This document shows positions 1 through 64,000 of a DNA stretch of 64,000 bases, piece by piece (position 1 is the first letter of the stretch; each line of letters begins with the position of its first letter). The DNA is from Polytrichum commune (Eukaryota; Streptophyta; Polytrichopsida; Polytrichales; Polytrichaceae): the NCBI GenBank assembly GCA_950295325.1, contig OX485806.1, positions 39,988,001-40,052,000 of the forward strand, written 5' to 3'. Position numbers and translations under genes: made by a program. A model generated the notes under the pieces. It saw only the letters and a program-made list of their open reading frames with translations. It made no database searches and was not told the origin of the DNA.

Positions 1-290
1 TGGTTCAACTAAGTATATGAGTAGATTTTCCCTCGCGTGAGGGGAGCCTCATAATTAGAGGAAGGGGCATCCTTAAGCCCCTTTTTTTTTTGCTTTCTTT
101 GATAATTAAATGTGGTTTAGGTTAAATTGGAAGATACACTCGAATGGCCCTTAGGTTCACATGGTGTGGGTCCATTCTATTTGAGATGGTGTTGATTTAG
201 AGGTAAGGTGAATGCACCCATTATTAGCACAAGTCTTTGCAATCCCAAATCGTAAAGTAAGGTAGGAAAATGGAAAGCGGTGAATGACCA

Positions 291-824
291 CTACATTATT
301 TATGGTATTTAGTGTCACGTACATTATTTGCGAAGGACCTAAACTAGATGTCTAGAGGTCTCAAAAGATCACGCCTGTTGTTTGCCAATATGATCTCATT
401 CGTCAACATAAGTAGCTCTTTTAAGGGAAACATTATGACATTTAGAGTAGCACATTTGGGATGTTTTAGATGGTAGTCTTGCGTTTTAGTATGCAAGGCG
501 AAGATATTTTTTAGGGTATTGATGGCAACTATCATGTATTTACATTTCGGTATACAAGAGGAAGATATTTTTGAGCATACTAATCGCAAGTGTCATTGTG
601 TACACTTTAGTAAACTTGCAGACCGTTGTGTGACATAGGCATGCACCTCATAACATTATTGAACATACTCATGCCAAGATATTAGTAAGTGCACTTGAAT
701 GCCAACTGTCATGAGGTGACACTTATGATGAAGTTGTTAATCATCAATGTAACCTAGCATACGCATCAAAATAGGGACAGTGACGCTATTACGCATGTGA
801 CACTAAATACCATAAACAGTGTAC
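291..824. mobile_element. TIR-bounded MITE-like element, copy 1
   Basis: The ends are inverted repeats of about 27 bp. The left end reads ACATTATTTATGGTATTTAG and the right end, reverse-complemented, reads ACACTGTTTATGGTATTTAG. The same terminal motif bounds three more elements at 9.0, 10.7 and 11.3 kb, so this is a dispersed family. The interior has no recognisable transposase, which suggests a non-autonomous DNA element. I could not resolve a target-site duplication, so the superfamily is open; the CACT-like start alone does not prove CACTA. Confidence 0.5.
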
Positions 825-3384
825 TAGTGCACTAGATTAGGACTCATGAGTAGAATGATTCTTGTGTGAATCCAAAATGGTTAATTATAAAATTAGTGAC
901 CCAAAAAGGATGCAATGATAGGCCAAATGTAGTGAATGGCCAGAGAGGTCCCATTTCACACGAGCTGGGATCACTTTTGGGTGCCATTGAGTTGACCATT
1001 CTGTGCAAATTCATATGCAAAGTAGGATATGCTCAAATTAGGAAGACTCTACTGTACAAGTTTGGAGTTTGACTTACTTGCCTCTTTGGAGAAATGCACC
1101 TAATTATTTACAGGGAATACAACTTCAAAACAACTTGCATTCCTCATCATTTCCTCTACTCTATCTCTATAAAATATTGCACAAAGTTCAAGCCACTCTT
1201 TTAGGGAAAATCAACTTATATTCACCATTTTCCATATTTCTACCTTATGCACTGAAATTTGACCTGCAAATCTTGCCTCTTTGTTCATTAAACTAAGAAA
1301 GTTTGCCAAGTGAAGTGTCCAATCTACACATGAAGTAGATTGAGATAAAAGTTTGTAGTCTAGGATGTGTTGTTTTTTTGGTAGGAATTGGTTTGTAGAG
1401 AGAACTGAGAAATTCCAAAATTACGACTGCACTAAATATGTTATTTAAATTGGTGTTCTTTGTTGATTAGTGGTCTTTGTGACTTGTTATTCAACACTAA
1501 GTGTCATGTAACACCCTCTCTAGTGGCCAACTAGTAATTCTAAGATAATTGACGTGGGTTGATGATGCATTGCGGTGCCCACATCAAGTCAATTGTTTGG
1601 TGTTTCATATCTGTTAAGACTTCGGAACAAGGAAACTTGTAACACTTATGTGGTGTTAACACTTTAACAATTATAGCAGGTAGGATAGACAATTTGTAAT
1701 ACTTCCATGAATAACAATTATGCGACTTTGGAATTAAAAGAAGTAAAACTTATATGAATAAAGGATGAAAATACACAAGCATAATGAAAGAGCAAATCTA
1801 AAGTAGTTCTATGATATTCTTGTGCATGCCAATACCTTATTTCCTTTTCAAGCGCTGAGTTGCTATGGATGAGAGGTGCAACATCAACATGTTTTTCTCC
1901 AGAAATTTTTTCAAGGTCGATAATGCCCTCTTAGCATCCTTGAATCCTACTCTATCTACCACCACATCAATACCGTGATCAGTATAAGGCCAACAGGCTC
2001 GAAGTCACGCTGGTATGAAAATACGGGCGTTATTTTTTCTTTTCTTTTCTACCACCACATCACCAATTGTACACTATCAACTGCTTCATCTATTTCATTA
2101 AGTACACCTATAATTTCCTCCTTAATAGGTATGAACGGACTATTTAGGTCAAAGTCTAGTTCATAATTGATGAACTCGTGTGAATTCATAGTGGATCCAA
2201 TTTCATTGTCTACAAAAGTCAAATACATGATGAACCTAATTCGATTTCATCCAAGTCATAAAATTTCATAGCCTCACTTTCATCCAAACTAACACATATC
2301 AAGGTGAATTCATAAAAGAGAGGAGCATAATTTTTATATATTGTTTGAACATTTAACAATTAACACTTACTAGTCTAGTTTTGAGATTTTTTTTTTGAAA
2401 AAAAAAATCTTTTTTGGGTGGAGAACGCAATTTCACTTAACACATAGGCAATTTTAACATTTATCAGGGTAACACATCATGGGTGGACTGTAGTATTGAT
2501 CATGTGGTAGCTTCATCCTCGGCATTTCAAATGCAATGTTGAGAGAAACATTACATGAAATTATAGTAATGAGGTGTGATTCATGTGAAATCTATGCATC
2601 AACTCATGTAGTTGTTTTTTCTCATGAATTATTCATACCACTCAAAGTGTTAAGTGGTTGTCTTGCATTCAAACTATGAAAAATGTTCATTTGGTTGTCC
2701 ACTATAGAAACCCTAATTAGGACACAATAGTTTCTATTCAGGGAATTTCAAAATGGAAAATGAATCCAAAAAACTAACCTCATATGACATCATCTATTTG
2801 AGATCTATTTGTTGGCGGATGAAATTCTGAAGCAAATCGATTCCTCATCCACCGTTCCCAAAATTTCTCACATGAATGAAGACCCCCCATGTACTTTTAA
2901 GAGTTTTAAGACATGAAAACTTGATATGATGTGGTTTCATTTGGACAAAAAGTGAAAAATGAAAATCCATTTGCTATGAAAGAGCAACTACCACCATTTA
3001 TTTTTCAATTAGTGCAAGTTACCATTTGAAGTTAGGCAATCTTGATTTCCCTCTTTTAGAAGGAGGATGCAAAAAACTTAGCAACAAGAATTTCTATTGT
3101 GTTCTAAAAAGTTCATAGTATTTCTTTGTTGTATAATTGTAAAAACTGTACTAATATAGGTTCATTCCACTCCAAATATATTCATTATACATATGTGTTA
3201 TGGTTATGTTAGTGTCGCTTCCTACTTGGTGGAGGTTTAGTGGAGGCCACACTACTTGACCCTCGTTAGTCAAGGGGGGCAATAGCTGGGCCTGTAGTTG
3301 AATTTTGGACCAAAAATGCGATAAAATCAATTGTGAATAAGCATAATTTTATTCAGCCTAAACATGGAAATGTGACTATTCCGG
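825..3384. other. Gene-free AT-rich stretch
   Basis: The only open frames are short, with no recognisable protein. A weak imperfect hairpin lies near 1548-1600. I see no RNA gene and no complete mobile element. Confidence 0.4.
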
Positions 3385-3401
3385 AAATGTATGAGGACTT
3401 T

Positions 3402-3580
3402 TTTTTTTGAGACAGAAGGCTGACATGCCAGCGTCAAAGCACATGAGGCAGTTCACCACCTGGCAAGTTTTCTGTCAAGTAGAGAGGAGATTTCACAGCC
3501 GGGATTTGAACTGCCAACCTCTTCCTTGAGATTTGGGTATCTCTCCACCATCACCCGGTAGTTTAAGGTCATCTCGGACC
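3402..3580 (-). mobile_element. tRNA-derived SINE with perfect target-site duplication
   Basis: On the minus strand a tRNA-like head contains a B-box-like stretch (AGTTCAAATCCCGGC near 3500) with an A-box-like TGGTGGAGAG about 40 nt before it. It is followed by an unrelated body and a terminal run of A residues, seen as T's at 3402-3408. The element is flanked by identical 17-bp direct repeats, AAATGTATGAGGACTTT, at 3385-3401 and 3581-3597. The repeats, poly-A tail and internal Pol III promoter are the standard signature of a SINE inserted by LINE machinery. The perfect duplication suggests a fairly recent insertion. The parental tRNA is not identified. Confidence 0.82.
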
Positions 3581-3597
3581 AAATGTATGAGGACTTT

Positions 3598-6500
3598 GTG
3601 CCTGCATAATTTTATGAATGAGGCTCACATTACATTCTTCAGCTCATTGATTGTGGTTTACCAGGGTCCACTGCCAAGTGCACAAATTCGTGTCTCAAGA
3701 GAAAAATGGTTGTTTAATTGCAAGTTTTCAGTCTGAATTTACTGAATTGCATGGCTAAAATTAATCAGGCATCCTAATTTAATAGCCTTTTAAAAGCCAC
3801 TTGGTAACCATTTTACAATCATTGTCGCGTCAACTCGCCAGTGTCGCCCAGGCCCTAGGCTAGACCACATCTTCATTCAGCTAGGCCCCGCCCCTCCCAT
3901 GCTTCCTTCATTGCATGGTCTTCCTGCCTGCACTTGCGTGGGAACACTTCCTCATTGAGAACCAATGTGACAATACCCAGTGACAGTGGCTTACTCACAC
4001 TTCCATGTGAAAAGTGTTATTGATACTTTGATATATTTAAGGAAGCGATCACTTTTTATGCTCTAAAAACATATTATGCAAAATGCACAAGATTCATGTT
4101 GAATCTGAATTTAAAAAAAAAAAACAAATGCTCTATTTAGGTAGCAAACATTGAGTCTAGGCTGAACAATGTTAGGAGGTGCAAGCCTAAAGTGGAGAGT
4201 AAGATTTGACTTACACAACTTTTCATAATAAACATTAAATGTTGTGAGGCCTAAACCTCCACCCTTATGCGTCGTAGTCCGGGTGGAGGCCCAGGGCCCA
4301 CATGAATTTTACTAACCCACTTCGACCTTAATTCATTTAAGCACAACCTTTTTATTTATTTTCTTGGTATTCAAAAAGAACAAGTGATCATGAGCATCTA
4401 ATGATGCCCCCAACCTTCACAAGTGTTGATAAACACCATGCCGGCCTTGCGGCATTAACCCCACTAATAACTTACCCTTCCAACCCAAGTACAACCCTAC
4501 GACCTAACCTATCCACCCACTGTCCCCCTAAGTTACCCTTCTACAGCAACCGACTTCCTTGCACCCTATGGCTCCCTGGCCCGACTTCGACTTGCCCTCA
4601 CTGCTCAGTCCACTTGGCTACCTCGAAGAGTGTTCATGGCCAGTCTGCCCAGAGCTTCCCAGCCGCAGCCTCTCCTAATGTCACACCCCGCTTGGCTCCT
4701 TTGACTACAGTCTAGCTGCCCTCAGCTTCCTCCTGATCCTTGGTGTCTGTTAGGCACCCTGCGGCAGAAGTCATGTGCACCTTTCCCTCCCTAACCAAGA
4801 TTGCAGCCTAAAATCCAACAATCCAGCGTCTTAAACCCAGAAAAAATCTTCCCCTCCCTCAATCGAACAATCACACCTTGTTGAGTTCAGACTAAGCAAC
4901 AATTTTGGCACTCAAATTTGATTCTTCCCCAGTTGGTTGTGCATTCACTCCTTTTGCTTTTAGAACATCCGAGTCTCCAACATTCTTTGCTCCGCTTGTC
5001 CACCACCCAACTTCCGACTGTAGCCAGTCTGTTGTTTTCTTGCCTCCGCTTAACACCTTCCTTCAATTTCCAATTCATAGATCTGCCACCCTAAGCAGTT
5101 GTGCACACCCACTGACCCTTACTCGCCTTTCGCCCACATTGCGAATCTGAATCGCTCCCTTGTTAATATGAGTGAACCTCCTTCTCAGCTCAACCTACCT
5201 ACTTGCTTCCAACTGCCGAAAAAAACCTCGGCACATCCAGCTCCTCGGCCAAAAGAACTTCAGATCACAGGGAGGCGCACCTTCGGATCCAGGCGCCCCG
5301 ATGTTGGATGCGGCCCTCTTCCCCAAGATCCCAGAGAGAGATGATAGCAGAAGCCAAGTGATCCCGAGACCCCCTCCCAGCCACAGTTGCAGAAATCCAG
5401 CACCTCAACGACAATGAGGCCCCCCCCCCTTCCTAAAACAAACATTGAATTAAGCCTAAACGGTTAAAACCATTAGCATGAAGGCACTTGAGCTTGGCAT
5501 TAATCAAACCTAAATCAACTATTTTAATTCATTTTCCTTTGCCTCAATTAATAACCTTCGATTGACATCTTAACTCAGCAAAGGTCTAAATTCTAACCAC
5601 CAGTCCAATCAATCTCTCGGCTAACTCAACCATTTCTAATTCTAATGTTATGGTCTTTTTAAAGTTTAAATTGACTTGTGGGCACGAGAACGGGCTCACA
5701 AATACTCATTATGCAAGTCTATGAAAGTGTTACTTTGACAATACTATAGCCCCAAAATTCCATAAAGGCGTTATAATCCAAATGAGAAATTTTGGAAGGG
5801 TGGTTGAGGATGTAAACGAGATCATTTTTGCTCAAAATTTGTGTGCCAATAGGTGGCATACGTATCTACTTGTGACCAAAACATGAAACAAAATTATAAA
5901 GCATCCAAGAGATCCAATTCGGGCCTCTACACACACATATACGAGTATTTGAAAATGACATATTTTCATATTTAGTTAAATCAAGTAAAAAATGGTTGTA
6001 TCTCAACTTAACGTGTTCTTTAAATGCATGTTCCAAATTGGATAAACAACTTATTGTCATTAAAGAGTTGAATTTCTAACACACAATGTGGGTGCCTTTG
6101 AATGCAAATACATACTTCAAATTTTCATCAACAATGTCATGTAAGATTATACTATTCATTTTCATTTTTGGATATATGATAACACATTTGTTTCAAACGA
6201 TTGGGCCAAGACTTGATGAGGCTCGTAGAAATTGTGTACCATATATGCGGTATATAGGTGGCCATTCAAGGGTTGAGTGACGTCCATTCAACCCTTCACC
6301 AATTTGGCGTGAATCCCGTTGTATCATGGCCATTGGCGACTAGTCAAGTTAGGGGGTGGACTAACTTAGTGGACTTACACCATTGAGCACAAAAAGCAAA
6401 GCGCAGCTCTCAAAAGTGCACGGAAACCGGGCCCTCCAAGTTGGTTGGCTCACTATCCAAATTGATTGGGAACGGAGGAGAGGGGGGGGGGGGTTGGTTT

Positions 6501-6899
6501 TATTGGAGGAATGCAATAGGTCCTCAAGGACGGCGTAGGCCGTCCTTGGGGCCTTCACCCCAAGACTATGACACAAAATTAGTTCATTGTAGTTGGCCCT
6601 GCTTGAATGTTTACAAGGTCACTTTGGCTGTTGAATCGGTTTAGGAATTGTCTAATCCGGATAATATTTGTAAGACACGTGTATTTGTCATATAATTTTG
6701 GAGGTCAAAGTGAAGATTTTTTTGGTTTTTTTTTGCACAAAATAAAACATATTCATTCTAGATGTAAAATTACAACCAGTCGAAACGGACCACATATGCA
6801 ACAACACCAAGTGATAGTATTCTTGACGGGACAAGTCTTCCAAGTACCCACCTTACTATTGTGGTAAGAAATAATTTGCTTGGCACACCATGTGGAACC
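3598..6899. other. Gene-free stretch with a GC-richer patch at 4.4-5.45 kb
   Basis: About 4390-5450 is clearly more GC- and CpG-rich than its surroundings and pyrimidine-rich on the plus strand, ending in a run of C's. Overlapping short frames occur on both strands but none resembles a known protein. A hairpin pairs ACCTCCACCC with GGGTGGAGG near 4254-4288. The patch could be an old retroelement 5' region or a decayed gene. The rest is featureless AT-rich DNA. Confidence 0.35.
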
Positions 6900-7640
6900 A
6901 AATCCCCTCAAAAGATTCTCTTTAGCCACACCCGGAGCCTTATCTTACTCTAGAGCTCACGCCCAAGCAAGTCCACCATAATCAAAGAAAGAATCCAAGA
7001 GGACGTGTTGAGCCTTTTGAATTGACCAATTAGTATCATTGAAACACAAAGTAATTCCGAAGTTTTCAAATAATGCATTGAGCACTACTTCTAAAATTAA
7101 ACTAGATCATGTGAAACTTCCTTAGCTCCTTGCACATTTTCTTTGTCAAGAAAGAAAGAAAAAAAAAACCATTGCACAATAGAGGAAAGACCACCTTGGA
7201 CCGAGAGTCATCCGATGAGCAAAGAGTTCCAAATAATATTTGTCGCATATCTCAACACACGTTGCAGCAAAGGCCATTAAAAGAAAAATGATGCATTTTT
7301 TACTCAACAAGAAGCATACCACAATGAGGACAAGCAATATCAACTTTTAGAGAGATTTGGCCTCTTTACACATTAACTCCTATTATTTTGTGGACCATTA
7401 ACCAAAGGAAAACCACCTAACTTTGGCTCTTAGGTTTGTGCCCAACTGTGCTCCACTTGGCACCACATTGGCAGTGATCACATTCTTCCATTTCTATGAA
7501 ATCAAGACGGAGAGACCCCTTGCAAATGTTGAGCCAGGGGCGACCAAATCTAGCCGAATAGTCAACTAATGGAGTATTTTCCGGCCACCACCATCTAGCT
7601 GGATCAAAATACATCATGACAGGTCACAAAAATACATCGA
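6900..7640 (-). pseudogene. Decayed LINE reverse-transcriptase C-terminal (zinc-finger) fragment, tentative
   Basis: In broken minus-strand frames I see a pattern like the zinc-binding tail of plant L1-type reverse transcriptases: a W/L-rich run, then CPHCG, an H-H pair and a later cysteine, with hydrophobic residues between. Several stops and at least one frameshift interrupt it, so it cannot be functional. No RT catalytic block is visible nearby, so only the 3' part would remain. The assignment rests on spacing and composition only. Confidence 0.33.
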
Positions 7641-9015
7641 TGCTTACCTTTTACAATTTCTAAAAGCCCTGTCCTATAGATGATTCGGTGGTGCAAGAGG
7701 GTTGGACGATTAACCCTTAAACGCTTTTAGCATGTTCATATTAGATCTAAATTCTCTCTTTATATTGAATGATATGAAATATTCTTCGAACTCTTTACAA
7801 AATACTTTGTGTCTAGGTGTCAAGAAGAAGAAGACCACAAGAGAACAAGCTTTCACCATCAACCAAAAAATCACATCAAAATGTACATTCACATTGTATG
7901 ATTGTAAAGTACCATATGTATGGGAGGCTCAAACATCTAGAAGTTGCACATTTGAAGGGACAAAAGAGTTTGGGACAGAGAGAGCGCCTCTGAATTGGTG
8001 ATAGTGAGGATGTTTGGGTGCCTACTTTATTAAAACTCTCCTTTAAATTGTTTAGAGGTGTATGTAATGGAAACATGTGGTCTTGCTCTAACCCTCCTAT
8101 ACCTCAGGTGTGAGGATAAGTACCTTGACCTAACCCCACTTGCTAAACATAGAATGACTCACTCACTCACTCACTCACATGGACGTGGACTTTGTCCCCT
8201 TCTAACTTGTAGGCCAAGATGTCAATACCGGTGTCTCTCTTTATGAAGGTGTGGTACACCTTAGATTATTGGTTCCGTCAATTGCTCTCGACCATTATGT
8301 TCTTGACATCAACCACCAAGTTGGGTAGTGGTCAATTTACAAACATTGTTGTACATCCTAAGGTAAATATGTTAATAACCAACAACGTGCCTAAAACCAA
8401 CACCATGTATCAAAGTCATACATTTGATCCCATAATTGTGTGATTGACGCACAAATTATTTGGATTTAGATTAATTGACAGTTTAGATTGCTACAAATGT
8501 ATCATTATTTGTAGTAAAGTGTTCTATTATGCGTTTATGTAAAATATGGGTGCACATAATTCATCAACGATTTGTGCATTGCAAAAATTCTTGGACATAT
8601 TTGATCCCAATGATGTGCAAAATGTGGACTTAGTAATATATAGTAATATATAGTAATATATATATATATAAACATTAAATGTAAATCCAAACACTAAATA
8701 TCAACTATGGTAATATGTGGAAGTTACAAGTTTGAGTATAGTGTTAGTAAGGATATGAAATCCATGCTTCACAGGAAGGGAGGTGGCAGTAGGGAAGGTA
8801 GCAACACATTTATGTCTAACACTAATTATCAAGGAACTAAAAATTTGTTGAGCAGGGTAGGGTGAAAACAACATTAGATATAATCAAACATTAAATCTCC
8901 TTTTTAGTGTAGTATTAATGGAAATTTTGAAAATAAGAAGCTAAACAAAAGAGTAGGATGAAATGTTGGAAGCAATAAAAAGTATTTTAATGTATAGGAT
9001 TTATGTGTTATGCAA
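7641..9015. other. Gene-free stretch with short simple repeats
   Basis: It contains a short TCAC-type repeat (about 8157-8180) and TAGTAATA/TA repeats (about 8635-8670). No gene, RNA or complete transposon is recognised. Confidence 0.4.
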
Positions 9016-9405
9016 CTACACTATATATTGTATTTAGTGTCGTATGGTATTTTATGTCATCGCTGTAACTTTTCTATCGATTCTAATGGAAAAAGTTTTC
9101 CATGTATTGTCACCCCAACTTACATTTAGTTCATCCAGATGCCAACTATTGGGTATAAAGATTGGTATACCCTATACCCTAACAAATTATGTAACGAAGT
9201 ATTGTCATGGTTGATCAAAATTTGGATGAAAATCCACTTAGTAAAGTGACGGTGTTTTGCAATATTGTAAATCTACAATGTTTACAAGGAATGAGAAATA
9301 ATGTTAGGCTTACATGTAGTGTTAGTCACACTACACAAGGGATTTGCAATTAGTATTGAGTAAGACAAATGGTATTGGTGGCACTAAATACTATATTTAG
9401 TGTAG
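9016..9405. mobile_element. TIR-bounded MITE-like element, copy 2
   Basis: It starts CTACACTATATATTG and ends ATATTTAGTGTAG, so the ends are inverted repeats matching those of the copy at 0.3 kb. Its interior is homologous, in inverted orientation, to the element at 10680-11054; both carry matching segments around 'TTCATCCAAATTT', 'CCATGACAATA' and 'CCATTTGTCTT'. No coding capacity is visible. Confidence 0.6.
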
Positions 9406-10119
9406 CTCTTAGAATGTGTTACATCAAGGATTTTTCAAAAAAATTTAAAAAAGTTTAAAATGTAATTTCTTATTGCTTGCACTTGTCGTAGTTCTAAATG
9501 ATTAATCCAAATAATTATGAGCCTTTCTTTGCAAAGGTTAAACTAAAACCGGGAAAGACACAGTGTGAACCCTGCTCTTTTTTTAATCGTTCTTTTCATA
9601 TTAAGCCGTAGAGTTATGGAACTACTCTATAGAGTTTCTTATGAGTTGCAATATTATTGGTACCAAATTTTCTTTTCTTTTCCTTTCCCGAGACTATTAA
9701 AGATAGAATTCCAAGAGATGAGATGTGAGTAAGTTTTGTTTCAAACGGGGTATGAACATGGTACATGACAACAAAGGGATATTTTTTTGGTTTTCTACAA
9801 AAATATATAGGTCCAAAAATGGATTGTCGTAATATTTTCAACTGCTATCATCCATCCCAATCTAATAATGTTCAATGATTGTGCTTCACCCAAGTTTATT
9901 AAGCTAAATATGGTTAGACAATCATCCATAAGGCATAATTCTAGCAACTTAAATGACATATTCATGGCTCCACCCAACCTGGTCACTTAGTTGAATAAAG
10001 TTATGGTCGGTGGAATATGTATATTCCATAAACTCTAGAGTGCAGAAGTTTTCAAATGCTTGGTGCTCTCTTTCTGGGAGCTTTTCAACAGAACAAACAT
10101 AAGATGCCCATCATGCCTA

Positions 10120-10278
10120 GCATAACATTATTCAGATTCATAACAACGTTCTGTGGGACGGACAGTATTCCACATTATATTTCCCACATTCAGACTGAAT
10201 GTGGGAAATATCTATGAATATTCTAAGGAATATTGTCAGTCCCACATAACATTGTTATGGATCTGAATAATGATATGA
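10120..10278. repeat. Foldback element (159 bp, two ~75-80-bp arms)
   Basis: The left arm (10120-10193) and right arm (10194-10278) are reverse complements over almost their whole length, meeting at CCCACATTCAG/CTGAATGTGGG with almost no loop. Only scattered mismatches and small indels occur. It may be a foldback MITE or an inverted duplication. A transcript would form a long hairpin, so a small-RNA precursor is possible. It lies between two inverted copies of the TIR family. Confidence 0.8.
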
Positions 10279-10679
10279 GAGTGACCTAATGTATATGATG
10301 AAACATCCAAAAAGATTAGAAAATCCATAAAAGGGTCAATGCACTCGGATTCATCAAATTTTGACATTGCACGATTTAGACATGATTTAAGAAAGTCAAG
10401 ATTCCTTTGCAACCCACCCTATTACGTAGGCCCCTTTTTGGTCATAAATATAAGTAGAAATTTGTGCCGTTGACATATTGGAATATCATTCCTAGGGAAG
10501 TGAAGAGTTATTCACAAGGAGAAAAGAACATGGAACTTCTTGTTGTTTGATCTTTGTGAATGTGACACCATTGTAAACATACTATCGTAGATTGAATATG
10601 GGAATCTATATGAATGAGTACTTTCCATATGCATTGTATGTTAATAGATGTAGATAACCTACCTCATAGTGGCAAAGAA

Positions 10680-11054
10680 CTACACTAAATATTGTATATA
10701 GTGTCACCAATTCTATTTGTCTTGCTCAACACTAATTGTAAACTGCCCATGTAGTATCACTCGCACTAAATGTAAATCTAGCATTAAATGTCATCCCTTG
10801 TAGAAGTATTTCGGCATTACAATGTTGTAATTACTGTGACTTACTAAGTGATGTTTCATCCAAATTTCAATCATCCATGACAATATTTTATTACCAAAAA
10901 GTGAGGGTGCGGAATATGCCAAACTTGGTTTCAATAGTTGGTATTTGGGTTGACAATGTTAATGAACTTATTCATAAGAAGTGCCCATTAGAAAAGCTAC
11001 CATAGTGACATAAAATATCAAATTTTGTAGCACTAATTACGATATTTAGTGTGG
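10680..11054. mobile_element. TIR-bounded MITE-like element, copy 3 (inverted relative to copy 2)
   Basis: It starts CTACACTAAATATTG and ends GATATTTAGTGTGG. The interior aligns with the reverse complement of 9016-9405 over nearly full length with moderate divergence, so the two are separate insertions of one family. Non-coding. Confidence 0.6.
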
Positions 11055-11296
11055 TCTTCCAGGAAGGCATTTATCCAGTGGTATATTGTTCATACTTTCC
11101 GCTGCATTTATTAGAACTGTTATCTTCTCAGTGTTGTTAATTGTAACATGCTTTTGAAGCGTGGGTTGCTATAGGCAACCTCATAATTCATGGTTTGGGC
11201 TCGCACACACACACGTTGTAAATAAAGGGCTTGAGAAATAAATGCCCAGTGGATTGTTAGATGTGAACTTCAACTAAGAAAATTGAAGGCACTGTG

Positions 11297-11490
11297 CTAC
11301 ACTAAATATTGTATTCAGTGTCATGTTACTAATTGGAGTTACACAATGCTATATTTTTTTACTATTGATGTTCTATAATGTCCAAACAATCAATTTGACC
11401 TTTGTTGGCAGGAAAACGAGATATACATTGAATAGATATAGCATTGCATAATTCCGATTAGGAAGTGACTAAATACAACATTTTGTGTAG
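11297..11490. mobile_element. TIR-bounded MITE-like element, short copy 4
   Basis: The ends are CTACACTAAATATTGTATT and, on the opposite strand, CTACACAAAATGTTGTATT, an inverted repeat of about 25 bp. At 194 bp it is about half the length of copies 2 and 3, so it is an internally deleted or distinct subfamily member. Non-coding. Confidence 0.55.
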
Positions 11491-13450
11491 CTTTAAACGT
11501 TTAGTAACATTTAGTGATTAAACGGTCATACCTATTATGTTTGACATTAGAATGGACAAATTGGATAGCCAATTCTCATATTTTATTAACACCCCCATGA
11601 GAAGACATTTTCCGGGGCCGTTGTTAGTATAAAGTATGTGGGTGTTATTTGGTTCATGTGTTCATGTGTTCATGTTCTCCAACTTGTATTGATTAGATTT
11701 ACACACAAAAAAAAACTTATGTTGCATTAGTAAATCTACAATGAAACATCATCAACAAAAATCAGATTGAAAATTAGACTTCCTATGATTTAGTTATGGC
11801 TATCGGAAGTGCATGTTTGTTGATTCTTTGACTGAAACCATAGGTCCTTCCAGTTGTGTACACTATTGAGTGTAGAGTAGTTGATAAAAATTTGAAGATG
11901 TAGTCCAATCTCTTTTACATATATATGTGTCTTTATGATGTTTGTTCTTTGCTCCACACCTAGTCTCACACCAATCCAATACATATGTCTTCTGATCAGG
12001 AAATGTAACTTATTTATGACCCATCTATACACTCAAACAGCTCAGAAGCCCCTCTTGGCTACTGCACTCCGCATGCACCAACAATAGTGAAACGGGCACA
12101 GTAGAATATAAAGTAGTCTATGGAGCATTGTTGATGATGATGCATTCATAGTCTTTTCGTGAAAGGCTTGACCCAATTGATTGGCCTCCACAGCAAGTCC
12201 CCCCACAAAGTAGCGAGCAAAAGAAAGCGCGGTGAGGGAGCCTTTTTGTCAGCTGGGGGGCACTTGGAATTGTTCATAATGACAAGGACCGTCCACAGCA
12301 TGTGGGCCGGTCGTACGTACTTAATAAGAAGCCTCCTCTCATCACACGTCCAACATGGAAGGAAGCCGCAAAGAAAAGCAACAACATCATCCATCACATA
12401 CTAACTTGCGCTTTTCCCCTCCACTTTACTCGCGATATTACCTTTCTTTTCCAGATTTGGAAGGCTGCTTCTCCATTCATCTCTGCACACAGCATTCTCT
12501 AACACAGAAGAGGAAGAAATGCACAAAGCTGAAATGCAATCTTGAGCTGCAGGTATATTGCAATTGCCACTACAGTAGTGAACAAAGACTTTTTACTTCG
12601 CACTAACTTAATAAGAAGCCTCCTCTCATCAGACCTCCAAGATGGAAGGAAGCTGCAAAGAAAAGCAACAGCATTCATCACTCACTAACTTCCTCTTTCC
12701 CCTCCACTTTACTCGCAATATTAACACTCCTTTCAGACTTTAATATCCACTTCTCTGTTCATCACGGCACATGACAGTTTCTCACACAGAAGGAAAAATG
12801 TACAAAGCTGAGATGTAATCTTAAGCTTCAGGTATAATGCAATTGCCACTACAACAGTCGATGAAAACCTTTTGGACTCTTCAAAGGTAGAGTAGATGAC
12901 AGCACTAGGGATAAATGATAAAGCACTAGACAACCCGCTTCTGGTGGTAGGATCTGATTAACATCCAGACTGGGCCTTTGAATATTTAAAAGCTAGAATC
13001 TGGAAATCTGGATTATATTTTTTTGGTTGTGGATCCAGAACCTTTTAGATACCAGATCGCTAACATGCTGATCTACACAATAATGTGAGCAGATTTACCA
13101 AGAAATTTTCAGTCTCTCTAGATCTCTCAGTAATACACAGTGAAGAATGCCAAAGACATGACTTTGCAATCTTCTAAGGATAAAACACTTGCATAAGGAA
13201 TTGTATAAGGAATTGCAAGTGTCAAGCAACAGGAAGATAATGCTATTGGCCAGTGATTTCTAAGGATAAAATACTTGCATAGATTGAAGATCCAAATCAT
13301 ATGAACGTTCACAGATTTGAAGTCACAGGATCACACCTCTGACTCCCACCAACCATGAAAGTGCTAACGTTTGACACTAATCTCTTAATATGGTCGAGTC
13401 AGTCATTCTCAGCCTAAGCAAGTATAAATGTCATTCCACTCATAGATTGG
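11491..13450. other. Gene-free stretch containing a tandem duplication
   Basis: Apart from the duplicated block at 12318-12885 (separate entry), I see only AT-rich DNA with no recognisable gene. The right end probably contains the 3' untranslated end of the RPS23 gene read on the minus strand. Confidence 0.4.
12318..12885 (+). repeat. Direct tandem duplication, ~285-bp unit
   Basis: Unit 1 (about 12318-12605) and unit 2 (about 12606-12885) both begin ACTTAATAAGAAGCCTCCTC. They share GGAAGGAAG, the block CCCCTCCACTTTACTCGC, and a tail around GCAATTGCCACTACA. Each unit contains a donor-like CAGGTAT(A/T) near its end. The copies are clearly diverged. There is no long reading frame; a non-coding leader exon is possible but unproven. 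Confidence 0.75.
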
Positions 13451-13599
13451 ATGTGAAGTATTAGAAAAAATAGAAAAAATCAATCCAAACAGGAGACATA
13501 AAGGGTAAATGGGAGAGTGCATAGCTTGGACTAGCAAGATATTTTACTGAAAAATCTTGTACACAACAACATGCATGTGCTACAATATGAAGTAGCTCT

Positions 13600-17496
<3,897 letters not shown>

Positions 17497-17725
17497 GGTG
17501 GCTGGCGGTGGCGGAGAGCAGGGGGGCTGCGGTGGTGCGCCTGCTGCAGCAGCTGCAAGGTGGGCGTCGCAAAAGAGAGAGCCTCTCCGAGAGCCTCTTC
17601 GGTTTTAGGGCTTCGCTCCCACATGCGTTCCTAACGTTCCCCTCAATGAGGACGCCTCGTTCTCCCCCTAGGGGATCTATTAGTAACCCAAATCAAAGAT
17701 GTATTATAAAATATGAGTGGAGACC
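17497..17725 (-). promoter_or_regulatory. RPS23 5' leader and proximal promoter
   Basis: Upstream of the start codon, read on the minus strand, lies a CT-rich tract with GGCTCTCTCTTTTGCGACG around 17565-17585, a plausible pyrimidine-type start region. An AGCCCTAAAACC element (telo-box-like) lies near 17605. An AT-rich TATTTTATAATAC lies near 17700-17715 and could serve as TATA element. The leader part is shared with the NDUFA6 leader at 38.7-38.83 kb. The exact transcription start is inferred. Confidence 0.5.
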
Positions 17726-17769
17726 TTATTGGAGTTGAATCTTGGTTCATGGTTTGTGACACCTACTAA

Positions 17770-18330
17770 GGGCCGGTTTACACCATGGACCATGAAGTCG
17801 GACCATGGAAGATGGTCTTTTTCCATGGTCCAATTTCTTTAAAAAATCAATTTACAAAGTCTTAGGACCCTTCACTAGGTGTAAACCAAATGTGGACCAA
17901 GAGGAATGACCATGCAGCAAAAAGTGAATATGTTTTGTATTTTAATATATGCCTAGAAAGGGTAGTTTTGAAAGAAAAAATATTTTTTTTACTTTATTTA
18001 AAAAAAATCAAAGTTTGACCATTCTTTTGTCTTCATCTTCTCTTCCCCCAAAAAAGTACGTTAAAATCTATTATAACATCATTTCTTTGTCATGGGCCCT
18101 TGCCATTTTCTACTAAAACGCATCTTTTGCCTCTCCCACCGCGAAACCCGTTGGACCATGCCAATGGATATGTAGGCCTTAACATATGTTTTTTGGGGAC
18201 CGAACTCCATTGTCACTCTGACATTTTTTCCTTGGTGTTAACCGAAGTGGTCTCAAAACACGTTCAACATCCAATCACATAATTTACAGGGCATTGGGAT
18301 GACTTCATGGTCCGTGATGTAAACAACCCC
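17770..18330. mobile_element. Tourist-like (PIF/Harbinger) MITE with TAA duplication
   Basis: The left end GGGCCGGTTTACACCATGGA matches the inverted right end GGGGTTGTTTACATCACGGA, and the match continues through ACCATGAAGTC. The element is flanked by TAA at 17767-17769 and 18331-18333. A TWA target duplication and GGG-starting ends are typical of Tourist/PIF-Harbinger elements. It encodes no transposase. Its left end is about 270 bp upstream of the RPS23 start codon, so it may influence that promoter. Confidence 0.75.
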
Positions 18331-18333
18331 TAA

Positions 18334-19066
18334 GGTAGGGCAAGAACGAATTATTGCATAAAAGTGTACCACTCCATCATGTATGCAACACGATAATTTC
18401 TAAACAGTATGTAGTTTGGAGGGTTTGTTTAGTTGATTTGACGCCTTAAGTAGTTATGAAGACCTTGAATTAGTCTAGTTGAAGTAATTTGAGGTAAATC
18501 AACCACAAAGTTCGTAGGATGTTGGGTTTTTATGTTGCATGGGTGACAATTACATTTATATGTGATACTCCCCTCTTGACCTAAGGGAGGCCCTATGATA
18601 AGTTTGTGGTTGATTCATCTCAATTTAAACTCGTTGAACTAATATGAAAGGGTCAAATGATAATAATTGGGTTTTACAATGTCTCCCATCATTTTTACCC
18701 TCCCGCTGGGTAGTTATCAAAAAACTTTACCCAATAGAAAGTTGGAAAGGACGAGGATGAAAAAGTTTGTTATTGTAACTATGCAGTTGGAATAGAGATC
18801 ATTATTATGTGTCTTCACCAAACCATCTAGAATATATTTTTCTTCATAAACCAACTAATATTTTGGGACAAATCGACATATGAGTGTGCAATATTGGTTA
18901 GATCCCTGCACCTAGCATGGCACACGGCTAATTAAATTTTGAAGTCCCATAAATGATCCTAGAAACGGTTTGCATCGTGTTTACTTCTTGAAGTTTGACA
19001 CACAAACCAAACAATATTGGTTGAAATTATGAGTTTCATAACTATGTGTGATAAATGCAATGTTCA
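18334..19066. other. Gene-free spacer between MITE and LINE
   Basis: AT-rich DNA with no recognised gene or repeat. The compositional change near 19067 marks the start of the GC-rich LINE 5' region. Confidence 0.45.
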
Positions 19067-20960
19067 AGGTGTTCACCTTTGGGGGAGGCCAAGGAGACGA
19101 TGAGAGTGGAGCTCTGAGCCTACGGAGGTGGAACAGAGGAGCTTCGACGATGTGAGTACTGAGCAAGTTGTAGCAGACGCAAAGGGTGATTCCGGTCCGT
19201 CTATGTCACAACAGATTGTTTGCCTCACGCGGTCCCAGGCTTGCAAAGTTTGGTAGGAAGTGCGGCATAGTAACTGGAGCGAGCTTGCAAAGTCCGCAAG
19301 TTTGTGGATCTGGCTTACCTTGGTGCCCAGTAAGGAGATCGGAAGATCTACTGCAAAGGGGAGGATAAGGGAGTGTTGCGCAAGGGGGAGCTCCAATGAC
19401 GCATCCACGCATCCACGGATCGACAGCGCCGCCCGACGTACTTGGTGATCTGGAGTGGGAGTCACCGAAGCCCTCCCCAGCGACCTACGGCGAACTGAGG
19501 AGATCTTACGCCGAACACCGAAGCACTGGACGCGCCGGTCGGCTCGGAAACACGGCATACTGCGGTGTTCTGGAAGGCTGACCGAGACAAAGATCCGCTC
19601 TGGAGAACCCCCAAGCGCATCACCAAAGCCTACCCTTGAGCAACGAACTTAGGACGCCCCCAGATCGGAGAAATTCTAGGCCTGTGGAACTCACTCAAAC
19701 GAGGCACTCACAACATGATTTTTTGTGGGTACAGCCAGCTTTGATTCGTGCTTTGTATCCATGCTTGCTTAAGTGATGTATTGTCTGTTAACGTAGACGT
19801 AGTCGCATAAGTAACCACAGATCCGCACCAAAGAGTCACACAGGAACTCAGAAATCCAAGAAGGGAGGCTGCTCGTCGGAAGAGAGACTACCTGTCGCCG
19901 ACTAGTGGGAATCGAGAGAGCCAAGGATCGGCAGCCCGGATGCTGGTTGACCCAACGTACCTCCATTCCCCCACATCGTAACAAGGTTTGTTTGCCCCAC
20001 AAAGGCAGATTCGGGTGACTTGTGTGGGCGCCGCAGTTCAACAGCTTCAACTGGACAGCATCGCCGGATGGAGTGTAGGTCCTGCAGCTAGATCTCCACC
20101 AACGCCCCTCCCCAGACTTCTGCGGAGTACTTCGTGGACCGAGATCAGCGAGGAACTACGTCCACCAGCCAGCTAGAAGGATCTCACCCTGCGATTGCCA
20201 AGGCGACTTCACCGAAGCCTCGTCCCCAGCAATCAAAGGGAAGATAGGTGAGCGGCATCGAAGCAAGGTGAAACTTCGGAGATCCGCAAAGCTTCAAAGC
20301 CGACAAGTTGCCCTGCACCGCCCTACGAATCACATCAAACTCTTGACCGACAGACCTGCGCACCGAACTCAAGGTATCAATCCCGACAGGAGCACCTAGG
20401 CCCGTAAAAGCTCGCTCAGAATCGACACACCCACAAAATTATTTGAGGGTACAGTCAATTTGATTTGTGCTTTGTTCTTCTATTTGCTTGTGTTGCACCT
20501 GCTTGTTCAATAGACGTAGCCACAGAGGCAGATACAGTTCTGCACCGAGGCACTTTACAGGGATCCACACCTCCGAGAGCTTCACCGAACGGAGGCTCCA
20601 GCCGTATTTCGCTGCTCCGACACACCGACCTTGCACTGCCGCTGCCCTTTAGTAATCTATGTTGTTCTAGGATTAGGCACAGTCACCTAGGGTGAGTCTA
20701 TACCGATTGTAAGTAATCCAGGAAGAGGCAAGTTGCTAGGTAGTATTAGTAGTGCTTGATAGTAAGGCTGCTTAACTAGAACAAACCTTAGTCCCGAATC
20801 TGAGAAGGAGCTGGGGGACTTGTCTTGCTGGTGAGCAAAGACACCGGTTTGGAAAGGGGAGGCAGCACACTGTCACACACAACGAGCCTACCAAGCCCAC
20901 CGCACCACCGTAGTTACTAAGGGGCAGAAGCTCCTCCAACTCCACACCGCCACCGAACAC
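19067..20960 (+). repeat. LINE 5' region built of tandem ~720-bp monomers
   Basis: A block beginning ACAGCCAGCTTTGATTCGTG at about 19730 recurs as ACAGTCAATTTGATTTGTG at about 20450, giving a unit near 720 bp. The part before 19730 aligns with the later part of the unit, for example AACAGATTGTTTGCCTCAC versus AACAAGGTTTGTTTGCCCCAC, so it is a truncated first monomer. The region is GC- and CpG-rich, unlike the rest of the element. Tandem promoter monomers are known in mouse L1; a promoter role here is inferred. Confidence 0.7.
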
Positions 20961-21296
20961 ATGCAATTGACTCTCCGCACCAAAACACATTATAGAATAG
21001 AGGCCACAACAACGACACCCGACCACAACATCACAGGTAAGCCTTCTCACTCATACCATCAATTTGTGCTCCGCATTCTAAAAACCATTCTAACTATTTG
21101 CCTTCAATATAATAAGTTAGTACAAAAGTCCACAAACCTCTTTATAACAATGCATATAATGTCTTTAAAATATAATCATACACACATAAGCTTTAATCTC
21201 CTCCAGAAAGCCCGATTGCATGCGCAAAAAGGAGGAGGAGATGTAAGCATTACCTTAAAAACTCACCAACACTTTAGCAAATACCATGTGCAACAG

Positions 21297-22841
21297 ATGG
21301 CAAGTAGAGGCAAGGCCGTGCATGACGCCGTCATGCGGAGCCCCACCGACATCCTTATGGAAGACACGGATGACACAATGGTCTTAGAGGCTAACCCAAC
21401 AAAGAGGACACAAGAAGCAAAGAAGGGGAGCAGTTCAAGCAAACGGAAAAAGAACTCTGAAATTGCAACAGGACTAAAGGATACACCCAAGGAATTTTGG
21501 CTAGGGATTGTAGCCGTGGAGAAGCTTGCTATCGATGAAGGGGTGAGAGCCAAAGACTGCAAACCATCTATGAAAAAAGAAGACCTCATTGGAATGGGCA
21601 TATCGGAATTGGAAGCAGAGGAGATGAGTCAAACAAACAAGATTGCATTCCCACATGTAAGGCAACTCCTCTACCCACTAGAGAGGCCGGATGGTAAAGG
21701 TGGGCAGCATTACAACCTAACCCAATTACCTATTGAAACGGAGGTTGACCCAGGCACGGGACTCTCCTTGGACTATCATGTAGCTATCTACTTTGACAAA
21801 CCCGCAACAGATTATGCACACAATGAGATACTTACCATGGTAACAGCAAGGCTATCTCACATGAAAATTGAATTGGGGATAGGACTAGCGGAACCCATAT
21901 ATATCCCATGCAAGGAAAAGGAGAGAAACAACAAAATAAAATTTTGGACAGGGACCATTAAGATCCATCTTAAGCACCCCAAGGTAGATGGCATTGGAAT
22001 GCTCAAGGGGCTACGCCCCTACATCATGACACTTGACAAAACCCCCACCTTAGGCAAGGTTTGCAAATGCTATGATGCAATAGCTCGAAACACTCTCCTC
22101 TCTACAAAAATTGAAAATCCTAAACTCCACCTCATATCTGCAAGTGAACTCCAGAGGGATGTGCTCATTGAAAGTTTCAGGAGAGGTTATGAGTATGAAA
22201 TAGCTAGTGTACAGAAGGTCAAGGAAGAAACATGGGGTTGGCTCATATCAACCACACCTACCCAGGCAAACCGGATCATTCAGTACCTAGTCCCATACAA
22301 ACAGGAACTTATGCATGTAATAACACCGCAAGCAGCCAAAGCAGAGAGAAGGAGTCGCGGTGAAGGACTTACGGAGGAGGAAATCAAAAAGAAAAATGCC
22401 ACAATGTTATGTCTTTACGGTCTTCACAAAATGAAGAAGGTTGAAGATACAAAAGAATCCATAAAAGCAGTATTAGGAGGATTGAATGTGGCATCCTTTT
22501 ATTTCCCGGGGCAAGTAGGAGATTTACACAAAGGAACGGCCAATGTGCAATGCCTTAACGCCATTGTCTATAGACAATGGGTAGGCAAGACAGTTGAAAT
22601 TTTTGGGAAGCATGTAAACTTTGCCCCGCACCCAAAAAGTTTACAAGGCGCAATACCACCCACCAAGGAGGAGCAAGAGAAACTAGGTTTCTGTGACATA
22701 TCCACGGCAATAGTAGACACACTTGAAGCAACTAGGAATGCACCTCAGACCAAAGGAAAACACAACATGGTTACACACGAGGATTTAGACGCACTAGTGG
22801 AAACCGCTCTGGATAAAAAGACACGGACAACTCAAAATTGA
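21297..22841 (+). CDS. LINE ORF1 protein, RNA-binding type (putative)
   Basis: The frame is open from 20961, but I start at the ATG at 21297 (MASRGKAVHDAV), because the preceding ~112 codons look like leader sequence and an AG splice-acceptor-like site sits directly before this ATG. That gives 514 residues. Near the N-terminus is a basic KKGSSSSKRKK stretch, a likely nuclear or RNA-binding signal. Two later regions show alternating strand/helix patterns like RRM folds, the clearest from 'TMLCLYGLHKMKK' to 'VNFAPHPKS'. The role inferred from position is that of ORF1p, binding LINE RNA into an RNP. Base composition is normal, unlike the G-poor ORF2. The C-terminus is probably cut by a frameshift. 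Confidence 0.7.
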   Translation: MASRGKAVHDAVMRSPTDILMEDTDDTMVLEANPTKRTQEAKKGSSSSKRKKNSEIATGLKDTPKEFWLGIVAVEKLAIDEGVRAKDCKPSMKKEDLIGMGISELEAEEMSQTNKIAFPHVRQLLYPLERPDGKGGQHYNLTQLPIETEVDPGTGLSLDYHVAIYFDKPATDYAHNEILTMVTARLSHMKIELGIGLAEPIYIPCKEKERNNKIKFWTGTIKIHLKHPKVDGIGMLKGLRPYIMTLDKTPTLGKVCKCYDAIARNTLLSTKIENPKLHLISASELQRDVLIESFRRGYEYEIASVQKVKEETWGWLISTTPTQANRIIQYLVPYKQELMHVITPQAAKAERRSRGEGLTEEEIKKKNATMLCLYGLHKMKKVEDTKESIKAVLGGLNVASFYFPGQVGDLHKGTANVQCLNAIVYRQWVGKTVEIFGKHVNFAPHPKSLQGAIPPTKEEQEKLGFCDISTAIVDTLEATRNAPQTKGKHNMVTHEDLDALVETALDKKTRTTQN

Positions 22842-23050
22842 GCTCAAAACAGAGCTTACAACAGAGATACACAAAGAACTGGGAGAATTCAAGAAAGAGG
22901 TATCCTTGGAAGCAGACATTCGGGAAGAGAGAATCACAAGAAACCTAACCTCACATGTCAAACTCTAGCTAGCGGAAATTCGGAAACAACTGGCACTAAC
23001 ATCCCAAGCAGTCGACATGACAACAAAAGCATTGGACTCTATCCTAACCC
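22842..23050 (+). pseudogene. Frameshifted C-terminal coiled-coil tail of ORF1
   Basis: One frame over from the ORF1 stop, a frame starts with LKIELKTELTTEIHKEL and continues with heptad-spaced hydrophobics and many E/K/R residues. It is broken by one TAG at about 22966 and ends at a TAA near 23053. A coiled coil suits oligomerisation of ORF1 proteins. A one-base indel around the A-run near 22815 would explain the shift. This is inference from frame continuity and heptad pattern. Confidence 0.5.
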
Positions 23051-24955
23051 CATAACAACCACAACTGGAAAACTAGTTGGGAAAAACAACCACATAGCCA
23101 AAAAACAAAAAATGTGTATCCAAACACAAAAAACAAAAAACAAAATCATCATCAAAGGAAACATCCCAAAAGCATTAAGCAATGCTAACAATGCTAACAC
23201 AAATAAACCAAATAAAACCAAAGCATTTATAAATGCTTACACTCAAACAAAGGAAGAAAAAAAAACTATTGAAAAAAATGAAGAAGAAAAAGAAAACAAA
23301 AGACAAAAACATCAAAAACAAAATACACATACAAATAATACCAACATTGGCCAACAAAAAATAATAATAAACATAATTATACAAACTTACCCAAAAATAT
23401 CCAAAATCAAACCAACACAAACACACACCAAAAAATTACTACCATATGAATACAAAACACCAAACATCAACAACCAAAATACAAACACAACTAAAACAAT
23501 AAGGTACACAAAAAAAAAAAACAACAACAACACCAATCAATTTCTATCTATTTACCACACTAAAAAGAGGGAGGCCCACTGGCCACACCCTAAAACCAAA
23601 AAAACATAAACATAACAAAAATATACCCAAACACCAACTAATAATATTACCCAAACAAAAAGTAACTGAATTAAAACAAAAAACAAAAAATATCAATCTA
23701 AACTATATATATACCCAAAAATACTACGTAAAACAAAACACATAAAAACCAAAACAATGAAACACACAAACCAACATAACAAAACACTTAAAATACCGCC
23801 AAAAAACATCAATCCCACTAAACTATTAACATGCACAATCCTAAAACGAGCTCGGCCTACCGGCCTCGCCCAAACTACAAAAGTAACACACAATCACTAC
23901 ACAATCAAAGTAAATCAATCCCCAAACATACCAAAAAGTAATCAAACACATTCACAAATAACACATCATAATACACACAAAACCAAAAAAACAAACCTTC
24001 CCAAAATAACAAAATCAACATTACATACAAAAAAAATGCAAAATGACAACTACGACACACCAAAACACACACCCAAAAATGATGGAAAAAAAACAACAAA
24101 TAAAATGGACTCGGCCTACCGGCCTCGCCCAAAACCAAACAAACAAATCAAAAACAGCAAATACACAAAATAAGAGCTCAAATAAAGCAACACATGTACA
24201 AACTTATAACAAGAAAATAATAAACCATCACCACATAACAAATATACTTACAACACCTAACTTGACCTCAACCAATAAAACAAAACAAACAAATAAACAC
24301 AAAAGGACACACACCCCACCTAACTATAACAAACACCAAACAAAGCTACATAAAAACAAAAAAAACATAAGAAAAACAAAAGATAACACAAAATATAATC
24401 AAGAAATAACAACTCATAACACAACCACACAAACAACACACAAAAATAACACAAAAATCCTAACAATAAAAACCCAAAAACCCAAAAAACCCCAAGGAAC
24501 GGAAAAATACAAATACCCCCTTAAAACTCTATATAAAAAATCAAAACCTTACAAGACACAAGGTACCAAACAACTAACCAATACACCTAGCCCAAGCTAC
24601 ACTATCTTAATAAAACACACAGAAAAACAAACAACCCATAATACTACCACACTCGATACAAACAATACACAAAAACAACAAAACACAAAAAAAGATACCA
24701 ATGAAAATAACCTAAAACGGGCTCGGCCTACCGGCCTCGCCCAAAACCAAAGAAACAAAATAAGACAAGGAAGCCAACACAAAACCGCACATAACAAACA
24801 AACACAAAAAAGAACCATCAAACACATAAACCACATAAACCACATAACCCACCTAGACCACCAATTAAATACCAAGAATAAAAAACAATGGTATATAACC
24901 TATGAAGAACGCTCAAACACTCTCAATATCCACACATCCTCCCTACACTTTCTAA
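23051..24955 (+). other. A/C-rich, G-poor LINE spacer with four conserved GC-rich islands
   Basis: Composition changes abruptly near 23050: the plus strand becomes almost G-free with runs of A and C. Long frames here (for example 23112-23609 and 24043-25143) translate to N/T/K/Q-rich low complexity and are probably by-products of composition. Four islands, at about 23847-23880, 24106-24140, 24714-24750 and (just beyond) 25061-25096, share CTCGGCCTACCGGCCTCG followed by (C/T)CCAAA. In frame they read RPTGLAQ or RPTGLVQ. Confidence 0.65.
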
Positions 24956-25321
24956 TACCACTTAGCAAAGACACCGAAACCAACCTGGGACCCATGCTCA
25001 AACTCTTCCAAACATACAAAACGAAAAAAAACACAACATATAAACCACAAAAACCACCTAAAACGGACTCGGCCTACCGGCCTCGTCCAAAACCAAAAAA
25101 ACAAAATAAGACAAAGAATTCTACACAAAACCACACCTATTAAACAAACACAAAAAATAACCATTAAACACCCAAGACACATAACAAAACAAGCCCATAA
25201 AACAATAAACAATAATAAGAGACAAAGACATAAAGAACGACCAAACCCCCTCATTATCCAAGCATTCTCCTTACACTTCTTAATATTACTTAGTGGAGAC
25301 ATTGAAACCAACCCGGGACCC
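24714..25321 (+). repeat. Tandem duplication of an RPTGLAQ-to-2A leader module
   Basis: Two ~330-350-bp modules each run from a (L)KRxRPTGL(A/V)Q motif, through NKIRQ and a K/T/H-rich stretch, to a 2A-like motif followed at once by ATG. Module 1 ends PLSKDTETNLGP (24958-24993), a degenerate form. Module 2 ends LLSGDIETNPGP (25286-25321), which fits the D(V/I)ExNPGP 2A consensus. The modules are in different frames today because of indels between them. Confidence 0.75.
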
Positions 25322-26572
25322 ATGCCCAATATCCTCCAAACACACCCATCCACACATAAAAACAGATGCAAAATATACTTCATGGAATGCACCATCAAAT
25401 TACAACCCGAATACCAACACTTAGCAAAACAATTTTCTCCTATAATAAATCTAACACACCCCAAACACCAAGACACAATTACTGCCTACCCATACCTATC
25501 AAGATACATTTATAGAAACCAACACCACCCACCCCCACGCATATTGTACGCACTTATTACCACAATTAGCCCAATAATAGAAACATGTAACCATATATTA
25601 ATACAAACCCCATAACCAGATTGGACAACAATAGTATTAGAACGTATGGCTTCACTCCAAAACCCACCGGAAAGACACATCATAACCATGCACCCATATA
25701 CACAATTCCTCCAAACAAACCAAAACATTATTAACCCACCCACCACCATCCACAAAGAACCATATGATTTCATTAAACAAAGTAATACATCACTAACCAT
25801 ACAAACAATGTCAGACAAATTTCCTTTTTTACCACTACAATTACTTACAGAAGCACTAAAATGCAACGAACCGCTCCACGAATACTCACACCCCCCACCA
25901 CCACCCACCACACCCACCCTATACCCTCAAGAAAATCATACAACAAACTACAACACGCACATAATCACATGGAACGTTTCATCATTAAACACAACTCTAC
26001 CAAACCTCCATCAACTTATATCCCATACACCAAACAAACCAACAATTATTACCATACAAGAAACTAAATTAACGGCAACTAAATTCACGAAATACATTCA
26101 AAATCTATTCCTACAATATAAACTAATATTTAATAATACACACTCACTAACAAGATGCATACAACAAAGAAGGCCATATACACCTGCAAGAGGTGGACTC
26201 CTCACACTCATAAATAAAGAATACGCATACCCATGTAATATCACCAAAATACCTATCCTAGCTATAATATCACCATATCTACAAATAATAAAAATACATA
26301 ACCAACCTCTACAACCCTGGCTAATAATACACATGTATATGCCATCACACGAAGAAGACATAGGATCCATACCGCTAATTAAACAAAACATAACACAACA
26401 AACCATTGACCACCCAAACCATATATACATACTATGCGGAGACTTTAACAGGGACATAACCCTAATTGGAAGACAAAACGACTACACCACAACAAGCAGA
26501 AGACACAGAATGACGCACATTCACAGACCTTCTACAACTTACATACATCCAAACAAACAGCCTATACTCTAG
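24956..26572 (+). pseudogene. LINE ORF2 N-terminal part: 2A-like peptide and APE endonuclease
   Basis: This is one continuous frame broken by a single TAA at 25613. It carries the 2A-like LLSGDIETNPGP, then about 200 residues of unknown function, then an apurinic/apyrimidinic-type endonuclease from about 25950. Visible APE motifs are ITWNVSS (asparagine block), TIQETKL (metal-binding glutamate), a Y/W-containing IIHMYMPS block and LCGDFN (aspartate block). APE nicks the target DNA to prime reverse transcription. 2A motifs cause ribosome skipping between G and P, so the leader would be released from the enzyme; here ATG directly follows the final proline. The frame is lost near 26510. Confidence 0.72.
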
Positions 26573-27600
26573 ACAAGGAGGCCAAAACTACAACCAAACC
26601 AACCTAATAGATGGATATTACATCAAAACACCCAATAACAACCTATACACATCAACCATAAACAATGACCACAACCTCAACTGAGACCACTCCCCAGTAA
26701 CACTACAAATCCCACCAAATACACTACTAACCCGCTGTCCACCACCAACTACAGACAAACCCCCAAGGATCCTAAACCCCATCCCACAGATAAACATCGA
26801 AAAATTCAAAACATAATTCTTTCAAGAAAATGCACCACAGCTAAATGAACTCACGAACACCCTAATACAAGACCAACTAACAAATGAACAATGGCAAACA
26901 ACATGCACAAAATTTGACCATATCATACAAAAAATATCCGACAAAATCTAAGATACATGCAGTGCACCACCTCTCCCAGACCTCACAAACCGTACATCAC
27001 AACAAGGAGGCTTTCTACCAAGAAAACTCCAAAAGAAATGGAAAAACTATCTTTTCACCTACCACCTAATTAGGAAAGCAATTTACCTGATAAAAAACAC
27101 ACCAAATTGGCAAACACACCCCATAATCGAAGAACTAAGGAACCATATCCAAACCCCCATCCCACCCCCCTCCAATCAAGAACCTAATCAGCCTCAATGG
27201 ATAGCAACACTAGCCCAAATTGCCAAAACCGCACATATTCGTGCCCGAAAAATTACCACAAAATACACCCAAGAATGCATTAAAAAAACCATATCCAAAT
27301 ACAGACTACTATACGATAAAAACCCCAAGAAAATCAACAAAAGAGTCTTCACAAACCAAGAAACGCCCCCATTAGACTGCATTACAGACGTAAACAACAA
27401 CATACTTACAAACCCCACAGACATAGCCAATGAAATACACAACCAACAATCTATTAGCAATAGACCCACCGTACCAACATGCTACCACCAACCATAACAC
27501 ATACCAAAGTGCACATGTGGTGTTAGACAATACCCATGGCACGACCTAGACGGATTTGTCATCGAAAAAAGAAAAAACTCTAAAGCTCCACTACATGAAT
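26573..27600 (+). pseudogene. LINE ORF2: APE C-terminus and linker to RT (decayed)
   Basis: After a frameshift the APE continues with NLIDGYYI and ends in the block N-stop-DHSPV, where the D-H pair corresponds to the catalytic histidine block of APE enzymes and a TGA replaces an expected tryptophan. The remaining ~850 bp is a K/N/T/P-rich linker with several stops, leading into the RT fingers. Confidence 0.6.
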
Positions 27601-28806
27601 ACTTTGACAGAGCAACATACGATATGTGTTTGAAGAATCTAGCAAACAACAAAACACCCAGCCCCGACAAAATTCCCAACATAATCTTAAAAAACATGCC
27701 CGAAAGCTTCTACAACATATTTTTCTTATTATTCTCCCACTGTTACAGACGAAAACAAATACCAACTTCATGGAAAATAAGTCTAACAATATTACTATAC
27801 AAAAAAAGACCCATCAAAATTAACAAACCACAGACCAATCGCACTTGCAAACACAATATACAAATTCTTTACGAGCTCCCTTACATCCATACTATCAGCA
27901 TATGGAGAAAAATACCAAATCCTCCACGACAACCAAGAAGGATTCAAAGCAGAAAGAAACACATCCAAACAACTCCAACTCCTCATAGCAGCACTAGAAG
28001 ACGCAAGATTTACAAACCAAAATATCTATCTACTATATATCGATTTAAAAAATGCATTCGGATCTCTTGATCACGCACGACTATTAGCAGTAACTAATGA
28101 CTTAGGATATCCAGAAGATATCGTGTCTTTGATAGGAAATATTTATTCAAATTCCAATACCATATTTACAGGAGAACACTTCGGAAAAACAAAACTCATA
28201 CCAATACAAAGAGGCACAATACAAGGTGACACACTTAGTCCATACCTCTTCCTAAGATTCTTAGAACCACTACTACGTTGGCTACAACGAAGGAATAATG
28301 GGTACACATTCGGTACATCCAAACTAACAATCAGCTCTGCAATATACGCAGATGATATAGCAACCATCACAAACAATCTTCAATCAATACAAACCCAATT
28401 ACACAAACTAAACAAATACTGCGAATGGGCCGGAATGGACCTGGGAGTTCCAAAATGCGCCATCATGGGATGCCCAAACAAATCAAAAATAAAACCTGAA
28501 ATATTCAAAACCAAAATCCAAGCCCAAAACATCCACTACAGAAACCAACCACTACCCGTCCTACACCAAAATGAACCATACGTATATTTAGGCATACAAT
28601 TAGTACCATCATTAAAATGGAAACTCCAAACACACATCACCACAACCAAAATGATAAACCAATGCAAACTACTACCAAACTGCCCAGCTACAATCAAACA
28701 AAAAACAAGTATGGTAGACACTGTCATGAGAGCCGGTATACCATATAGCTTTTATGCAGTCCCATACTCAATGCCAGCTATCAAAAAATTAGACAAAAAA
28801 TTATAG
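27601..28806 (+). pseudogene. LINE ORF2: reverse transcriptase domain
   Basis: RT motifs in order: NNKTPSPDKIPN (block 0/1), the palm A block YIDLKNAFGS (catalytic aspartate), IQRGTIQGDTLSPYLF (block B), and YADD (block C) at about 28345-28356. WAGMDLGVPKCAIMG (block D/E) follows. The stretch 27820-28075 is in another frame, so at least two indels disrupt it. Catalytic residues are retained. The protein would make the LINE cDNA at the nicked target. Block spacing fits non-LTR RTs. Confidence 0.88.
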
Positions 28807-30031
28807 GAATCCAAAAAGTAATATGTGGTCTACCTAAATGTACAGCAAACATAATAACCCAATTACCACACGACTTGTTTGGACTAGAAGAATTCTCATT
28901 AAAAAATGCCTACCTAAGATGTATTAGCGAACAACTCATAAATGCACTTAATGATCCTGACAGACTTGGCATAATCTACAAAGGACTTATACAACATATC
29001 CTTGCAAAATATGGAGGTGCAGAAGACATACAAAGAATCAAATACCACGACTGCACAAGCTCACCTACAACACGAACACTATTTCTTATGAAAAAAGAAG
29101 GAGAAGCTCACCTCAAAAACATAGAAACAAATTTCCAGCTCCATGCAACTGAACTTGAAACAGAATGTAAATTCCAGGCCACAGTCGTACTACCACAACT
29201 AAACAAAGAACTATCTCTTAAACTACTATATAAACTTCTAACACTAAACATACAAAAAATAAAACACATTTCCCTTCCCAATGGCACACACTTAATGTCA
29301 CCAACAAACTTTCAAACCTACTATAAAACCCCGACAAAACTAATAAAAGCGCACTACACATAGCAGAACAATTTTTCTGCCAACAAAGTTGTAAGCAAAA
29401 CTGTCCAATCCAATGTAATAGACACTCACAAGCCCGCACACTCCAAGAAAAATACATATAAGATAATAAAGAATTACTACCCAGAATCTTGGACAACCCT
29501 TTACACTCGCCACCAACACAACAACCCCAACAACCAAACCCACCCCCCAATATAACAAATAACCCAATCAAATTCCCCATATACAACATACTAAACCACA
29601 AAGCAAACATAACGAAAGACAAATATAAAATAACAAAAAAAATTAACACATACATATGCCAATGGTCACTCCAAAACAACGTAACATACTACAAGTGGAT
29701 GCCACAAAAATAACTATTTCCACCAAACCATCCCTCAGTAATCGAACACAACATAAACCTACTAAAAGAATATTATACAAGATAATAACACAACCACTAC
29801 AACAAACTAATTCATACCCATATAACCCCCATACAAACCAAAGACCCAAGATTCATAACACCACCTACAATAACACCACACACCCAAATATCAATAATAG
29901 AATGCAACCCAGAAAGAGACATTAATACAACGAAACATACTATACAAACACAAAACGAAATAACACACATATACGAAGACACAGGGAGATATCTCATAAC
30001 CATCCCAACCACCAGACTAAATTGGCTATGA
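28807..30031 (+). pseudogene. LINE ORF2: RT thumb/connection region
   Basis: A sizeable frame at 28875-29363 (162 residues, helix-rich, LEEFSLKNAYLRC) follows the RT. After it come broken short frames through about 29900. The frame then continues as the one carrying the methyltransferase-like and RNase H regions, with a TGA at 30029-30031 after LNWL. No known domain is recognised in this connector. Confidence 0.5.
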
Positions 30032-30760
30032 CAACAATACAACAAAGACACCTACAGGACATACGGCCTAATACCACCCCCACAACCATTCGAAACTGAG
30101 GTAGTCTGGCTATATCAAAGATATAACTCTAAAATATCAAAAAAATATCCACTTAAAACATCTCCATACACTCTCCCACAGAACCTCCTTGACTCCATTA
30201 CAAAAGCATTTAACATTTCACACTCATACTTCTCTTCACCAATAATATGCTCTACACATATTACAAAACATTTCTCATCATTCACAAGAGATAAAAATTT
30301 TGGATCATTAGGCACCGCTTTCCAATACAAATGGAACGGAATTGGCTATGCCCACCCACAAAACGAATAAATGACTCAACAAGCAATACACTGGGCACGC
30401 CTAGCAGCTAGAAATGACCCAGACACCGTCACACTAATAGTCACACCAGACACAAATTGGTACCAAAACTACTCACCACATACAAGACCGTTCCCAGACA
30501 CACATGTCCTAGCCCATTTCACCGCAGATACCATTATATACGACGTACCAACAAACCCTCAAAACCACAATAAACCACAAATAGAACCATTAGCAATACA
30601 TATACTCTGTATCCACCACCAACACAATAATTTTGGCACTCCCAACCAAATAGACACAATCAAAACAACAATAGAAAACATACAAATAGCACAATACCAT
30701 ATACAAACAACCCCACCCGTAAACAATAACACTAAATGGAACAAACTACTCTACCCACCA
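30032..30760 (+). pseudogene. LINE ORF2: region resembling phage-type adenine methyltransferases (putative)
   Basis: In one frame, broken only by TAA at 30368, I see YTLPQNLLDSITKAF, then SHSYFSSPI, then FGSLGTAF, WNGIGYAHPQ, then about 35 residues later VTLIVTPDTNWY, then THVLAHFTADTIIY and IHILCIHH. This order resembles phage Dam-like N6-adenine methyltransferases: TPQxLFDxL, a W-x-G-x-x-x-NPP[YF] catalytic block, a LLPxxTDTxWF strand, a FIxGRLxF strand and a final hydrophobic strand. The catalytic NPP is AHPQ here, so this copy would be inactive. Matching segments (LPPSIIHNL) occur in the LINE at 58.9-59.1 kb, so the region belongs to the family. It is inferred by eye. Confidence 0.45.
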
Positions 30761-31348
30761 CATAATAACCCATCAATTACACCCATACCACCAATACCAA
30801 ACTACGAAACCCAACACACATTAAAATTCCTACCACAATATAGCTATTACACCGACGGTTCGTTTATTCCACCCATGAAAGCTAATGACAGGTACTGGAA
30901 GAAAGAAAAAGCTGGATATGGTATTTATAACCCACCGAAAATAGACATACGTATATCAAAAAGATTGTCCGGCCTACAAACCAGCTTTAGAGCCGAATTA
31001 ATGGTCATACACAAAATCCTCAAAATAATCACAACCAAATACCCGAACGAACCTGCACACATATTTACAGACTGTCTAAACTGCCTATATGTAATCAACA
31101 CACAAATAAAACATCCAACTCATCATAATAACCATGCTGACAAAATCATACTGACATCTATGGTTAAAATGTTAAAAAACCGAACACAACCCACTACGAT
31201 ATATAAAGTAAAAACACATATAAACATTGACAAAAATGAACAAGCTGACCAACTTGCAAAGCAAGGCACTAAAAAACAATATAGATTTCTTGCCAAAACA
31301 TATGAATTTGCACATACCACACCATACTACTTCCAAAAAGACACATGA
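30761..31348 (+). pseudogene. LINE ORF2: RNase H domain
   Basis: This is a type I RNase H with all four acidic residues in order: YYTDGSF (Asp), FRAELM (Glu), IFTDCLN (Asp) and NEQADQLA (Asp), plus the preceding KVKTH histidine. It would remove the RNA strand from the RNA-DNA hybrid during target-primed reverse transcription. It is in the same frame as the preceding methyltransferase-like region and ends at a TGA at 31346-31348. The domain itself looks intact. Confidence 0.9.
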
Positions 31349-31499
31349 CCGGGACCCAACAAAAGACCTGACAAAGGCCCAGTCCGATGCCTTGAAACAT
31401 ACCTCACTAAATACGATAGAGATAACAACTAAAAAGATTGGCAATACAATTCCCCAACATTAACAAATGAACAACAAACCCAAACATAGACTACGAAAT

Positions 31500-31775
31500 A
31501 CCTAATCACTTCTGGTCTAACCCCGCAATAACAGATTCACAAAAGACTAGTATCCTAAAATTCCGTACCGGACAATATATGGGTAACGCTAGAAAACAAT
31601 TATTCTTTGGCAGATAAAGATTCTCATCCATTACATGCCCAATATGTAACTCACCAGATGCAGACACATGGCTACACGTACTATTAAAATGCAACCAACA
31701 TCACATATACGCCCTCAGAACCAAAAGACATAACAAAGCAGTATGAGAATTAAGAAAACTAATCCTATCATCATA
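31500..31775 (+). pseudogene. LINE ORF2: C-terminal zinc knuckle
   Basis: After a frameshift the frame carries FRTGQYMGNARK, then CPICNSPDADTWLHVLLKC, a C-x2-C-x(9+)-H-x4-C arrangement, then KRHNKAV-stop-ELRKLI, where TGA replaces a probable tryptophan. A TAA also interrupts before the knuckle at about 31617. Such fingers at the end of LINE ORF2 are thought to help bind template or target. The decayed LINE near 61.9-62.1 kb has a related one. Confidence 0.7.
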
Positions 31776-31807
31776 AAATTCAAGATCCTACACCCTCATG
31801 AATGCAG

Positions 31808-31810
<3 letters not shown>

Positions 31811-31896
<86 letters not shown>

Positions 31897-31899
31897 TTT
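31811..31899. repeat. (TA)n microsatellite at LINE 3' end
   Basis: About 80 bp of TA dinucleotides followed by a short T-run. It interrupts the LINE 3' end directly after GCAGGGACAT, a point at which the second copy of this 3' end (in the palindrome) continues with TTAACAACAATCC. Confidence 0.95.
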
Positions 31900-32907
31900 G
31901 TTACTTTTATGAGCTTGAAGATAGTATATAAAGATTTTTGACTTGTTGAAATTATATTATTTCAGTTGGTGTGGGAGTTCTCTAATACATAGGAGGTCAG
32001 GTTTGAGTCTAGCGTTACAGTGACATCTTTGTTGTGCACATGTACATGTTAGTAGCCATGTTGGGACTGTATTTTCTTGTGGATTGTTGTTAAATGTCCT
32101 TGCATTCATGAGGGTGTAGCATCTTGAATTTTGTGATGATAGGATTAGTTTTCTTAATTCTCATATTGCTTTGTTATGTCTTTTGGTTCTGAGGGCGTGT
32201 ATGTGGTTATATTTTTACACATATATTATTTGTACACCCTACTTGAAGATTAATACATTTTTAATTACTAAAAACCGCTATTTTTGTTTGAATATGTTTT
32301 ACCTCTGAGTATGTTTTTTGCAAAAACCGCTATTTATGTACAAATGTTTTACCTCTGAGTATGATTTTTGCAAAAACCGCTATTTGTAAAAAACATACTC
32401 AGAGGTAAAACGTTTGTACATAAATAACGGTTTTTGCAAAAAACATACTCAGAGGTAAAATGTTTTTATATAAATAGCGGTTTTTGCAAAAAACATACTC
32501 AGAGGTAAAACATATTCAAACAAAAATAACGGTTTTTAATAATTAAAAAAGTATTAATCTTCAAGTAGGGTGTACAAATAATATATGTGTAAAAATATAA
32601 CCACATACACGCCTTCAGAACCAAAAGACATAACAAAGCAGTATGAGAATTAAGAAAACTAATCCTATCATCACAAAATTCAAGATGCTACACCCTCATG
32701 AATGCAGGGACATTTAACAACAATCCATAAGAAAATACAATCCCAACATGGTTACTAACATGTACATGTGCACAACAAAGATGCTACTGTAACGCTAGAC
32801 TCAAACTTGACCTCCTATGTATTAGAGAACTCCCACACCAACTGAAATAATATAATTTCTACAAGTCAAAAGTCTTTATATATTATTTTTAAGCTCATAA
32901 AAGTAAC
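31900..32907. repeat. ~1-kb near-perfect palindrome containing LINE 3'-end sequence
   Basis: The left arm starts GTTACTTTTATGAGCTT and the right arm ends AAGCTCATAAAAGTAAC. The two arms are reverse complements for about 480 bp with only scattered mismatches. The centre (about 32270-32525) consists of ~50-bp repeats built from AAAAACCGCTATTT, TTTTACCTCTGAGTATG and TTTTTTGC, with one extra unit on the right, so the loop is about 35 nt. Each arm contains about 100 bp homologous to the LINE 3' end at 31705-31812. Transcription would give a long double-stranded hairpin RNA. Confidence 0.92.
31945..32035 (+). mobile_element. tRNA-like SINE head within palindrome arm (and its inverted twin near 32770-32860)
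   Basis: On the plus strand of the left arm, CAGTTGGTGTGGGAG, then CTAATACATAGGAGGTC, then GGTTTGAGTCTAGC follow the order and spacing of a tRNA D-arm (A box), anticodon arm and T-arm (B box). No proper acceptor stem is visible, so it is not a functional tRNA gene. A tRNA-derived SINE fused to or overlapping the LINE 3' end is likely; in the LINE's sense it is antisense. Confidence 0.45.
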
Positions 32908-32931
32908 TATATATATATATATATATATAAT
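32908..32931. repeat. (TA)n microsatellite bounding the palindrome
   Basis: A short TA run directly after the right arm mirrors the longer one before the left arm. TA tracts at both ends of a palindrome are frequent break and rearrangement points. Confidence 0.9.
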
Positions 32932-35370
32932 ACAATTAATATTTGGAATTATCTTAAGTTTATGTGAACACTACGTTTAAAAATAAAGATAAGTGAAGAT
33001 TGACTCTCAAAGCAAAACAAATACCATAGTTTGAAACTTAAATTTAGATTGTACTATCGTTTATTTGATAAATTTTTAAATATCTATATTAAAAAAGAAA
33101 AAGATAAAATCCAATTTTAGATTGTAGTGTACCTTTTGAGTATTCAACATGGCGAATACTCTAGTCGATTTCTTAAAAACTTAAATCAAACATAATTGAA
33201 CTAAAGGATGAATTTGTCATAGCTTTATGACTGAAATTAAATTAAAAACATGGTGAATTTTCAAGTGACTTCATTCACCAATGTCTTTTGTATCTTGATT
33301 ACAGTCACATACATCACACTTATACTCCATGGTAAGTCAACTATTAAGGTATCAATTTGATTTTTCTATAAATGAATAAAACAAATAAATATGGAAAAAA
33401 CACTTACAACATATTACAAAAGCAAAAAACAGTAATGGAGTAGACACAATAGCAAAAGATGCGAAGGCGAATATCACAATAATGAGGTTGAAGAGGCATG
33501 TTCCACCCAACCTTAGGGCTTATATATTACATACAACTATGAGCCGAGGAAACATGACTTGGCAAACACCAACGCCACAAAATCACACCTTATAACACCA
33601 ACAAACAACAGCTGGCTTTCTTTATTCGGTTTCTGGCTACTATAGTGTCCATCCTCGAAAGGGGAGAGTAGTATAGCCCCAATTTCCCTTTGTCATGTGG
33701 GCATCATGTTATTGGCATTACGAACGGACACTTTATTCACGCCGGCCCCTACCCCAGGGACCGGAGTTTCTATCTATCTATCTTAGATAAATGCAAACAT
33801 TATTAAGTCTTTAACTTTGATACTCTACTTAAATAGGTTGTGCTGAAATACAATGAAAAAAATGAAATAGTTCCAATCACTTCAAAGTTTGACAAATGTT
33901 TTTGCAAATAGATCATCCTCACAAGGGTTGTTCAAGGTCATGTATATATTTTTTAGTTTAAGAGCAAAAGTCAAACGTTTGTACAAACCACCTACCATGT
34001 AAAAATACTATTTTGTCATTATTTTCTTTGTCCATGAGATTGATCCTATAATATTGGCATAACCAATCTCACACTTTAACATGGTGTGAAGCTTGTAATG
34101 TAACCAAACAAAATAATCAAAACATGTTGATTAGTGAAGATGATTCCATATAAACATGAGTATAGTAAACACCAACACAAAATAAAATGTGCTCACCATT
34201 TGCCAACTGAGTGCGCAAGCTCAAGAGTATGGTAGAGAGACAATGCATGCCTTTTGACATGTCGACCAATGTGGGAGAAAGAAGTGACATGTTAGTACAA
34301 AGGTGTGAGGAATCTATTGTTTGTTTTTAGAATTGTTTGTGAAAAACTTTAAAATGATAGATTTGTTGGAAAGTTGGTTGTGTAAATGAGCATTCTATAT
34401 ATTAACATTGGTAAGAAAGAGAAGAAGAAAAAAAAATAACACCCGTATCTAAGTTATTAACATTTGTAATATTGAGTTGGTGAGTCCACTAAGAGGTTGA
34501 TTGAAGAATGGTGAATTGCATCCCAATCTCATGTTGTGTAACTATAGGCATGGTTCTTGCCAAGTTACCCCATGAGTTTCAACAACATAATGAAGGGTTT
34601 TGGTTTTGGAGTCAAAATGTGGGAGCAAAGAAATCCATCAATGGGTAACATGCTCTTTGTTAGAGGGTTTGGGTGGGGTGTGGGGGGGTGGGGAGCTTGG
34701 TAAACACAAAGTTCATGGTCAATGCAAAGGGAGATAGGGGGGAGTAGATATGTGTTTTGATTTGAATGGGGGCTCATATAGAATGGGAATATATCACTAG
34801 GTGTTCAACAAGTGGCTTGCATTCTTTGAAGCAAGCACATGCCCATTGATAGTGGTGCACACCCCCAAACCTACCTTCAATAAATACCTCCAACTATATC
34901 CAATGGTGATATGTCCTTCAAAACTTGATTGTTTTCCACAAACAAAGAATCCATCTTGTATAGCTTCTTCAAGCTCTTTCCATATACACCAAGATTGCCT
35001 CTTAAATCTCAAGTTGTTTGGACCAAATGACCATTCAAAGATCAATTGCTTGTTATGTCAATTTTTACATGTTTTCAACCTCAATTCTTGGCCTTAGGAA
35101 GTGAAAATAAGCTCTTTGAGATTCGCATTCTCAATAGCTTTCACATGATACCTAACTCACAACTAGAAGTGAAAGAATGCGTAGACAGTGAGTAGTTTAT
35201 GTTCTTGATAGAGCTTTGCCAACATGGGATGCCATCACACCTTATGTTTATCTTCAGATTTGCGCCTTGGGGGTAAGTAATAGGAGTGGAGCTGAATAGG
35301 TACCAAGAAGAGTGACAAATGAATTTCTTAAGGTAAATTCAATGGATTGAAATATGAGGGTCACAGAAGG
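32932..35370. other. Gene-free AT-rich stretch
   Basis: Mostly AT-rich with no recognised gene. A less AT-rich patch at about 33640-33790 contains CCCCTACCCCAGGGACCGG and a short TCTA repeat; I could not identify it. The open frame at 34801-35097 has no recognisable domain. Confidence 0.4.
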
Positions 35371-35470
35371 GCAAACAAATCAGGTGGCTTGTGTGGATTT
35401 GAACCTAGTCACAGTGTTTAATGCACATCTCATGGATTCTCCTTAACATATATGTATTGATCAATGGAGA
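35371..35470 (-). mobile_element. tRNA-derived SINE head (putative)
   Basis: Read on the minus strand, TGTTAAGGAGAATCC followed about 30 nt later by TAGGTTCAAATCCACAC gives A-box- and B-box-like elements with tRNA-Ser/Leu-like spacing. A SINE body could extend to about 35250, but no poly-A tail or target duplication is obvious. Acceptor-stem pairing is absent, so it is not a tRNA gene. Confidence 0.4.
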
Positions 35471-36116
35471 AATGCACTTCATCTAAACATAATTTCAGAC
35501 GGAATTGCTTTTCACTAACCCATTAGACATGGCAATAGGTAACTTTGAATATGTTTCTACAATACTCTTGTGAACACATAAACTAATATACAAACACTTG
35601 CTCCTCACTTCACAAGCAACTACATAATGTAATGGATGTGGGAGTAAACAAGTTACACTACTGACCACAATTTTCAATATAGTTCTCCATGGATTCTTCC
35701 CAAGTGGGAAATGGACTTCTTTCTCACCAACAATATTATTAACAGCTAACAGAATATGATACACTAGACACATATATAAAAGCACATATGCTGTCAAGTG
35801 CTATCACTGAGATAGCCTACCAAAGTTATTCACTGTGTGTGACAGCACCATCTTAGAAAGTTGGAAAATGGCATGCAATCCTGCAGATGAAAGTAGCAGC
35901 ACCATTGATTCAAGCAACATCCAACTCATGAAAAAATTCAAAAGGTGAATCATGAGGAAATAAGCCAAACATACCGATAACTAATATGTGCAATATTGGA
36001 AAATAAGTGATAAGAAGATTGAAAGCCATTACAGAAGATTAACAAGTGCCCATTGGATGGAATTAATGCAGAAAGCTTTACCAGGGGCCTGACATGTTAC
36101 AGGCCACCATACACCC
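35471..36116. other. Gene-free stretch downstream of the NDUFA6 locus
   Basis: AT-rich sequence with only short frames; nothing recognisable. It may contain 3' untranslated sequence of the gene to its right. Confidence 0.35.
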
Positions 36117-36872
36117 CTACAGGGATGCTAGATCCCTCCTGACTCGTATCATGCTGGGACAGAGCTTGCCCAGCATCACGGTCCAATCCTCGATCTTATT
36201 GCTGACAACTTTTCCAAAGCTGATAAAATGGTTCCTGCAAGCATAAGGGCAAACATAAATGTCCAAAAACCACGGGAAGCATAAGCTGTAAACTGAAAGA
36301 TATTCAACTGCCTTGCCATGTGCAGAACACTATCCCAAACACGCCTCAGATTCAGTGCAACTTAATTACAACAGTGGCAAAGGAAAAGACAAGGCTACTC
36401 AATGTTATACAACAATCCATGCTCTGGAATCTCTGGATAAAAATAAATTTCCTTGGTAATGCCTGACCTTCAGGCCTGACTTAGCGACTTCAATTTAGAA
36501 AGTCCAGGATTTATGGTCAACTCTTTATTATGTACAAGAAGGTGTGAACAGAGACACCAAATAGGGTGAAGAGTTTCCTCATTGAGTGTTGCAAAGCCTC
36601 AAGCTCACACACTAGTTAAGACAACAATACAGAAATTGGAATTTGGGAAAGCAAGTGACCAGGATTTGATCTTGCGGATGTAATCAAAGTCGCAACATAC
36701 AATGTGGCCAACACAGGTTGAATCCAGATGGTAACAGATGTTTAGGGCTGTTCAAAACTTGTCGAGAGAGAAACCCAAAAAGAGACACCACAAATGTTAT
36801 GAAAAAAGTGATGAAGAGTTGAATTGACCAATTCACAGGCTCAGAGGAAGGGGCTAGACCTAAATTTTCCAT
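36117..36872 (-). other. Possible small membrane-protein ORF and candidate terminal exon downstream of NDUFA6
   Basis: Eight bases past the NDUFA6 stop, an ATG at 36872 opens a 62-codon frame (to 36684): MENLGLAPSSEP followed by a hydrophobic span WSIQLFITFFITFVVSLFGF, consistent with one membrane helix. Farther on, a good acceptor (CTTATGCTTGCAG, exon start 36234) precedes a segment readable as TILSALEKLSAIRSRIGP or, in another frame, HFISFGKVVSNKIEDWTVML. It could be a separate gene, an alternative 3' end of NDUFA6, or chance frames in a long 3' UTR. No family is recognised. Confidence 0.3.
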
Positions 36873-36879
36873 GTTCAGT

Positions 36880-37435
36880 TCAGTAGTTGCCTCTGTAGAA
36901 AGTCTTCAGAAAGTCGGACTCTCCATGGAATGTCTCTCCAAGCTTGTGAACGTCCCCGGTAAGACCGTCCCTTCCAATAATATATTGTGAGAGAAGATGG
37001 TGCCGCTGCTTCGAATGGTCAATGCAATACTGCAGCTCCTCTTGCCCCTTGAATACCAACATATCGATGACCTGCAAATGCCAATCCCTACTCTCATAAA
37101 TAAACAAGCAGAATGAAGGGTAAGGAGAAGAAAGAAAACAAGATCCCTACGCAATGACATTCATTTGCACAAGCATCATTTTCCTCGGAAATTGGCATGA
37201 TTCACACCTTGGGATTGGTATTGTGTGCGTGTTTCCGGAATTCCGTGGCAATTTTGCGGCGGAGCTCCGACAAGGTGATGACTTCATACAGGTTGTAGCG
37301 GTCCATGATGGACGGCAGCGCCCGGCATGCTTCCCTGAAGAAATCGGTTGCTCGGTGGTGTGCTTCCTCCAGCGACTTGGAGCCACTGCCTGTCTTGGTG
37401 ACACGCAGGTTCTTAATGAGCGCAGCTGCCGCCAT
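36880..37435 (-). CDS. NDUFA6: NADH dehydrogenase (ubiquinone) 1 alpha subcomplex subunit 6 (B14, LYR family), two coding exons
   Basis: This is an accessory subunit of mitochondrial complex I. B14 is an LYR-motif protein that, in the known enzyme, binds the mitochondrial acyl carrier protein on the matrix arm. Coding exons are 37435-37208 and 37071-36880, joined across a GT-AG intron of 136 bp to give 139 residues, close to the plant family length. Family landmarks are SLEEAHHRATDFFREACRALP, HAHNTNPKVIDMLVFKGQEE, KQRHHLLSQYI and a C-terminal SDFLKTFYRG. The coding exons are intact. A non-coding first exon and a 1.25-kb leader intron precede the ATG (separate entries). The leader resembles that of RPS23, suggesting housekeeping expression. 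Confidence 0.9.
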
Positions 37436-37448
37436 GGCTGCCCTCCCT

Positions 37449-38699
37449 CTGTGATGTTATGCAAAAATTCTTTTAAGATTGCCAGCACTTGCTCAGTCTT
37501 AAAACAAGTATTTGTCTAGAAAATCTCCCAAGAGAACATCCTCAATATCAACAAAAAGCGGCCCAATAGGATGCTAGATGACCTCTATTTGGGTCGCTCT
37601 TGTGACTCTACTCCCTAAGACAACTATTTAAACCATGGCAGCAATCTGCTACAGAAAGTCTGAAACCCTAATTTGATAAGCTCCACCTACATCTTTGCAG
37701 AGCACTGCACAAGGGACAGAATTGTAGGCGAGTGCAGGGTGATTTTTGTCCAATGGTCATGATCTACAAATTTTACTTACTGCCTTGCACCTCGATCCTT
37801 AATAAGAGTGAAATGCAGATTGTCCTAGAAGTCGTCACTCATCAGAACTTCCCTCATGTTCAGCCTTCCACTTCTGGCTGTACACTGGTAGTATGAATTC
37901 CATGTATACCGGGACGAATTTCCACATAATAGAGCCAGAGTGCATGATGATGTATCAATGAATCGAAATTCAAAAACTTGCATCAACCGCAAAATTTACA
38001 GCAACAATTGACAATTAACGAAAGATATAGATTTCACTGGATTTAGCCACAGAACAGGAACAGCGGCATAAAACCATCAATCAGCTAACAAAATGACCTA
38101 AGGAAAATGGCCGGTATCTGATGCACAACACAAAACCCTAAACCAAAGCATCATCCGGTGGTATCGAAGACTTGATAGCTTTGTGTTGTGCCTCGTCTTG
38201 TCGCAAAAGGAATGTAAAATGGCTCTCCAAAGCCACCAACCTTTAACAGACCCTGACAATGAAACCCTCAAACCCTAAGTCTCCATAAATGATCCAAAGA
38301 TGATCAAGATAATGTTGGCTAAGGTGCTACACATATTAAAGAGTTGTTAGAATTGTGTTGTGCCTCCTTTGGAGGCAAAGTAAAGTGTGGAATGGCTCTC
38401 AAAAGCCACCACCGGTATCAACCCGTATGCCTCCACAAATGGATCACTAGATGGTGCGGCAATGTTGAGCAAATTTGGTGCACATAGTAAAGAATTATAA
38501 GCTTTGCGCTGTACCTCCCTCCTTTTGTGGCAAGGGAAGTGTGAGATTGCTCTCCAAAGCCACCAATGGTATCAAACCCTAAGCCTCCACAAATGCATCA
38601 AAAAATGGTGCGGCGATGTTAAACAAATCCGGTACAAATGTTGAAGATTTGTGAGGTTTGCATAGCACGATTTGAGGGTGAGAGGAAAGCGTAACTTAC
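37449..38699 (-). other. NDUFA6 leader intron, homologous to RPS23 intron 1
   Basis: The inferred donor is CCAG|GTAAGT (exon end 38700) and the acceptor ATCACAG (AG at 37450-37449), 13 bases before the ATG. From about 37459 to the donor, the intron aligns with RPS23 intron 1 from about 15313. Shared blocks include TGACCTCTATTT, GCACTGCACAAGGGACAGAA, AGCTCCACCTACA and CCACTTCTGG. The part at 38108-38665 has about four of the same ~165-bp telo-box repeats. No coding sequence is visible inside. Confidence 0.8.
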
Positions 38700-38830
38700 C
38701 TGGCGGTAGCGGGGGCGGAGAGAAAGGGCTTGCGATGGTGCGCCTGCTGCAGCAACTGCAAAGTTGGGCGTCGCAAAGCGAGAGAGCCAAAACATAAAAT
38801 GGTCACGGGCGTCGCCAAAGAGAGAGCACT
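38700..38830 (-). promoter_or_regulatory. NDUFA6 non-coding leader exon and proximal promoter (RPS23-derived)
   Basis: On the minus strand the block GCAGCAGGCGCACCATCGCA and the CT-rich GGCTCTCTCGCTTTGCGACG match the RPS23 leader. Where RPS23 reads CCGCCAGCCACCATGGGGTACGC, this copy reads CCGCCAG directly followed by GTAAGTTACGC. The RPS23 start codon is thus missing and the donor is consensus. The GGGCGTCGC(C)AAAGAGAGAGC motif occurs twice (about 38767-38789 and 38807-38828, plus strand). Confidence 0.7.
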
Positions 38831-41574
38831 TTCATGTCGCAATCTCCAACGTGGGATTCAACATTAAACACAACTTGGTAGTGCAACACTTACAAACATG
38901 AATACATCATCCTCATCCAAACATGGCAATTACATTCATTATTTCTCAATAAAATTGTCCAAATGATGACTTTGGCATACATAGCATTTCTCAACACTAG
39001 GATGTTGCACCGTGGGGCCGGGAATTTTGAGACCTTATTGCTCTTTGATGTTGGGGTTGGCTTGCAAAATGAACAATACTCAGCCTGAGTATTGTTCATT
39101 CTGACACATTAAACCAACATTTGATATAAGGTAGAGGTTGCTAAAACCAGGCACTCTACTACTATTCATATCCACATTGTTCAACCATGGCCTACGGTTT
39201 TTGAGGTTCGTGATGGAGGAGTATGATAAGAGGTGAACCTCTTTATTCCAAATGACCATTGTTAGTATTATGTTTATCCGATCAATTACGTCCATATATG
39301 GAAACGCAAAACACGAGGTATCACCTTGCAATTCTTATTATTGTAAAAGTTGCATATCTCCTATGGAAATTAACACAATGATCAAACGTACAACTATGAT
39401 TTATTATGGATATTTTAAACACTTATAGTGTAATACATAATATATATATTGCAAATATTATATTATTGCGGCACAAAAATGTGTGGCCAACCAACCAATA
39501 CTAAATTTCCACCTAAAACGATTTCAACTATTTATGTGAGTTGATGGCAGTAGTTGGTGTTATTGGTGACATTTACATTTGTTAAATCTAGTTTAGGTGT
39601 TGAAAATAAATTTTTATGATAAATATATGACCATATTTATAATTGCCAAGTTGTAATAGATAGAAAAAAATATTAAATATGCTTCTAGATATGTCCAATT
39701 TAATTTATGTTGTTAGAATGCTACACATGTCTGTTATTTATCAACTTGCTTTGGTAGATGACCTCTTCAACGTTTCCTTGAAAACAAATGTTTTTTCCCT
39801 CATCTAACAAGCAACCTTCATTAACTATTATTATCATGGTTAATGATTTCTCATCATAATCATTATCGTTTCAAAACATGTATTGTCATTGTAAAGACGG
39901 CGGATATGCACATGTCAAGAATGTTTCTCCTACAATCGCATATTCAATTTCAGAGGATCTTTTGGACCATGGTTAGCACCTGTCATGGAAATATTGGACC
40001 GTCGCCTACATAGGATGTCCAATCATCAAATATAAAAAATGTTACGGTTGAAAGAAAAAAGATCATGATTGAAGATAGGTACAAAACAATACTTGTATAT
40101 AGTGAGAATGTCTAACCTCCACAAGGATATTGCTTAATTAGTTTGAACCCTTTAATTTATTGTATTCCGATTCATGTGGTTGTTAGTCATATACATGTCC
40201 TTTGTATATCACCAATTCTTCTTAAATTTATGCCCCCCTATGAGTTAATATGTATGGACAATTGTGTATTGTAATTTGTTGTCGTTGGATGGTTGTGAAG
40301 CGACTCCAAGGTAATTATTAGGCACATATCACATTGTTTGTAGCCAAGAACGACAAAATCAATATTTTGCACACCCAATGGCGGGATGCCTTGGGACTAA
40401 CCAGACATATAGCAACCAATACCAACAAGTGAAAGAAGAACTTCAAATTCTAAATTAGTGCACCATGGGTGACAATTTCCAAGGTAACATGTTGAGGTCA
40501 ACTTTAACCCTCGGTCTTAGACAATGTAACGTGTTGCTGATTGGTTACATGGACATCATTACTATCAAAATTAGACTTCTCACAATTTCAAACTTTTGAA
40601 GGTGGACATACGCATGTTATCATTGGAGTTTAGATTCATGTTGGTAATCTTGAGGTGGTGTATCCTCTTCAAGGTATACTTTATAATCTTCTAAGCTTCC
40701 ACTATTGTATTTTATAAGCTTATCTTCTCCAAAATTCTTAGTAATAATGTCCCATGATTATAGAATGAACTAGAATTATAATTATTTAATTATCTCTACA
40801 TGTAATGTGAAGGTTAAGCAATTCCTCATTTTATTATTAGGTATGTTCAAAACAATATATTAGAATCCACGTGGGTTAATGTTCAAAGATCACAAGATTA
40901 TGTTCTTCTAAATTCTAATGTCATGGTTAAGTGTCCTTACAATGTTAGGTATTTGTGAACCATCCAAATGATCCACAAGCCATGATAAAACAATTACTGT
41001 GGTATTCGGTGATTTTTCTATACTCCTAATATTTAGTCTATGTGTTTTGTCAAGTTTGACTTATCAGAGTATTTTAGTACAATATTTAGTAGTCACTTAG
41101 ATGTTTCAACATGAGTTTGAATGTTCGCGTGAATTGCGTTAGTCAATGAATTTTTGATGGTCATTTTTGGTTTTTTGCATATTTTTGTGTGGTTTGGGTT
41201 TTACAATTCGAGATGTTATGTGGTTATACTCAACGATGATTAGAGTGGCAAATTAATAAGTGGTAGAAATTAGGGCACTTTTAGACTTTGGAGTAGATCT
41301 AGAATAGACCTAGAGTTATCTGAGGTTTGAGTTAGGATCACACAAACTAGAGGAGAGAGTTGGATGAATGTGTTTGGCACATAAAGTTGTGGATGGATGA
41401 AGTTGTGTGGAGAGGATTCAAATCCTTTATAATGTTGCTTTTTGGCAAGGTTTGGTAGTTGGTAGGAGGGCAAAGCCTTGGGCTTATGGGGAGTGTGTGA
41501 GAAGGTAGAGTTAGGCAATTTTATGATTAGATTAGGTTTTGAAGATTAAGGAAGTGAGATTTGCTAAGGGTGTG
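38831..41574. other. Gene-free AT-rich stretch with one strong hairpin
   Basis: At 39068-39100 AATGAACAATACTCAG and its exact reverse complement flank a single base. Weaker pairing continues outward on both sides (for example ATGTTGG/CCAACAT), so about 38.9-39.3 kb may be an old foldback element. The rest is featureless. Confidence 0.5.
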
Positions 41575-41765
41575 AGGGCAAACATCACGGTCAAAACACC
41601 ACGAGAAGGGTGTTCAACACGATGAGGACAAACATCGCGATCATGATGGGTGAGGGCGAACATCATGATCAAGACGAACACCGTGGTGAGGGCAAACATA
41701 ACGATTACGATGAACACCACGGTGAGGGCAATCACCACGATCAAGACAAACACCATGGCGACGTT
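41575..41765 (+). repeat. ~36-bp minisatellite, about five units
   Basis: Units of the type GAGGGCAAACATNACGAT(C/T)A followed by (A/G)GACGAACACCACGGT repeat with small variants. One frame (41610-41813) reads them as a His/Asp/Glu-rich repeat (GEGxHHDQDxHHG), but a stop lies just upstream and no gene context is seen, so coding is doubtful. Confidence 0.7.
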
Positions 41766-41814
41766 AGCGAAGAAGCTAGGGGAAATTTTGTCCCTCTCCA
41801 CGTGACATTATAGA

Positions 41815-44800
41815 GGGTTGACATGGGAATATTAAAGAAGGAGGGTTCGTCCACCTCTCCCTCTTTCAATTCTTGGCAACTGGGGAGGTGAACATTGTTT
41901 CTTGTTACTTTGAGCGTGTTGTATGGATTCTTTTGTAGTTAGATTGCGATTTTAATTGCCCTTTCTTGATATCTCACAACGTTTTCTTCACTTCATTGAT
42001 TTTTTGTACAATTGTTAGAGTGGTTGGTTTGTACTTGGAAACTGAAAATCCCCGTGTATGGTATAGTGCGGCAGCGTTGCCAAATTTGCACCGAGCTTCA
42101 CTTCCAATTGATGTAGGTTTACTTTCAATTGGTAAGTGTAGGTGTAATCAAAATTAGGGTTATGGGCACGACGCGGAAGCGTTGTTTAAACCCTTCAAAA
42201 AATTACAAATCCAATTGCATTGCATGGCCAAGGTGTAATTGATGTTTGACCCATTATTAATATTGGGTATTAATTTGGTGTTAGTTGGTGAAATTGGAAT
42301 GTGGGAGCAACCATTCCACACCATCTTGTATGTTCTTCTTTTGGTAAAAGGGTGCAAATTTCCCCTTTTTAATGATTATTTGACCATGTGGACCATGGAT
42401 TAGGTACCCAAGTTACCTAAGGCAATTATGGTTGAAATTATGGAGTATTTTTCATTTATTGTATGTTTGCGAACCATCTAAGTCTACTGCCATCTTTTGA
42501 GAGGGGCCTGCTTGGCCCCTTGATCAACCATTGGAGCATTTTATTAGCCCTGTTAGCCACAAAATCCCCTTTGTTATTCATGCAATTCATTACATTGTAA
42601 GAAGTTTATTGCTTGGAGATAACTAGACAACAACCCCCTTGGTCCGACTATTATGATGCTTTGACTGCCTGTGCGGTCAAATACTCATATAATTTGATGC
42701 GTCTACTGGGAGGGTTGTTGTTTATTTTCTCACATGTGGTCAAGTGTTTCTTGTCAATTGCAAATTCGGAACTTGGAGCTGCTAGAAATGGAAAATTTGT
42801 GTTTGTATTTTATTTTCCTTGCACACAATGGGGGGTTGTCGGTGTGGGTTGTAATTTGTGAGTAGTCCACTAAACATTATGTTCGGTGAACGGCAAGGAA
42901 ATAATCCATCATTGTAGGGTGGACTCCTTGAGTGTGCTTTTAGTTGCTTTTATTTATTAATTGTGGGTAAGGTCGGGTTGATCATTGGCGGGACCATGTA
43001 TGTTGTTTGAAATCAAGGGAATTGATAGTGATGCACCAACAACCTTGCGCTTGTACCTTTGAGAGCTTGCACTTGTAGGTTGAACTCATAGGTTGTCCAT
43101 CTCCCGTCCCATCACGTCTTTTGTATTCTATTTCATGTTTATTTATGAAGTTTAAAAAAAAATGTTTATGTGTTAATCGTTGACCTTGTAGATGATGTAA
43201 GCAATGGGCTAACTAAAATTAGGTAGGTGAAACCACCATCTAGAGACCGGAACAGGGTCTCTAGGGGGCTTCAACCCTAGGTTGTGCACCCCCAAAGGTG
43301 ATTGTGGATATTTCATTCTTTGTATCACCTAATAGTAAATTCTTAGTGGTTAATTTTTACCAATAGAAAATGTATCCTTCTCTTGTCTTTTTTTGCTTTC
43401 AATGCTTGAATTTATTTTCTTAGGATCATTTTCAAGGATTTCAAACCCCAAAAACACATAAAAATGACTAACAAAATTGCTCATTCCTTGTTCTAACACC
43501 CTTAGCACTTGTGGTCCAACGAGTAGGGAGTTTTAAGATTGACAAACGACGGTTGAGGTCACATGAAGATCTTAAGACTTGACATTCCATCGCAAGTGGG
43601 AGGTGAGGGTGTGTGGGTTTGCTCCGACCTTGTATTGTGGGGCATTCCTCAGTTTGGTGATGATCTCATCTCCTTGTGCTTACCAGATAATCAAGCACTG
43701 CACATGTAAGTGTACAATTGTTCCCCACTTTGGAAATACACCTACGGTAATTTAGGTGGGGGAGGACCATCGGCTAATGGCCACACATGGGTATAAGGCT
43801 AGTATCAAGTTATTTTCTTTTCGTACATGCGTCTGTGAGGAGACCAACAAGTTTTGCACGTGTAGTAGACTTGCCGCACCACCACCTCAAATTTTGTGAA
43901 TGATCGTATTTTGCGGTTTAAGGTGTCATCATAAAAAAACCGATCATCATGACCATGTGATCTTGATAATGAAATCTTTTCAGAATAACTAATGGTTATC
44001 ACTCGATCCGAGAGATTATGCCATGGATCATCACCCCTTACTACTCTAACTTCGAGTATGAAAAAACCCTAAAAACTCATGATTAATTCACATTTCATAG
44101 ATTACGATTTCATTAGTTTAGACATTTCAGTTATGCCGCCCACGATAGTTAACTTGGTGGATACGATGATGGCTCCCATGGGAACTACCGATTTGAATGC
44201 TTTTAGGCCTAGCCCCAATATTGATGTTTATTGACATTTTTAAGTTTTTTGGAATGAATCACGACGACTTGTTAAGTCACATAGAGCAAGAAAACATATT
44301 AGTTGGTTCGATTTCTACTATGTTGAACAACCAAACTTACGAATAATATCCTTCGTATCGTTTTGAGATTTTTGACAATTCATCAATGTAATTTAGGCAT
44401 TAAAACTAGGCAACAAAATGCTTTAATAGCTCATGCAGTAATGCGACATTGACATGTTAAAGTCAAATTTATTTATTTATCTTATTAACGTTGGGAAAAT
44501 TCATTTGCGATTATAATATTAATATATAAGTAATAGTGGTGAAGTATATAAGATATCAACGTTAAAATTTTGATTCTTATGACATGATGACTTAATGCAA
44601 AATTCAAACTTTAAACTTTAAAATCTAGATCCATAAACTTTGAAATTCAATCAAGGTGTCTCACCATCTCTTAAGAATTTATGAATACGGATAGCTATAA
44701 ATACCATACTCACCAAAATGTATTCGTAACATAGCTCATTTCATAGACCATGAACAATTAATGTTCATTATGATATTCTTTATTAAATATGCATTGCATG

Positions 44801-46242
44801 AATGTTTGCTCCAGGCCTCTCAAAAAATTTATAAAAAAATTTCTCTCGGATAATTAAGATGACTTACCGCTCGTGACAACAACATCAAAATGCAAATAGA
44901 TCTCTTGTGAACTCCAACAATTGGGCTTTGGGTTATTCCATTCGTGGACTAACATTTCTTGAAGGTTGCGCAAATAGTGCAATATTGTTTATTTTCACTG
45001 AAAATTGAAAATTCTCAATAAAAAAATTCCACATTGTAAATTATAAGGGCAACTACATAATATCATAATTTTTTGAAAATATTCAGAATGTCATAATTTT
45101 TTTAAGAATATTCAAAGAACTAAGAGTAAATCACTTCCTAAAATTTCAACTAATTTCATTTAGATATTTTCAATGGTAATTAGTTAATACTTAATTTTAT
45201 GTAAAATTTCAATATCAAACGTCAAAATAATCCCATCTTTGAGTTTTAAATTAGTTTGAAGTTTTTACGAGAATTTTAGAATATTTTTTTGATTAAATTG
45301 AAAATCTAATTTTCGTAGTCTTTCTAAAGATTATGTAGAATTAAAATTTGACAATAATGTTTTTAATAAAAGCAAAGGTTTCCTCTAAAAAAATTAATCT
45401 TTTGATCAGTTTTTTCAAAATTTCCACTTAAAATTGACTAATGATATTCTAAGTTTTTTTTAAATGACTAAATATTTAATTATTACATATAATTAAATAT
45501 TAGTATTTTTTGGTTCACCAAATAAATTTGATCCTAAAATTTCATGGTGGATCAATTTACTTTAAAATTTGTAATTAAAAATATATTAAAAGTTAGATTT
45601 TTGTTACATGAAATAATAATGTTAGAGTATTTTTTAAATGGTGATGATTTTTTGATATAACAATGATATTGGTGGTTATTTAGAATAAGCTTAAAGAATA
45701 TACAAAACTCTTATTTTTAAAGGTATGTGATGATGCAACTAATTAAAAAATAAACATATTGTTTTTTAACATATTATTTGGTCTATTATTATATTTTGAA
45801 TATAAATATAAATATTTAAGACAAAATTATGTATTATTAAAAGAAAATTTTATAGAGATAATATATAACTAACATATTTTTGAAATGATAATGAAGCCCT
45901 TGTGTGGACCTTCACGGCATTCTCAAGCCACATGGCCCGCTTTGTCACATTTAAATGTTTTTTTTAACAATTGTGTCTTTCGTATTAATCCACTTCGGTC
46001 ACTCGATTTGACTTATTGGTGTGATCGGCTCTCCCTTAACCTCCTTCGTTTCGAGCTTCAAATTTCCGCTTCGGAAACTTGTGTGTTCTCCTTTGAAGGT
46101 ATTTTTGAAAGATCGCTTAATGCTTAGATATTTAGGGCGGCCAAACTTCCTTGTGACTTCCAAACGCATTAATACATCGAGTAATTTCATCATGATCGTC
46201 TTTTACACCTCCAAACATTACACCGAACTGACTCGTTTAAGC
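41815..46242. other. Gene-free AT-rich stretch
   Basis: No recognisable gene. Open frames such as 42613-42861 are short and match nothing known to me. From about 44.4 kb the DNA becomes extremely AT-rich. Confidence 0.4.
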
Positions 46243-46890
46243 TCACAAAAAAACACGTCCATCATTCCTAATTGCAGATTTTTTTTGGAATTTAGGGTCT
46301 TTTTGTTCGGCCACGCCATGTATACAATACATCCAAATTGAATATGATATGAAAAAATTATTAAAGAAAGAAGATAGCTGCCTAATACAGGTTCCAAGTA
46401 ACATTTCCTTTATATTCTCAGTCATGTCGGTCTCACCAATGTATGGTGGATTGACAACAACATTCTCACACATGATTGATTTGACGCAACAGTAAAATGG
46501 ACAAATGGAGATAACCTTATCTTTGATTTTAATAATTTTTAATTTTTCATCATTAGATGTTAACCCTTCACCTGTGTTACACAAAAAATCTTCTACTTCT
46601 TTGAATTTTTTTTTCACATACCTCATCTTGGACATTACTTGTTCAGAGGTTTTCTTCGTATGTAACGTGTCCAGGAGGTTAGAAATGGTAACAATTACTG
46701 CTTTCTTGGTGAGCCTTGAGGTCCGTGTTGCTCCACTTGCATTCATGAACCATGCCCCCTTCCACATCTTGTAGTTGTCTGACAACTCCAACCACTCAAA
46801 CAACTGTTCTTCCGTGCTTTCGGTTCACGTCTCGTACACTGTCTTCTGAGCTGCCACATCTTCATTCCCCATTCTTCATTCTCGGAAAGA
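46243..46890 (-). pseudogene. Myb/SANT-like (Myb_DNA-bind_3 type) protein remnant
   Basis: A 186-codon frame starts at the methionine at 46803 and continues upstream in frame as GNEDVAAQKTVYET-stop-TESTEEQLFEW, where TGA (46827-46825) sits where a tryptophan would fit. The domain shows a W-x-G-x-W/F block, then SKMRYVKKKFKEVEDFL, NTGEGL, and a KDKVISICPF-type end, the pattern of trihelix/Myb-SANT-like domains found in PIF/Harbinger partner proteins and some plant regulators. The DNA has a more balanced composition than its very AT-rich flanks. Probably a decayed transposon-associated gene; no transposase is seen next to it. Confidence 0.45.
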
Positions 46891-47029
46891 GAAGATAGTT
46901 GTGCACAGAATGCATATAAAATATACTCAAATCGAATAAGATATGTGAAAGCTATTGAAGAAAAAAAGTAGTTGGGTTTAGGTGCAACTTTATATTTTTC
47001 AATATGTATTTTTTAGAAATGTTATTGAC

Positions 47030-47119
47030 AAATTTTTAAGTGCATTAAATTCGCATTGGAAAGATGTTATATGCATTATGTGCGTCTTTTCAATGCGAAT
47101 CTAATGCACTTTAAAATTT
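47030..47119. repeat. ~90-bp hairpin with ~37-bp arms
   Basis: AAGTGCATTAAATTCGCATT and AATGCGAATCTAATGCACTT pair around a ~14-nt loop, with only one or two mismatches, and flanking AAATTT extends the stem. Size and pairing are in the range of a plant small-RNA precursor or a tiny MITE. Confidence 0.75.
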
Positions 47120-50100
47120 GTTACACACAATGCATATAAAACCCTGCACCATACGAGTATTTTTTGTTCAGGCTTGACTTTTTTTTTTCATCGCCACTAA
47201 TTTGGCTCTCAGCACTAACTCTTTCGAATTTTGATATAAAATAATTGTTCATTTTCGCAAGTAAATGATTTATTGGATAGGTTGGTGGCTGCTACTCACT
47301 TTAGTCCGATAAACTTAAAGTTGGGGTATTATCAAATCGCATTGCAAAAAATGATTTGTATAAGATGATAGTGCGGACCCTTTGGATTGTGCAACGAGCT
47401 TAAAGAATATATTTGTTTCTTTGGATATTTTGAAAGTATGCGATGATGCAACTAAATAAGAAAACAATGAACTTTATACATTAATATTTTTCCAATTTTT
47501 TACTTTAAGGAAATAAAAGATATTTAATTCAAAAATCTAAAATATTAAATGTACTAAAATAAATATTCAAGACAAAATAACTTATGCAATATAAAAATTA
47601 AATCTAACGTACATGATATACAAGAAACTTATTTGTTAAAAATATTATAAATCAAATATATCATGTCGTTTGGCAAAGTGTTTGAAATCTTATCAAGTCT
47701 TTTTAATAAAAATATGTTTTAATATTTATTTTTTATAAATAAATAATAAATTTATTATAGATTTCTAAATACTTCGTATTTCTAAAAAGTATTAAATATG
47801 GAATTAAATAATGTTTTTATATTTAGTAAATCATAATATGATAATACCACATTCTCAATCAAAATTATAGCTGTTTTTAACATGATTATCTATATTGTCT
47901 TAAATAAATCTTCTTCTTTACATTGATAATATTTTGTGCACAATGAATTAAACATAAAATCTTTTGTAACTTTGTCAATAAAATACTACATACTTAATTT
48001 ATTCGATTGGAGAATTTAATATATAAACGAGTAATTGAAATATAAAGAAGTGGAAGCTCTAAGATTTTCATGCGATTTTTGTTAGGTCGTATAATTTAGA
48101 TAATAAAATATTAATTGAGGTTTCTAGTATTTCTATATCAAAGATTTTTTAAGCATAATCCGTGAAATAAAATAAAATAGATTATAAATACTTAAATGAT
48201 CATCGACCTTCATTTTTATATGTATTATTTTTTACTTTGGAACTTACAAAGACAGAGCGAAATTACATTACAACGGACCATGCTACTTTGACTATGATAT
48301 TTTTGGAAATAAAATACAAATATTATTTGTTTATTTAGCAAAATTGCGTTATATGTTGATCATATGAGTTGCATTATCATATTAATAAATCATATTTGAA
48401 TAGGTATATTATTCATTAAATATTATTATTACAAAAAATTGGTTGGGAGATAATGTACAAATATAGATGAATGTACTTTCAAGCAGTTATTTTGTCGCGG
48501 ATCTCTGAAAATGAATCGAAATATGGACTTATTGATGGCGTATATTTGAATATGATACCTTTTATAATATTATTTGTAGCAATGTAGTACAATCACATTG
48601 TGACGTCGTTAAATAGCCAAACAATGCTTTAAAATTCATTTTATATTCAACGTCGGAAGGTCCTAATTCCAAGTTGTCATTGTGATTTGATTGCGGAAAA
48701 CATACGGAATGCTTTGGAGATACATTGAATTTAGAGATGTATTTAAGGCTTTGGAGGTGGTTAATATCAGTCTTTGTATTGGACCTAAAGCCAACAACCT
48801 TTAAAATTTAATATCTTTGGCAAATCTTACTCGTTTTGCAAGTTTCTTGGGTGCATCTGCTCGCCTTGACAATGGACATTTAGCCCTAGTGTCAATATTT
48901 TATAGGTAGGAATTTAGGGTTAAGGGTTTAGGACATTATGATAGTTTGTCGATTGCATATAAGGCATTTTAAGCGGGATATTATTCTGATAATGATGTTT
49001 TAGAATTCGAACAAATATTTTGTTTAAGTCTGATATGGGTCAATGGTTATCTCACAATAATGTAGGGTTTTGTATGTCTCTTGAATCTTTTTGGAATTCG
49101 AATTTATTGATGTGAGAATCGAATCATGTATTATCACACAATTAAATTATATTATAGATCTAATACATTGTTTGACAATGTAGTCGGGGATAAAAACGTT
49201 GACAATAGACGATGCCAAGACTATTGCCATGTCTTTTTATGATGATATTGTAAATTGGTTTAGTTGTATGAAAATATTGGTTAGCAATTGTATGTTCCAT
49301 ATTGAGAATGAACTAATTGTGAACTTGATTATGTATTTTAATATTGATAATTAATTTTAGGCTCCTTACGTTCTGGGGGACAGTAAATTACCCCCACAAA
49401 CTTTCTGGGGGGAATATTCTGTCAGGGGCAGCCGCCCGTCCATTTTTCTACACCTGACCGAAAACTGCTGCCCGCCCGCCAGACTTCGAAAAAACTATTG
49501 TACTTGCATTTTTGAAGGCTACTTGTCCACAAATCCCATATTGAGTGCACTTCACTTTCAAGCTCTCAAATCCAATATATATGTTCACTTCCATTGAGTA
49601 ATACGCAATTGACTAGATTTCATTTTCAAAGTGAAACCGCCAATAAAGCATGAAATCAACTTGGAAGTAAAAAATATTACAAAATCCTCATTAGCACTGA
49701 GGTTATAATTTTTGTCACTTACAATTAAAAGGGACTTTGTCATTCTAAAATGAAACTATAATTTTTAATTTTTAATTTTTAATAGTATTATATATATAAT
49801 ATTTTAATATACAATACAATACAATACATATTTAATACCTTCTACTATCACAAAGTTCTCATACGCATTTAAACTAGTTAAGTAAGATTGAATGCAACTA
49901 AGTCTAATATATTCTAATTAATCATAATTAATCATAAATTATATTTACTGGAGTTAATTATAGTAAATATAATTATCATTATGAGTATTAGCCCTCCCTC
50001 ACTAATTGGGATAATTAGTGTACTCATCTATTGATACTTGGTGGCATCTCAATTTGAGAGAACTTTTATATACCCAAGTCGATATTTGAGTAATATAAAT

Positions 50101-51535
50101 CCCCGTGTACCCATACCATACTTGTTTTTTTTGTTTTTTTAATAAATGTAAAATCCTGATTATAAACCCACGTGGTATCTAAAGGTGATGCTAATCCAAA
50201 ATTAAGTGGGACATATCCAAAAGGAAGTTTCATCCCAATGTCATTAACAATTGCCCCCGGTGAGAAGATGAAGATATCTAATGAGATTTAATAGCTGGTC
50301 TAGCTAAAAAACCAAACTGCTACAAGAGGGTGACGATTATTTCTCAAAATCTTATGCGTGTTGTGGCAAATCCATGTTACTATAATTTCAAAATATGGCA
50401 AATTTACCATTTTCCACAAAGACTATGTAGATGTTCAATTATGATTGATTGTAGGACAATAACTTGGAAAACGAAGGAGTTTCTTTTGTAGTCATTCTCA
50501 AACGAATGAACTCTTTTTCAAATAGAATAAAATTTCAAGACTACATTGAACTTGGAAGACCGTGTTCTCATTAGTTTATCAATGTTCAATTGCATAGAGG
50601 AGGTGAAACCTTGGTGGCAACATGGGTTAAATTCTCCAACATGCCCCCTTCATTGCTCATTGGCATTAGGTTGTTAGTTGCGTTAAGATTAAGAAAAAGA
50701 TTGACAAATCAAGTAACATTGTTCAATAGCTATAAGATGTTCACCTTTCATAAATATGATCCCACCATGTGAATTGAGTCCCAATAAGTGTAATAATAAT
50801 AATAATAATAATCCCGTTGAGTGAAACTACGTGCATGTCACAACCAACCATCATTGTAGAGTAGCTCTTTGCTATTATGAGTGGCCATAGGGAGACTGAA
50901 GAATATTGGGGGTGATCAAAGAGCTATTCTAAGAATATCATAGTGTTCAAAGGACTAAAGGGTGGCAAGAGGGTTAGTCAGAGAACACTGGGGCAAGACA
51001 TCCTTGAAGCAGTTGATATACTTTGTTGATGACAAACCTTTCTTTGATGCCATGCTTATCTTGGGGTAAGCTGGTTTGAACCACCATTGGGAAGGATTGG
51101 TTGAAGGGTAGAGCCCATTGCTAATTGCGTGTTGAGAATGCTAAACAGTAGCAAGATTCATAGTTGACATGATATAAGCAAATGGTTCACTTAGAGCATA
51201 TTCTCATACTCATCTTGGTATAATCCGGTTTTTTTACATGCCCATAAAATTTTAACACTCAACGAAGTAATGAACCATGATATGTGGATGGCCTCATTGT
51301 TGACAATTATATGTGTAAATATTGCACAAAACTTTCTAGAAGTAAATTCATATTTAGATCACATGCCCATGTTCACAACTTCAAGTGATTAATATGAACA
51401 ATACATATATAAAAACATGAAGGTTTATATATTTTAATTTTCACCCTATATACCATGGAGCATACTACCTAGTGTATATAACAATGGAGAGCAAGTGCTA
51501 CAACCACTCGCTCAACTTGCTCAACACTTGAATTC
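47120..51535. other. Very AT-rich gene-free stretch
   Basis: Extremely AT-rich to about 50.1 kb with no open frame of note. A small GC-rich island at about 49360-49490 has runs of G and C. An (AAT)n tract lies at about 50791-50813. Confidence 0.45.
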
Positions 51536-53259
51536 ATGTCAATCACTCGCTCAAAAAATAAACATTTAAATGTCTCATTGGGTTTTGATCACGAACACTT
51601 TCAACCGAATGTCTTAAAAGAAGACCCAACAACCCATGATCTAATCTTGACTTGCGAAGATTGGCATGCACACATTAGGTTAAATATTTGCATGGAGCAA
51701 GTTGATAAAACGGTCAAGAAAGACGACGATATCAACAAAGTCATACTTAGAGTCATGCAAATATTGAACTATTCCCTCAATCAAGAGCGGATAAATTCAC
51801 AACCATGACCATGAAAACTCGGGGTTGGATGATATCACAAACACCTGGGTTGGTAATAGGTAGGCACATTTATCTTCGCCAATTTTTTTCCATTAAGCTA
51901 TGAAGACTCAAAAGCCGTTTGTATGTACAATCTAAAACAAGGACAATACATCATCGCTTGATCATTCAACCTCCACATCCATAGAAGACTCACATTATTA
52001 TAAACTGTCAAATATTGGACCTCCCCTTGAACTAAGACGCTAAAAGCAACATCTCATTCAAAGTCAATTTTTTTGATAATCTTACACAATTAGCAATTCT
52101 TGATTATGAGAACACCCACCAACTTTACAATCATTTTCATGTGTTGGTTTTGAATCATCTACCAATAACACATTGGAGCCTTGTACAAACATAATGAAAT
52201 TATGCACATGAAATTTAAACAAGACATATTTTGGTGTGTTGGAATCCTCTATCAATCACTAAGGTTAAACATTTAATATTTTTTCATATCTAATAACACG
52301 AGCTAGTATGCTCAACACTTAAAAGTAATGAAGCTTAAGGTAGACGTGCCTAATTCAATTATCTACCTTAATCATACACCTATATTTGAGTGCTATGTGG
52401 TTAGGTGCGGCTCCAAGAACGAAGTTAAGAAAGACACGTATCTAGAAGACATTGACCTTTGTGCTCAAAGCATGTGAACCATTCTAGACTCCCTAGTCAA
52501 CGTAGTCAAGGGACCTATATGACCATATAACAAACACGAGAATATTCACTTTAATATTGAACAAGATAATCATACAAGCTCCAAAAACCATGAAGAATGT
52601 AGCAATGGCCTTGATTTGGATTTTCTAACCATTTTGTATCAATCGTGAGTTCCATATCCTAGGAGAAGTGGGGTAGTGGGAACAAAAGTAACCATTGAAG
52701 ACCATCTACCTTAGAATTGTTTACCTTTGTGACCCCCACCCCCCGGCGACTTTTGTGACCACCACTCGAGAAAGTCCAATCTCCAAGGCATCCAAGGATG
52801 GCTCAAACCAAGACCAAATTAAATTCATCAAAAGAACTTTGAGGTCACAAGTCTGCAGTTTGAATCCCACAATTCATCGATTCACGGAAACCCAACTGCC
52901 TCATTTCACCAATGAATAGTGAGAACCAACAGCTAGTTACAGATGAATCGGTTGAGTTTGAGAAATAACCAGTTCAAATCCAATACTTCAGGAAAATTAC
53001 TGATCGATTTAGAGGAATCTGATGAATATTCCTCAACTTCATAAAAAGAAAGCTGGAAGATGTCAATATGTAACCAGTTTATATCGGAAACAACAGGATC
53101 TCGACTGATTATGCCCAAAAATCTCTCCGGACACTGCATCTCACGAAGACTTTCTCATAATAAATTGTAATTCTTGGAGTCTACAGGACTCGCGGATTGG
53201 TGTTTAAAGATCTGGCGGCATTGGAGGAGTGAGAGAACCGGTCTCCTCGATCCGAGTTG
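51536..53259. other. Stretch with unassigned short ORFs
   Basis: A 90-codon plus-strand frame at 51536-51808 (MSITRSKNKHLNV) has a balanced, protein-like composition but no known domain. A minus-strand frame at 52933-53139 (MQCPERFLGIISRDP) starts next to a GC-richer region and could be a first exon reading away from the 53.28-kb promoter. Neither can be assigned. Confidence 0.25.
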
Positions 53260-53395
53260 AAGCAAGTTGAGTGCCTCATAAGTATAAATTACACGTTCTT
53301 CATCATCGCCAATTAATCGCGTGCAGTGGATAGACGGAGCTCGTACACTCTCGGTTTCTCGGTTTCTCAGTTTTCAGGCATCAGTGTGCTGCTTG
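53260..53395 (+). promoter_or_regulatory. Candidate TATA promoter upstream of the repeated leader segments
   Basis: AGTATAAATTACACG (TATAAAT at about 53283) is followed about 30 bp on by a CT-rich TTCTTCATCATCGCC, a plausible start region, then a GC-balanced leader. The next plus-strand coding sequence is the phytocyanin 1.75 kb downstream, so this may be its promoter with a leader intron. Confidence 0.4.
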
Positions 53396-54115
53396 GGTCC
53401 AACTCCAATAGCTCCAGATCATTTTGTGATTGGAATTTTTGTTACAAATTGTGGAGTTCAATTTGAATTAAAAGGTGCGTAAGTTTGATTTCTAAGCGTA
53501 TCAGTAGTAGTAGTTGTTGTCGATAAGGAGTTGGGAAGAAATTAGATCTATCTTTGAGAGAGCATAAGTAATCATCTAGTAGTTGCAGGTGTATCCCAAG
53601 TCCAACTCCAATAGCTCAGGATCGTTTTGTCATTAGAATTTTTGTTACAAATTGTGGAGTTCAAATTGAATTCAAAGGTACGTAAGTTTGATCAAATAGT
53701 AATAGCAGTAGTAGTTGTAGTTGTTGTCGTTGACCATGAGTTTGGAAGAAACTAGATCTATTTTTAAGAGGGCAAATGTTGTTGGCAAGTTTTCACAGAT
53801 TGTGTAGTTCATTTTGAATCAATGGGTGGGCAAATTTGATTTCAAGAGGTATCAAGTAGTACTAGTAGTAAAGATGTTTGGAAGAAATTAGATCTATCTT
53901 TAATAGGGCATAAGTAATTGTCTAGTTTTGGAGGTGCATCATGGGTCCAACTCCAATAAGTCGGGGACATTTGTTGTTGAAAACAATTTACAAATTGTGC
54001 AGATCAATTTGAATTAATAGGCGGGCAAGTTTGATGTCAAGGGGTAGTTGTCGTCGTTGTTGTTGAGTTTGGAAGCAATCAACTAATATTTGAAGGTGCA
54101 TCCCGTGTCCAAATA
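53390..54115 (+). repeat. Tandem ~150-205-bp repeats carrying splice-donor-like sites
   Basis: Units share GTCCAACTCCAATAG, ACAAATTGTGGAGTTCA, a donor-like segment, GTTTGAT, a GTAGTAGTTGTTGTCG tract and GGAAGAAATTAGATCTAT. About four units are present; the third lacks its first part. The donor segment reads AAAG|GTGCGTAAG in unit 1 and AAAG|GTACGTAAG in unit 2, but GTGGGCAAA and GCGGGCAAG in units 3 and 4. The sites are strong in the first two and lost in the last. Confidence 0.8.
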
Positions 54116-55065
54116 ATCATACATTGACACTTTAGATCACATGTATGACTAGTCAAATTTAACAAGTGTCCCCAATTAAGCACACCACACCACACATGGC
54201 ATAACAAAATGCCTATATATGAAACTTTGAAGTGCCACAAATATTCCTAGAAACAAGTTGATACTATGTCCAATTCTCAACACATGACACACACATAGTG
54301 GACTATCCTCCCTGGAAAAGAAGCTAGGTTGTAACTCATGATATACCACGATGCAGATGTTTGACCCTCTGACAAACCTTTGCAGATAACTGCATTGGGT
54401 TGTCTTGATTGTAGTTTAGATTGTTGTTGACAAAGGAAAATCGAAACTCTTTTAAAGAGAGTTTGGATCAACTGTAGATGTTGTGATTAGAGAGAAGTTA
54501 TGCATACTTTACAAGTCAAGGTGGCAACTCTCCCTTTTAGAACACTTTAAGAAAGAATTGCCAGTTATTGATATTTCAGTCGATGCTGCATTATTTCACA
54601 AAGATGAGAAGCTTGCTTGAAAAGAGGGTATTTAAAGGAATGCACTGATGTCATTGATGTCATTTGTATTTGCATTTGGAAAGAAAAAGAATTACAGTCT
54701 CAAATTACTGTCGTGGTTAGAGCCGATTAGAAGCTATTTGATTTTTTGTAAATAAAAGGTCACCGACCAGACTCTCTAGGAATTCATTTCCACTTCTAAG
54801 AAACTTAGATCTTACGATCTTGTAAGATGCTCATAACATGAAAGTGACTCCAAGTATCGAACAGTGCTTCTTCAAGAAATAAAACTTCTGCAGCTCCAAA
54901 CTAGGCTCCCTAAACGCCAATTCCTGCAAACCTCAGAGCTTGCAGATTTGGTTTAATTTGATCAGTTGTCACTCAGTTGTTGAAAGTTTTTTTTGGACCC
55001 ACACCACAAAGCTGCTGTTGTTGTGTTTTGGCAGGAGATTTGTGAAGGGTAAAGTCTTAGAAGAA

Positions 55066-56455
55066 ATGGCGAGCCAGGGAATTAGAACCAGTGCAAATTA
55101 CGCGATGAGCTTGTCAGTATTTGTGCTGTTTTTCATGAGCGCCACAACACTGGCAGTGCAAAGTGCAACTTATGTTGTTGGCGGCGCAAAGCAATGGGCG
55201 GCTCCAGGCCTTGCCAACACATACAACGCAACTTACTTGCAAGATTGGGCAAACACAAATGTATTTGAGGCGAACGACACACTCGGTGAGTTTATATCTC
55301 CAAAACCCTAAGTTTACAACACAACAATATAGGTATGTAGAAGTGGTAATCGGGTAATCTAATACCCGCAATCTAATACCCTTTTCCCTTAAATTTATCT
55401 CATAAGCCCACATGCTCAAGATAAACGCTAGCTCTCATAGCATGTGGATAGATCTCTCTAGTACAAAAGGGAGGTCTTTAGTGTCACTACTAGTATACGA
55501 GTCCTAGTGCACATTTCCTACCAAGGTGGATCTTGATTTCCAAATCTTTGAATTACAGAGGATACATCTTAAACTACCTCATGAAGGTCAATTGAGAATT
55601 TTGGGCTCCAAACATTCTGGACGTTCCAACATTCTTTGACTTGTCATGAACTCCCCTTTGTCTCCCCCCACCTTGATATCACTTACACTTGCTCAACCTA
55701 TTGAGAACTTGAAGATCAGTTAGAGTCTCAACATTTTGAGCTTTAAATGAAAGTTTTTTTGATTTCACGTATCAAATCCCAAAGATTGCAAGTTTGAGCT
55801 CTCGACTTCAACTCTAGTGTAAAAGGACCCTTAGCCAGATCATTTAACGCCCATGGAAGAGACACGTGAAGTAGTAACCTTTCTCAAATATTGGTTTCTC
55901 ACCTTTGCAACGATTGTTTTGGATGTAAATTCCTTGAAATCAGACATCAATCAATCGATTTATAACATCAGTCAACCTATAAAGCTTATTCCATGTCCGA
56001 TGCTAGAAAATCATACTCTCTCTTTACCATCCACTTTAGATCAGACTGAAAATTGAATCAGGAATTTGCATCATACACATGCACTCTTATTCTAGAATGA
56101 AAATATAGGAGTGTTGTAAACTGGTACCTGTTTAAGAAAGACCTTTGATTTTAGGCTTCCATGTTGATGAAGAAGATGTGGGTGATTGCACTTGGTCAGC
56201 ATTGATGGGAAATGGTTTCGGGAATTTGGCATTGGTTTTGCAGTCTTCACCTATTCTAGTCTAGCACATGATGTGTTACAAGTGAATGCCACCAACTACG
56301 CTAATTGCATTACGGCCAACCCTATCAAGAGTTATCATAGCGGCAACGACTCCGTGCTTATTGCGGCAGGCACGACACTCTTCATTTGCGGTTCACCAGG
56401 CCATTGCAGCCTTGGCCAGAAAGTTAACATCACCACCAACGTCACCACCATCTGA
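55066..56455 (+). CDS. Phytocyanin (stellacyanin/plantacyanin-like blue copper protein), two exons
   Basis: This would be a secreted type I copper protein of the plant cell wall; the precise role is unknown. Coding exons 55066-55285 and 56244-56455 join across a GT-AG intron (958 bp) to 143 residues, the usual size of a small phytocyanin without a long arabinogalactan tail. The N-terminus has a hydrophobic signal peptide ending near TLAVQSA. The mature domain starts TYVVGGAKQWA and includes YLQDWA and the exon-spanning VFTYSSLAHDV (copper His). NYANC and GHC supply the disulfide. ICGSPGHCSLGQK gives Cys, His and a Gln axial ligand, as in stellacyanins. Six NxS/T sites occur. A possible leader intron ends at TTTTGGCAG (about 55034). 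The start is the ATG preceding the signal peptide; an upstream in-frame ATG at 54940 gives no better signal. Confidence 0.88.
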
Positions 56456-56484
56456 TAATACATATGTCATAATTATTTTTAAGA

Positions 56485-57255
56485 GCAAGCATGTATGAAG
56501 GGCCTCTTTGTCCTACTATAGTAACCATATAGCAACAATGACTATGTGTTCATTTCAGTAGACATGACACTCTTCATTTGCAGATTAACATATTGCTAAA
56601 ACCTTTGGCCATAAAGTTAACATAAGCACCAACATCACACCATCCAATAATATAAATGCCAGAGCTTCTTTTGAGAGCAAGCATGAATGAAGGGCCTCTC
56701 TGCCTTGTCTAGAGTTATCATATAGCGGCAATGACTCCATGCTCATTTCAACAAGCATGACACTCTTCATTTGTAGTTTACCAAGCCATTGCAACCTAGG
56801 CCAAAAAATCAACATCATCACCAACATCACCACCAACCAATGATAAATAAACAATAGGCGTAGTATCTTTTAAAAACATGCATGAAAGAAGAGCCTTTGT
56901 GTTCTATCTAGTTATCATGTAGCAACAATGACTTACACGAACATCGACAAACACCAACGCAAATTTCCATTGGACATTTCATGTGCAAGGGTCCCCTTGG
57001 TACAAGATACGGTTTATATTTCCTCCCTTGCGGTGGGTGGACTCTATGTAGTGGTAAAGAACATGTTTATTCTTTAGTTTATGTTTGTTTAGAACAAGAT
57101 ATGTGAGATATTTCATGACTTTTTGGTGTAATGCTTTCATTGATTATTGATTATTGACAAGGGATGCTTAGGTTTCCTAGTAGTTGGCCAAAAAAATCAT
57201 ACCACCACCAATATATTCTAGTTTCTTTTTTGGAAGGAAGCATGAATGAAGAGCC
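56485..57255 (+). repeat. Tandem decayed copies of the phytocyanin last-exon end and 3' UTR
   Basis: The segment from AGAGTTATCATAGCGGCAA through CTCTTCATTTGC, GGCCAGAAAGTTAACATCACC and the trailer AGCAAGCATGTATGAAGGGC recurs at about 56515-56700 and 56701-56905. More fragmentary copies occur to about 57255. The copies have frame breaks and lost cysteine codons, so they are non-functional. Unit length is about 190 bp. Confidence 0.8.
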
Positions 57256-59194
57256 CTCTTTATCATATTCCTCAAGCCCATCTTTCGTTGGCTGGAAAAA
57301 AACCCAGGTAGGTTATCATTTAAACATCTCATCAAACATAATCACTACCATGGCCTATGCCGACGACATTGTCATCCTCACATACAACATATAACATATA
57401 CAACTACAACTCAACAAACTCATACAATACTCAAATTGGGCATACATGGATCTAGGGATATATAAATTCATAGTTACGGGATGCCCCAACAATCCATGCT
57501 GCAACCCATTGTATACACCACATAGTTGAAGGCACAAAACATCACCTATATATAAAAAAAAAAAACTTCCTCTACTCTCAAAAAACAAACCATACACACA
57601 TACAGAGGAATATGATTACTTCAATCCCACATATGGAATAATTTTTTTTTAAAAAAATCTACAATAGCAAAAATTAAGAAACAAAGACCTCCCATCACCG
57701 GCCTCCCTACTTCAACAAAATAAAAAATCCCCAATACATTCATCTACCCGTGTATTGATACGCATTCCATGTCGCCCCTTTCTCCGTCCCAAATATGAAG
57801 ACATTGTATGAACTCATCATTAAACTCACAATATCAATATGTAGCATCCCCAAAGACTCCTCCAACATCCTCACTCTACCTTGCGATACCTTCATAATCA
57901 GTGCATTCTCCATCCTCCCAAGATACACCACTACACTTAGTGAACAACCCACACAACTTTTGACGACCCCAGTCCTCTAAGTGTGATCTACCAAGGCTTG
58001 ATAAAACATTATAGTCACCAAATATGGCCAAGCCAAACATCTCCCTCTATTATATCGCCCACTACCATAACCCTTCATATATTGAAATAAAAAACATACA
58101 CACATACACACATACTCAATTGATGCCACCTTCCCCCTCAACAACTCATTGCTCGATGCCAATTGGTATAAGAGCCTTTTGTTACCTTCTGTCAACCCCC
58201 ACCAAATATCCAACACAAACAAGTTTCTCATAGAACTTGCCATATTTAACATAACAACACTATCTCAAATCCAAGACAATGTATTCCAAGCTAAATACCA
58301 CACAAAATCATAAATCACAAAAAGCGTATTATGTTTAAAATAAAATAAAACTACAAGCTACCACCATATCCCCTCCCCCCTTCCCCATCATCCTTTATTA
58401 TAATCCATTTCACACAATCCACACCTCCCTACCTCGACAAACCCTAGCTACACAACCATTACATATGCCCATCACACTCATTTCTAACTTTAAACACACC
58501 CAAAGAAAAGATAAAAAGGGCATCCCGAAACATGATACATGCAAATTTCAATGCCATTAGCAATCCCCACAAACCAACTACACAAAATGGATCTCACAAG
58601 AAAATCTCTTCAACCCCGACAACATCCTCTATGAACACAACCTACTACTCATCACCGACTTAGCTCAACAAACAAAACAATAAGCTATAAAAAGAAACAA
58701 ATTCCTCGAAATCCAAAAAACCCAACAACAATCCCGAGATAGAAGTGTAAGACCTAGCATTGAAATCTCACATCTTACCCTCCGAATTCAAGAATGCAAC
58801 ATGATGAAGATATCCTAGCCACATTACCAACCATACAAAAACACCCACCCTTACCCCAAATACATGGTCATGTAGGAAGTTTCCAAGCCACTATCCCACT
58901 AGATAGACTAACATGGCTATGTGAAAAATACCCAATATCTAAAACCACAACCAACCAAACCATCTCTCCTTCACACCCAAGATTTTGTCACGAAAATACT
59001 CCTTCTAGTCAATCATTACATAAAACCGCTCATAAAAGAAGGAACCACCTTCCATCCCCTTTCTAAAAACAACCACCACACACTCCCACCATCTATCATA
59101 CATAACCTCACACAATTCCAACTCACCCACTATTCTCGTCCACTTGGGCGCAAACATGGTCAAATACACAACTTCATTACCATGCATAGGTTTA

Positions 59195-59880
59195 AGTGAA
59201 AGAGATTCATAAATATATACTAATTATGAATTTTGTGAAGGAAAAAATCATAAACATTTTGGAAAACACATTGATCTACAAAACCAAGCAATTTACGTTG
59301 ACAAAAAAACATTTCAAGAAAAGTCTACATATTTTAGACTTCAGTGCAATTACTGAGCAAGTAGATATATTGAACATATAATTGTCTGAAATTTGTTTTA
59401 AACATGATATAATTACATTAGATTGATGCTTTCCTACAAAGTTTTATATTGGTGCCCTCAAGTTTATAACGAATTCAATGGGTATGATAAAAATTCCAAC
59501 TTCCCCTGAAATAAACGTCCAAAATCATGAAATAAACGTCCAAAATCATATTTAGCCATGACCTTTTGAGCAAAAAATTATATTAATAAGTTGTGAAGAC
59601 CTCACCTTCATATTCTATATTTGAGTACATAACACAACAATATAGAGCACCATGGAAAAAATCCAATTTGAACAACAATTTACCTACTAATTCTAGGTGT
59701 TTGACCCAAATTTTATGGCTTTAGTATACTAGAACACTTTTTCCGTATACTTGACCATGCTTCCTCCCACTTACATGTCCCATGAATTTCTTACAATACC
59801 ACTTCCCCATGGACTATACATAGACTTTGTTTAGTAGACCTTGCATTCTCCACTAAATGGGAGGAAACAAATATGCCCAC
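59195..59880. other. AT-rich segment interrupting the second LINE
   Basis: Composition shifts from A/C-rich, G-poor to ordinary AT-rich for about 700 bp, between the methyltransferase-like upstream part and the RNase H part of the decayed LINE. It looks like a later insertion, but I find no terminal repeats and cannot name it. Confidence 0.35.
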
Positions 59881-61084
59881 ATAACAAACATTGACACTCT
59901 CCCATAGGTCATAAACTAAGCACAGCTTGCCGCACATACACATACAATTATTAGCATTAACCATGACGACTGGTCAAACAACAAATTCGACCCAACCCAA
60001 CAGAAGAAAACCACCCCAATATTAACCAACCCACCCCTCACTGTACAATACGCCATAACCCCAACCCTCCCACTATACTATAACAACAACGAATCATTAC
60101 TTACCTTTATATTAATAATCTCCACTTAAACAACCTACCACAAATATATAAACACCTTCCTACAAAACACTCCCCCGCCTCTCTCCTTTCTATTTGCACC
60201 ACCTTCCTTGGTTACTGCCCATCACAATCCATCATGCCACCCCCCAAAACACCCAAAGGATGGCATGAAGCCCGTCCACTTGCACCCCCACACCCCATCA
60301 ACTAACACCCCCGCCCCCTCCCCCTATCACCATCCATAACAAATATCCTTCCACTAAGATTCCCACCCAACCTATCCTACTATACTGAGAGATCATTCAC
60401 ACCCCCCCCCCCCCCAACAATGAGGGCAACCGAAACATCGTTGGATCTTGAGTATTTAATGGCCCACTACAAATCCATACCTCAACCAGATTACCATGTT
60501 ACCCTACATACTATGAGTTGAACTATATGCCCTACTACCAGCCGTAGAGCATACCAAATGCTCTCCGTATAGACACATACATATTCGCAAATAACCTACA
60601 TAGTATATACCTACTTTACCTACTCCTCAATTACCCTCCTCCCAATAGAATCACCCGGACAAACTCCTCATAACCTATATTGTACACACAATAAGTAAAT
60701 AAAATCCCACCACAACACCACCCGTAAAGTAAGAGCACACACAAATATCCTTTGTAATGAGGAAGTGCACAAACTTGCCAAATAGGAACTAAAGTACAAC
60801 ACATAATAGACAACCCATTCCAGCTCATCAGCCACCAACACCTTGTTGGCCTCTTTGACCTTCACACAACATGATGGATCCATTTCCAATCTAAAACAAT
60901 ACATTGAAAAAGAACACATAAGGGCTCTCACCTCTCTTGCCAAAAATACACTCTCACATGCAAACAAATGGCTCTCCATCACCGACATCCACCATAAACG
61001 ATCCAACCTCTTATGAGATGCCCCATGGACTGCAAACGCACAAATAATGGAAGTCCTCAAATTCCGATACGAAAGTCTCAAGGA

Positions 61085-61862
61085 AGATGGAAGCTATGTT
61101 ATGCAACTACCTCTGGTTGGGGTTTAAGAACACTACAAGAGCTTGGGTGAGTTGGGATGATTGTGCGACACCAAAGAAAGTTGGAGGGCTTAGATGCGAT
61201 GTGCGCACTCATGAGTAAATGGGTCATTCACGCATTCATGCCATGCTAGTCAAATTTGCAAATCTTGCTAAGGTACTGCTTCAAGCAATTGCAACCTTCT
61301 TATCACGATTCATGGGGCCCTTCTTCTCTCTGGTTGTTCTCTCCATATTTCTCTATCAAAGGTGGGTCAAATTTTGGCATCATATTGCTCAGTCGTGGAA
61401 GGTGATGGCATGCATGGTGACCATTCTTTCTTTGTCTTGCTCAAAGGACATTTTACAATCTAACCTTTGGTGGCAAAGTGAATACCAAGTGTTGTACTTT
61501 GACATTACTATGGATAGGGTTTTCATACTTTATAGTAGAGGATCGAGACAATTCCATGATATTGGAGATCCAGGGAAGAATGGATTTTTAGAATGGGAGG
61601 AAGCATGTATCAAAATTTTCCTTGCAAATATTTATCATGACTTTTGGGTCAAATTATTGGAACACTATGGTTCATACCGTGATAGGATGCTCAACCAACA
61701 TGGAGCACATCTCACTTCACAAGAATGGATCGGTTTGTACAAACATCAAGAGGACAAGTTGCTAGAATGGGTTGTTTTGTTTTGCTCGAGGTGGTTGTAC
61801 TTTTCTTTTTGTAATTGATTTCGCTTTCAATTTGTGCCAAAAAATAAAATAAAATAAAAATG
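61085..61862 (+). mobile_element. Nested 5'-truncated L1-type LINE fragment
   Basis: The segment has a normal base composition inside the A/C-rich LINE. It encodes FKNTTRAWVSWDDCATPKK then VGGL, the W-x(n)-VxWDxCxxPKxxGGL motif that follows the RT in plant L1-type LINEs, then a stop and a 199-codon frame (61219-61818) with WWQSEYQV, FHDIGDPGKNGFLEWEEA and LTSQEWIGLY, typical of the C-terminal region of such proteins. It ends with an AAAATAAAATAAAA tail at about 61840-61860, as expected for a truncated LINE insertion. Target duplications are not evident. Confidence 0.6.
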
Positions 61863-62570
61863 ATATTGAATATACTTAGGCAACTACCATAGAAAACATG
61901 CCTTCAAGCAAGACATATCCCCATTACGCAACCTATGCACATCCCAACAAATTGACACTTGCATCCATCTATTATCACGTTGTACAAATAAGCACATAAA
62001 TAATTTAAGGATCAACAAGCACAACAAAGCAACACATGCATTAGCAAATGCACTATTAGCCCACCCTTTCAACAAGATGTTTCACATTAATAAACGTTGG
62101 CAAACACAATGACCGTACCTTGGACAATACCAAACCATCCTAGCTACTCCCATGCACATGCCACCTACCAACATGCAGTTGCCATGCCTACCTTAGACCA
62201 TACATATTATGCATATTAGGATCCCTCCTCCCCCCCCCCCCCAAGGGCCAAATCACCCTTTTCCCTAAACTTAAATCTTAAAGAGAGAACATTTGAATTT
62301 AATTATTATAATGATAGATTTTCCACTGACTCGAAGCCATTGCCAAAAAACTCACAAAATATGTCACCCTACAATCATTATTAACCCAACTAGGATAACC
62401 AATATTCCCACCCATGATCATCAGCGCGGGAATAAGAGGAATATACATACTACAACCACCAAACAACTCAAAGATCTTCACATCCTCGCCATTAAAATCC
62501 GTAAACTAATAGAAACATTCTCACAAATAGCCATTAGATACCTAACCCACATTTTCCTAAACAAATGAAA

Positions 62571-64000
62571 ATTAAAAAGAAACAAATCCTCATACCACTT
62601 GACTAAAATGGACACTTGCAAACACGCTAACACTAACCAATGGTCCACCTATGAAAATAGGAACTGAGCCACCCTCGCTCCTAGCGAACGTAGGTTGAAA
62701 GCAGTGAATAGTCATCGCAAGTTAGTGTAAAGACGTTGATGCATCTTTATATTATTTATATGATCAAGTTCCAAGACATGTATGCATGCTCCTTGATTTG
62801 CTCTCTCTATTGGTATTTGTATAAAAGTTTGAAAGACAACATGCACTTCTAAGCTTTAAAAAAAAAACATTGTGACGTAGATCATGCACAAGCTCAAAAT
62901 TGTCTTACAAGGTGTTTACTTTGATGAGAACAATGTTATTTTGGTGTTCATGATTATCTTGTTTTTAGCTTTCTTGAAAGGCTTTAGGAGCAAAGCATTT
63001 TGTAACACAAATTGTAGAAATACCCTCAGAGGGATTCATGAGAAATATCACAAAAGCAAAGTTGTAGTAAGGCCCCATCAATGGATCCCAAATCTCAAAA
63101 TTGAGAAGATATCGGTAAGATGGCACTTGATGTGATGGACTGGCATTTTGAATACCATAGATTGGTGGAACGTTTCAAACATAAATAAGCTCAAAGCGAT
63201 GAGGAAGCAATCAAATTATCAACATGTCTATAATGATATAAGCACTTCACAAGGTGTATAAGATAACCATCAGTCAATATTTGCAATTGATTGACAATTT
63301 AGTAACTACATCTTGGAGGGGAAGGCTTAAAGATACTTATCAAAATAACAAAGTTTAATTATCTAATGTAAATATTTACATTATGGGATGTTAAGGTTGT
63401 TAACCATTATTTTCCGAAGTAGGCCCCATGGCCTTCTTATCCAAGGTCAATCCCACACATGGCCTTATCATGTGGTGGAAGTCTTCCCCTTTGTGGAATG
63501 TAAATTCCTTCAAGTGTGTTGAAGTAAATTCATGTGACTTGACTATGAAAACAAATAATGATCATCCAATGTGTGGTTGTAGGAGCCCATCAATGAGGCT
63601 TGAGGGTAGAGGCTATCTTGCTTGCATTGGTCATTGCCCATTATTAGAATAATATATTTTGAGCATTTGAGTGACACTACAAACAAAGTATGCCTCAAAC
63701 ATGATACTCAAATAAGTTAGGTCTAACACAAGAGACACCTACCACTTGGTCAACAAACTTTGACCCATTCCAAAACATGCATACGAAGTCAAATTCATAA
63801 ACAATTTCTCACATGCGTGTTTATCAATTTGAATAAATATCTAACAGGTTTTAAGGAGATGATAAAGTTGTGTTGGGACATTCTCACAACGATTTTCATG
63901 TGAATAGCATTGGTCTTCTTACAAATCACACCTAAGAAACTCGTGAATCATGTTTTTGGGAGCCACAAAGCAAAGATTAAAAAAAGATGACTTTGATGTT
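62571..64000. other. Gene-free end of the window
   Basis: AT-rich sequence without a recognised gene. The open frames at 62884-63135 and 63428-63652 are short and match nothing I know; they could be fragments of repeats. Confidence 0.35.

Follow-up and report, generated by a model that had tools for sequence, protein, structure and literature searches.

Apparent capture of the leader and first intron of RPS23 by the complex I gene NDUFA6 in Polytrichum commune

In this study, we found that a collinear copy of the leader and part of the first intron of the ribosomal-protein gene RPS23 lies directly before the coding sequence of NDUFA6, a complex I gene of Polytrichum commune. Leader-intron capture by partial duplication is well supported by the comparison of the two 5' ends, which traces the putative joint NDUFA6 transcription unit to two different ancestral genes. 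We give a probability of about 0.7 to the whole account, in which the RPS23 segment was duplicated, was recruited as NDUFA6 leader and leader intron, and would now act on transcription. The locus is a readable case, with the donor, the junctions, the erased start codon and the kept telo-boxes all visible, so that regulation gained by copying a neighbor's leader intron becomes a testable idea. It illustrates a physical route by which a gene for a mitochondrial protein may acquire ribosomal-gene control sequences.

The duplicated segment and its limits

The window, meaning the whole stretch of 64,000 nt of P. commune DNA analyzed here, lies on contig C4, and whole-genome searches covered the 408-Mb genome. 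RPS23 and NDUFA6 are both on the minus strand, and all exon limits were read off the genomic sequence. The features are as follows.

17492-17585, minus strand: RPS23 exon 1 (donor copy); its leader is non-coding and has the start codon (ATGGG) at its end, and its start of transcription is presumed
14911-17491, minus strand: RPS23 intron 1 of 2,581 bp; it contains six TTAGGGTTT telo-boxes and, at 17021-17440, a ~149-bp tandem array
15313-17585, minus strand: donor segment, consisting of the RPS23 leader and part of intron 1; both of its ends recur in the NDUFA6 copy, which has gaps in between
13600-14910, minus strand: RPS23 coding exons 2-4, intact (14755-14910, 14283-14409, 13600-13740)
38700-38790, minus strand: NDUFA6 exon 1, the putative captured leader, without start codon, ending CCAG
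37449-38699, minus strand: putative NDUFA6 leader intron, 1,251 bp, RPS23-derived down to 37462, with donor GTAAGT and acceptor CACAG at the new junction
36880-37448, minus strand: NDUFA6 exons 2 and 3 (37208-37448, with the ATG at 37435, and 36880-37071)
38791-38835, minus strand: a diverged second copy (38803-38830) of the captured leader's initial ~23 nt, immediately upstream in NDUFA6, read from the sequence
17765-18340: a short, high-copy, MITE-like repeat upstream of RPS23, ~270 bp from the start codon and outside the copied segment (4,041 candidates at first look, best 40 scored)
38979-39126: a short dispersed repeat upstream of NDUFA6, outside the copied segment

The RPS23 protein matched Pfam S12/S23 (E 3e-48), and three intact RPS23 genes were found in the genome, namely the window gene and the paralogues L001 and L002. 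NDUFA6 was identified as the complex I LYR subunit B14 by its best solved-structure match, to a B14/NDUFA6 chain (E 5e-37), and by Pfam Complex1_LYR (E 6e-7), and its two best complex I matches are presumably plant entries. One copy of NDUFA6, with one intron in its coding part, was found in the 408-Mb genome. NDUFA6 is presumably a long-standing nuclear gene.

Self-BLAST placed window positions 17585-15313 (RPS23) collinear with 38790-37462 (NDUFA6) in the same orientation. The direct matches were 15313-15430/37462-37590 (69% identity), 15593-16083/37631-38098 (68%, E 3e-39), 16759-17285/38121-38646 (77%, E 5e-106, the best) and 17062-17583/38268-38788 (74%, E 3e-76), the last in a different register of the tandem units. 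These collinear blocks of 68-77% bear out the alignment of the NDUFA6 leader and intron with the RPS23 leader and intron 1 on which the sequence-only reading was built, and the duplication within 20 kb that it proposed is clear, the two segments being 19.9 kb apart. A gap-tolerant global alignment gave 80.2% identity over 1,273 ungapped columns and a K2P distance of 0.23, but being gap-tolerant it likely overstates identity, and beside the 68-77% of the BLAST blocks the K2P value may be too low. In the same alignment, the leader was 85% identical over 89 columns and the intron 80% over 1,184 columns. The NDUFA6 copy is ~0.9 kb shorter than the donor segment, and the missing parts include about one ~149-bp tandem unit. 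Since non-tandem stretches also align (for example, 15593-16083/37631-38098), the telomere-like tandem array at 17021-17440 is not the explanation of the homology.

Part of RPS23 was duplicated without the whole gene, as judged from homology confined to 15313-17585 and from the finding of no exon 2-4 match near NDUFA6. At its 3' end the copy stops 13 bp short of the NDUFA6 exon. Self-BLAST gave no match in the window for the final 402 bp of the RPS23 intron (15312-14911), which include its acceptor, and comparison of this intron end with the NDUFA6 side of the junction gave nothing above shuffles (180/200 as high). The NDUFA6 acceptor therefore sits at the junction and is not that of RPS23. 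At the other end, the stretches upstream of the two leaders showed no similarity (195/200 shuffles as high; 186/200 with short repeats left out), which speaks against a copied promoter. Similarity thus stops at the 5' end of the leader, indicating that leader and intron were copied and the region upstream was not, unless it was lost later. A relative of the repeat at 17765-18340 also occurs upstream of the paralogue L002 (L002:1-540).

From these limits, the proposed event would have duplicated RPS23 from the start of its leader to ~2.2 kb into intron 1, in the same orientation, directly before the NDUFA6 coding sequence, probably at the DNA level.

Direction and relative age

Copying from RPS23 to NDUFA6 is highly probable in view of the match of the RPS23 leader to a paralogue, the start codon at the exon 1/intron 1 boundary that the RPS23 genes share, and the sharp break of the copied sequence where the NDUFA6 5' exon begins. 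Direction was judged from RPS23 paralogues within one genome. Against L001, the upstream and leader region of the window RPS23 scored 41, a value reached by 0/500 shuffles, whereas the NDUFA6 leader scored 21, which 335/500 shuffles reached. Among 2,126 overlapping window segments (240 bases, both strands) compared with L001, the RPS23 leader ranked first and the NDUFA6 leader 718th. The contrast was weak against L002, where the RPS23 leader ranked 8 and the NDUFA6 leader 70, with unrelated segments on top (shuffles as high: 14/500 and 125/500, respectively). The sequence ATGGG was read before intron 1, in the same codon phase, in all three RPS23 genes, and the 139 residues searched in exons 2-4 are identical across them.

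The reverse event, in which the NDUFA6 leader and intron were copied onto RPS23, replacing its own leader, and the RPS23 start codon arose later at the old exon boundary, is unlikely. It draws some support from the window RPS23 intron 1, for which no similarity to an intron of L001 or L002 was detected, while the leaders of these two paralogues resemble each other (score 99, 0/500 shuffles); the window RPS23 may thus itself have gained its leader intron. However, the reverse event requires ATGGG to have arisen precisely where the other RPS23 genes have their exon boundary, in the same phase and flanked on either side by copied sequence, and it does not account for an RPS23 upstream and leader region that still matches L001 when the NDUFA6 region does not.

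Synonymous distances were 0.72 and 0.80 between the window RPS23 and its paralogues, and 0.53 between L001 and L002. As the K2P distance of the copy is well below 0.72 and 0.80, duplication of the RPS23 segment into NDUFA6 probably postdates the divergence of the RPS23 paralogues, provided that non-coding and synonymous rates are similar and that the alignment is not too flattering, the latter point weakening the comparison.

Start codon, splice sites and the putative NDUFA6 leader

The junctions read CCACCATGGG/GTACGC in RPS23 and CCGCCAG/GTAAGT in NDUFA6, and the NDUFA6 acceptor reads CATCACAG/AGGGAGGGCAGCC-ATG. Four scoring schemes were applied to this region; each yielded 70 to 210 co-optimal alignments, and a single one per scheme was printed. 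Every printed alignment matches the two donor GTs and puts the start codon in a 3-nt gap (TGG), with a 1-nt gap a few bases upstream. An earlier claim that the segment holding the RPS23 start codon is missing from the copy, leaving the consensus junction CCAG/GTAAGT, thus holds as to the absent start codon and the junction, but the change is best aligned as small gaps and not as a 10-nt excision. Given the many co-optimal alignments, the 10-nt loss is an alternative notation for the same change.

At the homologous position, the donor site agrees with the consensus at 5/9 positions in RPS23 (GGG/GTACGC) and at 9/9 in NDUFA6 (CAG/GTAAGT). The spliced NDUFA6 leader holds no upstream ATG, and a retained intron would bring in 19 (20 counting the NDUFA6 start). 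If the RPS23 start codon had been kept and spliced to the NDUFA6 acceptor, it would add an in-frame extension of six residues, MGGRAA, so loss of the start codon was not needed to save the frame. From the 9/9 donor, the leader without upstream ATG and the 19 upstream ATGs of a retained intron, we infer with good reason that the captured copy now serves as the spliced leader of NDUFA6, and splicing of the leader intron is likely. In the proposed sequence of events, the copied donor splice site would have stayed in place and turned into a perfect consensus, with the adjacent RPS23 start codon erased, while a CAG at the insertion junction would have become the acceptor. NDUFA6 would thereby have obtained its non-coding first exon from the ribosomal leader exon and its leader intron from the telo-box-rich ribosomal intron.

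It is improbable that the captured stretch is bystander or upstream DNA, with NDUFA6 transcription starting downstream of 37462. The copy ends 13 bp from the NDUFA6 exon, and the region upstream of the RPS23 leader is missing from the copy, both of which a bystander would accommodate. Against it stand the perfect donor at the homologous position, the missing start codon and the ATG-free spliced leader, as well as a leader identity (85%, 89 columns) at least as high as that of the intron (80%).

Copy number, telo-boxes and regulation

A dispersed repeat or transposon sitting independently at both places was rejected as hardly credible: although the intron carries the ~149-bp tandem array with telomere-like motifs and dispersed short repeats do occur upstream of both genes, queries from the segment found two loci only, while the same genome search detects many copies of those upstream repeats. 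Three queries together covering the segment each found only these two loci in 408 Mb, with two first-look candidates each, in a search that scores the best candidates only, skips very common words and masks some stretches. A 23-position pattern of the tandem unit, allowing ≤2 mismatches, had seven matches genome-wide, four of them in these two loci and three outside with two mismatches each; the reversed control had three. The generic dispersed repeat that the sequence-only reading had named as a finding that would refute its proposal was thus looked for genome-wide, and with only two matching places in these searches the segment is no dispersed repeat.

Partial 5' copies derive from two of the three RPS23 genes. 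Long parts of the L002 leader intron occur at three further places, with short matches of 63-78 bases at five more, and the L001 leader and intron had no other copy at E 0.01. The three places are as follows.

L003, C1:49314500-49323500 (49.32 Mb): L002-derived leader, intron 1 and exon 2
L004, C2:23944500-23953500: parts of L002 intron 1 and exon 2 with a stop codon; leader absent
L005, C2:21206000-21214900: parts of L002 intron 1 and exon 2 with a stop codon; leader absent

The L003 copy corresponds to L002 from ~190 bp before the start codon, across exon 2, to ~24 nt of intron 2; CACCATGGGGTACG is retained, and the intron carries an insertion. RPS23 exons 3 and 4 were not found there in 9 kb. 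L004 and L005 are 96% identical over 4.3 kb and both share 1.4 kb at 76% with L003, so the three may trace to one event. No known gene was recognized by eye behind L003-L005 in their ORF lists, and among the copies seen only that of NDUFA6 precedes a recognized gene. That RPS23 5' ends act as portable regulatory cassettes, one of which was kept because its intronic telo-boxes tie a complex I gene to the ribosomal growth program, is a speculative and rather doubtful extension.

The NDUFA6 intron has four TTAGGGTTT telo-boxes, at 38582, 38278, 38141 and 37671, a number reached by 0/1,000 dinucleotide shuffles, which ignore the tandem units. Telo-box repeats had been claimed for the aligned region, and boxes indeed occur in both introns, with the donor boxes in copied stretches kept. 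All three of the latter are retained, two in gap-free columns and one beside a 1-nt insertion; for comparison, 113 of the 836 gap-free 9-mers of the intron alignment are fully kept. The copy lacks the stretches that hold the remaining three RPS23 telo-boxes; the fourth NDUFA6 box aligns with TTAGGAGTT in RPS23. This retention of 3/3 is suggestive only, being a small, after-the-fact count of boxes that lie partly in tandem units.

Upstream of NDUFA6, no telo-box was found in 1.36 kb, and a search of 38836-40200 in both orientations gave no site II element (TGGGCY), although the intron has one at 37565. The absence of these motifs from the 1.36 kb would fit a disturbed upstream region, or a lineage with other promoters. 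The Arabidopsis-defined intron-enhancement motif TTNGATYTG occurred in neither intron, and the GATC motif downstream of the start, tried as a candidate, was not enriched (150/1,000 shuffles as high for the first 600 nt of NDUFA6; 196/1,000 for RPS23), which together speak against a simple enhancer story. An intron-hosted structured RNA was likewise rejected as the reason for conservation, since at gathering level the window had no hit to Rfam; permissive scans gave one far-below-threshold match on the other strand for the NDUFA6 stretch (E 0.6) and none for the RPS23 stretch.

The earlier interpretation, a duplicated ribosomal-protein leader in front of a mitochondrial gene that could co-regulate ribosome and respiration genes, can be followed as far as a clear duplication with RPS23 favored as the source. 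Co-regulation through the copied leader is only a hypothesis, since the region upstream of the RPS23 leader was not copied, the 1.36 kb before NDUFA6 hold no site II element and TTNGATYTG is absent from both introns. By analogy with the leader introns of highly expressed plant genes, the first intron and leader, not a copied promoter, would most likely influence the place and strength of NDUFA6 transcription. The leader intron of soybean eEF1A is reportedly an example of a start-proximal intron that boosts or places transcription. According to the portion of the source used here, transcription can be driven and positioned by start-proximal introns even after deletion of the promoter (PMC6374622). 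Like the expression-boosting introns in that portion, the putative NDUFA6 first intron lies in a leader that ordinarily belongs to a strongly expressed housekeeping gene, here ~90 nt behind the presumed start, but its enhancer effect is putative and the Arabidopsis motif is absent (PMC6374622). Telo-boxes in Arabidopsis occur more often in introns 1 and 2 and become sparser across the first 1,000 nt, in the excerpt of PMC3022908. For GATC, the passages drawn from PMC11525189 give a modest effect with weak support in Marchantia, whereas in Physcomitrium none was clear.

The kind of event, partial gene duplication, is already known. In the part of PMC3449122 considered, chimeric genes arise when a duplicated gene fragment forms a new exon-intron structure at a new place, as here; in NDUFA6, by contrast, only a non-coding leader and intron are apparently used, the recipient is a conserved gene found once, and the donor start codon is gone. 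Organelle genes acquiring presequences or exons of resident nuclear genes are represented by sdh3 in Cupressaceae and Cephalotaxaceae, in the extract from PMC8317393, and reportedly by rps10 in Arabidopsis. As at the present locus, a mitochondrial-protein gene there gains 5' parts of another nuclear gene, but the extract deals with genes that had recently been transferred to the nucleus and with presequences that are coding, whereas the gain of NDUFA6 is non-coding (PMC8317393). Telo-boxes and site II elements are common to plant cytosolic-ribosome and mitochondrial genes, and for mitochondrial ribosomal-protein genes a biased insertion near telo-boxes or telo-box genes was not significantly different from that of plastid ribosomal genes, in the sections of PMC3212954 cited here. 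Those sections resemble our case in that a mitochondrial-protein gene carries telo-boxes of ribosomal type; they count promoter motifs in ribosomal-protein genes, whereas here the donor is visible, the boxes are intronic and the gene encodes a complex I subunit (PMC3212954). Among the literature matches listed, which set the scope of this statement, there was no precedent for a ribosomal-protein leader intron in a complex I gene.

Other elements of the window were also recorded. Pieces of a LINE-like element, with endonuclease, reverse transcriptase and RNase H reading frames, lie at 25646-31348 between the two genes, beside a 626-codon open reading frame at 20961-22841 without Pfam match. A palindrome of ~1.06 kb at 31871-32929, 92% self-complementary and overlapping an (AT)41 run, is perhaps a fold-back element, and inverted arms of ~275 bp (74%) around a 157-bp palindrome at 9135-10948 perhaps represent a fold-back transposon.
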